Origin: Russula earlei
Taxonomy: Eukaryota > Basidiomycota > Agaricomycetes > Russulales > Russulaceae
Direction: 5' to 3'
Length of the DNA stretch: 64,000 bases
Assembly: GCA_025769875.1 (NCBI GenBank)
Contig: JAGFNK010000029.1
Span: 124,001-188,000, forward strand
Shown: positions 1 to 64,000 of the stretch, piece after piece
Layout: every line of letters begins with the position of its first letter
Position numbering within the stretch: position 1 is the stretch's first letter
The notes under the pieces: generated by a model
Databases searched by the model: none
The model's input: only the letters and a program-made list of their open reading frames with translations
What the model was told of the DNA's origin: nothing
Position numbers and translations under genes: made by a program

Positions 1-199
1 TTCTTGAACACATCTCTACTATTGACTTGTCTTTACACTTGAGAACTGACACGGCTCGTTACTGTGACACAGTACCTCTTTGGTACTTAGCACTGCTTTG
101 GACCCTACTTCTCACTCATGCAGTCTTGGACGTCTATCGGCTTGTCTTTGAACTTCTCCCTCGCTCTTGAACTGGATTGTTCAACAGTGAGTCTTGACA
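1..199 (+). mobile_element. Chimeric fragment: gypsy integrase C-terminus joined to LTR B 3' end
   Basis: The first 70 or so bases encode the same integrase C-terminal text (FLEHISTIDLSL, LRTD, ARYCD) seen on the minus strand near 8300-8350 in element D. From about 75 to 199 the sequence instead matches the 3' part of the LTR B at 58784-59594, ending in GTGAGTCTTGACA. The join is not at an LTR boundary, so this is a recombination or template-switch product, not a clean insertion. The fragment continues off the left edge. Confidence 0.6.
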
Positions 200-665
200 G
201 GTAATGTGATGCTTGGCCTTCCAGTAACTCCTGGATGAGGGCATAGTGCTGTGGCAAGATCACCTCCATCCAGAGCTTCTCATCACTGTCGGTGAGAGTG
301 AGGATGCTGATGGATTGTCCGGTGTGATCTCTTGAGTTTGAGAGGTGCCAATATAGTAGTTGGCATCAAGCAGGTTCAACAAGGTGGTTCAAGGTGTTGA
401 TAAAAAGGTTGTACTGCACCTGGTTGAGGATTTGTCCAAACAGGAGGAGGCCTATCAGGTCTTGGAGAATGTAGGCATTGTGCAACCAGATGTCAATGTG
501 TTGTTGGTTGTAGGTGTTGACTATGGACACTGGGGGGAAGTAGATGTCTTGGAGGGCTGGAAGGTGATTGAAGATGAGCTCCCTTTGATGGAGGATTGCG
601 TCATCCTCTGAGTCATATTCAGAGTCATCACTTGGGTTTGGGGAAACTGTGAATCTCGGAGGCAT
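200..665 (-). pseudogene. ORF B fragment (accessory gypsy ORF, copy i)
   Basis: Minus-strand reading starts MPPRFTVSPNPS at 665 and continues through an acidic DSEYDSEDDA segment to LNHLVEPA near 366; sequence down to about 200 is still similar to the ORF B copies at 60562 and 20361 but is broken. In the copy at 60562 the corresponding codon is GTG in the genome and becomes ATG only by splicing. Here the acceptor G has mutated to A (CTGCAATGCC against CTGTAGTGCC), giving a genomic ATG by accident. The function is unknown. The fragment is cut on the left by the family B LTR end. Confidence 0.65.
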
Positions 666-704
666 TGCAGATACTTTGATTTCTTGGGCTAGTGTTACAA
701 GGGT

Positions 705-725
705 AGTTCTTACTTTTTAAGAACT
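705..725 (-). promoter_or_regulatory. Conserved ORF A/ORF B junction hairpin (copy i)
   Basis: On the minus strand AGTTCTTA, loop AAAAG, TAAGAACT forms a perfect 8-bp stem. It follows the ORF A stop (TAG at 733-731) by 5 nt and contains the GTAAGA splice-donor-like sequence in loop plus 3' arm. It matches the hairpins at 20284-20304 and 60496-60516. Confidence 0.6.
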
Positions 726-730
726 GTGCA

Positions 731-1155
731 CTAGGTAACTATGTTGATGATGCCCAGGCAAAGGGGATCCAAGGTAAGCAAAGGATTTAGAGGGAGACAT
801 GGTATGAAGCAGAAATGAGACAGAGCAGGGTACAGACAGAGGTTGTCAAGGGAGTTTGAGTAGCTATTCTCAAATGATATATATCCTCCCTCGGCTATCC
901 TTAAGTAAGCATATGAGTAATACACTCTGCCATCAAGGAAGTTGTGAATAGAAGTGATGATGAAAGACCCTTGGTATGCAAAGCGATAGATGGGAGGCAG
1001 CATATTCAAGTGGCGATGTATGGATGAATTGAATATGTAATGGAGGCAACTGAAGGGGAAGTCTATATCTGGTGGGTGTGTCCCTATGGAGCTACACACC
1101 TTGAAGCTTGCTAGGTTAAACTGCTTGACAAGGTCAGAGTTGGTAGGCAGTACCG
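731..1155 (-). pseudogene. ORF A C-terminal fragment (accessory gypsy ORF, copy i)
   Basis: Minus-strand reading from about 1115 encodes text beginning VCSSIGTHPPDIDFPFS and including LDGRVYYSYAYLRIAEGGY, ending in a TAG stop at 731. It aligns with the C-terminal half of the ORF A copies at 19369-20292 and 59641-60490, giving three independent copies of one conserved protein. No known family is recognised. The N-terminal half is missing because LTR C begins at 1156, so this is a truncated relic. Confidence 0.65.
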
Positions 1156-1716
1156 TGTTACACTTCTTGTTGTTCTCTACTTTTTACCCTCATCCCCCTG
1201 GTTACTGTTTCATCCCTTGATGTTGATGGTCTCTTATTGTTTCACTTGTTGTGTTTCACCTATTGTCTGAGTTCCTTTTGCTACTGGTTAGTGCTACCTA
1301 TTGTTCCACATATGGTACTGTACAGCCTCGCTAGATACAGTATTTAAGCACCTGTAAAAGCTGGGGAATGCCCCAAGCTTAGCTTTGTCCCATTTTCTGT
1401 CGCATCCCTTGCCCTGTATACTCTCTCAATCACAACTTGCTTGTGCTGGCCTATACTCTGCTTGACCTTAGCACACCTCAAGGAACCCTTGTGTTCTTCT
1501 TCCTCCTCTGCCTCTCTATCATCATCCTCCTCTTCTGTGAAACCAGGAGATCGACTCTGTCTGCGGACTGAGTCATTGTCTGACTCACCCCGAGATGCTA
1601 AACCTTCAATCTGGTCTCTTTGAGCTGGTCCCCATTGAACCCTTGAACCAAGTCACAGGGACTTGGCCCCACTGAACCTTGAGCTAACGCTCTTATGGCC
1701 GCAATGCCGTAACACA
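1156..1716 (+). repeat. LTR C, 5' LTR of element C
   Basis: The segment begins TGTTACAC and ends AACACA (561 bp); a 555-bp minus-strand copy lies at 53596-54150. TATTTAA sits at 1341-1347. The predicted RNA start 34 nt on reads AAGCTTAGC (1375-1383), complementary to GCTAAGCTT immediately after the LTR (1718-1726). An imperfect GGGG/CCCC hairpin lies just before that start. The exact 3' end could be 1714 or 1716. Confidence 0.8.
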
Positions 1717-2420
1717 TGCTAAGCTTTCTTTACTCCATTCTGGAGATCAGCCTTGAATTACCACCAAATCGCTGGATCTGCATCCAACCTAGACCCTCAC
1801 CAGACCTCCCCCAACACGTCATTGGAACTGCCACCTGGGACAGCTTCCACACCTTCCTCTGCTATGTTACCACTGAAAACAATGAAGAATTACCAGTTGA
1901 ATTTATCAACAACTGCTGGTTTGAGCTACAACTCAGAAGAGGACAGCTCTACACCCACCAGGACTTAGAACTCATCAGAAACAGCCTTGGATTAGGCTAC
2001 TGGAGGGAAGACAACCCTCTTTACGAACCCCCATCAGAATCAGAAGCCTCTTCTACAGAAGGCAACCCCCCTGAATTAGAAAACACCACCAAACCTCAGA
2101 CACTCTCTGAGGCCCCAGAATCACAGTCAACCTCCAAATCGGATACACAGAATCTTCCTGAAACTCAGGAATCCACTGAACCACTAGAACCCCGAACACC
2201 CTCAAGTCCTCAAAACCCACTATGGCAGCACAAGTCCCACAAGCTGCTCCAGCCCAAGTTGCCGCACAACCAATCATGGCACCACAGGCTGCCCAAGGAA
2301 TTAATGGAACCCTTAGCGGCAAAGAACCCACAGTCTTCACAGGGGAAAGAAACAAAACTAAAAGATTCATCATGGAGTTCAACCTTTACTGGGGACTCAA
2401 CAACAACAAGGCAGTCATGA
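1716..2420 (+). CDS. Element C leader ORF upstream of gag
   Basis: This 234-codon reading frame starts at an ATG that overlaps the LTR/primer-site junction. Its first 100 or so residues look like real protein (MLSFLYSILEISLELPP..., LGLGYWREDNPL), followed by a Ser/Glu/Pro-rich disordered stretch. From 2222 on it overlaps gag in another frame, so the last 65 or so codons are probably a shadow of gag. I recognise no family. A pre-gag ORF is unusual in Ty3/gypsy elements but recurs in this window (elements A, B and D), though with unrelated sequence here. Confidence 0.5.
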   Translation: MLSFLYSILEISLELPPNRWICIQPRPSPDLPQHVIGTATWDSFHTFLCYVTTENNEELPVEFINNCWFELQLRRGQLYTHQDLELIRNSLGLGYWREDNPLYEPPSESEASSTEGNPPELENTTKPQTLSEAPESQSTSKSDTQNLPETQESTEPLEPRTPSSPQNPLWQHKSHKLLQPKLPHNQSWHHRLPKELMEPLAAKNPQSSQGKETKLKDSSWSSTFTGDSTTTRQS

Positions 2421-3174
2421 GGGACCCCTCAAAAAGGGTCATCTTAGCTCTCTCCTACATTAAAGGGGAAAAGGTAGAAGACTGGGTAAACTCGCAAGTA
2501 ACGACCCTTAGAGAAAAAATAACTAGGGCCCAGAATCCCATCAACCAAAATGACAAAGTCTTGTGGACCAATTTCGTCACTGATTTCACATTCAAATTCA
2601 CCGACATGGCAGAAAAGGAAGATGCCCAGGCAGCTCTTATCAAACTTGAAATGAAGGATTCCCTTGATGACTACATCTCCACCTTCGAAACACTTCTTAC
2701 CAAAACAGGATGGCCAGAGACGGACATAATCGCCATTGAAAGCTTTAAGAATGGGCTCAAAAGTGGACTCTACCATGCAATCTTAAATAGGGACACCTGG
2801 CCTACCACTCTCCTAGAATGGAAAGAGGAAGCCAGGAGACAACATCAATGATTTGTCACCATCAGAGAAAAACTCAAAGGAAAGAAGACTACACACTCCC
2901 CCTCAGAGCACAAGTCCCACCACCCTGACCGGATGCAAGTGGATGCTGCCAAGTCCAACTTCAAAAAACTCACAGAAGAAGAACAAAAACAACTAGCAAA
3001 GGAAGGACGCTGCTTCCGCTGCAGGGAGAAGGGCCACCTCAGTAGAGAATGCCCCAAAAACATGACCCCCACTACTTCCAAGGCTCGCACTACCGAACCA
3101 ACCCTGGAACCACCCAAGGAGGAAGAAGCCTCCACCATGGTGGCCTGCATGTTAGGATTCTCATGTTCTCCGAC
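2222..3174 (+). pseudogene. Element C Gag (capsid and zinc knuckle), broken
   Basis: Reading starts with ATG at 2222 (MAAQVPQAAPAQ). It covers a gypsy-type capsid with VFTGERNKTKRFIMEFNLYW and EDWVNSQVTTL, and continues after one in-frame TGA at 2849-2851 into VTIREKLKGKK. A CCHC zinc knuckle (CFRCREKGHLSRECP) lies near 3010-3054. The TGA sits where related proteins have Arg, consistent with CGA to TGA. Gag would package the element RNA in cytoplasmic particles. An LTR-like insertion (3175 on) separates it from the protease. Confidence 0.8.
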
Positions 3175-3830
3175 TGTCACCTGTTTCGTTGACTCATCTA
3201 TGATTACTCACATGTCTGCTTACGGATCTAGCTTACTGATTGCTTACTGATTCTGTCTGGCTTACTGATTGCTTACTGATCCTGATCAGTAAGAGCTGAC
3301 TTGTTGCTTATTGATTCATGACAGATACTAGGAAAGAATGACTCATGCGTGAGTCATTCTTAACATTCTTGAATTGCGCTTTCTGTATTTGGATACTACT
3401 GGTTCTCAGCTATGTGCACCCCGAGTTTTGTATGAATCAGATCAGTAGTTATTGAGATATTGTATAAATAGTCTGTAGTACCAAGAAGTCAAGCCTTACG
3501 CTCGACTTACACTTTTAACAAGACAACCATCTTGTCAAACCGATCTAAACAAAATTATAGTGCAGACTCTAACTGAAAGAGGTCCCTCTCTTTTTCTACA
3601 TTCAATCTTCCTGAGATAATATCAAAGGGTTCGAAGTCTAGTGCTTGAACTATATCAAGCAACTCTTTCACTAAAGAGTCGGTACTAAGATCCGTCAGAT
3701 CTTAACACTGCATGAAAGCATTGCCAGCAGAGGATAGAGCCAAACTCTGGGACCTTATCCTCAAAGAGAATTTTCTCTAGGCCAAAGTACAACAGTTGGT
3801 ACTGAGGCCCACATAGATACCGTTGTTCAA
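3175..3830 (+). repeat. LTR-like insertion (family G) between gag and protease of element C
   Basis: This stretch interrupts the gag-pol text and contains TGTATAAATAG near 3463, direct repeats of GCTTACTGATT, and an inverted repeat (AAGTCAAGC / GCTCGACTT) about 30 nt after the TATA box, as in the other LTR families here. It begins TGTCACCTG. I could not find a target duplication and the right end is uncertain (between about 3706 and 3830). Related GTAAGCAATCAG-type repeats occur near 55740-55800. Confidence 0.45.
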
Positions 3831-3845
3831 CATAAAGAAAACTCA

Positions 3846-6800
3846 ATGAAAGTTCCTTTTATGATTACAACAAATGGAAAGACTGGCCAAGCACTCCTAG
3901 ACAGTGGAGCAATGGAAAACTTTATCAGCCAAGGAATCATGGGAAAACTACAAATCCCACTTCGAACTCTCAAAACCCCCAGACCCATCATCAATGTAGA
4001 TGGCACCAATAACCAGGGTGGAGCGCTAACTCACTATGCCCACATAGCCGTGTGACATGGACCCACCACACGACTCCTCACCTTTTATGTTACAAATTTA
4101 GGAGAAGATAGGATGATCCTAGGATACCCCTTCCTAAAAGCGCTAAACCCCCTCATTAACTGGAACACTGGCTGCCTTAGAAACCACCTAGGGGTCCTTC
4201 CCACCCCTGTATCACCAATGAACCCACCAAAAATCCAAGTCACACAAATAAGATCAACCGTCATTCCCCCTGAATATTCACGGCATTGGAAAGTCTTCTC
4301 AGAAGAAGCAGCCAAACAACTCCCACCCAGTCGAGGAGAACTCAACTTCAAAATCACCCTGAAACCTGACGCCCCCAAGTTCCTTGATTGTCGAACTTAC
4401 ACTTACCCCCTCCCCCAAAATGAGAAACAAGAACTGTCAAGACAAATACAAGAGGACCTAGCCAAAGGTTTCATCAAGGATGGCATCTCGGACTTCATAT
4501 CCCCTGTCTTCTTTGTTCAGAAGAAGGATGGCACCACCCTGCGAATGGTAGTTGACTACTGAAAACTCAATAACGCCACAGTCCCCAATTACCACACCTT
4601 ACCCAACATGGAAGAACAGTTGCATTGACTAAGGGGCAAAACCACCTTTAGCAAATTTGATGTCAGAGCTGGCTACAACAACATCCTAATCCATCCAGAA
4701 GATTGACACAAAGGCACCTTCAAAACTCAATTTGGCACCTTTGTCCCCATGGTAATGGGCTTTGGCTTTACCAATGCCCCGGCAGCCTTCCAACGGGCAA
4801 TGAACCACACCCTTTGACCCTGGCTTCTAAAGTACCCAGAGAACACCTGCAACTACCTAGATGACATAGCAATAGCCACAGGGTTAGGGGAAGAGCACCT
4901 TCACTGACAAATCATGCATGAATTTCTTGACCTCCTTGAAAGAGACTCTTATTTTTTAAAGGCATCCAAATGCGCCTTTGAACAAAAGGAAATCAACTTT
5001 TTGGGCTTCCGAATCAACCAAGGGACCCTCAAAATTGACCCAATCAAAATGGTCAGCCTCAAAAACTGGCCGAGACCCCCCAATAACCTGAAACAAGTAC
5101 AACAAATCATGGGCACCCTCAACTACCAACAACTATTTATCCGAGACTTTGCTAAAATAGCTTGCCCCATTTTTTCTACAATCAAGAAAGGAACCCCCTT
5201 CCTCTGGACCCCAGAAGCGACCTCAGCTCTAGAAACCTTGATATCAGCAGTCTGCGATGACCCTGAACTCTACACCGCCAACCCTGATCTCCCATATGAA
5301 TTAGAAACCGACGCCTCACAATTCACCACCGGAGCAATCTTGTTTCAGAAAGACCCAAGAGGAAAGAGAAAAATGATTGGCAATATGTCACACACATTCA
5401 ACAAAGCAGAAAGGAACTACCCAGTCTGGGATAGGGAGTTCCTAGCCTTGATCCTTGCACTCCAACACTGGCGGTATCTATTGGTTGGAACGAAACACCC
5501 CATCAAGATCTTTACCGATCATGCCAACCTTGCCCACTATCGACTCCCTCATAAGATTAATTAATTGAAGAATTGCAGGTTATATTTCCACATTGGTGGA
5601 TTATCATTTTGAAGTGTGTATAAGGACTTCTAATCGCGCAGATGCTCTCTCACGACAACCTGACCACAATGATGGATCAGGAGATAACCAGAATATCATG
5701 GCACTCCCCAACAAACTCTTTATTTGCACACTCCACATGGAAGATTTGTATGAACAAGTCTTAAGAGAACAAAAAAGCTGACTACTGGACCTACTTATGT
5801 GGAGGAACAAACACAATTTACAAGAAGAGGATGGTGCACTGTTCAAAGATGGAAAATTAGTTGTGCCCTATCTAGAACCCCTCTTACGAAGAATTCTGCA
5901 TACATATCATGACAGCATCCTTGGGGGACACACAGGAAATGCCCGAACCTTGTACTCAATCCAAGAATTATTCTGGTGGCCTAAAATGGGTTATTTCGTC
6001 CAGGACTACATTTGGGGTTGCGCCACTTGCCAAGCCAACAAATCTTCCACACATCCCACTTGCCCCCCAGTTTACCCAATTCCTCCTGAATTCCAGAAAC
6101 CATTCCAAACCATAGCTGTCAACTGGATCGTCAACCTCCCCCTGTCAGAAGGAAACAATACCATCATGACCATCATGGATCACGACTCTACCAAGGCAGC
6201 AATATTCATACCTTGTCGTAAAGACATGGGAACTCTGGAAATGGCTAAATTATTCTTATGATATGCCTTTCCTTGGACCGGGGTCCCCTCAAAAATCATT
6301 TCCGATCACAACTCCTGCTTCACCTCTGACTTATTCAAAGAAGTCTCCAGAATTTTGGGGATTAACCAAAACCTAAGTACTGCTTACCACTCTCAAACTG
6401 ATGGACAATCAGAAAGAACTAATCAAACCCTGGAAATGTATCTCTGCATCTACACTGGAGAGAAACAAGAAGAGTGGACACACTGGCTACCTATAGCCCA
6501 ATACCATTTCAACACTCACAAATCCACAACCACCAAACGAACCCCTTATGAGTTGCTCATTGGCTTTAACCCATGAGGACTCTGCACCCAACTAAAGTCC
6601 AAGTTCCCAGGAATTCAAGAACACCTCCAGGCTCTGAAAGACATGCGAGAATCGGCTCAAGAAGCAATGAAAAAAGCACAAGGCCACTGGATCAAGGAAA
6701 CCAAGTTCAAAGGGTTAGAAAAAGGACAGAAGGTTTGGTTGGAAGGGACTAACCTAAAAACCCCCCATCAGTTCCAGAAGTTCCGCCCCAAGTGGTTTGG

Positions 6801-7011
6801 ACCTTTCGTCATCACTAAGAAAATTTCCCATGTTGTCTACCAACTTCGCCTTCCTTCCCAATGGAGTATCTATAACATGTTTCATGCCTCCATTCTTTCC
6901 CTGGTCACTGAAACAGCTGAACATGGCCCTAACTTCCCTGAACCCCCCCCTGATCTTCTCTCAGGAGAGTATGAGGTTGAAAAGATTACTGCCCAACGTC
7001 TCCGTAGAAAC
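3846..7011 (+). pseudogene. Element C Pol (protease, RT, RNase H, integrase, start of chromodomain), decayed
   Basis: In order: retroviral-type aspartic protease (LLDSGAMENFIS near 3894), RT (FVQKKDGTTLRMVVDY near 4511; FDVRAGYNN; NYLDDIAIA near 4850), RNase H (ETDASQFTTGAILF near 5306), integrase zinc domain (HTGNARTLYSIQ, CATCQ) and core (DHDSTKAAIF; STAYHSQTDGQSERTNQ near 6376), the GPFVITKKIS and YNMFHASIL motifs, and the start of a chromodomain (GEYEVEKI near 6964). About ten in-frame stops interrupt it (for example 4559, 4625, 4703, 4816, 4905, 5779, 6259, 6574) and these are TGA; one TAA at 5562 goes with a small indel. It ends abruptly at an LTR of another family. It is non-functional. 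Confidence 0.88.
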
Positions 7012-7840
7012 TGTTACGAACCAAGGCCAGACCCTGACCGTAGATGGTCCTATTTCACTCGAGAGAGACCTCTCTCATTTTGCATTACCAACTCCCTTCC
7101 GTTTTCTGGACTATCCCCCCTGCAGTGCAAGATATCGTTATTGCAAAGGCACTATAACACGACCAGGCACCCGTTTCCTAATCGGGTAATCATCGCGTGG
7201 CAGCCACATGGCCACCCAGCCACCAAGGACCCGAAACAGCGGCACAAACTCTTAGAAGCTGTTGCATAAATCATCTGACGTCATCCAGGCTCCAATGACA
7301 TCATAGCTGACTGAGCGACTCCACAGTGACCTCATAGGCTCACTAAGCACTCCACAGTGACATCATAATGATGTCATCGCTCCACAATGATCAGTAATGC
7401 GCTCAGTAAGCCTGAAACTTGACACAAGCAAGTTTATGCCTCTGTAGTCCTATTGGATGGTACCAAAGAGTCTAGAATAGTCCCAGGTCTTTGTAATCGA
7501 CCCTGTACACTGTATATAAGCCCCAATGAAGCATGGCAGTCGTCAGACTGTCCATTTGTGATACTCTCATCTTCCTGGGTACTCCCCCGCGACCGCTCAG
7601 TCTAAAGATTCCCCTCGCTTCCAAGGTACTCTTCAACGACCGCCTTGTCTAAAGTCCCCTCGCTACACTGGCCTCCAGCCTTCGCCTTTGTCTCTTGCAA
7701 CACCTACCAGTCCCCATCTGGTACCTCCTCGTCGTTTGGCTCGTCCTCTTGTTCAACGCCGCCTTCGCCGCGTATCATCTGTTCCGACCCTTGCCCACCT
7801 GCTCCTGAGTCCACACGGATCAGCAGTACGTGTCTTGACA
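7012..7840 (+). repeat. LTR A copy (829 bp)
   Basis: The segment begins TGTTACGAACC and ends GTGTCTTGACA and is co-linear with the two LTRs of element A (18492-19321, 27349-28178). It keeps the TGACGTCA-like array, the TATATAA box, the AGACTGTCCA RNA-start sequence and the GTACGT splice donor near its end. Left flank (element C, plus strand) and right flank (element D, minus strand) are different elements and the 5-bp flanks (gaaac / ttcca) do not match, so this is a recombination product rather than a simple solo LTR. Confidence 0.85.
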
Positions 7841-8395
7841 TTCCAGTGCATGAGGTATTGGAGTTTACGTGTTTGTCCAAACCTTCTAGTGTCTAGAATT
7901 GCCTCGATCTTGTATTCTTCTTCATCTTTGATGATTGGTGGGGGGCAAGTAAACAGCATGCCATATGCTTCCATTTCTATGTATGGAAGTAGTAAATTGA
8001 CATGAAAGACGTTGTGTATTTTCATCGATGGTGGGAGTTGAAGTTGATAAGTGACCTTGGAAATTTTCTTTATGATTGTAAAGGGTCTGTATCATTTAGG
8101 CATTAATTTGCATGTTCCTGGTGTTTTGAGATTCTTTGCTTCTAACCATACGAGGGTTCCTTCTTTCATTTCTGGGACATCAGGTTTTGAGGGTTGTTGT
8201 TTACATTCTAGAAGTTGTTGTGCATCTTGTCATGCTTCTTCTAGTTGTTTAAGGCGTTCAATAGAGTTGGGCATGTTGTTGTCTTTGTCACAGTAACGAG
8301 CCATGTCAGTTCTCAAGCGCAAAGACAAATCAATAGTAGAGATGTGTTCAAGAAATGGGCTGGTTCCTGTGTATAAAGAGTAAGGATCCCTGCAG
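7841..8395 (-). pseudogene. Element D integrase C-terminus and chromodomain remnant
   Basis: Minus-strand text from about 8395 down to 7841 reads FLEHISTIDLSL, LEAKNLKTPG, MKIHNVFHVNLLLPYIE, then EEEYKIEAILDTRRFG and LQYLMHWN of a chromodomain. This is the classical end of a chromovirus-type Ty3/gypsy Pol, where the integrase C-terminal domain leads into a histone-reading module thought to guide insertion. The chromodomain is cut through by the family A LTR at 7840, so element D has lost its 3' end. In-frame TGA codons are present. Confidence 0.8.
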
Positions 8396-8399
8396 CGGT

Positions 8400-9146
8400 C
8401 AAAGTGTTTTATGCTAAACAGGTTATGGCCAATAGACCCTTCCTAGTACGACTCGGTCCGTTGAGAAGCTAGGGTAAGTTTGTAATGGGATAGACTAGGG
8501 CTGGTTCCACTAGCTACATGCATTCAAGTCTATCAGAGACCTTGAACAATGCAGAGAGAGTAGAGGAAGGTAGGTTTTAAAGGAGGAGAGCTCTTCTCAG
8601 TGGAGTGAAGAGAGACTCTTAGGGAAGGAAGGGATAGGTAGAGTAGATGGTAGTTGGTGTGTGTGAAGAGTTGGTGAGATGGAGATGTGGATGTGGTTTG
8701 AGGATTAGGAGTGAAGTGGGTTGCAGGTGAATATGTTGGACAAGAGTAGGTTGGATTCTACAAGAGACCAAGCTTAGGGCTTTGGTCACAAAGTACTGAG
8801 CTTATATATACAGGAGAAGCGCAGCAATAGCTGCACTTTGACTGTGTTACTAGTATAGTAGGAGTCATAATAAGTAGGAGTCATAGAAATAAAGCCATGA
8901 ATGAGTCATAACCAAGTAACTGTGCTGTGCAGCAAAGTGTGCAGCATTGCACAGTCAAAACCAAGAAATGAATATAAATGGAAGGAGAACCAAACAAAGG
9001 GAAAGTAACAGCAATCCAGTGTTACCTGGATGTGTATGGATCACAAGAAGTAAGAGATCATGAGGCCAGTGAGTAAAGGGACGTATGAAAGCAAGCAGTC
9101 CATAGCAAAAGGTAAGAAGTAAATGTAAAAGGAAAATGGTGTAACA
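8400..9146 (-). repeat. Solo LTR (family F) inside the integrase of element D
   Basis: Integrase text of element D stops at FRPQININLED (about 9147) and resumes at RDPYSLYTGTSPFLEHI (about 8394); the DNA between reads as an LTR on the minus strand. It starts TGTTACACC at 9146, has TATATATAAG near 8800 and an inverted repeat GACCAA/TTGGTC where transcription would begin. The inner end is not precise because no clean target duplication is visible. Confidence 0.6.
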
Positions 9147-11910
9147 GTCTTCAAGGTTGATGTTGATCTGGGGTCTGAATCCCATAAGGAGTTTGTGTGG
9201 TGATCGCCTTGATGTTTCATGTTTCCAAGAATTATGGGCATATTTGGCTAGAGGAAGCATTTTCACCCAGGTGTGAGGATGAGTCATGGTCCAGGGTCTC
9301 AGGTATTGTTCCAACCAGGCATTCATTCTTTCTGTCTGTCCATCAGTTGAGGGTGGAATGTGGTGGACATGTTTTGTTTGATGCCTAGACTTTTACATAT
9401 AGCTCTAGAGAAGTTTGATACAAATCGAGGGTCTCTGTCAGAGATAATTCTTTGGGGATGCCAAACCAAGGCATGAGGTGTTTCAAGTACTTGTGTGCAA
9501 CACCTGTTCTGTCAATAGTCTTGTTGCATGGAATGAATTTCGTTGCTTTGGAACATCCCTGATTGATGATGGTGAGTACATTATCAAACCCTTCTGATTT
9601 GGGTAGATCCGTAATGAGGTCCATCGATACATATTGAAAGGGGCCTTGTTCAATGTGTGTGTTGAGTGGAAAGGTCATGGCTTTCTTTCTGGGTATATTG
9701 GTTTTGGATTCTTGACATTTGGCACATCCTCTGACATATTGTTCTATGAATTGTCATAGTCTAGGTCCTTCATAGTGTTGTTTGACTAGGTTCCAGGTGT
9801 TGGCTATTCTGGGGTGTCCTGCAAAGGGGGTGTCGTGGAATTGTCTGAGGATTTCTCAATGTTTGTCAGGTTTGTCTGGTAAGTAAATTTTTCGCATAAA
9901 AATTTCAGGTGGGAGTAGGGTAGTTTTTTGTTCTTCTATCCCCTTGTTAAGGTCCTTATGATGAGAAAGTGTATTGGCAATTGTGTGGGTGTGTCCTGGG
10001 ATGTGTTCCATAGTGATGTTGAAGTCTTGCATGTATTGCATCCATCTGGCTTGTCGTCCTGTTAGTTTTTGTGGTTCCTTAAAATAGGTGAGATTCTTAT
10101 GATCTGTCCTTATTCAAACTGGTTTATCAGCTCCTAAGTAGAATGGCTGTCTGCTTTTTAGTCCAAATATTACTGCTGCCAATTCTTTATTGTGCACATT
10201 GTAATTTCTTTCTGCGTCCAGTAGTGTTTGGGAGTAATATGCTATTGGGTGTAGACCATCTTCGTATTCTTGGGATATGACTGCTCCTATAGTGAATCTG
10301 GATGTGTCAGTATCTAGAACGAATTGTTTTGTCCAATGTGGTGTATGGAGTACTGGGTAGGATACACATGTTTCTTTTAGGGTTTGGAAGGCCTGTTCTT
10401 CTTTGACTGTCCATTCCCATTGTTTGTTCTTTTTTGTCAGGTCATTCAATGGTCTGGCTTTTAGAGATAAGTTTGGTATGAAATTTCAATAGAAATTACA
10501 AAACCCTAGGAAACTTCTAACTTCTTTTAATGTTGTTGGAGTTGACCAGTCATTGATTCCTTTGACTTTGACAGGGTCCATAGTTATTCTTCCTTCCCCA
10601 ATGATTACTCCAAGGTATTCAACCTTTTTCTTGTGGAATTGGCATTTTTCTGGTTTAAGGTAGAGGTTGTGTTGTTTTAATTTGGATAGAATATGGTTGA
10701 CTTGTCATGTATGTTCTATTTCATCATTTTTTGTTGCAATAATGATGTCATCCATGTAGATCTTGAGCCATCCTTGAGCCAATTCTTCTTGAAATATGTT
10801 GTCCATCATGGTTTAGAAGGTTGCTGGTGAGTTTGTTAGTCCAAAGAACATTACCGTTGGTTCAAATAATCCGTCACTTGTTTTGAAGGCTGCTTTCCAT
10901 TCATCTCCCTCTTTAATTTGGATATTGTTGTATCCCCATCTGATGTCAAATTTCATGAAGAGTTTCTTTCCTGCCAGGGCATGGATAAGTTCCAGGATTA
11001 GTGGTAGTGGGTAGACATTGGGTATGGTCCATTTGTTCAAATTTCTGGAGTCTTGTACTGGGTGGAATTTACTGTCTTTCTTTTTTATAAGAAAGAATCT
11101 GCTGGCATATGGTGAATTGGATCTTCTTATTTGTCTAAGCCTTAGGTTTTGTTCCAGGAATTTCCCTTGTTCCTCTTTTTCTTTTGGTGAGAGGGGGTAT
11201 ACTCTACAGTTAATGGTAGTGGGGGCGTCTGTTTTTAGATTGATAGTGTGATCCCATTTTCTTGGTCCAGGGAATTGTTCTGATTCTTGTTCCATAAAGA
11301 CTTGTCCATATTTGTGATATTCAAGAGGGACCATTTCTTGCCAAGTTTTTGGTTTGTCTTGCATTTGGGATTTGGCTAGTTGTTGAGCTATGGTTGTTTT
11401 CTGTATCTGCATTTGTAGCCATAGTTCATCACCCTCTTCCCAATTGGCTAAGATTTTTATCCATTCCAGTGTTTCTTGTCTTCCAGAAAGAATGATCCTT
11501 CCCATCAGCATTCCTTTAGACCAGTTTATTCTTGGGTTGGTTGACTCTAGAAATGGATATCCTTAAATCATATCGTCTTGTCTGATGTCTGCGACTAGGA
11601 ATTGGTGTACATGTTTTTGTCTGAGTAGTTTTAGTTCTAAATCTACTGCTTGGGTATTCTTTCCCAGTCGATTGAGTGTTCCATCGACATTCCTGACATT
11701 TCTGGACAAGGATAATTTTCTGATTTGTAGATGTAGTTTCTTTGTTAATTGGGGAGATATGAAGCATTCTGTGGCTCCACTGTCTATCAGAGCTTTGTTT
11801 TCAGCTTTGTTTGACCCAGTGTAAATAGTAGTCATCACTGATATTGACTTTCTCTGAGACTTGTACATTGGATCAATATTTGCAGCTTGAGCGATCGCTG
11901 TCATGCTCAA
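9147..11910 (-). pseudogene. Element D protease, RT, RNase H and integrase, decayed
   Basis: Read on the minus strand: protease (ALIDSGATECFISP near 11770), RT (RFFLIKKKDSKFHPVQDSRN near 11070; FDIRWGYNNIQIKEGDEW; VMFFGLTNSPATF near 10815), RNase H (DTDTSRFTIGAVISQ near 10290; TDHKNLTYF near 10090), an NTLSHHKDL linker, integrase zinc domain and core (MDLITDLPKSEGFDNVLTII near 9610; WFGIPKELSL). Most interruptions are TGA at Arg positions; one is TAA replacing Gln in ATFQ near 10815. The order and motifs are those of a Ty3/gypsy chromovirus. No segment is intact. Confidence 0.88.
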
Positions 11911-13250
11911 GCATCCAAAAAATCCTTCTCCTTGTCTTCCTCGTCTCCCATTAGGGCTTTGATAAAGGTTTCTCTGTCTTGTACAGAGAGCGCCTTTGCT
12001 GTCTTTGCCAGTTTGGTGATGGCATCTTCTTCAATAACCTCCACAACAGGAGATTCGGATGTGGTGGTAGTAACCTCAGTTGCGTGTGCGCAAGTCACTT
12101 TGCATTTGGGTTTCATTGGGCAGTTGCGAGCCAGGTGTCCTTGGAGGGAACAGTGGAAACACCTTCCTTCTTCTCGGTGTTTTTGTTTCTTGGCTTCAGT
12201 GACTGCCTTGCATGCAGCACCAGCACTAGTATCCATTGCATTTGGATCACATGGTGGAAGTCGTGGGTGTGTGGGCGTCGCATTGTTGGGATTGTTCCTG
12301 TGGTTGCTCCAATTCAAATTCACCAGGCGGCCCCAGGGTCGGTTGTTTTGAATTTGGGTTTGATTTCGGCTGCATGTGCTGGAGTGATCAGACAAAATTG
12401 TGTGTTTGCACATCCAGACTCTGTGATGCATTTGCACTGCCATGACCCAGTCTTGAAATGAAGTTGGGTCCTCGAGGTTGAGGCATCACTTGACCAGGCT
12501 TCACAGGAGTCCCCAGGCAAAGAGCCTCATGACTGTAGGCTTGTCGACATCAAGCCCTGCACACCTGGCCAGCAATTGGAACTCGGACACATAGTTGTCA
12601 AGAAGGCCATCTTTCATCTTCAGTTCTTCAAGTTGGTCTTGAGCTTTTGTGCATTCCACATAGTCGGTGAAAGCATGGCAGAACTGTTGCCACATTGCTT
12701 CCCACATGGTGAGTCCAAGTGGAATGTTTGTCGGGTTGTCTTGTACATCCTTGAGCCACTGGTCCATGGCCTTGAGCCATCCTTCGACTTTGGGTCCTTT
12801 CATAAGTGAGAGAAAGTATGCACACGCTTTGATAGGGTCTCTTGCAATCTTACTATCATGGTTCATAAACATGAACCTGTTGAACTCAACCAAGAATGCA
12901 TGCATTTGCACACAATCACTGTTGAAAAAGTCGGGAGGAATGCCCTTGAGTTTTCTGTTGTCGGGGCCATGTACATTGTGATCGCAGTCGGTGCACATAT
13001 CGTAGTCGTCAGGATCAGGACTCGGAGGTCATATTCCATGTCCTCCAAATCCAGCAAACAATGTGCAAGTGGGTGCTCATGCCATTCTAGTCAATGTGGG
13101 TTGTGGTTGGATTGGTTTGGGGTTGGCGGTGGCAACAAAAATGTTCATTGTCATTGTGGGTTTGAGTTTCATTGGGGTGTCGGTGAGTGGAGCGGGTCCA
13201 GGTGTTGGAGCACAGCTTGGGGCTTTCAAACTTGGGAGAGGTTCTCCTGA
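11907..13250 (-). pseudogene. Element D Gag, decayed
   Basis: The minus-strand reading has a Pro-rich N-terminus (near 13130-13020, with TGA interruptions), then a gypsy capsid-like segment (LKGIPPDFFNSD, FLVEFNRFMFMNHD, AYFLSLMKGPKVEGWLKAMD) from about 12960 to 12500, a linker, and a CCHC zinc knuckle (CFHCSLQGHLARNCP) near 12155-12110. It lies directly upstream of the protease. It is broken by several stops and at least one frameshift near 12500. Confidence 0.8.
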
Positions 13251-13289
13251 GTTAGTTAGTTGTGTAATGTTGATTCCTCTAAGAGGACT

Positions 13290-13634
13290 CTATGTGAGCC
13301 TGAAGGCCAAGTGAGCAACATGTGTCGCTTCCCAGGTGTCTCTGCTTCTTGCAATCTCAAACCAGAGGCCGTAAAGATGGCCTAGGGCTACCTTGGTACC
13401 CTTCCAGTTGACATAGTAGCCTGTCCAGGGTACACCGTCTGTGCATACTGTGAAGAATTCAACACTGTCGTCAAACACAGTCATGCTGGGGACATTCTTC
13501 TCTTGATCCAGAAGCAGTTCAAAGGGGCACTTAAGGGCAGCCAGCCCTTCAACAGTTGGTGTGCTGAGCCCTTTGGTCTTCCAGTCTTGGGTTGTAGTCA
13601 TGTTGAAGCAAAAATCGATGTATTCAGTGAGCAT
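13290..13634 (-). CDS. Element D leader ORF upstream of gag
   Basis: A short uninterrupted reading (about 103-115 codons; ATG at 13634 or 13601) lies between the 5' LTR and gag of element D. It reads MTTTQDWKTKGLSTP..., VPSMTVFDDSVEFFTVCTDG..., DTWEATHVAHLAF. It is rich in aromatic residues and has no signal peptide or membrane segment. I recognise no family; it is unlike the pre-gag ORFs of elements A/B and C. That it stayed open while gag and pol decayed may be chance. Confidence 0.45.
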   Translation of the reverse strand: MLTEYIDFCFNMTTTQDWKTKGLSTPTVEGLAALKCPFELLLDQEKNVPSMTVFDDSVEFFTVCTDGVPWTGYYVNWKGTKVALGHLYGLWFEIARSRDTWEATHVAHLAFRLT

Positions 13635-13660
13635 GTGGTTTGGGGTCAAGGGTTCAGAGG

Positions 13661-13672
13661 TAAGCTTGTTCT
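13661..13672 (-). promoter_or_regulatory. Putative self-priming primer-binding site of element D
   Basis: On the minus strand AGAACAAGCTTA starts 2 nt after the LTR end. It is the exact 12-nt complement of TAAGCTTGTTCT (13949-13938), which begins about 33 nt after the TATATAA of the same LTR, where the RNA should start. Confidence 0.65.
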
Positions 13673-13674
13673 AA

Positions 13675-14171
13675 TGTCACCGACTGGGGGCGGTGTCACT
13701 GACAAATCCATTCATGCACAAGATGTGCGCACAGAGTTGAGTGAGAATGACAAGTTCTCGCCAAATTCAGGGAATTTGGTGACAACAATGCCAAAGCAAT
13801 TGTGTACCGCGGAGTGGAAAGACAATTGAGAAGCCTTCACATTTGAAGACTTAAAGAGTTGAGAGAGATTTCGAGATGTTTGCTTGATTCTCTGCAAGCC
13901 TACAGTCCTGAAGCAAATTCCAGTGATATTTCACAAGAGAACAAGCTTAGGGCTTGTTCTCATCAACTGACAGGCTTATATACAGTCAGAGACACTATAT
14001 CAAATGGTGTCCTTAAGGGAACAGTGAGGCGATCGAGGTAAGAACATGCTGGAACCTGATGGTAAACACGAGTCACAAAAACAAGTCATCAAAACATGAG
14101 TCAAATGTGAGTCAAGTCCAGGTAGGCTAGCCCAGTTGCCAGTCCAATCCAAAGTCTCAGTACCTGTGACA
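13675..14171 (-). repeat. LTR D, 5' LTR of element D
   Basis: The 497-bp segment is bounded by TGTCAC/GTGACA ends and read on the minus strand; a second copy is at 57961-58459. The TATA box (TATATAA, minus strand) lies near 13983-13977. A perfect inverted repeat GAACAAGC / GCTTGTTC with a 5-nt loop spans the predicted RNA start. The outer end sits inside a family B ORF A, so element D inserted into an older family B element. Confidence 0.82.
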
Positions 14172-14443
14172 GACACGATAAACTTGGAACTGGTGAGGGT
14201 GATAGGTGTATTTTGTACAATCAGGAGGATCAAAGAAGCTGCGTGCAATGGGGGGAAGGTTTTCTTGGTTGGTGGGGGGGTCGTCCTCTATGTAAGTCCT
14301 CAGAAGGGGAAGAGTTGCAATGGGGGGAAGTCCAGGTGGCAGAGACAGTCTCGGAATAAGAGGAAGAGACTGGGGAAGGGAAAGAAGTTGGATGTCGGGG
14401 GTGTGAGGCTCTGGAGACCCAGCAGTTGGAATGTTGTTAGACA
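14172..14443 (-). pseudogene. ORF A N-terminal fragment (accessory gypsy ORF, copy ii)
   Basis: The minus-strand reading begins TG TCT AAC directly after an AG acceptor at 14444 and encodes the Pro/Leu-rich N-terminus of ORF A (SNNIPTAGSPEPHTPD, LPQSLPLIP, PPDCTKYTYHPHQFQVY). It aligns with the copy at 59641. It ends where LTR D was inserted. As in the other copies, no ATG starts the frame in genomic DNA. Confidence 0.65.
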
Positions 14444-14503
14444 CTTGATGAGTTGACTGGTCAGCACAGTTTGAGGAGAGACTGTCCAGATGTCAAGAGT
14501 CAC
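14444..14503 (-). other. Candidate intron spanning LTR B end and primer-binding site (copy ii)
   Basis: On the minus strand a 60-nt segment runs from GTGACT (inside the last 13 nt of the LTR) to ATCAAG, with the branch-like GCTGAC about 20 nt before the end. It contains TGGACAGTCT. Removal joins A to TGTCTAAC, giving ATG TCT AAC. The donor is weaker here (GTGACT) than in the other two copies. Confidence 0.5.
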
Positions 14504-14985
14504 TATTGAACAATCCAGTTCAAGAGTAAGATAGGAGCTCGGAGACAAGTTGACTGAGTTTGAGGACAGAGTTGGCAAAGAGCACGGTCCAAATGAGTAG
14601 CAAGTACCAGAGGGGGACTGGTACTGGCTGTGAGAGATGGTCATGGAAGGAGAGGGCCAGATTGTACTAGATAGGGCAGTCACAAAGGAGTACCCTTGGT
14701 AATGGAGTGCCACAAATCAAATGGACAGTCTGAAGACTGTCTGCTACTTTATTGAGCACTTATATACTACAAGGGAACTGCTAAATAGGGAACAAGTCAT
14801 AACCTTGTTATCAAGCACAATTGATGGATGAGTAAGAAGTCAGGGTGTGCTTAGTGAGCATGCTCAGTCATGCTCAGTAAGCTGCTGAGTAAGGAGGTCC
14901 ATCATGATGAGTAAGGGCCTTTATTGTCCACATGTTCACTGTTTAGTGCACATGCAAAATGTTAAGGCTCCAAAGTGCCTTAAAT
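14491..14985 (-). repeat. LTR B copy, truncated
   Basis: Read on the minus strand this matches the 3' two-thirds of the LTR at 58784-59594: GTAGTATATAAG, GACAGTC/GACTGTC inverted repeat, AGACTGTCCA, ending GACTCTTGACA at 14491. Similarity fades above about 14960. Sequence from 14985 to 15070 was not assigned. Confidence 0.7.
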
Positions 14986-15070
14986 AAGATCAATGGTTGC
15001 GTCTATAAACGCGTCCTACCAATGCAGATATGCTTGAGTCAAGCAAGCAATACTTGTGGAGGGGAAGGAG

Positions 15071-15550
15071 TGTTAGATCCTTCTAGAGTATGACAACAAG
15101 ATGAGAGGGGCTCTGCAGACGGGGTAGGAGTCAACTGTTTGGGATTGGCAAACTAAGTTGAGCTTAAGGCTCAACTGTTTCTACTGGGGGCTTTATATAG
15201 CCCTACAGGGATAAGGTTCATGCTACTGTAGTACTGGTCGGTGCTATAGAAGCAAAACGCGGCTCATAGAAGCGAGGTTGCTTCTATGTAAACGATCTCG
15301 GTGCTGGAAGCATTAAGTGCTTCTTCCCCAATCAAGGAATCGACGTACGTGGCGGTACAGGAACATCTGGGACAGAAGCAATGCTACTCATTGCTTCTTC
15401 AGTACATCTTCTGAAAGATACGATCAACGCGCTCCGAATGTGATATCAAGGAACATAAACGATCAAGATCTGACGCACGCATAATGCAAACGGTGCAGTC
15501 CATAGTTCAGGTGTTCCGGTATCTTCCGGACCCCAAACCACTCGGTAACA
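15071..15550 (-). repeat. LTR E, 3' LTR of element E
   Basis: On the minus strand the LTR would start TGTTACCGAG at 15550, directly after a purine-rich tract (GAAGGAGGGGTAA, 15563-15551), and end CTAACA at 15071. TATATAA lies near 15200. An inverted repeat AGTTGAGC / GCTCAACT with a 5-nt loop lies at the predicted RNA start. The lower boundary rests on the TGTTA/TAACA terminal symmetry. Confidence 0.65.
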
Positions 15551-15563
15551 TTACCCCTCCTTC

Positions 15564-15657
15564 AGATTGGTGGTCCCACACACCAACGATTCTAGAATCG
15601 AGTGGTGGGGTCAACGCCATCATCATCAAGGGGAGGAGGTGATGTGGTGAAGGTGTA
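15564..15657. other. Element E 3' untranslated segment
   Basis: This lies between the stop of the last ORF and the polypurine tract on the minus strand. It shows GTGTGGGACCACC and a CATCACCTCCTCCCC stretch; no coding signal is seen. Confidence 0.4.
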
Positions 15658-17556
15658 TCAGCCTTCTTCTGCTGCCTCATAGGCAGCCAACGCGGAGGCC
15701 ACTATTGCCTCTGACTCCTCAGCAGTGGCTGAAGGAGACGTGATCTGTGGGAGTCTGTCAGAGTCCCTAGGTAACCTCCGGATTGGAGGTGTGTCGGAGC
15801 GAAGAGGAGTTGTAGTGAAAGGTTCTTGGAAGGTCCTGGACCCTTCTCCTTTCACTACCTGCAAAATGCGCGGGTTAGCAGTGTCCTCCCTCTCCTGGTC
15901 GGACTTCCTCTTCCTGCTCGAGTGTGCCTGTTCCCATCCTCGGTGGAAAGGGCATGATCTGATTGGTGTATAGGAACGATGATAGGGAGGTACTAGGCAA
16001 TGTGAGGCAGCGTCTGCTGCCAGTTGGTTGTGGCAATATTGGTGGGGTAGGGGACAGTACTTGTTAAAATGTCCTACCTCGCCACAATACTTGCATCGGT
16101 TCCTTTTTCTCCTCCCTTCTATCATGTTCAGTTGCTGAGGCTCCGGAATGAAGTCAGCCATTGGAGTAGACGCTTCCCCACTGCTGCTATAGGAATGGTA
16201 ATAGATAGAGCTCTGGGGGGAAGGGTTTGGTGACGCTTCCGATCCTGCTCCTCCTCGAAGGCGCATACCGGACATGGTTTGGAGGATGCCTATCTCCTCT
16301 TCCGAATACCCTTGCACCGTCGTAGGTGTGGGGCTGGCTGGTACTGGTTCTGGGTCGGGGGTAGCATACCCCTGAGCGATATCTTCCAAAGGCAGCTGAG
16401 GGATGAAGACGGGTAGAGGGGGAGTGGGCTGCCCAGCCCGATAGTTGGTGAGGAGTTCTTCAGCCCAGACACCTGGAGGGGTTTCTCCCTGGCTACAGCC
16501 TGCTTCAATGAACTCCCAACATCGTGAGCGTACTTTGGCTGCCGCCATTCTCTCCTTGGCTTCAGCCCTGTCCCTCTCTACTCCTCGCTTCTCAGCTAGG
16601 TACTTGCTGAGCTTGTAGCGCAGCTGCTTTTCCTCTTCTTCAAGCACCTTATAGTTAGCTTCCAGCGTCTCTTGTAAGGTGTAGAGATGGTCCAAGCGGT
16701 AGAGTTCTGCCTGCAGCCCATAGTCGCCTAGCAGGTAGAGGGTCTGTCTCCAGCGCCCTTCGAACTGCCTCTCTGTATCGAAGCAGTCTAAGTCATGTTC
16801 GTCTTGGCCATAGTTATAGAGGTTATAGCAAGGGGTGGCCTGGAGGATCTCGCCATAGTCTGCATGGCCTTCTCCATTCTTCCCCCTCACTCTCGGCTCT
16901 CCAAAGGCAACGTCATAGGCCACATACCTGGCCAGCTTGTTGCCCCAAGTCATGCCATCAGGGATGTCAATCCCTGTGTGGTGTCTGTCAGCGTCCCATT
17001 GTACCCAAGGCTCTCCAGGGTGGGCATACTGAGCAAGAGTGCTGGTGGGGGACGTCACATCCCAGTCCCCAGGCTGAACGTCGACTTGGTCAGCAGGGGG
17101 TCCAAATTCGAGAGGACGCATATCTGCTTCTCCTTCTCCAGTGTTATGTTCATCCATTCCTTGGAAGAAGGCAAGAAGGGAAGCATCGGGAGTGGTGATT
17201 TCAAGTGGCCCCTCTACACCAGAGAGGTCGGATTGGGGAACGATTTCATTAGTGGGAGTTTGGGACATTTGTGAGCGACGATATGGGGATGAGGAAGTAG
17301 AGGGCATCTTTCGCTGGACTTTTATAACCTGTATGGCTGTGGGGTTCTTTCTGTGATATTCCTCTATTAGTCTAGACGCTTTGATGTTCTCTACTGGCTC
17401 CCAAGAGTCATGGGCTTCAGAGTACCCTTCCCACCGGACTTGATACTCCAGCTGTTTCCTCCTTCCAGTTCGTCTTGAACCTAAAATCGTTGCTACTTCA
17501 TATTCCTCTTCTCCTTCCACCAATTCTGCTTCTGGATTGGTGTAGTTAGGCCCCAT
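15658..17556 (-). CDS. Element E chromodomain with long C-terminal extension and zinc knuckle
   Basis: A 632-codon open frame. The first 65 or so residues are the end of Pol: the GPNYTNPEAELVEGEEEYEVATI lead-in and a chromodomain (LEYQVRWEGYSEAHDSWEP). Normally Pol stops soon after. Here about 560 more residues follow: a disordered Ser/Pro/Thr part, a Trp/Tyr-rich segment (GDYGLQAELYRLDHLYTLQ), a charged helical stretch around residues 290-340 likely to form a coiled coil, a Pro-rich part, and near residue 490 a CCHC knuckle (CKYCGEVGHFNKYC) followed by more Cys/His. It overlaps the integrase frame by 11 nt; a fourth G in a GGGG run explains the shift. The role of the extension is unknown; nucleic-acid binding is an inference from the knuckle. 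Confidence 0.75.
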   Translation of the reverse strand: MGPNYTNPEAELVEGEEEYEVATILGSRRTGRRKQLEYQVRWEGYSEAHDSWEPVENIKASRLIEEYHRKNPTAIQVIKVQRKMPSTSSSPYRRSQMSQTPTNEIVPQSDLSGVEGPLEITTPDASLLAFFQGMDEHNTGEGEADMRPLEFGPPADQVDVQPGDWDVTSPTSTLAQYAHPGEPWVQWDADRHHTGIDIPDGMTWGNKLARYVAYDVAFGEPRVRGKNGEGHADYGEILQATPCYNLYNYGQDEHDLDCFDTERQFEGRWRQTLYLLGDYGLQAELYRLDHLYTLQETLEANYKVLEEEEKQLRYKLSKYLAEKRGVERDRAEAKERMAAAKVRSRCWEFIEAGCSQGETPPGVWAEELLTNYRAGQPTPPLPVFIPQLPLEDIAQGYATPDPEPVPASPTPTTVQGYSEEEIGILQTMSGMRLRGGAGSEASPNPSPQSSIYYHSYSSSGEASTPMADFIPEPQQLNMIEGRRKRNRCKYCGEVGHFNKYCPLPHQYCHNQLAADAASHCLVPPYHRSYTPIRSCPFHRGWEQAHSSRKRKSDQEREDTANPRILQVVKGEGSRTFQEPFTTTPLRSDTPPIRRLPRDSDRLPQITSPSATAEESEAIVASALAAYEAAEEG

Positions 17557-18491
17557 GCTCCTCGGTTTCCTTGTAAGGTGTCAATAAGGAGGCATGAAAC
17601 GCGTTATGGATCCTCCAGCAGCTAGGGAGATCCAATCTGTATGTCACCGGACTAATCACCTCCGTGATTTCAAAGGGCCCATATCGTTTTGGGCGTAGTT
17701 TCACTGTAGGATGTGTCGTTTTTAGGTTGGTGCTGTCGAGCCATACCCTTTCTCCTTTCTGATAAGGTTGGAAACTACTTCTTCGCTTCCACATTAGGGA
17801 AGTGATCTTCATCGCTTCTTGTGCCTGTGATCTCGCTTCCTGGATCCTGACTTTCCAATTGTCTATTCTTGGTATCTTGCTTTCCCGATTTGGCTGGTGT
17901 GCTTTGGGCGTAAAACCCATCCATAAGAAGAAAGGGGATTGTCTGGTTGTCTCTGAAACGTTAGAATTCATCGTGTATTGCACCAGAGGTAGCCACTCCA
18001 CCCAATCATCTTGTTGGTGGTTGCAAAAGATTCTTAGTGATGTTTCCATCGTCTGATTCGTTCTTTCTGATTGTCCATCTGTCTGAGGATGGTAGGCAGT
18101 GCTGATATTCTGTTTGATATGCAGCTGGTCGCAAAGTTCCCTAATGAACTTGGAACTTATTAGTTTATCTCGATCGGATATGATCTTGCTTGGTACTCCC
18201 ACAAATGGGAATATTCTGTCCTTGTAGAGCTGTGCTAGCTCTTCTGCGTCCATTTCTTCTTTGCAAGGAAGCAAGATGATGCCTTTAGTACAATTGTGGT
18301 CAGTGACAGTCAATATACTGTCATATCCCTTCGACTTTGGCAATTTGACCACAAAGTCCATGCTGACAGTCGAGAAGGGAGTAGCCCCTTCTTCTGGTGG
18401 AATGGGATACAAGGGAGGTCGATTTGGATGAGTGTTTGACTTGTTACTTTGGCAAATTGCGCATCCTTCCACATATCGATCGACAAAGCGT
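17546..18491 (-). pseudogene. Element E integrase (5'-truncated)
   Basis: Minus-strand frame of about 315 codons: the zinc-domain end (CAICQSNKSNTH), catalytic core with the first Asp in MDFVVKLPKSKGYDS, the second in KIISDRDKLISSKF, and the Glu after STAYHPQTDGQSERTNQ, then GERVWLDSTNLK, KRYGPFEITEVI and IHNAFHASLL. It is uninterrupted except for the 1-nt shift into the chromodomain frame at 17556. The RT half is missing: element A's LTR starts at 18492 and the rest does not reappear beyond 28178. Confidence 0.88.
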
Positions 18492-18757
18492 CTGTTACGA
18501 ACCAAGGCCAAGTCCTGGCCAAGGATTGTCCTATTTTACTCAAGAAAGACCTCCCTCACTTTGCATTGCCGACTCCCTTCCATTTTCTGGGCTATCCCTC
18601 CTGTGGTACAAGATATTGCTATTGCAAAAGCACTCTAACACGACCAGGCACCGGTTTCCTAATCGGGTAATCATCGCGTGGCAGCCGCATGGCCACCCAA
18701 GCCACCATGGACCCGAAACAGCGGCACAAACTCTTAGAAACTGTTGCATAAATCATC

Positions 18758-18858
18758 TGACGTCATCAAGGCTCCAATGACATCATGGCTGACTGAGCGA
18801 CTCCACAGTGACCTCATAGGCTCACTAAGCGCCCCACAGTGACATCATAATGATGTCA
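18758..18858 (+). promoter_or_regulatory. Array of five CRE/ATF-like octamers in U3 of LTR A
   Basis: TGACGTCA (18758), TGACATCA (18778), TGACCTCA (18809), TGACATCA (18840) and TGATGTCA (18851) lie within 101 bp, about 140-240 bp upstream of the TATA box. TGACGTCA is the palindromic site bound by CREB/ATF-type bZIP factors; the others differ by one base, or two for the last. The array recurs in other family A LTRs. Confidence 0.5.
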
Positions 18859-18994
18859 TCGCTCCACAATGATCAGTAATGCGCTCAGTAAGCCTGAAAC
18901 TTGGCATAAGCAAGTTTATGCCTCTGTAGTCCTATTGGATGGTACCAAAGAGTCTAGAATAGTCCCAGTGCTTTGTAATCGACCCTGTACACTG

Positions 18995-19036
18995 TATATA
19001 AGCCCCAATGAAGCATGGCAGTCGTCAGACTGTCCA
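18995..19036 (+). promoter_or_regulatory. Core promoter and RNA 5' end of element A
   Basis: TATATAA at 18995-19001 is followed 32 nt later by AGACTGTCCA. The complement of that decamer is the primer-binding site at 19324-19333. An imperfect inverted repeat (CAGTC/GACTG) spans the predicted start. Confidence 0.6.
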
Positions 19037-19306
19037 TTTGTGATACTCTCCACTTCCTGGGTACTCCCCTGCGACTGCTCAGTCTAAAGCCTTCCCTCGT
19101 CTTCAAGGTACTCTTCAACGACCGCCTTGTTTAAAGTCCCTCGCTGCACTGGCCTCTACTCTTCGCCTTTGCCTCCTGCAACACGTACCAGTCCCCATCT
19201 GGTATCTTCTAGTCGTTTGGCTCGTCCTCCTGTTCAACGCCGCTTACGCCGCGTACCATCTGTTCCGACCCCTGCCCACCTGCTCCTGAGTCCTTAGTGA
19301 TCAGCA

Positions 19307-19368
19307 GTACGTGTCTTGACATCTGGACAGTCTCTCATCATTCTTGTATTGACCAGCCAACGCTCAAG
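19307..19368 (+). other. Candidate intron creating the ORF A start codon (copy iii)
   Basis: The 62-nt segment runs from GTACGT, inside the last 15 nt of the LTR, to CTCAAG, with branch-like TTGAC about 15 nt before its end. It contains the primer-binding site. Joining 19306 (A) to 19369 (TG) makes ATG TCT ACT CCC in frame with ORF A; no genomic ATG precedes ORF A in that frame. The same architecture is present at 14503-14444 and 59582-59640. Confidence 0.65.
19324..19333 (+). promoter_or_regulatory. Putative self-priming primer-binding site of element A
   Basis: TGGACAGTCT starts 2 nt after the LTR and is the exact complement of the predicted RNA 5' end AGACTGTCCA at 19027-19036. It lies wholly within the candidate intron 19307-19368. 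Confidence 0.65.
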
Positions 19369-20292
19369 TGTCTACTCCCAACTCCCCCACTCTTGTCAAT
19401 ACCTCCCTGCATCTCCCTTCTCCTCTCCAGCCCACTCCACGCACCGCTCTTCGCATCCTCACTGAAGACGTCGACCCGGTCGACACATCCTCACCCCTCA
19501 GCCTCTTGTACTCCCCAACGGCTCCCCCATCGTCTCCTACCACTGTCCAGCCTATCCCAGACAACTTTGTCCCTGTCGGCACTCCCCCTCCAGTGCAGAA
19601 CGAGCAACAGCAAGCGGACCGTCCTCCCTTACCTGAAGGCTTCCTCGACCGTCCCCCCTGCACAGTATTTCGCTTCCATCCTGCACCAGTACTTCGTCCT
19701 CCCTACCACCAATCGTCGCCAGGAGCAGTGGCGTCCCCTCCACGACTTGAATCATCAAGACTACCTTGGACGCATCCCTACCTCAGACCAGTTAGCTCGT
19801 CGCGCATTCACAGACACCTTCACTACTGCCTTTCGTGCACGCATCGTCCACACTTTTGCGGTAGAACCCTCCAACACTGCCCTTGCCACCCAGTACAATC
19901 TCACCCCCTTCGGCATCTGCTCCAACGTCGGGATATACGCCCCGGACGCTGACTTTCCCCTCGGACGCATCGCTTACATTTTTAACACCTCGTTATTTAG
20001 GAAACTACTTACCTTGCCTGCTATTTACCGCCCTGCTTACGAGGGCTCGTTTTGCTTATCTATCGTACACGACTTCTTGGACGGACGTCTCGCTTTCGCA
20101 TACGGCTACTTACACTTCGAGGAGAACAGTAACCGCGTGTCCCTACGTCACTATTCGACTTATACAGTCAACACCATCCGCTTTAACCCCCAGCTACTTC
20201 GCTTTTGCTTTACGCCTCGTATTCCCCTTAACCCTCTCGAAATAATTGAGAGGTACCAGCTCGAAACCATAGATCTTGCGCACGGTTCTTAA
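19369..20292 (+). CDS. Accessory ORF A of element A (copy iii)
   Basis: After the proposed A|TG splice the protein begins MSTPNSPTL. The first 100 or so residues are Pro/Ser/Thr-rich and probably disordered, ending in PEGFLDRPPCTVFRFHP. One extra base near 19690 then shifts the frame; the second part (HQYFVLPTTN..., EQWRPLHDLN, ARIVHTFAVEPSN, YAPDADFPLGRIAYIFN, PAIYRPAYEGSFCLSIVHDF, LDGRLAFAYGYLHFEEN) is well conserved with copies at 731-1115 and 59641-60490. It stops with TAA at 20290-20292 inside a hairpin. It has no signal peptide, clear membrane segment or catalytic motif known to me. Conservation across diverged copies suggests selection on the protein. The family is unknown. Confidence 0.65.
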   Translation, partial: CLLPTPPLLSIPPCISLLLSSPLHAPLFASSLKTSTRSTHPHPSASCTPQRLPHRLLPLSSLSQTTLSLSALPLQCRTSNSKRTVLPYLKASSTVPPAQYFASILHQYFVLPTTNRRQEQWRPLHDLNHQDYLGRIPTSDQLARRAFTDTFTTAFRARIVHTFAVEPSNTALATQYNLTPFGICSNVGIYAPDADFPLGRIAYIFNTSLFRKLLTLPAIYRPAYEGSFCLSIVHDFLDGRLAFAYGYLHFEENSNRVSLRHYSTYTVNTIRFNPQLLRFCFTPRIPLNPLEIIERYQLETIDLAHGS

Positions 20293-20304
20293 AAAGTAAG
20301 AACC
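20284..20304 (+). promoter_or_regulatory. Conserved hairpin at ORF A stop / ORF B donor (copy iii)
   Basis: GGTTCTTA, loop AAAAG, TAAGAACC: 8-bp perfect stem. The ORF A stop codon is 20290-20292 and the GTAAGA donor begins at 20296. Compared with the copies at 705-725 and 60496-60516, the outermost pair changes from A-T to G-C, a compensatory change. Confidence 0.6.
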
Positions 20305-20360
20305 ACCCTTGTAACGCTTCAATAAAGATCGAATAAAGATCCTTTTTGTTTTAACTAAAG
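20296..20360 (+). other. Candidate intron creating the ORF B start codon (copy iii)
   Basis: The 65-nt GTAAGA...CTAAAG segment ends just before TG CCA CGA GAA. Joining 20295 (A) to 20361 makes ATG CCA CGA, in frame with ORF B, which otherwise would begin with GTG. The matching segment in copy iv is 60508-60561. Confidence 0.55.
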
Positions 20361-21493
20361 TGCCACGAGAATACGCCTTAGAAGAAGACGAAGAAGAAGA
20401 CGCTATCACCAGACACGTCTTAAGCCTAAATCATTATCGAACTTGGACCTCCGTCGCATTCCCTGTCACCACTTTAACCAACTTACACGACGTACCAGGA
20501 GTTGAACCACCTCACGAAGATTTCCCCCATCTTATTGTTAAAGAGTTCCTTGAAGTCTTGCCTTTTGGACAACTCTTAAGCCACGACGAACACGCACTAT
20601 ATCTTGAAACCCTTAGTCGACTTCTACCTCCAGCACGACAACAACTACTATATTGGCACCTTGCTCAAGCGAAGAACATCCAAGGACAGCCAGTTGACTA
20701 CCAATCCTTACGCACTAGTGAATTAAACCTTTGGACCAGAGTCATTCAACCACGCCACCACATCATTGTCCACTCTTTAAGGACAGGGTATCGCTTGTTT
20801 TATCTGGCTTGGACATACATCAGCTACTACCGTCTCACCGTCCAGTTCTACCACCTACGCCTCAACAGAATACAAAGGGAAAATCAATCTTACGTCCAAC
20901 TTGCTGTTGTACCAGGAATACACAACACCTTTGACTGGGAAACTAACTCTTGGCTATACGACGCAGACTACAATCAACCTTGGGCAATTACCAGCCCAGA
21001 CGCCTCATATACTGGTCCCCCTGCGTACTATTCTGTCCCAGCAATCCTAGAAGCCTCAAGTCTCGCCCCTCGACCCCTCACACCGATTCAGACCACTGTC
21101 CCAACTAGCCAAGAACGTTGGTCTGCCAGCACAGAAGATACTGAGTCAAATCCGTGGACAGCAAGGTGTAACTGCAAAACAGAGTATTGCACGTGCAACT
21201 TTCGACCAGACACACCTCCTACTCCTGACGGAATTACCTTGTGGACGCCAGGCGATTACCATCCTCCCCATTCGATAAATCTGGCTCCCTCGACACAGGA
21301 GACGCGCAGTCATCCCAACGACCCCCTGAGAGAGAAACAATTCCCAACGCAAGAGGATTTCTTGTTGAAAGACCATTACCTCCTACCCCTCCTGACGCCT
21401 ACGTACCCTTGTTTACCAATCGTATTCCTACCCCTGTTATACCTATCCCAACCCTTTGCATCACCCCTTGTTGAATCCCCTGATAGTGCCTGA
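20361..21493 (+). CDS. Accessory ORF B of element A (copy iii)
   Basis: About 377 codons, beginning MPREYALEEDEEEDAI after the proposed splice. Conserved with copies at 200-665 and 60562-61554: an acidic N-terminus, then FLEVLPFGQLLSHDEHALYLETLSRLLPPARQQLLYWHLAQ, a middle part (ELNLWTRVIQPRHHIIV, YYRLTVQFYHLRLNRIQ, NTFDWETNSWLYD) and near residue 270 a CxCx4CxC cluster followed by FRPDTPPTP. The Cys cluster keeps its spacing in copy iv and may bind a metal. The last 35 or so codons overlap a second open frame (-1) that matches copy iv better, so the true end may be in that frame. No known family is recognised. Confidence 0.68.
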
Positions 21494-21868
21494 TCTTAGG
21501 AATACTGATTTACACTGTTATCCTACCAGAACAATCCTTCTTAGCATTAAACCTACCTACGCGTTCAAGGAGAGAGTTAATTGAATTCAAGAATTATTGT
21601 ACCCAAGCTTGGCATCAACGACTGACACACTTTATAGTTTACAAGCACCCCACCAAGGAAATAAGTGACTTTGCCATCTCTCCAGCAGAATTCGAAGGAT
21701 ATCTGTGGAAAACCCGAGTAGTTCTAACACAAAGCAGCATTACTGAAGAATACTCCCGAATCCAATTAAGAAAACATCAAGGAAGACCTGATACCATTCG
21801 ACTAAAGCCAGCCTACACCATTGCATATCCTTGGAACAACGGCCATTGGACTATAACAGTCGTCTAGA
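21241..21868 (+). pseudogene. ORF C region of element A (copy iii)
   Basis: In the -1 frame relative to ORF B, RPLPPTPP...IPTPVIPIP, then after three clustered stops (21472-21489) LNLPTRSRRELIEFKNYCTQAWH and a tail ending GHWTITVV with TAG just before the gag ATG. The LPxRxRRELxxFKNxC segment is shared with 61540-61801 in the same relative frame. The stops suggest this copy is dead here. Function unknown. Confidence 0.45.
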
Positions 21869-21871
21869 TCT

Positions 21872-23382
21872 ATGAGCACTAGGAGGGACATCACTGACGA
21901 AGAAGAAAATCTAATCCCACTCCTATTTGAAAACCTCAGTTACGACACCCAAGATCACTGTTACCGAGGAAAATTTGCAGGCACACCTATTATCAACCAC
22001 GGAAATCTTTCTGACACTTGGTTATACGAAGACGATAACGACGAAGTTACCACCGAACAACTTAAAGCGGCAGCCCCAGGAGCAGAAAACGTTCAAGACT
22101 TCAACCCCTATAACTACACAGGCCTCTTCCTAGACAGACCAGTCAAGTGGAGCCGTTCTAGAAGACATTGGGTTTACTATAACAATCGAGAAGTCGATTT
22201 CTCAGCCAGAACACCTCAAGAAGTTACCGCTATCCTAGGAACTGCTCAGAGCACTCGAAGCACCACTCCAGGACCTTCTACTCGGCGTAATACCCAACAA
22301 CCTACTCCTCATACAACTAGCAACGTACCACAAGCAGTCCCTCGAACGCTCACTCCAACTAGAATCCAACTACAAGGTTCAGCCCCACCTATTGTTACAG
22401 CTACAACAACTCAGAATCCCACCATGTCAAGCAATCCACGCCTTGTTGGAACAGCACCAGAACCCTTTGACGGAAAGGCTGATAACGCAGAAGCCTTTTG
22501 GGCAGCTTTGGCCAATTATTATTACATCAATGGCGACTCCTTTACAGATGAAAGCAAGAAAGTTGCCGCTGCACTGACCCACTTTAAAGTAGGAACACCC
22601 GCCTGGAGCGTGGGCTAGAGAACAAACCACCAAGGCTATGGCTCGTACCGTAGCAGACTATGGGTCATGGGACGACTTCAAGAAAGCCTTTGCCGATCAT
22701 TTTATTCCTGCAGAAGCAGAGTTGGCCTCCGCTAATATCATGCACACCCTATTATCAAGGGAAACTACCATTTAATGAATGGTACCAGAAATGGTCGCAC
22801 CACGCATCACGAGCTACCACCGATGAAAGAACAAAGATGTACGCATTTAGGAAGAACATCAACCCGGCCTTACATCAGAAAATACTGGGAATCACACCAA
22901 CACCAACTACGCTTGCAGCCCTTGTCAAAGCAGCAAGAGAATTCGACAACCTTTTCCACCTATACAACTCCACTGCTTTTCGAGGAGGACGCTCTGTGCG
23001 TGCCCGAGGATTGAACACTCAAGGATCAGATAATCCATTGGAAATTAACTTGTACCAAGGAGAGCCCAATGAACGACCCTGGGAATCCAGAAGTGAAAGG
23101 AAACCCCTCACAGATGCAGAGAAAGAATTTCGACGCAAGAACAATCTCTGTTATTATTGTGGAAAGAAGAATCATATGGCAAATCAATGTAGAGCAAAGA
23201 AAGCAGCTCAAGGACGCCAACGACAAGGTTCTCGCCCCCAAACAGTCAGAGCTACAACCATCCAAGATGAAAACATCGAACCTGCGCAAGAAGAACCCGT
23301 TCCTGTTGCTTCACTAACGACTTGGAGAGAGACACTTGCAGACTCGATCCTCCGCCCAAGATCTGCTCCTATGGATTTTTAA
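21872..23382 (+). pseudogene. Element A Gag (frameshifted)
   Basis: Starts at a genomic ATG (MSTRRDITDEEENLIPLL). About 190 residues of leader precede the capsid (LVGTAPEPFDGKADNAEAFW; VAAALTHFKVGTPA), then ARTVADYGSWDDFKKAFADHF in a second frame after one extra T near 22604, then LPFNEWYQKWSHHASRAT and the CCHC knuckle (CYYCGKKNHMANQC, near 23150-23190) after another 1-nt shift near 22770. The frame ends at 23382, before the protease. Motif order and spacing are typical of Ty3/gypsy chromovirus Gag. The single-base shifts could be real or assembly errors; their inserted-base character is the same as in Pol. Confidence 0.85.
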
Positions 23383-23412
23383 TTGGACCCCCTTCTGCAC
23401 CGAGGAGGGACA

Positions 23413-24016
23413 TGGTCCAAATCAGTACGATACAAAGAGAAATCAATTACCCCAAAGTTTTTACCAAGAATATTCGCTCCCCTTCCATTGCCTTGAAAGT
23501 TACCTTAGGTAGGGAAGACAAGCGGCAAAGAAATCGGTGCAAGAGCCCTGCTCGACAGTGGAGCAGAAGGAATGATAATCCACGAACGATTTGCACAAAG
23601 ACACCACCTGCACCTTCGAACTATGATCAAACCCTTGCCAGCACAAAATGTAGACGGAACACAAAATGCCAATGGACTAATACGCTTTAGCACCATCCAA
23701 AGACTTCGCATTCCAAGCGCACACAGGCGCCACTCATGATGAACAAGCAGAATTCCTGGTCACTAACATTGGAGATCACGACATTATCTTAGGAACCGAT
23801 TGGCTACGACACCACAACCCAGATATTGATTGGGCAAATGATACAATCACACTGAGGAACTGCCCCCGAACTTGCCTTACCACACACCCAAGCATAACCA
23901 TTGCATCTGCATCTGGAACGCGGAATTACCAAATACAAGCGCTTACTTTCCCTGAAGAAGAAGAACCCGAGTTTACGGACATTGCTGCACTAATCTTCCC
24001 AGATACTGAAGGACCA
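23413..24016 (+). pseudogene. Element A protease region (frameshifted)
   Basis: VQISTIQREINYPKVFTKN in one frame, then after a 1-nt shift near 23515 ARALLDSGAEGMIIHERFAQ, the DSG motif of a retropepsin, followed by KPLPAQNVDGTQNANG and IGDHDIILGTDWLRHHNPDIDW. The protease would process Gag-Pol. A close relative is the fragment at 54151-54684. Confidence 0.8.
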
Positions 24017-27000
24017 TTGAACCCATGTGTTGACGAACAAATCCACGATGCGTTTAGCCCAATAACAATCAACATAAGAGCCAAATCAACCACAGCTACC
24101 AAGTTAGCCAATGCGGAAACACCCCCTAAGACATTAGACGAACTTATCCCCGCCCAATTCTTGAAATGGCGAAAGGTTTTCGATGAACAAGCTTCTCAAC
24201 GCCTTCCTGCTCACCAACCATGGGACCATGCAATCAATCTAAAACCAGGGATCGCCCGACGTGATTCTGGCATTTATCGACTTACTCCCAAGGAACTACA
24301 AGCCCTAAAAGAATACTTAGACGAACATTTGAAGAGAGGCACAATCCGACCATCAAAAGCAGCTATTGCCAGCCCATTCTTCTTTGTAGAAAAGAAAGGA
24401 GGAAATCTACGACCAGTGCAAGACTACAGAGCCCTGAATACAGCAACTGTCAAAGACGCGTATCCACTACCCTTGATTCCTGAATTAATTGACAAACTCC
24501 AAGGAGCCCAATACTTTACCAAGTTTGACGTACGATGGGGATACAACAATATTCGCCTCAGAGAGGGCGATGAACACCTCGCAGCATTCAAGACACCATT
24601 AGGACTCTTCGAACCATTGATAATGACATTTGGTCTCTGCAACGCCCCAGCCACTTTCCAACGCTTTATGAACACCATCCTAGCAAAATACATCGCCACT
24701 GAACGAGTGGTTGTTTATCTAGATGATATACTAATCATGGCGCAAACCTTGAACGAACTAGACGACTGGACACATAAGGTCCTAAAAACACTCCAAGACC
24801 ACGACTTATACTTGAAACCAGAGAAATGTGCTTTCCGACAAACCTCTATTAGTTACCTAGGCATCAATATCTCCCAAGGACGAATATCCATGGACCAAGA
24901 CAAGTTAATAGGCATTACAAAGTGGCCTACTCCGACCAATGTTACGGAAGTACAAGCATTTCTAGGATTCTGCAACTTCTATCGACGATTTATCCACCAA
25001 TACTCTCGAATAGCACGGCCCTTGTTTAACTTAACAAAGAAAGAAAACCCCTTCAAATGGGAAGACGATGAAGAACAAGCATTTCAGAAGCTAATCCAAG
25101 CATTCACAACGGCCCCAATCCTCATGTTACCTAACCACACGAAACCCTTTCGACTCATCTGCGATGCAAGTGACTTTGCAGTCGGTGCAATCTTGGAACA
25201 ACCCGATGAATTTAACAGATATCACCCAGTAGCCTATTTCTCGAAATCCTTGGACCCCGCACAACGAAATTACATGATCTATGATAAAGAACTCCTTGCT
25301 ATTGTCTTGTCCCTCTGGCACTTCCGACACTACCTTGAAGGCGCTACACACCCCATTGATCTATGGACAGACCACAATAACTTGACATACTTCATGACAA
25401 AACAGAAACTCACGAGACGACAAGCCCGATGGGCACTCCTCCTCAGCAATTTCGACTTCACCATCACCCACCACCCAGGAACTATGAACAAAGCAGACGG
25501 TCTGTCCAGGCGGCCAGACTTTAAAGAGGGGATACAAAACGAAAATGATGGAAAGGTGCTCCTAGATGACAAATTTTTTAAAATTAGAGCAACACGCACC
25601 TCTGCTACAGAACCAATCGGCGACCAGGAACTTCGACAACAACTACGATCTAGCAAAGACTATGACCCAGAAGTATCTAACGCGTTAGCAATCATTATAA
25701 AGAATGGACCAAGGCGACTATCCAAAGGCTTACAGGACTGGAACCTTGAAGATGGACTAATACTATTCAAAGGAAAAGTCTATATCCCAAACAACGACAC
25801 CCTAAGAAAGAAAATTCTAAAACTACACCACGACTCCCTTGCCACTGGGCATCCTGGCCAATGGAAAACTTATGAACTAATCAGCCGAAACTATTGGTGG
25901 CCAGGAATGCTAACTTATGTCAAAAGTTATGTAGATGGTTGCGCAATTTGCCAAAGTACAAAGAACCGTCCAAAGACAGAAACACCCCTTGTACCGATTA
26001 CACCAGCTGGAGAAGTATGGAAAAGCATTACTATGGACTTTATCACGGACCTACCGATTTCACAAGGCTTCGACAGCCTCCTAGTCGTGGTAGATCGATT
26101 CAGTAAAGCAATAATCATTACCCCTTGCCACAAGACAATCACAGCAGACGAAACAGCGACACTAATCATGAACAATGTCTGGAGAAGAATAGGGCTCCCA
26201 ACACAAATAATATCGGACAGAGGCCCTCAGTTCGCAGCAAAAGTCACTCAAGAACTATGGAAGAAGTTAAATGTCAAAGTATCATTAAGCACAGCATATC
26301 ACCCACAGACAGACTGGAGAAACAGAACGAGTTAACCAAGAACTAGAACAATACCTACGAATATTTTGCAACCATCAAGCAGACAATTGGGCAGAACTAG
26401 TTCCCTTTATGGAGTTCGCACATAATGCCAGACAACACAGTGCTACGAACAAACCCCCGTTTGAAGTCTGGTATGGCTTTAACCCAACATTTGCTCCGCC
26501 CCTTGCCTTTACATCAAAGTTCCCTTCAATCCAAGAAAGACTATCAAGACTAAACCAACTCAGAGAAGAAGTAGCTGCCTCCCTGAACCGAGCAACAGAA
26601 ATCATGAAGCAATCAGGACCTCAATCCTCCACATTTCGTTTTAAAGAAGGGGATCAAGTATGGCTGGAAGCCACGAATCTACGAACCACTCACCCAAAAG
26701 CAAAACTAGCCCCTCGACGCTATGGGCCATTCAAAGTCACCACTGCCTATCCAGTAAACGTTCGCCTCGAGCTACCAAAGTCTTGGAAGATACACCCAGT
26801 TTTTCACCACTCCCTGATTAAACCTTACAAAGAAACCATTGCCCATGGTCCTAACTTTTCAAACCCGCCACCAATATTAGTCGAAGGTGAAGAACAATAT
26901 GAAGTAGAACAGATCCTAAACTCTCGGCTCTCCCCAAACCGCAAAGGAATCCAATACCTAGTTAAATGGAAAGGGTATACGGTTGCAGAAAATACTTGGG

Positions 27001-27106
27001 AAGCCAGCATCTAACCTATCAAGAGCGCAATCACTTGTTAAAGACTTCCATCGGAAATATCCGAAGGCGCTTAGAACAATTCCCACCAGGAGTAACCCCT
27101 AAACCA
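24017..27106 (+). pseudogene. Element A Pol: RT, RNase H, integrase, chromodomain
   Basis: The long frame 24017-26335 carries RT (FVEKKGGNLRPVQDYRALN; FDVRWGYNNIRLREGDEH; VVYLDDILIM near 24710), RNase H (CDASDFAVGAIL near 25160; TDHNNLTYF), integrase zinc domain (HHDSLATGHPGQWKTY, CAICQ near 25945) and core (MDFITDLPISQGF; SDRGPQFAAK; STAYHPQTD near 26300). A single extra T near 26313 shifts the frame; it resumes to 27014 with integrase C-terminal motifs (QVWLEATNLRTTHPKAKLAP, PVFHHSLIKPYKE) and a chromodomain (EEQYEVEQIL, YLVKWKGYTVAENTWE). One extra G near 27003 shifts the last residues. The chromodomain marks it as a chromovirus; it would bind marked chromatin to target insertion. Confidence 0.92.
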
Positions 27107-27348
27107 ACAACTCTCATCATGACCTCTGTCGATGACTACCTTTATCCTTGTTACCAACGAACTTTTCAGAGAACTCCTGCGACCACATGCACCCAATCGA
27201 CCACAGCCATCCCCAAAGCAATCATAGAACAAGGGAGAACTCCCCACGAACGAACAGACTTCGACTTTTCATATGCAAACTACTCCACCTTCCAAAGAAA
27301 CAAATCCCTACTGTTGCAGGAGCAACAAGTCTATAAAGAGGGGATGAA
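27107..27348 (+). other. Element A 3' region and polypurine tract
   Basis: An open frame from ATG 27119 (MTSVDDYLYPCYQRTFQRTP...) runs through this segment into the LTR; it may be a remnant 3' ORF or chance. The tract AAAGAGGGGATGAA at 27335-27348 directly abuts the 3' LTR and is the expected plus-strand primer. Confidence 0.6.
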
Positions 27349-28178
27349 TGTTACGAACCAAGGCCAAGTCCTGGCCGAAGATTGTCCTATTTTACTCAAG
27401 AAGAACCTCTCTCACTTTGCATTGCCGACTCCCTTCCATTTTCTGGGCTATCCCTCCTGCGGTACAAGATATTGCTATTGCAAAGGCACTATAACACGAC
27501 CAGGCACCAGTTTCCTAATCGGGTAATCATCGCGTGGCAGCCACATGGCCACTCAGCCACCATGGACCCGAAACAGCGGCACAAACTCTTAGAAACTGTT
27601 GCATAAATCATCTGACGTCATCAAGGCTCCAATGACATCATGGCTGACTGAGCGACTCCACAGTGACCTCATAGGCTCACTAAGCGCTCCACAGTGACAT
27701 CATAATGATGTCATCGCTCCACAATGATCAGTAATGCGCTCAGTAAGCCTGAAAGTTGACACAAGCAAGTTTATGCCTCTGTAGTCCTATTGGATGGTAC
27801 CAAAGAGTCTAGAATAGTCCCAGTGCTTTGTAATCGACCCTGTATACTGTATATAAGCCCCAATGAAGCATGGCAGTCGTCAGACTGTCCATTTGTGATA
27901 CTCTCATCTTCCTGGGTACTCCCCCGCGACCGCTCAGTTTAAAGACTCCCTCTCGCTCCCAAGGTACTCTTCTACGACCGCCTTGTTTAAAGCCTCCTCG
28001 CTGCACTGGCTTCTAACCTTCGCCTCTGCCTCCAGTTACACGTACCAGTCCCCATCTGGTACATCTTAGTCATTTGGCTCGTCCTCTTGTTCAACGCCGC
28101 CTACGCCGCGTACCATCTGTTCCGACCCTTGCCCACCTGCTCCTGAGTCCACACGGATCAGCAGTACGTGTCTTGACA
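27349..28178 (+). repeat. 3' LTR A of element A
   Basis: An 830-bp co-linear match to 18492-19321 with scattered substitutions (for example TGGCCGAAGATT against TGGCCAAGGATT). It ends GTCTTGACA, followed by cccac. Confidence 0.92.
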
Positions 28179-29526
28179 CCCACCATCTGCCATTGCCCCC
28201 GTGTCGCCCACTGCCATCTCCCCTCTGTCCGTTGCATGCTCCATTGTCACCTCCGCTCCATCTGTCTCCATCGTCACACCGCCACTGCCTCCTTGGTCTC
28301 GCCCACAGCCTCACCGCCATCCGCCGCCACTGTTTTAGATTTGCCCGACTCCAGCATCGCAGCACCGTCGCCACCCCCCGCCACCAGCACCGCCTCAAAA
28401 GACCAAGAAGGCCCTGAACCCGAACACAAACTTAGCCACCACGCACCACCGCAGAAGGAGCAGCAGCAGCCGCCATGCCGCCACCGTAGGAGAAGCCACC
28501 GCCACTGCCGCCGACGCCAACATCATGCCGCACACCACCTTCCACATCGCCTCCCTGTCCACTCACGGTCACCGCCCACATCTGCTGCCGCCACCTGCAA
28601 TGGAGACGACCCCACCACCACCGCTGCAGGACAACAAATGCCACCCTCGCGCAAGCCGCCCCACGCATCCTCCACCTCCATGTCTGCCGCCATCTCGCCA
28701 CCACCTTCACCCTCTTCTCCATCGCCTCCGTCTCCCACGATCCTCACCCTCTGGCGTCACCACCCTCTCTCACCACCGCCCTCGCTCTTGCTGCCCCATC
28801 GCCTCACCCAACTGCACTGATGCCTCTAACAAGAGCAACAACAACAACAGCCACAGCAACACTTCTAATTGCCATTGCCATCACCACTTACCACTTGCCT
28901 CTTTCGTTGCCCCCACCACACTCGCCGTTTGCTACTCCATCACCATTGCGTACGCCTCCATCACTACCGATGCCACAGTGCAAGCAGCAGCAGCTGCCAC
29001 AACAATTTAGATGCACAAGGCCTCAAAATGTTTGCATTAAGATGCTTGACAGATTTCAACAGGGGCCCCGGAAGATGAATCACAGCTGGTCACGGAATCA
29101 CATGCGGAACCACAACAGACAAACTCCTTTCATCTTCATACTTCGCCACCAACCACATGCCCACACTACCACCTCACACCCAACGTCAAGACCTTGACTG
29201 CATTGCCCACCCCTCGCCACTGACCACACGCACATGCCACACCCCAGCTCACACGACGCGTTCGTGTCTCAAACCTTTCACCACCGCCTCAACTGCCTTG
29301 CCCAGTCCTGATCCTCTGATTTCCTTTCACCATTCCATTTCCTTTCATCATATCTCCCTTTAGTACCCCCTTCATGTATATAAAACCCTAAGTTACTCTG
29401 TAGTAGAAGGAGAAGAATAAGTTTTCTTTTGACATCTTCCTCTGCTCGAACAAAGAACTTTGAACGACTGTACCTCCTCTCTTACTCACTTGTGCGTCTC
29501 CGGACACACCACATTAGAGGTCAGCA
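28179..29526. repeat. CCN-rich low-complexity segment with promoter-like end
   Basis: From 28179 to about 29000 the plus strand is dominated by CCA, CAC, CCG and CTC triplets, producing long open frames rich in Pro, His and Ser in several frames; these look compositional rather than coding. Near 29376 there is TGTATATAAAACCC, followed by a pyrimidine-rich stretch ending CACACCACA, which resembles the R/U5 part of an LTR but has no partner in the window. Confidence 0.4.
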
Positions 29527-29589
29527 AATTTAGTGTGTTGTCATAGAGTCTATAGGGTATATATACAAGGGGTCATGCGCATATGGTTT

Positions 29590-31820
29590 CTACCCCTTGA
29601 TGGGGCTGCTGCTAAAGTTAAGAGCATGACGACCTATATCTGTCTGCGAAACATCCACAGTAAGTACTGCTTCTGACTCGCTGTTGGCTTTAGTAAATTT
29701 GCAAGCCTGATAGAACTCCTGCCACTTGTTAAATGTGTCCACACTTTCGATATATTCAGTCAGAAGAGCTTTATGTCCAGAATTGAAAGGTCCAGGGTCT
29801 TCGTATTCCCTGTTCTTTTTGAATGCCTGAACTCCATGCTCAAGCTACAGTATGTCAGTCCTCGTTGAGAGTGGATAAGGGCTTATAAAGGGAGAACCCA
29901 CCGAAACGAGGATCAGTGCAATCAGCCCACGGGGATGTCCATAATCAATAAGGGAGGAATGCATGTACTTCAGGTATGGTGCAGTTAAATTGATCACGAA
30001 TGGTGTCATAAGTAAGCCTTTGGGCTTCTACGGAAGAAAAACACTGATTAAATGCAATTTGCATAAATCCAGGATACATACCTTAAAGTTCGGTGCCCCC
30101 TTTACAAGACTGCACCCTGGAGGGCATGGGTCCTTATAAACTAGCTCCCCCAAGCGAGCTGCACGTGTCCAGACAACCCATTCCTTAACTTCCTGCTTGG
30201 ACATTTCAGAAAGAAATGTTATGACATTTCCAAGAGTGGTGCGAGCGAGGTTAGACCTGATGGTTTGAAGGTTGTCGTAAATCTTCAAAATATGATAAGA
30301 ATAAGTACTATCGTCGACATGAGAATATTATACAAACAGTGTGGTGGAACACATCCTTGTGAACAGGTTTATATTGTACATCTGGAAACATTTTCTTAAA
30401 CACTTTGTGAACAATCTTAAGGAGGTGATCTGATTCAAGGGAACAGCCATCAAAATGGTCATCAGAGGCCATCCATGCATGATAACAAGTTGCACGGAAT
30501 TGCTTTATGAGCACCAAGTTGCAAAATGGGAGAGGCAAATCTGTCAAATGTTGTGCTGATTTGATTTGCTCACTGAGCGCAGATGGTATCTCAACTACTT
30601 CTGACTTGACTGTGTTGATGCGGTTTGATGCTTTCGGCACAATGGCTGCTTTGAGCTTTCCCATCTTTGCGACAGGCTTGCGCTCAGCTGGTACCTTGTA
30701 GACAGCCTATTGAGGGGATAAAAAAATATGAGGATGATAGATAGGTAACTACGTACTTTGTTTGTCTGAGTGGGACCTCTTGCCGTCTTTGCATTTGAGC
30801 CACAAACAGGTGTTGACTCATTTCCACTGTCATTGGAATCAGAAATTGATGCAATGACCTATAGGTGACCCGCTGGGGTTAAATACATAATGAATATGCA
30901 GGAAATCAGAGTGCTTACCACGTTCACAGACCCTTGTTTCCTTTTCTCAAACTGTGGCCGGACAGACAATGCATCCTCATCATTGAGCCCACCAACCATG
31001 GAATCGTCTTGAATGAGACTGTGGTTGAGCTTTGCCTTTTCCTTTAAGCCCTCTTTGAGTCCACTTGTGAGAGGTAGGAATGCTGTTACACTGCCATGCC
31101 ACATTTTGATTCAGCTTTTGACATAACACCACATAATCCAAACTTACCCTTTCTTCGCACCACCTTTCTTTCCCCTCACCACTTCCTTCTGCTCTGCAAC
31201 TTGGGCAAGCAGTGCTCGTTTGTCCTTGGGCTTATGTCCCTATTGGGGTATGTTTAGCTCTTTGACCTGCGGTTAATGTAGATTTTACTTACCTTCACTT
31301 GTTTAGACCCGGCCACACACCCATGGCTGGTTGGGGCCAGTTCCTCTTCACTGTTGCTGTGTATTTCTTTGTCATCCTCTGCTTCACTCCAGTTGAAGTC
31401 TTCACCACTGTTATTGGCCAAGACATCAAGAACACTTGGCTGGTGCCGTAAGACACACTGGCACCTTGCCGCCTCCTCAAGCTCTTGGTCAACCTCCATC
31501 TCAACAAGCTGAGCCACTGCATCTGCTTTAGTGGCTGCAGTGGCTTTGACTTTGGCTTCCTTCTTGGCCTTTTCAATGGCAATTTCACCTTTGGTATGTC
31601 GTCCTTGCTTTCCAATAAGGTGGCCAGGATGCTCATTTGTACATTTGCGTGGTCCTATAGGAGGAGTTACTGGTGAGGCAGAGCATTGTTGCTGATGTGT
31701 AGACTTTTTGGCTCTCTTCATGGTCTGTTCATTGTCCTCAGTGTTGGGCAGAACATCACTGACAGTCCGTTTGGTGGCAGCTGTTTTGTTGACATTACCA
31801 TGGGAGCGTGTAATTGGCAT
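29590..31820 (-). CDS. Spliced gene, DUF6532-like, divergent from the Plavaka transposase
   Basis: Minus-strand gene with at least six short introns (about 31292-31240, 31147-31092, 30918-30859, 30756-30707, 30340-30305, 30081-30030), each with GT and AG ends. ATG at 31820 gives MPITRSHGNVNKTAA. The N-terminal 180 residues are basic then acidic and probably disordered, with a Lys/Ala-rich helix (IEKAKKEAKVKATAATKA) and an ENSxEEE acidic patch. The C-terminal half is globular (NLVLIKQFRATCYHAWMAS; IRSNLARTTLGNVITFLSEM; WTRAARLGELVYKDPCPPG; YYGHPRGLIALILV; HKALLTEYIESVDTFNKW), resembling the DUF6532 domain common in Agaricomycetes. Stop at 29592-29590. No stop interrupts the inferred exons. The DUF6532 match is from memory; function unknown. 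The start lies 180 bp from the transposase ATG. Confidence 0.68.
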
Positions 31821-32000
31821 ATTTGGAATGGCAAGAGAAAGCAGTGATGAGGTTTGGGTTGGAGTTGGGGTGATGCAGCAATGGATGACGCAATGACATG
31901 TTAGCGATTTATGTTGGACTTTTTTGAGTTGGTACATTTCCTGACAAAATCTATGTGGCATCACTCTCACGCCATCTTTCCTAGTCCTCCCCTCACTGCT

Positions 32001-35000
32001 ATGTCTCATCCATGTGCATTGTGTGGGAAGTCCTTCTTCACCTACCATGGTTTCACTGCACATGTCAAATCAAAGCACCGACCCAACTTTGCAGCAGGGG
32101 AAAAAGAGAAGTTCTCAAGGGCTTTCATGGTTGTATCACATCCAGGCCTCAATGGTAAGTGCATTTAGTTTTGAAACATTTTAAGTGACACTCATCCCAT
32201 TTCATTAGCTATTCCATGTGACAAGAATGGCAATACAGCATCACCTGGCATTCAACCACCCCCACTAAATCCAGTAGATGCAATGCCATCCAACCCATGG
32301 CACCCTTTCTCAGATCGCCTTGACTTTGAATTTGCTGACATTCACTTCTCAGACCTTCAAAGCTCAAAACCTGAGATCAACTGGGCATTGGACTTCTGGC
32401 TTGCTACGACCATGCATGCTGGAGGTAACATTGACAATCTACCTTGGCACACTGCAGACCAGATGTACCAAACCATTGACTCCATTAAGGCAGGTCCAGT
32501 ACCATGGAAAACCATTAAATTTCATTATTCTGGCCCCCGGTTCCCTGGCACACCTCCGAAATGGGCACTTCAATCCTATGAGCTTTGCTTCCATGATCCA
32601 CGCCTCATCTTGCAGGATCAGCTTGCTTCGCCTGACCTTCATGGTCATTTTGATTATGTCCCTTACATGCAGTTCAATGAAAAAAAGGACCATGTATGGT
32701 CAAACCTGATGTTGGGCACTTGGGCCTGGCAAGAAGCAGTGAGATCTTTTATTTTTCTTCTTCTGCTGGTTACCCTGACCTGGCTTTTGTCAGGATGATA
32801 TTCTTCGTGAAAATCCAAATGCACAAGGGGCGATGCTTGTGCCAATTGTTGTAGGTAGTGACAAAACAACTGTGTCCATCGCAACAGGACATCAGGAGTT
32901 CCACCCGTGTATGCTGGGCCTGGCAATGTGGATAATCTGATGCGACACTCACATTCACAAGGATTGCAGCCAATTGTGCTTCTCCCCATTCTGAAAAGTG
33001 AGTTCCCTTGGCTACTAGCGTACTTTTTGTAATTTAAGAGAGTTCAGCAACCTGAAAGCATCGAGGTAAGGTTGGATATCAGCTGTTCTGTCGCCAACTC
33101 TACCACACATGCTTGGCCCATATTTTTTCCTCTCTACGACCATTGATGATAACACCAGAGGTTGCATGCTGTCCTGATGGACACTACCACCATGCTATCT
33201 TTTTGCTTGGTCCATATATTGTGGACTACCCTGAACAGGTCTGGTTGACTACAATTGTCCAGTACTGGTGCCCAGTGTATGACACTCTGCTCTGCTATGG
33301 ATACTCTACTTACATTCCTGCCTAGATGTGAAGCTCCTCCCAAGAATTTGGATGATCCAAATGCCAACTTGTGCTCCCAAGAGAAGATGGAGTTTCTTCT
33401 TAAAACCTTTGATGCTGACACTATCTGGGACAATTACAGTGTCCATAATGATGTTACCGTGAGTTTTTTGTCATTGTATTTACCCTCGTGCACTGACACT
33501 TTGACAGCCTTTTACGCACCACTTTCCCAGAGCAGATATTCATAAACTTATGACACCCGACATCCTCCATCAGTTGGTTAAGGGAGTGTTCCAAGACCAT
33601 CTTGTTGCCTGGGTTGAAGAATACCTGATATCAGGAGCTCTACGCTATAACCAGGAGATTGACCGACAGTGTGCACCTTGTTTTGATAATCATGCTGAAT
33701 CAATTAACAATGTACAGTGTTTCAGCAGTTCCTGTGTTTTCTGGTCTACAACGGTTTCCGGATGGGCACAACTTTACTCAATGGACAGTGGATGACTCAA
33801 AGGCATTGATGAAGGTGAGTGTTATCTGTAGTTGTTGCCTTTCTAATCTAATACACATATTCTATCTACGTTTATATCCCTGCTATCACTGGCCTTGTTC
33901 CCAATAATATGGTTACATGCATTTCAGACTTCATGAACTGCTGCTATGTGGTCCATCAGAACACCATCACTGCCCCAGACCTTCAGAGATTCCAACAACA
34001 CCTTATGAGATTTCATGATCTTCAGAACATCTTCATCACAACTGGTGCACGCAAATCTGTATCCCTCCCTCGCCAACATGCCCTTCTTCACTATCTTTCC
34101 AAAATTGAGCTCTTTGCATCTCCTAATGGCCTCTGCTCAATGTTAACAGAATCTAAGCACAAACCTGCTGTCAAAGAGACATGGTGGCGCTCAAACCGTC
34201 ACAATCCACTGCCTCAGATGGTCAGAACTATATCTCGATTAGATAAACTCTTGGCCTTATGTGGCATATTCTGTAACCATGGCATGCTCAACAGCACAAT
34301 ATCCCAGTACATTTCATCACTTGCCAATGGTGATCTACCTGACATCCTCCCATATGGCATTCACAACAACAATGACAGTGGAAGTGATGATGATAGTGAC
34401 ATCGATGACGATGGAAGTCCCTTGTCTACCCCTCAGGCACTTGCTCAAGTTATATTGGCTAGTACACATGGTTCGTAGAACATGTACCATGATTTTACAA
34501 CTGTCTCTCACAAATGTTGCAGAATGAAACTACCCAACTAATGTAGACGCACTTGCTGCCCTCGTCAATCAACCTGGTTTTCCCATTGCCCTCCAACAAT
34601 TCATCTATGCTCAGTGCCACCCTGATTACGATGACTTTCCTCTCTCACTCCCCAAAATCTCCTCCAAAATCCATGTATTCCACTCAGCAGAAGCCTCCTT
34701 CTATGCTCCAAGTGACCTTTGTGGCTCTCATGGGATGTACCAGGAGCAGATTTGTGCAAATACCACATGGAGAGGAAACCATCGGTTTGATACTGTTTTT
34801 GTTACAGTTTCAGATGATGAAGGATCTGCCATGAATGGCATGCTGGTAGCACATGTTTTCCTCTTCTTTCTATTCCATGATCCAAAACTGTGCAAAGAGT
34901 TCCCTTGTGCACTGGTCAATTGGTTTGTGCCAGTATTGCCAGAGCCTGATTATGTAACTGGCATGTGGTTTGTTAAGCCAGAAACCTTGGGAGGGAAGCC

Positions 35001-35181
35001 CACAATCGAGGTAATACACCTCGATTCAATTGTTCGAGGTGCACATCTTACCCCGCAATATGGTACTGGCTTTCTACCTGAAGACTTCAGTTATATGAAT
35101 GCTCTTGATTCATTTAAGTCTTATTTTGTGAATCATTTTGTTGACTATCATGCACATGAACTCCTCCAGCCTCCTAACTAA
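32001..35181 (+). pseudogene. Plavaka-type DNA transposase (probably inactivated)
   Basis: A short first exon encodes a C2H2 finger (CALCGKSFFTYHGFTAHVKSKH), intron 32155-32208, then the Plavaka body: HFSDLQSSKPEINWALDFWL, DSIKAGPVPWKTIKFHYSG, FHDPRLILQDQLASPD, VWSNLMLGTWAWQEA, IVVGSDKTTVSVATG near 32850, ITPEVACCPDGHYHHAIFLLG, IVDYPEQVWLTTIVQYWCP, TPDILHQLVKGVFQDHLVAW near 33552, and HLMRFHDLQNIFITTG. The C-terminus (CALVNWFVPVL, EVIHLDSIVRGAHL, FVNHFVDYHAHEL) ends at 35181. Exons are separated by short introns (32739-32796, 33001-33050 and others). One 1-nt deletion near 32902 (after EFHP) appears to break the frame. The nuclease would cut and paste the element. I could not find terminal inverted repeats. 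Confidence 0.85.
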
Positions 35182-35604
35182 CTTTACAAACTTTATTAAA
35201 CTTTCCAACTTTTTCGACTTTATGTGGCACCTTGATGACACTATTTTACTTTTCAAACTTTTGACTTTAGGAGTGACCGTTATAAAGCCAAAAAGCCCAA
35301 AAAGTTGAAATAAAATGTGTGATTTTCCTGATGTTGGATGTGACCCACGTGTTGCATGTGAGCTCACAAGACGATACTCAAACGTTCGGTAACCTCTACT
35401 CCCTGTCATTTACATGCATGGTTGTTTCAAATCGGCGCCCGAGCGCGGTGAGCCGTGTACCTCTCCTGTTGGTGTCGCAGGTTAGGTAATATTACCTATT
35501 ATTAGCCCATGAGGAGTCACAGTTCAGAATTAGTGGAACACTACCGGAGCATTGTTCATCGATACCAAGTTCGTCGTCACAAGGCTGACGACCGCTCTAT
35601 TGTA
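35182..35604. other. Intergenic region
   Basis: AT-rich at first (repeated AAAAAG-type runs), then a more GC-rich part with TTACCTATTATTAGCCC. No gene, repeat unit or terminal inverted repeat was recognised. Confidence 0.4.
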
Positions 35605-37429
35605 TCACTTGTCGTCATCATTATGTTTCCATAATTCGTTTGGAAGCTGTACAGCAACAAACAACCCCACAAACACCAGGAGGAGCAGCACTGCAAATGT
35701 AAAGTTTCCTCCCATAATATTATTCTCCAAGGAGAACGCAAACAGTGATGTTGCAGCTGCCGGTCCAATTGCGCGTTGAATCGAGACCACTGTTTGGGCA
35801 AGACCGTTGGTAGCCCCAAGGGAGCGCTTGTTCGGTGGTGCCGAAGAAATGTACATGAACACCGAGCCTAGTGGGGTTCTAAGTATGAACATCATTGCCC
35901 AGTAATATTCACATGAAAGCTTACTAAATCCCATGTCGGAGATCGCTATCATCAAGAGCTGTACTATGATGAATGGCCAGACAGCCGCCTCTTTGTCCCG
36001 GAGACTAGCTTGACGTACGACGACGTTCTCTAAAGGGAATAAGACAAAAGTCGCGATAAAGGTAGAAACCGCAGTGATAATCACGCGACGTGGACCGAAG
36101 CGTGCGATGGCGAACGGGAAGAACACAAATTGACAGACAGCGCTCGCGGCTCCATACACCGACATCCAGAGACCAATGGCTGCCGGATTCAGACCCAGTC
36201 CACCCAGCTCGATCGGTGTCGACCATACGAGTGGAATAAGGGTCAATGCGGCGATGTCAAGTAATGCGAGTATCCCATAGTTGGCAACAGAAGTGAGGAC
36301 TGGTTTCGTAAGTAGTGAGCGTAATGGCAGAGGTTGCTCAACATCCTTCGATGTCACATAGCGCTTCACTCGCCTCCTGCGAATGATGCGCATCGTCTGC
36401 TCCAGGTTGGGTCGCAGACGACGGACTTCGGGCAATTGTCTTCGAAACACCTTAGTCTCGTATGCCATAAAGATGCCAGGGAACCAACCTCTTTCAAGGA
36501 TATGGCAGCGACAATAAAATGGAGGAGAGAAATGGCAGCCACGACCAGACATGGCAAAAAGTACCGGTATTCGGACCAGAAATGGTATGTGAAGAGACCT
36601 GGCCATCGATCCTGGGGGCACGATAAGATTCCGCCTATAAAGGACCTAGCGCCTAGGTATCAGCGACAAAGAGTAAAGAAGTATTAGTTGATATTCCACC
36701 CAATGGAGTATCCGACGACTGAGACCAATGGCAGCAAGGAAAAACCCCGGGCCATGTTGCTTTCGTCGGTGAGTTCTGCTAGGATGCTCTTCGAAACTCC
36801 AATGTTTCCATTTAGTGCGCCGTGCAGGCAGCGGCTATGATCGCTAAAGGTAGCAAACGACACAGTTCAGAAATAGGCCTCGCCACGCACCAAAGAGCGA
36901 GAGCCCAGAAGGAACGCGATAGTCCGAACGAGGTGATGGAAATGATTGTGCCAAGAACACCCAATAGAAGGACGGGTTTGCGCCCGATGTGGTCAGAAAG
37001 ACGGTTCCATTGGAGTACGGTTACTGCCTCGGCAGAGAAATACAGTGACATCTGCAGCCTCGTTCGATGTGATCATACCAGGGGGGAAACGATAGAGACG
37101 CACGATGATTCCTGTGTAGTATCCGACCTTCCGTACATCACCATCGACAACTTTGAGCTCACTAATCAACTAAGATCAACCATTATCAGCAGGTACTAGG
37201 TATTGAATGTGAACACTGCCTGGGCCCTCACCTGGTTGATGTAAGGGTTGATGGAGCTGACTGTGATAACATCTGAGAGCCGCACTAAGAAGAGGACTAA
37301 AAGCTGGGATCTAGGCAAAGGGGTTGGTTTCGGTGGTGTATCACCGGAACTGAGTAGTGGCGTCTCCTCAGTGACGTCGTGTCCTGACGTTGTGGGGGAC
37401 GACATGCTGAAGACCCACTTGCAGTACAA
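35605..37429 (-). CDS. MFS transporter, multi-exon
   Basis: Minus-strand gene. Exon 1 begins MSSPTTSGHDVTEETPLLSSG at 37405 (an upstream ATG at 37429 is also in frame); a dileucine-type ETPLLSS motif precedes the first membrane helix (LLVLFLVRLSDVITVSSINPYINQ). After a short intron come FSAEAVTVLQWNRLSDHIGRKPVLLLG, which holds the loop 2-3 signature of the major facilitator superfamily, then SFGLSRSFWALALW, and LPCLVVAAISLLHFIVAAISL. The last exon (from about 36440) encodes six further helices ending NELWKHNDDDK. Introns are inferred near 37213-37160, 36680-36640 and 36475-36440. The layout fits the fungal group of MFS proteins with a short acidic N-terminus; the substrate cannot be deduced. 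It is single copy here and apparently intact, but exact splice sites need RNA. Confidence 0.8.
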
Positions 37430-37534
37430 TTAATGAATGTGAAAAATTCCACATATGGTCAACAATCCTTTTATACTACATAGCCTTTCACAACCAAACA
37501 CAATATTTGATACAATACGCCAAGGTGGAATGCG

Positions 37535-40500
37535 TCAGCACATCAGTGATCCCCGTGGCTTCCTCAGCGATTCCGCAATACCCAAGAATGTCTCCGCAAG
37601 CCGTACCTGGGCGTTTCATATCAGGGTATCGTCGCCACAGCGATGCATGGGTTTTCTTACCGTGTCTAGAGCAATAGAGTAAGAGGAAGGAATTGATCCC
37701 GCTTGGGGCATGAGAGGATCGCGGGGAGCATTATTCTGGATTCCGAGGGCCAGAGTGGCCATCTTTCGAAGATACGCGGACGAAGTGTCTGGTCCGAACG
37801 AGATGGAATGGAACGATAGTGGCTTTCTGTAGACGAAGTAAGTGACCCACCTGCACCGAAAAAAGTGACGCACCCTAGCCGAACCGCGGAACGACAAACA
37901 TCTTGAATCGCCGAGTCAGGTACAGCGCACTCGCCATCAGAAAGAAAGATCATGATCGGCGTTCTGATGTAGTCGAAGTATCAAAATAGGAAGTTACACA
38001 GAAGTTAGTCCGGTTTACGAACCTCTCTGTGCTCCAGTTTTGTTCCATGACGGCTTGTCCTGCTCGGAGGGCTTCCAAAAATCTTGTACCACCGCTAGCT
38101 CGGCTGCTAAGCACGATACCTAACAGTTGGTCCGGCGAACTCGTGAAATCGTTGGTCAGGATATTGGTAGCCTTCTCGTTGAAAAGAATGAGACTATATG
38201 CGTCGCGTCGTGCGCCAGCGGTCTGTCGACCCGCCATTGTGGCCACATGGCGCGCAGACCAGAAGCTATAAAGTGACGAATAAACCGCGCCCAGCCTATT
38301 GTTGGCGGACTGCTGGATTCGATGTGTCATTGGTGCATTAGCCAGAGGTTGGCGGTCGGTGCTAGCCATCGAAGCAGATCTAAAAAACTCATGTGAGACG
38401 CTGAGCACGCTCATCAGTATAGATATAACCTGTCAATGACGAATATCCTATTTCAACCGGGCATTAGAGCTCTTCGTTGTAAAACAAGGAAAACATTACA
38501 CGTGGTATGCTTGCTGCATCACAGCGGGGTTATTGCATTCGAATAGATGCCCATCATTGGAAATGTAGCCAACGCCATTCACGAGGTCGTTACGGTTCCG
38601 GGGGGTATGGAACATGGGCAATGTGCAATAAGATGGTTTTCCCGTGCCAGCTGGTGTCCCCGAATGTTCGGGCCCTTTAGAAACACGATGTAGGCATTAT
38701 ATGGGAGCAACCTATCAACACCATTACGCACCGGAACACATGGCGTCGCTAGACTACAAGTAAGTAATCGATCTTAGCATTGAGGAATGACGTACCATTT
38801 TGTAAAATTGGCCTGTTCATCGCGGGGATAGGGGTCTAGTCATATTACAAACCTCAGTGCTCGGCTCGTCAGGGTGAAAGTGCATATAACCTTTGAATCC
38901 TAAGAGCAACGCTTTATCTGAGTGGACGTAAGACGGTAGCAATGGACTGGACATACCCATCCTACGCCAGTAAAGTCCGTGAGTGACAGCATCCTTGAGT
39001 CTGTCCGGATTTGGTGTCATCCTTGCGTTGAGATGTTGAACCTCTGCACCATCACAACGACCACCCTGTTCTGTACGACAGTAATCGATATGAACGTGTC
39101 TGCCAATCGACGAGCAAATAAGATTGCACATCATCGGTGCTCCCTCGTCATTTGAGGAGAATTTGCGACCGCCCAATTCGAGACTTGTCCCGTCAGGCCC
39201 GTCAACCGCCCAGCGAGTCTGCGTCATGGACCCGTGACTGGTTTCATGTTCTTGCTGGGCGTGACCTTGAAATGACAAAGACCATCAGCGATTGATGCAC
39301 TTTGTAAATTAGCGTCTTACCAAGGGGCAGGGTGCAAAAATAGCTACAATTCTCACAGCTACATAATTTCAGCGTTCTGTAATGCCAAACGCGCAAGGTA
39401 TACCCGCACCGAGCTTCACAAAAGTGGAAGGGCCGGTCCTCTTTACTATGGATGTGTGACCCCTCATGAGAGGTTTTTCCCGGAGGAATCGTCATAACAC
39501 ATTGCAACCGCTTGGCAACTGGATCGAGGTAAGCACATCCCCATGCGTCTCACTTTCAACAAACCTTGCGTGTACTATTACAGACAAGCAATAATCAGAG
39601 AAGCCCTACGCATAACAATACGGAATCTGATTACCTTGGTATATTGGAATGTTTCATGTCGTCCTGTAAAGGTAGCCTGGATGGACTGGGGTGCCGTCTC
39701 GATTTGGCAGATCCCCTTCTCCGAGCAAAGCGCTGAGCATGTGTGCGCTTCCCTGCTCCAGGAGAAGCTCAGCTCCGATGATGACTCGCAGTAGCGAAAA
39801 CACTAACCCACAAAGGTGATGTGCTCCGGAAGTAAGCCCATGAAGGTGTGATTCGTCACAGAGCCGCTTGCAAAGTTCGCAGGTCGATGGGCAGAGTCTT
39901 GTGTCACAGGAATGAGTCTTGTGGTCCTGGTCACTGTCGACATGAGAGGTACATTAGTTGAGACGACAGTGAGCAAGAACGTAAACCTGCATCGGAATAT
40001 TGCAACGTTCCGGACAGGAATAAATCTTCCCATCAGGCAATTTCATGCCTCTGAGGGCGCATGGCTGGCAATATTCCATGGTCGTAAGAAAAGCCGACAT
40101 TGTTAAAGACGAATGCATACCTCGCCACACATATGAACAAGTGCGGAGCACATGTGGTCATCATCAGCGTGTCTTGGGACCTGTGTGAGCATAAGTACCA
40201 GAAACCCAAAGAAGGGGTTGTCACAGCTGACCTTTGTGCAGTCTTCCAGGCAACCTCGCCTCCCTGACAGTTTGCAAGGTTCGCCACATAGGTGAGCAGT
40301 GACAGCGCAGCTGCACGTGGGTGAGAAAGCAGTAATATCTAGGCGCCGCACGTCACGTACACATGTTTCCCTGGATGCCCAGCCCTACGCTCTTTTTAAC
40401 AAAGATTGAAAAACAGAGACAAGGTAACGCACGATGTACCGCAAATTTTCACATCATCCTCACAGAAATCACAATTATGCACACACTTGTGAGTGGTGTT

Positions 40501-43500
40501 ACAGGAATGGTCGCCCTCGTGAAGCCGGCTACGGACACAGAGGAGAAGACAGGATGCACATTGAGCGCCACAGAGTTGGACATTGGTTTTCATCTCAATG
40601 ACCATGTGGCCAAATCGTCTGCGTAGATCCTCTATGGCCGCATTGCCACCTTGAAATCTACCCAAATTGCAGTCCAACCAAGTTCGGACGTGATTCACAC
40701 GCAAGTCGACTAATTCATCGAGATACGATTTGAGTTCTGCAATCCACTCTGAGTCCGGTATATGTTGCCGTGGCACGCTTGGGCGTCGAGGATTCAATAA
40801 AGCAGCAAGATGCCTTTCGATATCGACCGGTTGAACCTGTTCTCCTTCGAAGATGGCGAAAATTGCGGTTGTATCATTGCTCGGGAGTATTACATCGGTG
40901 TTAAGGTCCTGAAAACATGGTCAGATTATGATGTTCACACCTCAAATTGATAGGCTACAGAACCTTCAACGGCTCGAGCTCGGGCTCAATCTCCGAGAAC
41001 CCTGTCGTAAGCGCATTTAGCAGGAGAGCGGATAATGACTTGGCGCGATGTTCGGCCATGGTCTCTATCAGTTAGGAAGTTTAATTCAACGGGGGCGAAG
41101 AGAAGGCTGCATTGACTAACGAGAAAGAGCTCCCCAGTCATTAGCCTACAAGAAGAGAGTCAGAATTGATGTTGGCAACAAAAAAAGACATGCTTTGATC
41201 TTCGCCATGAGTATTTTGATTGTATGAAGAAATTCCCCGGCGGTCGGATGTGAAACCTTCTGCTGGTCAAGCCGTTTCTTGAGGGTCGTGAATAGCTTGT
41301 AGAACTCCTTCGATTCAATCACAGGCCATGGTATGATGTTTAACTTCCCGCCGTGTAGGCGTGAAATGAAGTTAGCATCTTGCTCTTGTTCCACGATCTT
41401 CTGAAACTTGGAGGAAAATCTACAAGTCACGCCTTAGTTGTGAGACCGCTGGAATTTATGAAAAACATTACTCTCGGGCGATCTCTATTTTGTCCGACTC
41501 TACAACGTCCTGGAAAGAAGGTCCTTTGATGCAGTGTTGTGCGCAGCCGTGAAGTACTCACCTTGATGATGATGACAAGCGTAGATTGAAAGAGAGAGGG
41601 GTTTGCCGCTGGGTCCAGAACGGATGCACTGGATTGGAATGATTGGAAGAGCCCGCTGATATCCCGACCTAATGCGAAATTGTTGCGGAACAGGACCTGA
41701 TGGACCTCAGAGAGGGAACTTTCGCAGAATACAACTAACGCACGAGATTGGATATTGCGGTATTGAATAAAACAAGAAGGGTGTCTTCTTGAGGCGATCT
41801 TTCGACTGTATCCACACCTGGAATATTATTGCGTCACCAGCTAGGAAAGGACTAAAACAGGTCGCCCACCTTCAAAGTCGAGTGCCACAATCAATTCTTC
41901 ATCCGTAGGCGTTACAGACATCCACACACCCTCTGTACACATATCAGTTCAAGTCCTGTATCAAACATATTACACGAACAAACCTGTCGTCCGCATAGCA
42001 CTCCCTGCAAAGGATGTATCCACCAGGTGGTTCAACGAGAAGCTCTTTCCAACTGACTGCTGACCCATCGAAGACACCACTTTTACAGGCTACGAGGAAA
42101 AGCGGAATCAAAATCGATCAAAACGACACTGAGAGCCATACCATCTTCGCCATGTAGGACTGGAAAATGGACTCATACCACCCAAACGAGAGTTTGTCCA
42201 CTATCTGGTTGACGTCTGCGCCGAGTAGAGACCTCTCTAAGTCAGAAGAGATAACCCCATTTGCCAAAGGAATAAATCGATTTTCGCGGCAAACCGCGAT
42301 ATGGATGGGAATAAGGCAGAGCAGATCGACAAGCCATTCCCCAAGACGATATTGCGATACATTCCTGTTCGGGTTGGAGGGTGTCTCCTCCCGGAAGGAT
42401 TTAAAATCTGTGGCTGACACCTTAATACCGCGCAGTTCATCACCTGTAGGTTTCCTTATCGTCCTTACAAACTCCTGGATGAGATCGGAGAAATAAAGAG
42501 CAAATTGCTTTGTGGGGTTCTCGCAAACGAATGTCAGTCCTTTCGGTTCTCGTTCGCTGAAAGAGGTGATGGTACGGCGCTTCACAGCAGGGACAACAGG
42601 GAAACGTGTCCAGACCTCCTTGTGACAGTCCAGCAAGCTGTTGTGTTGGGTCTGACGCGCGCTGCTCGATGATGTGTTTCTGTATGCCTTCTCCTGGAAT
42701 ACAACCTCTGTAACCTTTTTTGTGATGTCAATGGCTGCAGAGTTCACGCATTGACCGCCAATGTCGAGGGCGAGAAGAAAGACACATCCTCGACGAGCAA
42801 TCGATGTCACGACAGCACCTTCAAGTCGAAACGTTGGAATTTCCAAGGATATCCCATCATTGGTGCCAAATGTCTCCCAATGATATGCAGTCAGAGAGGG
42901 CTTGCCGTCCTGGGACCGAACAACGAGGAGGCAGGATCCATCTGGAGATGGGTACACAGCACGTGGGAGCGACGTGAGTTGTAATGAGGCAGGTCTGGAG
43001 TCATGAATCCGAGTCAGTAACTGATCTGTTTAGGTGGAGGTCACGAACGACTCGGACTTACCTTAATTGCTGTGTGACGAAAGAAAAGATCCGGATCTGC
43101 GCGTTGGAGTTCACTAACACAACCTCGTCACTTCCACAGACGGAAGACATTTGCTGGATCGAGGTCCCCGCTTGGCTATACCACGGAGCTAGGCTGATGA
43201 CACTCCCCTGGCCTTGCAGCGTTCTGAAGGTTTCATCGAACACAAATGCGTGAAGTTGCATCTTATCAATCACACAGCACGTCAGGATATCCACCATGGA
43301 CAATGGTAATAAAATTACCTTTGCCGAAGCGCACACGGCCAACGTACGCTTCGTTTCATCATATGCGAATAATAAGTCTTCACCGACCTTGTCACGGTTA
43401 AGAGTTTTGATTGGTTTGGCCCGCTGTATGGCAGGCATCCATTTCTGATAGGCGCTCGAGATAAATGACATGCTTATCCCGATCTGCAAGAACAAGGAGG

Positions 43501-46347
43501 AATTTTTCTTTCGCTAGAAGTTTATGAAAGCTGAGAAAGAGCTTAAGTCGACAAACGAGAAATCTTATAACATTAGACTCGTACACAATATGCAGGCCTA
43601 GCGGAAGGTGGAATGGGACTGAGCGACGGTCGCTCACGACAGGATGGGGTACGTGCTTAGGATTTGATTGCATGTTGTGCTTGTCGTCGCTCGTTAAATC
43701 CATGAGGTGAATTAGAAACTTGAGTCTGGGCTCTACGGGCTCGACTCTGCGACCAGCAACCGTGTATTCTTGATATCATCAGCCACATCAGTCTATGAAG
43801 GTAGTCGATGATTAAGTATTCGCACCTGGGAAGGAGCCTCTACCCCGCTTTCGAACATTATTGATGTATGCCACTCTACTGACGGTCAGCCTAGAGAACG
43901 AACAAGAATGACACGCTCACGAGTTTCTCCGCCCAACAGCGCTTTTATTGATATCCCGGATGAAAGTGACGAGCCCGCTACTCAACGCCTTTCTTTCCTT
44001 TGCTTCAACTTCAAGTCGTATAGAAGACTTGCATCCCTCCTCTTGTGCCCACAACATCGCGTGCGTCATATTTTTCACAGTTCTGTCAATTGAAGATGAC
44101 AGCTGAGTATGGGCAAGAGACAGTGCCTCCCGAGTTATGGCGGCTAGATCGTCATCATCTATTCCCTTCAGTTCTTGGAGAAATTTAGAGTCAGAGACGG
44201 CGTTTGCCATCTTAGTCATTTCTTTTCGCAGGGAATCCTCGTCGGTGCCCCTCGGCGAGTACCACCAGTCTGAGATCACAGAAAGGTATCCTTTCCCAGC
44301 TTCCTTATGTTTGTCGGATTGGGGAAATATTTGCTGAGCACGGCGAAGATCACCGTCAGAAAGGATAGCCTGAATGAGCTCTGTGCGATTTTCGGGGGAT
44401 AACTCCTTGTGTTCCTTCAGGAGGCGACGCACGAATACCAGACGCTCCTTCAAGGCCTTGAAATTGGCTCCTTTCACGACATCGAACTTGGCTTTCCCAA
44501 CATGTTGTCGATAGATGTCACCAAATTTGGGAATCGATCGTCGGAAATCGCCGATCTTCGGCCGTTCTAATTTAGAACTGAGAACAGGTGAGATGGATAA
44601 AAATGAAATTCTTACGTGCGGGCTCCTGTCTCAGATCAGAATTACGGTCAACCCGCTCAAGTGATGAAAGGGCATCTCGTCCGATTGATCTATATAAACA
44701 AAAAAACTTTCACCTTAGCACGCCTTCCAGCCACGAGAGAAGGGCCCACGGAAAGATCTTTATCACGTCATCCACAACCGCATCTCGAAGCGCGCTCACT
44801 AAGGAAGCCTCTTGAAACCTGAGTTTTTTACACGCTGTCTCTTGTTTCCCAATCAATTCTTGACGAAACTGCTCGCGAGTATCCCTCGTCACGGCACGCC
44901 ATCCTTCACATTGCTTCGGGAAGATAGGCGACAGCGCGACATCGACGAGGATACGAACCGCGTTCTCATCAAGAGAATCAGACAACACCAAAGCGTTTTC
45001 ATTTCTAAGGTAACATGAGTACCATGTCTTCCAGAAAGCCCAGTACCCACAGCAACTGCTTAAGCGATAACTCGGTATACGAGCGCTCGTCGAGGGAATT
45101 AGTTTGAGTTGTCGGCGGAACATAACTAGCCGTCCAGAACCCTTGAGCTGTTTCCCCATGGATAAGGCTTGGAACGAATGCAAATGGATCCACAGAGCAG
45201 CCCGCAGGGGCCACATAACGTGAGATATGGCGTGAATTCATCTAAGATCGGTCAGAGATGAACTTGAGATTGATAGAGAAATGGTTACCTGAAAACCAGG
45301 GCGCAACACCGCGCTCTCTTCCTGTTCATTCCGTTTTTCAACCTCATATGTAAATAGTCTGCTGTCATCGTCACCAGGGTCCATGTCGACGGAATCGGAA
45401 TCGCTATCCTCGTTGCCCCAGACTAAGGACGCAGAGAACTCTTCTGATAACAGTGCAACTACTTGATCGCAGATCTTCGTAAGATACCTGATGATGGCCG
45501 TGAGACGGGCTATAAGACGACTGTCTGCAGTTGCTCACCGCATGAACGTAACCCTATTCCGACAAACCGACGAAGGCGCAGAGTCGTCCCAAGTTGAATC
45601 CTCGGGCCAATATATAACATAGTGGCATTTCTGGATGGAATCTGCGTGCCCAACCTCTAACATATACAGCCCAGACGATAGGGTCGGCCTCGAACCAACA
45701 AACTCGGTTTGAATGAGTAATAAACGGGCACTAAGAGGCTAAGTGAACAAGAAATTTTAGGGAAACAGAGGATTGTATACATATTCTCGTTAACCGCATC
45801 GAGGGATCGCAAAAAGCGTACAATCTCGGCCTTGGATCCATATACGCCGAGAGGTTTGATAGTGAGTAGATCCAAAGCTTTGAAATCGACTTTGGTGACA
45901 GATGCGTATGACCCAGGACACATTCCATTGATGAAACGTTTGAGGGAGTCTTGTGCGATGACCACCTTATCAACTATGGTTCAAAATGTCAGTCAGTGAA
46001 TGGTACATCATGAAAAGGTTCGTTACCGCAGCCATTACTTCCAGATTCACTGATGAGCTCTAATAGATGGTACATCCCAATAATTTCCTCCGCCAAGTCC
46101 ATATGAAGACGCGGGGAGACTTTGGTGTCTTTTCTGTCAGAGTTCATTGAATTGTTGGGGCCATGTTTTCGATAATATGGGTCTTTGTAAATTGGGAACG
46201 TGTGAGTTCTAAATAATAAAATTTCGATTAATCATGCTTACCTGGAGGGACATTAAGAGCACTGGAATCTGTTGAGTTGTCCAGGACGTTAGTTTGGCTC
46301 TGATCGATATTGCCTTGAATGAAATAACGACGTGAGGTGATCGGCAT
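37535..46347 (-). CDS. Giant GBP-like GTPase with Cys-rich region and C-terminal vWA domain
   Basis: A minus-strand gene broken by many 50-60 nt introns. Start near 46347 (MPITSRRYFIQGNIDQSQ). N-terminal alpha-helical part (GANFKALKERLVFVRRLLKEHKELSPENRTEL) at 45.2-43.9 kb; beta-rich part at 43.5-42.2 kb. A P-loop GQQSVGKS followed by FSLNHL lies at 42065-42042, then RTT-GVWMSVTP and the G3 motif DFEG (41879-41868, split by an intron). The order P-loop, T-x-G-[IV]-W-M and D-x-E-G is that of guanylate-binding/atlastin-type large GTPases. A Cys/His-rich region follows (40.7-38.8 kb; CGEPCKLSGRRGCLEDC, CPSTCELCKRLC), NF-X1-like in spacing. The end is a vWA domain (YSLILFNEKA; PIMIFLSDGE near 37940; AETFLGIAESLRKPRG) stopping at 37535. 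The first vWA metal-site Asp could not be placed. I recall similar hypothetical proteins from Agaricomycetes; the role is unknown. Confidence 0.75.
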
Positions 46348-46399
46348 GATATGATGTGCAGAGCATCGCGCACAACGTACCATAGTGTGTATGCGTTTG

Positions 46400-46950
46400 T
46401 TCGTTCGCATCCTCTTCGTCTATGGAACTAAGGATCAAGAAATGAATGTAAAGAATGCTATCAATGACACTCACCAGGATTTTCCGTTCTCATGTATGAG
46501 ACGTGTTTTGAGGATGTGGGACCAAATTAGGTGGGACGTACGGTGTCTGTGTGAGGGTGAAATTGGGGGATTATGATCCGTGAGAAGCGCCCAGTACTGG
46601 TGTCGTCTCCTTTTCTATTGTCCATGACCTGTATACCTGCATAGATTTCCTTTTCCTTTTTTTGTGGATTGTATTTCCAAAGACAACGTCATAAAGACAG
46701 TACAGTCATACATGAGGTAAATACCTCAGGCTGGAGGAATTAAATTATTCCTGAAGGCTTACGATATTATATCCTATGATGCGCAGTGTCAAGAGTCGAT
46801 ACATATTGACGGACGTAGACAGCGAGTCGCGGCAAGGTGTAATCCGAAGTAGCGTGAAGGAACGCGGGCCAATCATACGTTCTAGAGAGACAGCGGACAG
46901 GACTAGGCGGTTCGATAACGCAGAAATACGCCCGGTTAGTCATGCCCATG
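46400..46950. other. Upstream intergenic region of the GTPase gene
   Basis: No gene recognised. It contains a T-rich stretch (46640-46680) and a GGACAGGACTAGGCGG block near 46895 that recurs at 47580 and 47710. Confidence 0.35.
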
Positions 46951-46954
46951 ACCT

Positions 46955-47170
46955 GTTCTGTGTGGCACCCAGTTGTAGTGACAACTCCCACGGAGTGGCG
47001 GTCTCCGAAACCTTCAGCCTGAACCATGAGTAAATTAAGGGGATCATCTAAGGGGTCAGAGTATTTTTCTAGTATTCTGTGTGGCACCGTATATGCCAGG
47101 AGTGGCGTTCCCCGAAACCTTGAACCTGACCTATGGGTAGATCACAGGGGTCATCAAAGGGGCCAGGACC
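46955..47170 (+). repeat. Degenerate tandem duplication, about 120-bp unit
   Basis: Unit 1 (46955-47055) and unit 2 (47075-47170) share TTCTGTGTGGCACC, GGAGTGGCG, CCGAAACCTT and GGGGTCA blocks in the same order. Divergence is considerable. A second short repeat pair (AGATAGATAA-AGATAAA with GTGTCTCGCATG) follows at 47240-47400. Confidence 0.55.
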
Positions 47171-47569
47171 TTAGAGTTGATCGGTCGAGATATTCGTTGA
47201 CACACGCGCGCTGTACATGGTCGGTCCTCCACACGAGGGCGCCTAGATAGATAAAAGATAAACTCAGTGTCTCGCATGGGACACGAACCCTTGGTGTCCA
47301 CCCAGATAGATAACAGATAAATTCTCTAATTGTAAGTAACGGAATGTGAGTAAATGAGCGTGCACGTACCTCAGTGTCTCGCATGTGCACGTGGGACACG
47401 AACACTGAAAGGTTCTGGGACTAATTGAGGATATAACCAGGGGCGGCGCAATGGCGCATCGAGAGAATATATATATATATCGGGAAAAGAGTGCACTTAG
47501 GGCGCACGCATCAAGCAACGATTAGTATTTGATGCAATGCTTCGCCCACCCACGTGCTCCGGAAAGGCG

Positions 47570-47835
47570 CACGCACAGCAGGACAGGACTAGGCTGGACG
47601 AGGATGCGGAAACAGAGACGCCGAATTTCTTGCGCACATAGGACCGCAATATGCTAGATGATATGCCGGTCGTGACAGAATAGCATATGATCGTCTGGGC
47701 TCTCACAACAGGACAGGACTAGACGGACGAGAGTGTGGAAATGCAGATGCCCGGTCTCTTGTGCACATGGGACCGCATTAGGCCAGGGGACGTGCCTTTG
47801 TGAAGGAATGGCATCTGATCGCCTGGTTCGTTTTC
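47570..47835 (+). repeat. Degenerate tandem duplication, about 130-bp unit
   Basis: Units at 47572-47700 and 47703-47832 share ACAGGACAGGACTAG, GGACGAG, TGCGCACATRGGACCGCA-like blocks and GGCATCTGATCG/AGCATATGATCG in order. No coding signal. Confidence 0.55.
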
Positions 47836-48270
47836 TTTGTCGCTAGGGATGGCCTGGCGTCACCGTATGAGCGCACAAACGTCCGAAAAAATATCATAGG
47901 GAAGGAGGCAAGCAGGGCTTCGTGATCTGGGATGGGACAGCTGAGGTGTGCAGAAGGCAGTGATGAGTCAGGCAGAGGGCGCAGGGACTGGGGAAGTTGA
48001 TGCGGCGCTGGGTGAATATCATGATGGGGCACGCTGAAAGTGGGGTATAAGGCACCAATTACAGACTTGAACCTGACCCCCGGGTTTTCGGGGTCACCAG
48101 TGTGACGGTCATCCATTGTGACATGACATAATATTCAATATTTACTGGATGGTCCATGGCTCCTTGAACTGCTACCACCACCAGGTGTGGATTTCCCATG
48201 GCAAAGCTGGGGCAAGGATAGGCAATGAAGATGACAGTGACCCCTGCAAAGTCAGGGCTGTGGCAAAAGT
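47836..48270. other. Non-coding region left of the copia insertion
   Basis: No convincing gene. Short open frames here have no recognisable motifs. Confidence 0.3.
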
Positions 48271-48274
48271 TCCA

Positions 48275-48325
48275 CCTTAGTGCAGAAGACTATATCAATG
48301 AGTGTTCTAACCTGTAGCAAAAGCT
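48275..48325 (-). repeat. Decayed fragment of a copia LTR
   Basis: Read on the minus strand, GCTACAGGTTAGAACACTC and ATATAGTCTTCT match the 3' part of the 248-bp copia LTR at 48610-48857 with a few substitutions. It is an older, inverted relic about 300 bp from the young element. Confidence 0.55.
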
Positions 48326-48609
48326 AAGGATATGATTAGGGCTGTGCACTGTTGCAAATTGAGACCAGGACTGGGCCACAAGGAGTTGATGTCTTTTCAC
48401 AAAAAGTGTCATGCTCCAGAAAAGGCAAGTGCACCACCACCTTGGCTCCTCAAGGCAATTCCCATAAACCCTGCAATTGTTTTCGAATGCAAAATAATAA
48501 TTACACACACAATCTTAACTTTTATAATGGTGGTTTCAGGAGTTATGTACAACAAAATAAATATTTTTTAAACTAATCTAAGGGCTTGATTGTGATGCTG
48601 AGAAGGCCA

Positions 48610-48857
48610 TGTTGGAGTTGTGGCCAGCCACAGCGTGACGAGTCAGTCATGTGCTCACGTGGCGCGTGACAAACAAGCGCAAATGTATATAGTTCGTTTT
48701 ACGGAATTTTCTCGTCCCTCAGTCTTCTACAATAAGACTGAGGTCAGTCACACACTCATTTACTTCGCACACGTAACTGATTACTCCTTTAGTATTCGCT
48801 ACAGGTTAGAACACTCCTTAATATAGTCTTCTACAATAAGACTGAGTATTCGCTACA
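48610..48857 (+). repeat. 5' LTR of the intact copia element
   Basis: 248 bp, TGTTGGAG...CGCTACA. TATATAG at 48686-48692; 32 nt on, CTCAGTCTT / AAGACTGAG (48718-48742) form a 9-bp stem around the predicted RNA start. The AGTCTTCTACAATAAGACTG block and the ATTCGCTACA end each occur twice inside the LTR. Confidence 0.95.
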
Positions 48858-48869
48858 GATTATGAGACC
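48858..48869 (+). promoter_or_regulatory. Copia primer-binding site, probably for an elongator Met-tRNA half
   Basis: GATTATGAGACC abuts the LTR. Its complement GGTCTCATAATC is the anticodon stem-loop 5' half of eukaryotic elongator tRNA-Met (CAU anticodon), analogous to Drosophila copia, which uses a cleaved initiator Met-tRNA half. Identification is from memory of tRNA sequences. Confidence 0.5.
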
Positions 48870-48938
48870 TGAGCGTCTCTAGACAAAACAAGTCGACATC
48901 TAAACACACCCAGAACTAAGAACAAAACATCATAGCAA

Positions 48939-51900
48939 ATGAGTACCAGTACATCCCCGCCAAACAGTGGAAATGCCCCTTCTGCAGGAGCCGTGAAAAC
49001 TACCTCAAAGGCCAACTCGCGCCACTATGACGTGCCTTTCCTTGATGACGAAGGGACCGAGTTCCAGTTCTGGAAGTTCCGCATCCGAACAGTTCTCAAA
49101 ACTCGAGAACTCTGGACAGTAGTTGATGGGACCTACACCAAACCCAACCCAAGCAGCGACCCCACTGGCTCCGAAGACTGGCTTTACCGAGACCGCGAGG
49201 CACACGCTCAAATATGCCTAACGCTAAAAAACGAGCCCCTGAACTCCGTCCTTGATGCCAAAACAGCCAAAGAATGCTGGGACAAGCTGTCAGCCCGCTA
49301 TGAAGGCACTGGTGAACAAAGCATCACTCACCTCATAGAGGAGTTATTCCGAGGCACACTGTCCGAGGACGAACCCGTTGAACCCCAACTCAACAGGCTG
49401 CTCCGCTGCTCGCGAACGCTTGCCACACTCGGTTTCTCAATCGAGGACAAGCTCCTCGCGTACATCCTCCTTCAAACACTCCCAGACTCCATGGCCACTC
49501 TTAAAACCATCCTTTGCACCACTAAAGTCTCCGAAATCTCCACTGATTTCATCAAATCCCAAATCATCAACGAAGAGCAACGCCGCGTGAACGCTTCTGG
49601 AACAAGCGCCACCGCGTTCTTCGCCAAAGCCGCTAAGAAAGCAAAGGGAAAAAATAAGCAAAAGGATAAGACTAAACATTGCACTCACTGCAATATCCCT
49701 GGCCACGACGTAAAGGAATGCCGGAAATTGAAGAAGGAGCAAGCAAAGGCAGCCACACCTGCCTCCACTGCTGCGGCGACCTCCTCGTCTGCAAAGGTTG
49801 CAGTTGCTGAGACAACCAGCGATGACGTTCAACTCTTCAGTGCAATCGCCACAGACCCATCTTCCTATCCAAATGCCGCGTTCGCTCTCCGAGCACACAC
49901 TATACAGCCCAGTCAGTATTGCTGGATAGTCGACTCTGGTGCATCACGCACCATGAGCTGTAACCGCGAGTGGTTCTCCACTTTCTCCACCCTCACGCCG
50001 CCAACGCGCATCACTCTGGGTGATGACAGTGTCATCCATGCCACTGGATTCGGGCGCATCCCTGTCCGCATGAATGCAAACGGACACTGGCACAATGCCA
50101 TACTCCGCGACGTACTCTTTGTCCCAGAGCTAAACGGAAATTTGCTATCAGTTGCCCAACTCTCTCGGTGTGGCGCTGATATCCATTTCACTGGGAAAAG
50201 TTGTCAGCTATTCAACCAAAAGGGAATGCTCACCTGCAATGGGCAAATCCAGGGAAAACTCTATGTTATGAACATGAGAACTGTCACCCCAGAAACAGCC
50301 CGGATCGCACGCGTCAAAAGCTTCCCAGCTGAGGGCGAAGACATGCAGTCCACAGACGAGACTGCCTTAATCGCGCGTTGCACAGCCTCCAAAGCTGACA
50401 TCGACACCTGGCATCGTCGATTAGGCCACCTTAACGTCGACACTGTAGTGCGCATGGTCAGAAAAGGGATGGTGAAAGGAATGGAAATCTCAAACAGCGC
50501 ACCTACCACACTCTGTGAGCCCTGCATCAAAGGCAAACAAACACGCCTTGACATCCAAAAGTCCACGGAAACGCGCGCCAACACAGTGCTTGGCCGCGTC
50601 TTCTCAGACGTCTGTGGAAAGATGCCAACACGCTCACACAAAGGCTTCGAGTATTTCGTCACCTTCACAGACGATAAATCTCGAAAAGTGTTTGTCGAAG
50701 GGTTACGCCACAAAAGTGACGTCGCACGCCACCTCAAAGCATTCATTGCGCGCGCTGAACTGGAAACCGGCCACCGCATGAAAGTTCTTCGCAGTGATGG
50801 AGGAGGTGAATATATTGGCCATGAAGTCAAAAACCATCTGGAAAGCAAGGGGATCAGGCAAGAACTTACGACGCCCGACACCCCCCAGCACAATGGTGTT
50901 GCCGAACGCATGAACCGCACCTTACTTGACAAGGTCCGTGCAATGCTGAGCGACGCTGGCCTACCAGAATCGTTCTGGTATGTCGCACTTCAACATGCTG
51001 CCCTTCTGCACAACGTCTCTCCAACACGTGCACTTGGAGACATCACACCAGAAGAAGCCTGGAGCGAAAACAAACCTGATGTTTCCCGCCTCCGTGTTTT
51101 TGGCTCCCGCGCGTTCGTACACATCCCGACCAAAAAACGTAGCAAATTGGCTGCAAAGTCATTAGTGTGCACGTTCCTTGGGTATGCCCAAAACCACAAA
51201 GCTTACCATCTGATACATCGACCTTCACACCGCTTCCTGGAGTCACGCGACGTCATCTTCGATGAAGGGGGCCCAGTCAAATCCTTTGAACGTGTTATCA
51301 TCCAAACTGACGACACGGACGACATGGACACAGCAGATGAACCTATTATTACTCCGCAAACTGAAACTCCCCTGTCCGAAGCTCTATCAGAAAGTGAAAG
51401 TGAAGTCGAAGAAACACTTACCATACAACCCCCGGCTCCACCTGAGCCTATCTCTTCCCGTCCGAAACGCACACTCCGCGCACCGATCCGTGATGATGAT
51501 CCGCGCTACTCTGTAACCTCATATGGCTCACGAAAGCGTCCTACAGAACATGCCAATGCAGCCCTAGACATCACCATGAATGACCCACGCACCTATGCTC
51601 AGGCCATGGCACGTCCGGACGCTGCTGAGTGGGAAGTGGCTTGCGAGGAAGAAAGACGCTCATTCGAGCGCATGGGCGTATATGAAATCGCCCCACGTCC
51701 CAAAGATCGCAAGGTCGTTGGAAGTAAATGGGTATTCCGCATCAAGCGGGGGCCCGATGGCTCCACCCAAAAATATAAGGCCCGCGTTGTAGCGCAGGGC
51801 TTCACACAAGTCGAGGGGATCGACTATGACGAAACGTTCGCGCCTGTTGCGAAATTCGCCTCCCTTCGTACTGTACTTGCTCTTGCCGCTGAACGTGACC

Positions 51901-53126
51901 TAGAAGTCCACCAGATGGACGTTAAATCAGCATACCTCAATGGGGAACTAAAAGAAGAAATATTTATGGAACCCCCACCTGGTTTCGACATCCCCGAAGG
52001 CATGGTATTGCGCCTCATCAAAGCCCTGTATGGCACCAAACAAGGCGGCCGCGTCTGGTACGAAGACATCCGAGGCAAACTCGGCTCCATGGGTTATCAA
52101 CGCACGGAGGCCGACCACGCCGTCTTCACACGCACACATGATGGAGACCTCTCCATCATCGCCTTATACGTTGATGATATCATAATGGCATCTAAATCTA
52201 TGGAAACCATCAACAAAGACAAATCAGCCCTGAAACGGCACTACGAGATGACCGACCTTGGTGACATCTCCTGGATCTTGGGCATGCGAATCACACGGAA
52301 TCGCGATGCTGGTTGGATGGCCCTCTCTCAAGAAAAATATATCAATGAAATCCTAGAGAAGTATGGCAAAGCTGACGCACGCCCCATCAGCACACCAACA
52401 CTTGCGAACGAGCACCTCATGAAGCTCACCTCGCCTGAGATCAACGCCAAAACCTACCAAAGTGCTATTGGTGCACTTATGTACCCAATGCTTGGTACAC
52501 GTCCTGATCTTGCATACACTGTGGCAGCTCTTGGCCGACACGCTGCGAACCCAGGACCTGAACACCAGCGCGCACTTGATCGCGCGTTTCGATACCTCCG
52601 AGCCACCAGCACTCACCAGCTTGTTTTTCAACGAGGAGTCCCTGGTGGCACCATTTTGCATGGTTTCGTCGATGCAGACTGGGCCAGTGATGTGAATGAC
52701 CGCAAATCCACATCAGGCTTTGTATTCATGCTGGGAGGAGGAGCAATCAGCTGGAGTTCGAAAAAACAAAGCTCAGTTGCTCTTTCAAGCACTGAAGCCG
52801 AGTATATCGCCGCCGCGCATGCTACAAAAGAGTTAGTGTGGCTCAGACGCTTGCTGAGTGAACTAGGGACAAACCTTCACTCTCCAACCACTCTTCATGT
52901 GGACAACCAGTCCGCAATAGCCATCGCGCGGAACCCCGAGTTTCATGACAGGACCAAGCATATTGAAGTCCGACATCATTTTTTGCGGCACAAAGTTGAA
53001 AGCGAGGAGCTTTGCTTTCAGTACATCCCCACTGAGGACCAAACTGCTGATGTTTTGACCAAAGGACTTGCTCGAGAAAAGCATGAAAAGTTCTCCAGCG
53101 AGATGGGACTTCGCCACGCAGGCTGA
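48939..53126 (+). CDS. Copia Gag-Pol polyprotein, intact
   Basis: 1395 codons, ATG at 48939, no stop until 53124-53126. In order: Gag (FQFWKFRIRTVLKTRELWTVV..., residues 30-230), CCHC knuckle CTHCNIPGHDVKEC (about 249-262), protease WIVDSGASRTM (about 328-338), integrase zinc domain (WHRRLGHLN, CEPCIKGK, about 490-530) and core (FSDVCGKMP; DGGGEYIG; TPQHNGVAERMNR, about 555-665), RT (VVGSKWVFRIKRGPDG from about 926; ALYVDDIIMASK about 1075) and RNase H (FVDADWASD about 1244; SSTEAEYIAA about 1285). All catalytic motifs that I can check are present. One frame encodes Gag and Pol, as is common in copia elements, so Gag excess must come by another route. It would replicate via cytoplasmic particles and integrate its cDNA. 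Confidence 0.96.
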   Translation: MSTSTSPPNSGNAPSAGAVKTTSKANSRHYDVPFLDDEGTEFQFWKFRIRTVLKTRELWTVVDGTYTKPNPSSDPTGSEDWLYRDREAHAQICLTLKNEPLNSVLDAKTAKECWDKLSARYEGTGEQSITHLIEELFRGTLSEDEPVEPQLNRLLRCSRTLATLGFSIEDKLLAYILLQTLPDSMATLKTILCTTKVSEISTDFIKSQIINEEQRRVNASGTSATAFFAKAAKKAKGKNKQKDKTKHCTHCNIPGHDVKECRKLKKEQAKAATPASTAAATSSSAKVAVAETTSDDVQLFSAIATDPSSYPNAAFALRAHTIQPSQYCWIVDSGASRTMSCNREWFSTFSTLTPPTRITLGDDSVIHATGFGRIPVRMNANGHWHNAILRDVLFVPELNGNLLSVAQLSRCGADIHFTGKSCQLFNQKGMLTCNGQIQGKLYVMNMRTVTPETARIARVKSFPAEGEDMQSTDETALIARCTASKADIDTWHRRLGHLNVDTVVRMVRKGMVKGMEISNSAPTTLCEPCIKGKQTRLDIQKSTETRANTVLGRVFSDVCGKMPTRSHKGFEYFVTFTDDKSRKVFVEGLRHKSDVARHLKAFIARAELETGHRMKVLRSDGGGEYIGHEVKNHLESKGIRQELTTPDTPQHNGVAERMNRTLLDKVRAMLSDAGLPESFWYVALQHAALLHNVSPTRALGDITPEEAWSENKPDVSRLRVFGSRAFVHIPTKKRSKLAAKSLVCTFLGYAQNHKAYHLIHRPSHRFLESRDVIFDEGGPVKSFERVIIQTDDTDDMDTADEPIITPQTETPLSEALSESESEVEETLTIQPPAPPEPISSRPKRTLRAPIRDDDPRYSVTSYGSRKRPTEHANAALDITMNDPRTYAQAMARPDAAEWEVACEEERRSFERMGVYEIAPRPKDRKVVGSKWVFRIKRGPDGSTQKYKARVVAQGFTQVEGIDYDETFAPVAKFASLRTVLALAAERDLEVHQMDVKSAYLNGELKEEIFMEPPPGFDIPEGMVLRLIKALYGTKQGGRVWYEDIRGKLGSMGYQRTEADHAVFTRTHDGDLSIIALYVDDIIMASKSMETINKDKSALKRHYEMTDLGDISWILGMRITRNRDAGWMALSQEKYINEILEKYGKADARPISTPTLANEHLMKLTSPEINAKTYQSAIGALMYPMLGTRPDLAYTVAALGRHAANPGPEHQRALDRAFRYLRATSTHQLVFQRGVPGGTILHGFVDADWASDVNDRKSTSGFVFMLGGGAISWSSKKQSSVALSSTEAEYIAAAHATKELVWLRRLLSELGTNLHSPTTLHVDNQSAIAIARNPEFHDRTKHIEVRHHFLRHKVESEELCFQYIPTEDQTADVLTKGLAREKHEKFSSEMGLRHAG

Positions 53127-53133
53127 GGGGGCG

Positions 53134-53381
53134 TGTTGGAGTTGTGGCCAGCCACAGCGTGACGAGTCAGTCATGTGCTCACGTGGCGCGTGACAAACAA
53201 GCGCAAATGTATATAGTTCGTTTTACGGAATTTTCTCGTCCCTCAGTCTTCTACAATAAGACTGAGGTCAGTCACACACTCATTTACTTCGCACACGTAA
53301 CTGATTACTCCTTTAGTATTCGCTACAGGTTAGAACACTCCTTAATATAGTCTTCTACAATAAGACTGAGTATTCGCTACA
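53134..53381 (+). repeat. 3' LTR of the intact copia element
   Basis: Identical by eye to 48610-48857 over all 248 bp. Preceded by GAGGGGGCG and followed by the target duplication GGCCA. Confidence 0.95.
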
Positions 53382-53386
53382 GGCCA

Positions 53387-53595
53387 GCACTGCCACACTT
53401 GGGCTGGGCAGTGTGATGGCACTTGTGGGCAATGATGAGGGGAGGGCATACACTGCCACTGGGCCAAGGGAGGGAGCAGTTGCAGGGGGTGCACATGCCT
53501 GAGAATGTGCAGCTTGGGCCTGCACATTGGCCATGATGGAGAGGGCATCAGATTTGGTGCACTTACCTGAGTGTTCCCCCCAGCATACAGGTTGC
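53387..53595. other. Unassigned flank of the copia insertion
   Basis: The minus strand reads as an open, Ala/Pro/Ser-rich stretch (TKSDALSIMANVQAQAAHS...), possibly the tail of an old gag; the evidence is weak. It ends where the LTR C copy starts. Confidence 0.3.
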
Positions 53596-54150
53596 TGTGT
53601 TATGGTGTTGTGGCCATTGGAGCATTAGCTCAATTCAATGAGGCCAAGTCCCTGTGACTTGGTTCAATGTTTCAATGGGGCTGGCTCAAAGAGGCCAGTT
53701 CAAAAGGTTTAGCATCTCAAGATTTAAGTCAAGGATGACCTAATCTGCAGACAGAGTTGGTCTTCTAGTAATTTCACAGAAGAGGAGAACAAGGATAGAG
53801 CAAGAGAGGAGTAAGAGGAACACAAGGGTTCCTCTTAGTGTGTTGAGGTTAAGCAAGGTATAAGCTAGCACAAGCAAGTTGTGATTGAGAGAGGATACAG
53901 GGCAAGGGATGCAACAGGAAATGGGACAAAGCTAAGCTTGGGGCATTCCCCAGCTTTTACAGGCCCTTAAATACTGTATCTAGTGAGGCTGTATAGTACC
54001 ATATGTGGAACAATAGATAGAAACTAACCAGTAGCAAAAAACAGATCAGACAGTAGGTGAAACACCAAAGATGAAACAACAAGGGGTCAATCAAGATCAA
54101 GGGATGAAACGGTAACTGAGGCTGAGTGAAGAAGGCAGATTACAACAACA
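53596..54150 (-). repeat. LTR C copy (555 bp)
   Basis: Minus-strand counterpart of 1156-1716: shared GTATTTAAG, GGGGAATGCCCC, AAGCTTAGC and a CATAACACA end. Its 5' side abuts a protease fragment of another element and the 5-bp flanks (gttgc / ctcca) do not match. Confidence 0.75.
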
Positions 54151-54684
54151 CTCCAAATCAGTATGATACAAAGAGAAATCAATTACCCCAAAGTTATTAC
54201 CAAAAATATTTGCTCCCCATCCATTTCCTGGAAAGTTACCCTTGTGGGGAAAATGAATGGCAAAGAAATTGGTGCAAGAGCCCTACTTGACAGTGGGGCA
54301 GAAGGAATGATAATTCATGAACAATTTGCACAAAAATACCACCTTCACCTTTGAGCAATGACCAAACCCCTTCCAGCACAAAATGTGGATGGAACACAGA
54401 ATACCAATGGACTAATACATTTTAGCAGCATCCAAAGACTTCAAATTCAAGCACACATGGGTGATAGTCATGATGAACCAGCAGAATTCCTTGTCACTAA
54501 CATTGGAGACCACAACATAATCTTAGGAACAGATTGGTTATGACACCATAACCCAGATATCAATTGGGCAAATGATACAATCACACTGAAGAACTGCCCC
54601 TGAAACTGCCTTACCACACACCCAAGCATAACCATTGCATCTGCATCCGGAATGCAGGATTACCAAATACAAGCACTTACTTTC
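54151..54684 (+). pseudogene. Gypsy protease fragment related to element A
   Basis: MIQREINYPKVITKN, GARALLDSGAEGMIIHEQFAQKY, KPLPAQNVDGTQNTNG and IGDHNIILGTDWL match the element A protease at 23413-23850 at high identity. In-frame stops at 54352-54354 and 54541-54543 are TGA where element A has CGA (HLRTM, WLRHH), a direct example of CGA to TGA change. It is cut on the right by an LTR A copy. Confidence 0.85.
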
Positions 54685-55459
54685 TGTTATGAACCAAGGC
54701 CAGGCCCTGGCCGAAGATTGTCCCATTTCACTCAAGAAAGACCTCTCACTCTGCATTGCCAACTCCTTTCCATTTTCTGGGCTACCCCTCCTGCGGTACA
54801 AGATATCGCTATTGCAAAGGCACTATAACTTGACCAGGCACCCATTTCCTAATTGGGTAATCATCGCGTGGCAGCCACATGGTCACCCAGCCACCAAGAA
54901 CCTGAAACAGTGGCACAAACTCTTAGAAACTGTTGCATAACTCATCTGACGTCATCAAGGCTCCAATGACATCATAGCTGACTGAGCAACTCCACAGTGA
55001 CCTCATAGGCTCACTAAGCGCTCAGTAAGCCTGAAACTTGACACAAGTGAGTTTATGCCTCTGTAGTCCTATTGGATGGTACCAAAGGGTCTAGAATAGT
55101 TCCAGTTCTTTGTAATCGACCCTGTACACTGTATATAAGCCCCAATGAAGCATGGCAGTCGTCAGACTGTCCATTTGTGATACTCTCATCTTCCTGGGTA
55201 CTCCCCCGCGACCGCTCAGTCTAAAGATTCCCCTCACCTCCAAGGTACTCTTTAACAACCGCCTTGTTTAAAGCCCCCTCGCTACACTGGCCTCCAGCCT
55301 TTGCCTCTGTCTCTTGCAACACCTACCAGTCCCCATCTGGTACCTCCTCATTGTTTGGCTTGTCCTCTTGTTCAACACCACCTTCACCGCGTACCATCTG
55401 TTCTGACCCTTGCTCACCTGCTCCTGAGTCCTTAGTGATCAGCAGTACATGTCTTGACA
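54685..55459 (+). repeat. LTR A copy with internal deletion (775 bp)
   Basis: TGTTATGAACC...GTCTTGACA. Compared with the 830-bp copies it lacks about 55 bp in U3 that includes two of the TGACATCA-like octamers. CpG sites are often TpG/CpA here (for example the donor GTACGT is GTACAT). Confidence 0.82.
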
Positions 55460-56184
55460 TCTTTCACATAGAGTAGTGACTTAGTTTTGAGAGAATGAGA
55501 ATTGTGTGAATTCTTTTAGAAAGTAAGTACCTATACTATGAGATCCCTATGCATAGTACTCACAGCCAATCCCAATGGCATACACTTCCTAGGTACATGA
55601 ATAAACACTATTCCTGCTGTAGCCCTGCAGGACTTGAACCTCCTACAGTCCACTAAGGGACTTGAACCCTAAGTACCTTTGCCCTTTCCCAAGTTGGTAG
55701 TACAGCCATACCAGTTGGTAAGTAATCAATGATCGATCACTAAGGTGCATCGGTCAGTGAATCAGTAAGCAATCAGTAAGAAGAAATGAGTAAGCAGGCA
55801 TAGGTAAGCAAACAGACAGGGATGCAAATTGAATCCTAACAACTGTCTTATAGTTTGTTCTAAGGTTATTAGAGTTACCTAATAACATGTTCTAGGGCCT
55901 ATAGTATCTTCATTAGCATCCAATGTAGGGCACTTGAGGTCATTCTAGAGGGCCTTTAGGGAGCCTTTAATATTGTCTTTATTGCTAGAAGGGTTACTAC
56001 TAAGTAGGGCTTGCTGTATGTCAATTGTGCCTAGAATCAATCACACAACAATGCATGCACAATATTGTGGACACCTCTATGCACCCCTTTTGCTCATGTG
56101 AACAGGGTGGCATCATAGAGGCTGGGTTTCCTCTAATAAGGAAGGGTCCTTCAAGGGCCCTCTCTGGGAAATGGTTCATGACAC
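55460..56184 (-). repeat. LTR B-like remnant and other decayed LTR sequence
   Basis: Between about 55860 and 56184 the minus strand starts TGTCATGAACCATTTCCC and GAGAGGGCCCTTGAAGG, matching the start of LTR B (58784). Between 55700 and 55830 are GTAAGCAATCAGTAAG repeats like those in the LTR-like insertion at 3175. No gene seen. Confidence 0.5.
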
Positions 56185-57960
56185 TCTTAAAACTCATTGC
56201 ATAACTCATATGATGTCATCTAGTCATGGCTGACTGAGCAGCTCCACACTGACATCATCTACTCACCAAGCACTCCACAGTGACATCATTATGGTGTCAT
56301 TGCTCCACAATGATCAGTAATATGCTCAGTCAGCCCTAAATCTGACACAAGCAAGTTTATGCCTCCACAACCCTATTGGATGGTACCAAAGAGTCTAGAA
56401 TTAGGGATGTGCCCAGCCCGGCCTCAGGCCGTGAGCCGGGCCAAGCCAGGCCGAAATAGGCTGGGCCGAGCTGGGCCAAAGTGACGGCTTCGTGACAGCT
56501 TTGGCCTGGCCTGTGATTTGAAAAGCCAAAGCCGGGCTGTCAAGCCCCGGCTTTGACCATTTGGGGTAATCATCAAACTTAAAATTTATGAACTTTGCAT
56601 GGACATGGACACCATGTTCCCTGTCGTTTTTCATCAGTCGTATCTGTGCTTCCCTCTCAACCTTCCTTTTTGCTTGAGTCAAGTACATGTACAATGTAAG
56701 CCTTGGTGGCCTATATGTCAATGTGCAATGCTCAGTTGCTCAGTTGCATTGGTTGCTCATAATCCCTTTCCTCGGTCTTAGATCGCTTCGTCCCGCAGCG
56801 TACCATGTTGTACACTGGACTTCACTCATTCCACATGTATAATCCATGCTCTTACCATGCCTCATCATGCTTTCCAGAACATAACGACTCCATAATATAT
56901 TTGATATTTAAATACAAAAGTACTATTCTAAAGTCCTCCTACTGCGAATCTGTGAGCGCGAGGCAATGCAGGCGATGATGTCAGGGGCGAGACGTTATGG
57001 GCAGCGAGCCCTCGAATATGGTGGCAATGACAATGGGCGAGGCGCTGTGGGCAGCGAGCCCTCGGGTAAGAGGATGGTGACTGATGACGAACGCGTCATA
57101 CTGAGTCTGTGCGTAGACGTGTGGCGGACGCGAAGACGATGCTTGAGGGATGGTCTTGGGAGGGCGCGATGCGCAGCTGGACGGTGATGGTGTCGTGCCG
57201 TAGGTCGAAGTGTGGGGAGGAGCCGTGCTCCGACTTGAAGACCGAAGGGATGAAGGTGTTGAGTGCCAAGGCGAGTGACGTCTGACGTCGACAGTGATCG
57301 AATTGAGCCATTGTCGTAGTCTGCTGACATGGAGTGGGCAACGCTGGTGGGGATGACGTCGAGAGTGGGAACTGCAAGGAAAGGTGAGTGAGGTGAAAGG
57401 AATGACGATAGTTGGAAGGAGGGATGTGAGTGGGATGAAAGACGAAGAGAAAGTTAACACGTGGCGCGCAAGGGGCCTGGTACAAGTCATGTGGCCAGCG
57501 GGTTCAAATACAGAAAATATTACAGTACAAAAGCCGTGGCCTAGGCCAGGCCAAGCTGGAGCCAAGCTGGGGTTGACGGCTTTGGCCCGGCCTGGGGTTT
57601 TAGAAAGCCAAAGCTGCCTTGGGCCGAGCCAAAGCTGGGGCTTTCAGGCCAAGCCGGGCCGTAAAAACCCTATCTAGAATAGTCCCTATAGTTTGTAATC
57701 AACCCTGTACACAGTATATAAGCCCCAATGTAGCATGGCAGTTGTCAGACTGTCCATTTGTGATACTCTCTTTCCAAAGTACTCCTCAGTGACTGCTTTG
57801 TTTAAAGTCCCTTGCTCTCCAAGGTACTCCTTTATGACTGCCTTGTCTCAAGCCTTTAACACTAGCCTCCAGCCTTTGTCTCTGCCTCCTGCAACATGTA
57901 CCAGTCCCCATCTGGTACCTTCTTGTTGTTTGGTTCATCCTCTTGTTCAACATGTTATAT
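56185..57960 (+). repeat. LTR A copy split by a hAT-like element
   Basis: 56185-56401 and 57681-57960 are two consecutive parts of one decayed LTR A (TGATGTCATC..., GTATATAAGCCCC, AGACTGTCCATTTG). The 5' end is lost, and the 3' end is cut by LTR D at 57961. The break coincides exactly with the target duplication of the inserted element. Confidence 0.82.
56402..57672. mobile_element. Non-autonomous hAT-like DNA transposon (1,271 bp)
   Basis: Flanked by a perfect 8-bp duplication TCTAGAAT (56394-56401 and 57673-57680) that is single in the uninterrupted LTR A copies (GAGTCTAGAATAGTCCC). Ends are TAGGG...CCCTA, and both subterminal regions are packed with GGCC/AAGCC/GGCTTT motifs in mirrored orientation. 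An 8-bp duplication with TAGGG/CAGGG ends is typical of hAT elements. No transposase; internal open frames are GC-rich without motifs. Confidence 0.85.
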
Positions 57961-58459
57961 TGTCACCGACTAGGGGTGGTATTGCTGACAAATTGTTTCA
58001 CGTGTGAGATATGCGCACTGAGTCGAGCGAGAGCAATTAGTTCTCACAAGTTTCGGGGATCTTGGAGACAACACAGTGAAGGCTAGTGTGTTCCGCGGAG
58101 AGGAAATATAACTGGATGTGTCTTCACGTCTGAAGACTTAGAGAATGGAGAAGATTTCTGAGTCAATTGCTTGATTCCCTGCAAGCCTACAGTCCCGAAG
58201 CTAGAATCCAGTGATATTTCACAAGAGAACAAGCTTAGGGCTTGTTCTCTTCTACAGACAGGTTTATATAGACAATGTATCCTATATCAAATGGTGGACA
58301 CAAGGTAACAGTGAGGCAATCGAGACTAGAACACAGTTGGAAAGTAGTGGTACATGCGAGGTCAAGTGAGTCATGAAAACACGCGGGAATTGTCAGGTCT
58401 GTCCGGGTAGGACTTGTCCGGTTGCCTGGTCCTGGTCCGAGGAACTGATACTTGTGACA
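57961..58459 (-). repeat. LTR D copy, 3' LTR position
   Basis: 499 bp, matching 13675-14171, with minus-strand TATATAA and the GAACAAGC/GCTTGTTC inverted repeat. On its upstream (right) side the minus strand has AACAAGGGGGTGA immediately before TGTCACAAG, a clear polypurine tract. Confidence 0.82.
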
Positions 58460-58477
58460 TCACCCCCTTGTTAACGT

Positions 58478-58777
58478 CTAAGCAGTATAAGGGAGGATGG
58501 TTGATTGACAGCGATGAGTGTGGAAGTGGAGTTGGTCGCGAGGGACTTGACATATTTTGTCAGTCTTGCATCGTTGGTGTGGGTTTCTGCAACGGTCAGC
58601 TATGTGTCCGTGACGATTGCAAAGGACACAAATGGCGATCTTGGGGCATTCGAACATGTCATGCCCTCCATCGTGACACCAGGCACATTTGTCTGAGAGT
58701 TGGGGAAGGAATTGGTACCACGGGTCTAACAAGGCCTCTTTGGCGTCTTTGTGCTCCTGGTCAGTAAGTTGGGGCAT
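58478..58777 (-). pseudogene. Gypsy 3' ORF fragment with two zinc knuckles
   Basis: Minus-strand frame ending just upstream of the polypurine tract. It has two adjacent CCHC knuckles, CAWCHDGGHDMFEC and CVLCNRHGHIADRC. Its position, last ORF before the 3' LTR, parallels the CCHC extension after the chromodomain in element E (15658-17556). The upstream part is lost at the LTR B junction (58784). Confidence 0.6.
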
Positions 58778-58783
58778 GGTTCC

Positions 58784-59594
58784 TGTCGTGAACCATTCTC
58801 CGGAGAGGGCCCTTGAAGGACCCTTCTAGCAACAAAGGACAGTATTAGGGCCTTCCTAAGGACCCTTTGGAACGACTCTAGGAGCTCTACAATAGGCACT
58901 AACCTAGTATCAAAGGCCCTACAATGCGTTATTAGACCAACTCTAATAACTATAGAATGAACTATAAAGGCAATACTAAGGACCTTAATAGAAGTATTAG
59001 GGTCGACTCTAAGGACCCTAATAGAACTATATAAGGGCCTTATAAGATAGCACTATTCCCTAACCAAACTACAAGTCCTCAAATGACCAGCCCTAAACTA
59101 ACTAAACAGAAAATGAATCAGGTGCTTGCATGTGCACTAAAGCAGTGAACACGTGGACAATGAAAGCTCTTACTCATCAAGAGAAGCCTTCTTACTCAGC
59201 AGCTTACTGAGCATGACTGAGCATGCTCAGTAAGTGCACTCCGACTTCTTACTCATCACTCTATTGTGCTTGATAACAAGGTTATGACTTGTTCCCTATT
59301 TAGCAGTTCTCTTGTAGTATATAAGCGCTCAATAAAGTAGCGGACAGTCCTCAGACTGTCCATTTGTTTACGGCACTCTCCATCCCTGGGATACTCCTTT
59401 AAGGACCGTCCCCTTGTGACTATCCTGGCCTCTCCTCTGCATGACTGCTCAACTCTCACAGTAACAATACCTCTCTGGTATCTGTTACTACTCTGGACTC
59501 TACTTCTTGCCCACGCCATCTTGGACATTTATTGACTTGTCTTTGAGCTTATCCCTCGCTCTTGAACTGGATAGTTCAACAGTGAGTCTTGACA
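58784..59594 (+). repeat. LTR B, 5' LTR of a family B element (811 bp)
   Basis: TGTCGTGAACC...GTCTTGACA. TATATAA at 59318; GGACAGTC, loop CTCA, GACTGTCC (59342-59361) is a perfect stem at the predicted RNA start; AGACTGTCCA is at 59353-59362. U3 differs strongly from LTR A, but the R start, primer site and splice signals are shared. A near-perfect inverted repeat lies at 59203-59234. Confidence 0.82.
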
Positions 59595-59640
59595 TCTGGA
59601 CAGTCTCTCTCAACCCGTGCTGACCAGTCAACTCATCAAG
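59582..59640 (+). other. Candidate intron creating the ORF A start codon (copy iv)
   Basis: 59-nt segment GTGAGT...ATCAAG with branch-like CTGAC at 59620-59624. It starts 13 nt inside the LTR and contains the primer-binding site TGGACAGTCT (59597-59606). Joining 59581 (A) to 59641 (TG) makes ATG TCT GAC AAT. The donor is close to the consensus. Confidence 0.65.
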
Positions 59641-60490
59641 TGTCTGACAATATCCCGACCACTGGTTCTCCGGAGCCTCGCACTCCCGACATCCAACTAC
59701 TTTCCCTTCCCCAATCTCTCCCACTGGTTCCAACTCTATCTCCGCCACCTGGACTTCCCCCCATTGCAGTTCATCCCCTTCCAGGGACTTACATAGAGGA
59801 CAACCCTCTCAACGATCAAGAAAACATTCCCCTGGTCCCACCAGGTTTCTTTAATCCTCCGGACTGTGCGGAGTACGCCTTCCACCCCCACCAGTTTCAA
59901 GTTTATTCGCATCCGACACAACGAAGTAGAACACTGGCGCCCTTTGGAAGAAGCAGCGCGACGCGACACCCTTTCCACCATCCCTACTATAGGTCACTTG
60001 CTCCAGCGACCATCCACCGACATCTTTGTCTCCCCATTCCGGGCCAAAATCACCCACACTTTTGCAGTACTGCCTACCAACCGCGACCTCATCAAACAGT
60101 TTAACTTGGCAAGCTTTGAGGTGTGTAGTTCAGTAGGGATACACCCTCCGGACATTGACTTCCCCTTCAGTCGCCTCCACTACTTGTTTAACTCATCCAT
60201 ATATCATCATCTGGAGACACTGCCTACCATTTATCGATTCGCGTACCAAGGGTCTTTTATCCTTACTTCCATCCACAACTTCCTTGACGGCAGAGTCTAT
60301 TATTCATATGCTTACCTAAAGATAGCCGAGGGAGAATATATATCATTCGAGAACAGCTTCTCGAAACTCCTTAGACAACCTCCGTGTCTACCCTGCCTTG
60401 TCTCGCTTTTGTTTCCTTCCCCGTCTCCCTCTAAACCCTCTGCTTACTTTGGACCCTCTTCGCCCAAGTGTTGTCAACATTGCTACCTAG
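59641..60490 (+). pseudogene. Accessory ORF A of family B element (copy iv)
   Basis: After the proposed splice: MSDNIPTTGSPEPRTPD..., a Pro-rich N-terminus and PPGFFNPPDCAEYAFHPHQFQVY. One extra T near 59913 shifts the frame; then RHNEVEHWRPLEEAARRD, AKITHTFAVLPTN, GIHPPDIDFPFSRLHYLFN and LDGRVYYSYAYLKIAEGEY. A second 1-nt change near 60365 shifts out of frame; the ancestral stop is TAG at 60488-60490. The C-terminal half is nearly the same protein as copy i (731-1115). Broken, family unknown. Confidence 0.65.
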
Positions 60491-60495
60491 TGCAT

Positions 60496-60516
60496 AGTTC
60501 TTGAAAAGTAAGAACT
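60496..60516 (+). promoter_or_regulatory. Conserved ORF A/ORF B junction hairpin (copy iv)
   Basis: AGTTCTTG, loop AAAAG, TAAGAACT. The innermost pair is G-U in RNA where the other copies have A-U; the outermost is A-U where copy iii has G-C. The GTAAGA donor begins at 60508, in the loop's last base. Confidence 0.6.
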
Positions 60517-60561
60517 ACCCTTGTAACACTAGACTAAAAGAAATCAAAGCTTCGTCTGTAG
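60508..60561 (+). other. Candidate intron creating the ORF B start codon (copy iv)
   Basis: 54-nt segment GTAAGA...TCTGTAG. Joining 60507 (A) to 60562 makes ATG CCT CCG AGA, the start seen (as a genomic ATG) in copy i. Confidence 0.55.
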
Positions 60562-61554
60562 TGCCTCCGAGATTCACAGTTTCCCCCAACCCTCGGAGCA
60601 CTGACTCTGAGTACGACTCAGAAGACGACGCAATCCTCCATCAGCACAAGCTCATCGCTAACCACCTTCCCATCCTTCGGGACATTTACTTTCCCCCAGG
60701 TCTCCATCGTCAACATCTACGACCGACAACAAATTGAGATCTGGTCTCACAATGCCTACGTCCTCCAAGACTTGGTAGGCCTCCTTCCATTTGGACAAGT
60801 CCTCAATCAGATCCAATATGACTTATTCGTTGACACTCTTAATCACCTCGTCGAACCCACTCACCGCCAACTCTTGTTTTGGTATCTCTCCAACTCTAGA
60901 AACTTCGACAGAGAGCCAACTGGTATCCTCACCCTCACAGACAGCGACGAAAAGCTGTGGACTGAAGTTATCCTGCCCCAGCATTATGCTCTTGTCCAAG
61001 AACTATTGGAGGGTCAAGCCTCATACTATCTATCCCTCTTCACCCTCACGCACGAGCACATCTCGGTGCAGTATAATTACCTCCGCCTTAACAGATCCAC
61101 ACAAGGAGGACCTGCAACCCTCCAATTGGCTTACGTAGAAGGCAGAAGATACATTTACAACTGGAGAGAAGCTACCTGGACCCACGGCATCATCGATGCC
61201 CCCCAGAACCTCGTGGATCCTGCGGGGCTTTATTCTCCACCGCCAGCAGTTTACATGGGTCCCCCAGTCCCTGAAGAACTCTCCACCATCAGCCAACCTC
61301 TCACCCCTGTAGTGAGACGAACCCCAACCAGCAGCATCCGCACTCATTAGTCCCCTACACCAACTCGCCCCGGCGCCTGTCTCTGCCTTAGAGAGGTGTG
61401 CAATTGTGGCTTCCGACCCGACACGCCCCCCACGCCACCAGGAATAACCCTGTGGACCCTGGGAGATAGACACCTCCCACACCAACCACTCTGGCACCCT
61501 CTCACAGATGAAGAGGCCGCCGCTCTGCTTCTGCAGTTTCAAGCTCCCGAGTAG
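60562..61554 (+). pseudogene. Accessory ORF B of family B element (copy iv)
   Basis: PPRFTVSPNPRSTDSEYDSEDDAI, one extra base near 60700, then VLQDLVGLLPFGQVLNQIQYDLF, LNHLVEPTHRQLLFWYLSNSRN, DSDEKLWTEVILPQHYALVQ, HISVQYNYLRLNRSTQGGP and YIYNWREATW. A TAG at 61348-61350 interrupts, after which CxCx4CxC and GFRPDTPPTPPGITLW follow, to a stop at 61552-61554. Same order and cysteine spacing as the copy at 20361. Broken, unknown family. Confidence 0.65.
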
Positions 61555-61801
61555 ACCGCCCACTACCATTGACTCCACCTGTTATCCCAGTCCCACTTCC
61601 TCATACTCACGGTCAATTAACTCCTTTTGCTACTCTGTTAGTAGAACATTCAAGTAGTAACGAGTCCCCCCCAGGATCCATAGTTGGTTTACGGTGCTAC
61701 TTTCCAGAATTAGCATACTTAGGATCAGTCCTACCCCATAGAACGCGTAGGGAGTTACTAGACTTCAAAAATCATTGCAAGGAATTGTGGCATGCGCGGA
61801 C
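61540..61801 (+). pseudogene. ORF C of family B element, interrupted by copia
   Basis: Open in the -1 frame relative to ORF B: RPLPLTPPVIPVPLPHTHGQ, GLRCYFPELAYLGSV, LPHRTRRELLDFKNHCKELWHAR. It aligns with 21360-21600 of element A. A copia LTR starts at 61802 within the frame. Confidence 0.5.
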
Positions 61802-62325
61802 TGTTGTGATTCCCGACCGCAGGTGAGCTTGATCGCGAGCACACGAAGCTGATGAGGGATCCCCTCACTCGGGATATATACCCAGGACTGTTCTTAGCAT
61901 CTCCAAGTAGAACTAGTTATTTACACTCAGTTCATACCTAGTCTAGTCAATTGACGTAGACGCTGATTGGGTCGACTGACGTTCCGTCATTTGGATACCA
62001 TTCGCTTACCTCCTGCCTACTTAAATGAGTAGATAGTTTACCCTTGCTCCTCAGTGATCGCTCACACGTGCGAGTCACTGAGGTGTGTTCCCACTTACTT
62101 ATCGTTCCTTTCGTTCCATAAAGCTCATACTTGAATAGTACAGTCGTTACATTATTCAGGTAAATATATATCCATAGTGATTGCTCACGCGCGCGAGTCA
62201 CTGAGTACAGTTATTACATTATTCAGCGATTCCCACGTGTGCGAACGTGCAGGTCCTCTTCGATGCTGCATACACCCATGCATAACAACCCTTCCATACC
62301 CCAAATAAACTGTTTACTTTCTACA
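61802..62325 (+). repeat. 5' LTR of the second copia element (524 bp)
   Basis: TGTTGTGATTCC...TTTCTACA, followed directly by GGTTATGGGCCC. Inside are GATATATACCC near 61873 and the repeated TGCTCACRCGYGCGAGTCACTGAG-type blocks near 62060 and 62180. Confidence 0.75.
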
Positions 62326-62337
62326 GGTTATGGGCCC
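62326..62337 (+). promoter_or_regulatory. Copia primer-binding site for an initiator Met-tRNA half
   Basis: GGTTATGGGCCC abuts the LTR and is complementary to the anticodon stem-loop of initiator tRNA-Met (GGGCCCATAACC), the primer described for Drosophila copia. The gag ATG (62330) lies inside it. Confidence 0.7.
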
Positions 62338-63583
62338 TGGACCTCAATCTGCTTCAACATCTTCTGCCGCCTCCATGGTGCCAACACCCACCCCCGGAAC
62401 TTTTGATCAGCTGCCAGCAGTTATTCCCCACCTCGAGTTGAATGGATCGAACTGGGCTGTCTTCACCATGCAGTTCCGTCAAGCCATGGAAGCCATGGAC
62501 CGGTGGGGGTACTATGATGGAACAAGCCCGCGACCTGCCCTAGCCAAACCTAAGACCCCGACCAAGGACGAGGACTTGGCCATGAAGGCTTGGGACCGCA
62601 ACGACCGTATAGGGCGCTTCCTGCTCTGTCAACGTTTGCCCGACGCAGTTGCAGTACGTTTAGCAAATCTCCCTACAGCACAGCTGTGTTGGGAGAAGGT
62701 CTCTCAGGAGTACCAAGTGAAGAGTGAATATGCACAAAGCGACCGCCTCCAGGTGTTCTTGGACAGTTGCTGCGCTAAAGGCGTGGATGTCCGAACCTTC
62801 CTTCAGGACCTCCGCTTCAAGTGTGAAGAGCTCAATGCATCCGGGGTCACCATTTCTGATGCTGAATACCAACGCACCGTCCTCCGCAGTATCCTGGACA
62901 AGTTGGCGCGCTTCGCATCGGGACTAATGACAGTGGCCCGACTCACTAACAGCACCAGCAAGGTGCCCATGGACTCCCTCATGGACTCCATCTATGAGGA
63001 GGCAGACAGAATAAAGACCCGCCGCAGGCACAGTCACCAAGGCCAAAGCTCTGGCAAAAAGGACCAGCAACTGGACGAAGCTCTCGCTGCTCACGGGTCC
63101 AACGGCGCCAAGAAGAAGTGTCGCAAAGGGAAATGCCACAATTGTGGAAAGCAGGGACACTGGGCACGCGAGTGCTGCTCCCCAAAGAAGGAGGAGAACG
63201 CGGCAGCGCAGCCTGCATCCACATCCACCAGCACCCCGGCACCCACTCGATCAGAGAACAGGCCTGTAGGGTCAGCAAATGCCATCATCGACGAGACAGT
63301 CGAAGCAGATGGGTTTTGGCTGGCCGAGGAGGCAGAGGGCAGCGCACACACCTCCGGCGCCGACCTGGACCCCTCTTTCGGCAGAGCAAACGACACGATG
63401 CACGCACGCAACATGGAGGAGATAGCCGCAGCATCAACCAGGCAATCTGCTCAGGGAGGCGGAGTCTGCGTTGAACTCTACGACTCTGGAGCAATGAAAC
63501 ACATCAGCCCCTACAAGGAGGACTTTACTGAATATCGACTCTTATCACCACAAATCAGGAGCAGTTCAAAGCAATCAGCATAG
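62330..63583 (+). CDS. Copia Gag and protease N-part
   Basis: 417 codons from ATG 62330. Copia Gag: LNGSNWAVFTMQFRQAMEAMDRWG, LCWEKVSQEYQVKSEYAQSD, DVRTFLQDLRFKCEELNASG. CCHC knuckle CHNCGKQGHWAREC near residues 270-283. Then an acidic linker and protease VCVELYDSGAMKHISPYKEDF near residue 381. The frame ends with QIRSSSKQSA; a 1-nt change near 63547 moves the protease into another frame, so this copy is frameshifted unless the shift is programmed or an assembly error. Confidence 0.85.
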   Translation: MGPGPQSASTSSAASMVPTPTPGTFDQLPAVIPHLELNGSNWAVFTMQFRQAMEAMDRWGYYDGTSPRPALAKPKTPTKDEDLAMKAWDRNDRIGRFLLCQRLPDAVAVRLANLPTAQLCWEKVSQEYQVKSEYAQSDRLQVFLDSCCAKGVDVRTFLQDLRFKCEELNASGVTISDAEYQRTVLRSILDKLARFASGLMTVARLTNSTSKVPMDSLMDSIYEEADRIKTRRRHSHQGQSSGKKDQQLDEALAAHGSNGAKKKCRKGKCHNCGKQGHWARECCSPKKEENAAAQPASTSTSTPAPTRSENRPVGSANAIIDETVEADGFWLAEEAEGSAHTSGADLDPSFGRANDTMHARNMEEIAAASTRQSAQGGGVCVELYDSGAMKHISPYKEDFTEYRLLSPQIRSSSKQSA

Positions 63584-64000
63584 GATTGCTCACTGTGCCA
63601 GTACCTAATGCAGGAGGACGGGGAACGCTGAGGCTCCATGGAGTTCTACACGCCCCGCGGGTCGCTTACACACTCATCTCATTAGGAGAACTGGACAGTG
63701 AAGGCTATCGTATGGAATTGCGTGATGGGCATTTGAGCATTGCCACCCTGGAAGGCGAGCGTGTGGCACGCATACCATGCAGCGCGCGCGGATTATATCG
63801 CATTGAACGGCACGCAGAGTACACCCATGCAATCGAGCTCTCACTGATGGAGCTACACAGATGCCTAGGGCACATTGCCCCCTCCAGTGCGCGCAAATTA
63901 ATCCAAACCGGTGCCGTCAGAGGCATTATTGTCGACCCCGCATCAAAGGAAAGCGATTGCGATGCGTGCATATATGCGTGTGCTACTCGCCTCCCTATTC
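63547..64000 (+). CDS. Copia protease end and pre-integrase domain (partial)
   Basis: Open in a different frame to the window edge: FKAISIGLLTVPVPNAGG, LHGVLHAPRVAYTLISLGEL, RIPCSARGLYRIERH, then the pre-integrase His motif LMELHRCLGHIAPSSARKLI and CDACIYACATRLP. Continuous with the Gag frame except for the shift near 63547. Truncated by the end of the window. Confidence 0.8.

Follow-up and report, generated by a model that had tools for sequence, protein, structure and literature searches.

Two questions about retroelements are open: how translation and reverse transcription share a single RNA, and how one promoter gives rise to several proteins. Self-priming of reverse transcription is known from the fission yeast element Tf1 and has been proposed for Tj1, according to excerpts of the published account (PMC4600332), while in RTBV, as excerpted, ribosomes scan 900 nt through AUG-free ORFs (PMC5902531). 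The locus described here is a Ty3/gypsy element that, judged from its sequence, probably makes the start codons of its accessory genes by splicing and would use its unspliced RNA both as genome and as Gag-Pol mRNA.

The element, designated element A, is located in the window, that is, the whole 64,000-nucleotide stretch of Russula earlei DNA that was analysed, and was assigned to Ty3/gypsy (Metaviridae) on the basis of its LTRs and the RT–RNase H–integrase order in pol. Its framework is as follows:

18493..19321, plus strand: 5' LTR of element A (TGTTACG...TTGACA), found by blastn against the 3' LTR
27349..28178, plus strand: 3' LTR of element A, found by blastn
23681..26335, plus strand: pol of element A (RT, RNase H, integrase)
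19027..19036, plus strand: predicted RNA 5' end AGACTGTCCA, the putative self-primer, reverse complement of the primer-binding site (PBS), about 30 nt below TATATAA
19324..19333, plus strand: PBS TGGACAGTCT, complement of the predicted RNA start

The two LTRs are 93.9% identical by blastn over these coordinates. The neighbouring minus-strand piece (15658–18535) encodes an integrase, a Tf2-1-like SH3 domain and a chromodomain, with an open frame that runs up to, and a little into, the 5' LTR of element A. In the regions scanned, which extend to 26335 in element A, this minus-strand piece was the sole source of a chromodomain (15658–17580).

The genome searched comprises 66.6 Mb in 1374 contigs. 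The PBS word TGACATCTGGACAGTC occurs in it 515 times with up to two mismatches, compared with 20 occurrences of a reversed control, and because of this excess the genome seems to contain hundreds of element copies. The 60 loci that we read are the best-scoring BLAST matches, a non-random sample, and comprise 30 loci of family A (L001–L030, 97–100% alike over the query) and 30 of family B (L031–L060, 87–100%). Family A by itself is too young for conservation to be informative. The two families are 43% identical in the ORF1 protein (121 of 280 positions in two pairs and 110 of 280 in a third), and the synonymous sites between them are saturated, with a dS of 2.84 in one of three pairs and values beyond the computable range in the remaining pairs. 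No third family stood out among the 99 places, of 494 candidates, that were listed in the search with P0012 (30–35% identity), and a scan of viral contigs gave no match.

In 56 of the 60 loci, the 10 nt of the PBS pair exactly with the predicted RNA start; two of the remaining four have no recognisable start, and a mismatch on the one side and on the other was found in one locus each. A point against the model is that neither partner differs between the families, which leaves no covariation. Most LTR elements use a tRNA primer, and a PBS placed 2 nt after the LTR and beginning with TGG would suit one. However, no canonical T-arm followed by GAGACTGT was found anywhere in the genome by pattern search, and, given the exact complement at the predicted RNA start, priming by a tRNA is very unlikely, although an internal tRNA fragment or a variant T-arm would escape this pattern. 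ARAGORN was run on 14 of 30 tRNA loci. Tf1-type self-priming by the RNA's own 5' end, whose position is predicted, is highly likely. To our knowledge, neither Tf1 nor Tj1 splices its PBS or carries AUG-free accessory genes before gag.

An earlier note on this DNA had proposed that three copies in the window contain a GT...AG segment spanning the PBS, the removal of which would create a start codon. The coordinates of the three segments proved exact:

19307..19368, plus strand: predicted intron 1 of element A (GTACGT...CAAG), 62 nt, holding the LTR end and the PBS
59582..59640, plus strand: predicted intron 1 in a copy of family B, 59 nt (RNA start 59353, PBS 59597)
14503..14444, minus strand: predicted intron 1 of a decayed, B-like copy, 60 nt
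19349..19353, plus strand: branch-point-like TTGAC (CTGAC in family B), with TGACCAG common to both families
19369..19952, plus strand: ORF1 in the spliced frame, broken in element A, 193 codons

The donor lies inside the 3' end of the LTR, by 15 nt in element A and by 13 nt in the 59582 copy; the PBS, beginning at 19324, falls within the segment, the branch-like motif is located about 20 nt before the acceptor, and A|TG spans the junction in all three window copies, each as had been described. The frame that follows (ORF A of the earlier note, here ORF1) has no genomic ATG, and none is present in the copies with an intact ORF1 either. The description of the leader as free of ATG holds for element A, while the copies at 59582 and 14503 each have one leader ATG; it is absent in L049, L054, L057 and L059.

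The flanking A|GT and AAG|TG, whose invariance the earlier note had suggested as a check, are kept in 60 of the 60 copies read (the locator demanded AAG before TGTC, and no locus failed it), and the PBS region is kept in all 60 copies of families A and B as well. When three A leaders are compared with three B leaders, the longest stretches in common are found at the RNA start (AGACTGTCCA), at the LTR end together with the PBS, and at TGACCAG and TCAAG|TGTC. Intron 1 has GT–AG ends, a branch motif and a host-like length, the host yardstick being one actin gene whose introns, bounded by eye, have GTGAGT or GTCAGT donors; one of these introns is 55 nt long and contains CTAAC. A 3' splice site in AAG is uncommon, which counts against the model. 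Since the intron 1 donor is part of the LTR, it recurs in the 3' LTR (28164), from where splicing into host sequence downstream could take place.

ORF1 is broken in all three window copies (193, 153 and 94 codons). Among the loci read, it is open from the spliced ATG for 306 codons in 12 of the 30 A copies and for 281 codons in 6 of the 30 B copies, with pN/pS ratios of 0.098 (A, 12 intact copies, 66 pairs) and 0.171 (B, 6 copies, 15 pairs). These data confirm that the PBS-spanning GT–AG segment is real and support the view that its removal would give an AUG to a protein-coding ORF on which purifying selection acts. Neither ORF1 nor ORF2, described below, has a significant Pfam match (the best E value was 0.02, for ORF2), and their PDB sequence matches had E values of 0.74 or worse. 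Among named proteins, those most similar to ORF1 come from Russula earlei (83 and 64%), as would suit a Russula-like basidiomycete host. One of these models, P0001, reads ...ANAQVSTPNS..., apparently through the end of intron 1, and the N-termini of both gene models seem to be invented.

A second segment of this kind is found directly after the ORF1 stop:

20296..20360, plus strand: intron 2 (GTAAGA...CTAAAG), the removal of which would make the ORF2 AUG; five copies show its exact loss
60508..60561, plus strand: intron 2 of the family B copy with the 59582 intron 1 (L031)
20361..21493, plus strand: ORF2 (ATGCC after splicing), 376 codons open in the window copy, no internal AUG

Both families read A|GTAAGAAC...AG|TGCC at this position, and removal of intron 2 would join A to TG, giving ATG CC in frame with ORF2. 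The donor motif is present in 24 of the 30 A loci and 27 of the 30 B loci. Three of the six A loci without it end earlier, L010 and L028 are without the intron exactly, and L025 is rearranged; among the 24 A loci with the donor, L007 ends inside intron 2 and L009 is rearranged. In family B, one of the 27, L050, has lost the A|TG of intron 2 and reads AG|CG instead. ORF2 has a pN/pS ratio of 0.25 among 7 A copies and 8 B copies, all of them selected because their open frame is long.

The exact intron 2 junction has 11 matches in the genome, compared with 1 for the reversed control. Five are element copies (L010, L028, L098, L099 and L101) from which intron 2 is missing precisely, GT and AG included, so that the ATG of ORF2 is present in the DNA itself. 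L010 and L028 belong to family A, show 9 differences in 900 between them, are each closer to the intron-bearing L002, and keep intron 1 and the PBS; L099 and L101 are A-like and L098 is B-like (L098 and L099 by blastn, L101 matched to family A by eye). The five copies are best read as retroposed spliced RNAs, and the exact loss that they share shows that intron 2 is really spliced. The intron-bearing donor has 392 genome sites with up to two mismatches, compared with 0 for the reversed control. The genomic ORF2 AUG of the intron-2-less copies should block gag, which fits their rarity (5 versus 392). The other six junction matches were not counted: four belong to an unrelated repeat containing GTTCTTGAAAATGCCTCTGCATGCC (G000:C1, C110, C298 and C1309), and the remaining two are C20 and C523.

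Searches with family-specific junction patterns of 28 and 27 nt, allowing three mismatches, found no genomic copy without intron 1. Three matches to an 18-nt intron 1 junction pattern were rejected, as C51 and C66 are unrelated and C253 shares its matched letters with C51. If intron 1 is spliced, such copies would not be expected, because the spliced RNA has no PBS; their absence would follow just as well if intron 1 were never removed, and is thus consistent with the model but non-discriminating.

Hairpins at the donors were compared with shuffled sequences. The z values were −2.5 and −2.95 for intron 2 (20270–20330 and 60482–60542) and −2.05 for intron 1 of family B (59548–59603), while the hairpin at the intron 1 donor of family A was not more stable than the shuffles (+0.73). 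Splicing might be gated by RNA structure at the donors.

Random sequence often contains a GT...AG pair with a CTRAC-like motif, and all three window copies are decayed, as would suit a chance match in decayed repeats. This explanation is scarcely credible, being ruled out by the presence of the segment in 60 of 60 copies from two families so distant in ORF1; a full-length frame opens exactly at the junction in 18 copies, and intron 2 provides a second instance with exact losses.

The start of ORF1 can also be considered from its distant relatives. An ORF1 profile search yielded 44 proteins from the 8000 best candidates scored, of which 42 were retained after the two R. earlei models had been left out. 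Among these relatives, mutually non-independent and some of them fragments, the N-terminus is Val-Ser in 24, Met-Ser in 8 and otherwise in 10, the distinction between V and M possibly depending on the caller. Internal Met is absent in 32 of the 42, with 11 in 14,620 residues against about 180 expected from the gag and pol rate of element A (18 in 1461). Relatives of ORF2 begin with Val-Ser in five of seven cases and with Met-Ser in two, and contain 4 internal Met in 2,176 residues against about 27 expected at the same rate. From protein sequences alone, Val-Ser can be read as GTG TC, the AG|TG boundary as seen by a bacterial gene caller. Because GTG may be rendered as M by a gene caller, the difference between V and M says nothing about splicing, and the M-starting 'ena' homologues were dropped as candidates for spliced transcripts.

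Another conserved frame lies in the leader:

19191..19289, plus strand: conserved part of ORF0, a small hydrophobic AUG-less frame in the leader, recognised by pN/pS

It reads V/I-P-I/L-WYLL..W..LL, with about 32 residues to the stop, and is conserved between the families. Its pN/pS is 0.44 (30 A copies) and 0.34 (29 B copies) in its own frame and 0.86–1.69 in the other frames; several copies have early stops or shifts.

These observations bear on the main rival explanation, in which intron 1 is not an intron and ORF1 starts at an in-frame GUG (GTG TCT) by near-cognate initiation in the AUG-free leader. Every copy read has this GTG in frame, as any AG|TG boundary would leave it, homologues seem to have been assigned a GTG start, intron-1-less genomic copies were not found, and the AUU-started ORF I of RTBV offers a precedent; because the AUG-less ORF0 is conserved upstream, some non-AUG initiation may be needed anyway. 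However, GUG initiation needs neither the A|GT donor kept in all 60 copies nor the TGACCAG and CAAG|TG shared between families, and leaves aside that intron 2 has the same layout and is spliced, as its exact-loss copies show. Moreover, the spliced ORF1 AUG has A at −3 in both families, while the GUG has C at −3. We consider initiation at this GUG unlikely and splicing of intron 1 probable.

The AUG codons made in this way would lie in a stretch of RNA that has no others:

19027..21871, plus strand: AUG desert, 2845 nt free of ATG in all three frames
21872..22618, plus strand: first genomic AUG and its ORF (gag position), broken and with no significant Pfam match in the window copy
21265..21865 (approximate ends), plus strand: third conserved frame between ORF2 and gag, broken in the window copy

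The desert of element A contains 0 ATG compared with 23.1 expected from dinucleotides (Poisson P about 1e-10), and ATG has the lowest observed-to-expected ratio among its trinucleotides with at least 3 expected occurrences, while the next 2846 nt contain 39 ATG against 39.9 expected. No ATG-free stretch on either strand of the window is longer than the one that contains it (2857 nt); the next, of 867 nt, lies in leader and ORF1 sequence of the B copy. The ATG that precedes the desert is located 12 nt upstream of the predicted RNA start. A family B copy (L059/L092) has no ATG over 288 + 2771 nt, from the RNA start to 2771 nt past intron 1, and a family A copy (L002/L091) has none from the RNA start to 2496 nt past intron 1; the distance from the predicted RNA start to the first AUG is 2.8–3.1 kb. 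The upstream ORFs are AUG-free in all frames in the window copy and in these two copies, while older copies have ATGs. Between the RNA start and the ORF1 end, counted in the 54 loci that were long enough, at least one ATG was found in 3 of 10 A and 3 of 6 B loci with ORF1 intact, and in 3 of 15 A and 20 of 23 B loci with ORF1 broken.

In L092, the ORF at the first ATG has matches to Retrotrans_gag (PF03732, 1.9e-8) and zf-CCHC (9e-6), the domain being seen in this copy only, and past the gag AUG there are 19 ATG against 17.2 expected. The idea that ORF A is gag was not borne out, since the gag of this one B copy is located at the first genomic AUG, 2.5–2.8 kb further. The desert appears to be the whole stretch from the predicted RNA start to gag, with the gag domain itself known from that single copy. 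Because this stretch includes ORF1 and ORF2, both are taken to be accessory genes upstream of gag. The third frame is AUG-less, lies in the −1 frame relative to ORF2, and is open in L103 and L092; no in-frame AG|TG was seen before it by eye, and no frameshift site was found. For neither ORF0 nor the third frame was a splice-made AUG found, which counts against the model.

Scanning from the RNA start to gag over 2.8–3.1 kb would be extreme, and ORF1, ORF2 and the third frame are open in the same RNA. One could suppose that splicing is real but that ribosomes get to gag by reinitiation or internal entry, or on another RNA, the desert serving only to keep the start of ORF1 or ORF2 unique. Nevertheless, a unique ORF1 start needs no AUG-free 3' half, while the desert passes both ORF1 and ORF2 and stops at the gag AUG, with normal ATG density after it. 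Such alternative routes to gag are possible but not favoured, and scanning to gag has a good chance of being correct.

According to the proposed mechanism, one promoter would give one RNA, predicted to be AUG-free from its 5' end to gag and carrying at least two accessory genes between the PBS and gag. Excision of intron 1 would join A to TG, starting ORF1 and discarding the PBS. If intron 2 were excised and intron 1 kept, the first AUG would be the start of ORF2. If neither were excised, ribosomes would meet no AUG until gag, and Gag-Pol would be made; the same unspliced RNA, primed on the PBS by its own folded-back 5' end, would be the template for reverse transcription. The splice choice would thus set both the gene expressed and whether the RNA can be copied, and this choice may be regulated. 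The earlier note had suggested that one splicing decision partitions mRNA from template. The loss of the PBS from the spliced RNA stands; the partition would instead be between accessory-protein mRNA and genome/Gag-Pol RNA, because gag starts at the first genomic AUG. Because of that position in L092, the notion that the unspliced RNA is not an mRNA was rejected. The second splice-made AUG, the reach of the desert past the leader and the self-priming complement go beyond what the earlier note had described. We lean towards the full form of the proposal, in which the DNA contains no start codon for any accessory gene, about 3 kb of the genomic RNA lack AUG, each splice writes one AUG and in this way selects the protein made, and an RNA that serves to translate ORF1 cannot be reverse transcribed because the ORF1 splice deletes the primer site.

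If this is true, a single switch would answer both of the questions raised at the outset, since splicing would create a start codon and remove the primer site. Gene finders would miss genes started in this manner, and callers seem to start many of the metagenome homologues at GTG. Further splice-started genes could be sought by looking for AUG deserts that have AG|TG boundaries.

Several known systems share parts of this arrangement; the comparisons below draw on excerpts of the cited sources. Tf1 and Tj1 likewise have a PBS complementary to the 5' end of their own RNA, but the excerpts describe neither PBS splicing nor AUG-free accessory genes before gag (PMC4600332). RTBV and the badnaviruses also have long ORFs without internal AUG, an AUG-less first ORF and scanning to a later one, with splicing serving another ORF (PMC5902531); there, however, the distance is 900 nt with an AUU start and a leaky AUG, while here it is 2.8–3.1 kb with AUGs made by splicing. 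The barley element BARE1 combines splicing with separate RNA pools for translation and replication, but its intron is at the end of gag, its gag AUG is genomic, and its pools arise from two TATA boxes (PMC3735527). Accessory ORFs upstream of gag are found in the MDG1 group and in walleye dermal sarcoma virus, and nothing in the excerpts suggests that these lack start codons; full-length MDG1 transcripts are unspliced, and no separate orf c transcript is recorded there (PMC11952523, PMC3185748). In the antisense HBZ SP1 RNA of HTLV-1, splicing brings a new in-frame AUG before the ORF, but that AUG lies in exon 1, whereas here it would exist only after joining (PMC1459196). The SpIREs of human L1 are genomic copies of spliced RNA, mostly dead ends, comparable to the intron-2-less copies, although L1 splicing is not described in the excerpted text as a source of start codons (PMC5860796). 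Splice-made start codons or introns of this type in retroelements were absent from the literature matches listed, which covered few subscription journals. As far as the excerpts go, a start codon composed by exon joining occurs in none of RTBV, BARE, the MDG1 group and walleye dermal sarcoma virus, or HTLV-1 HBZ, and the expression strategy itself may be new.
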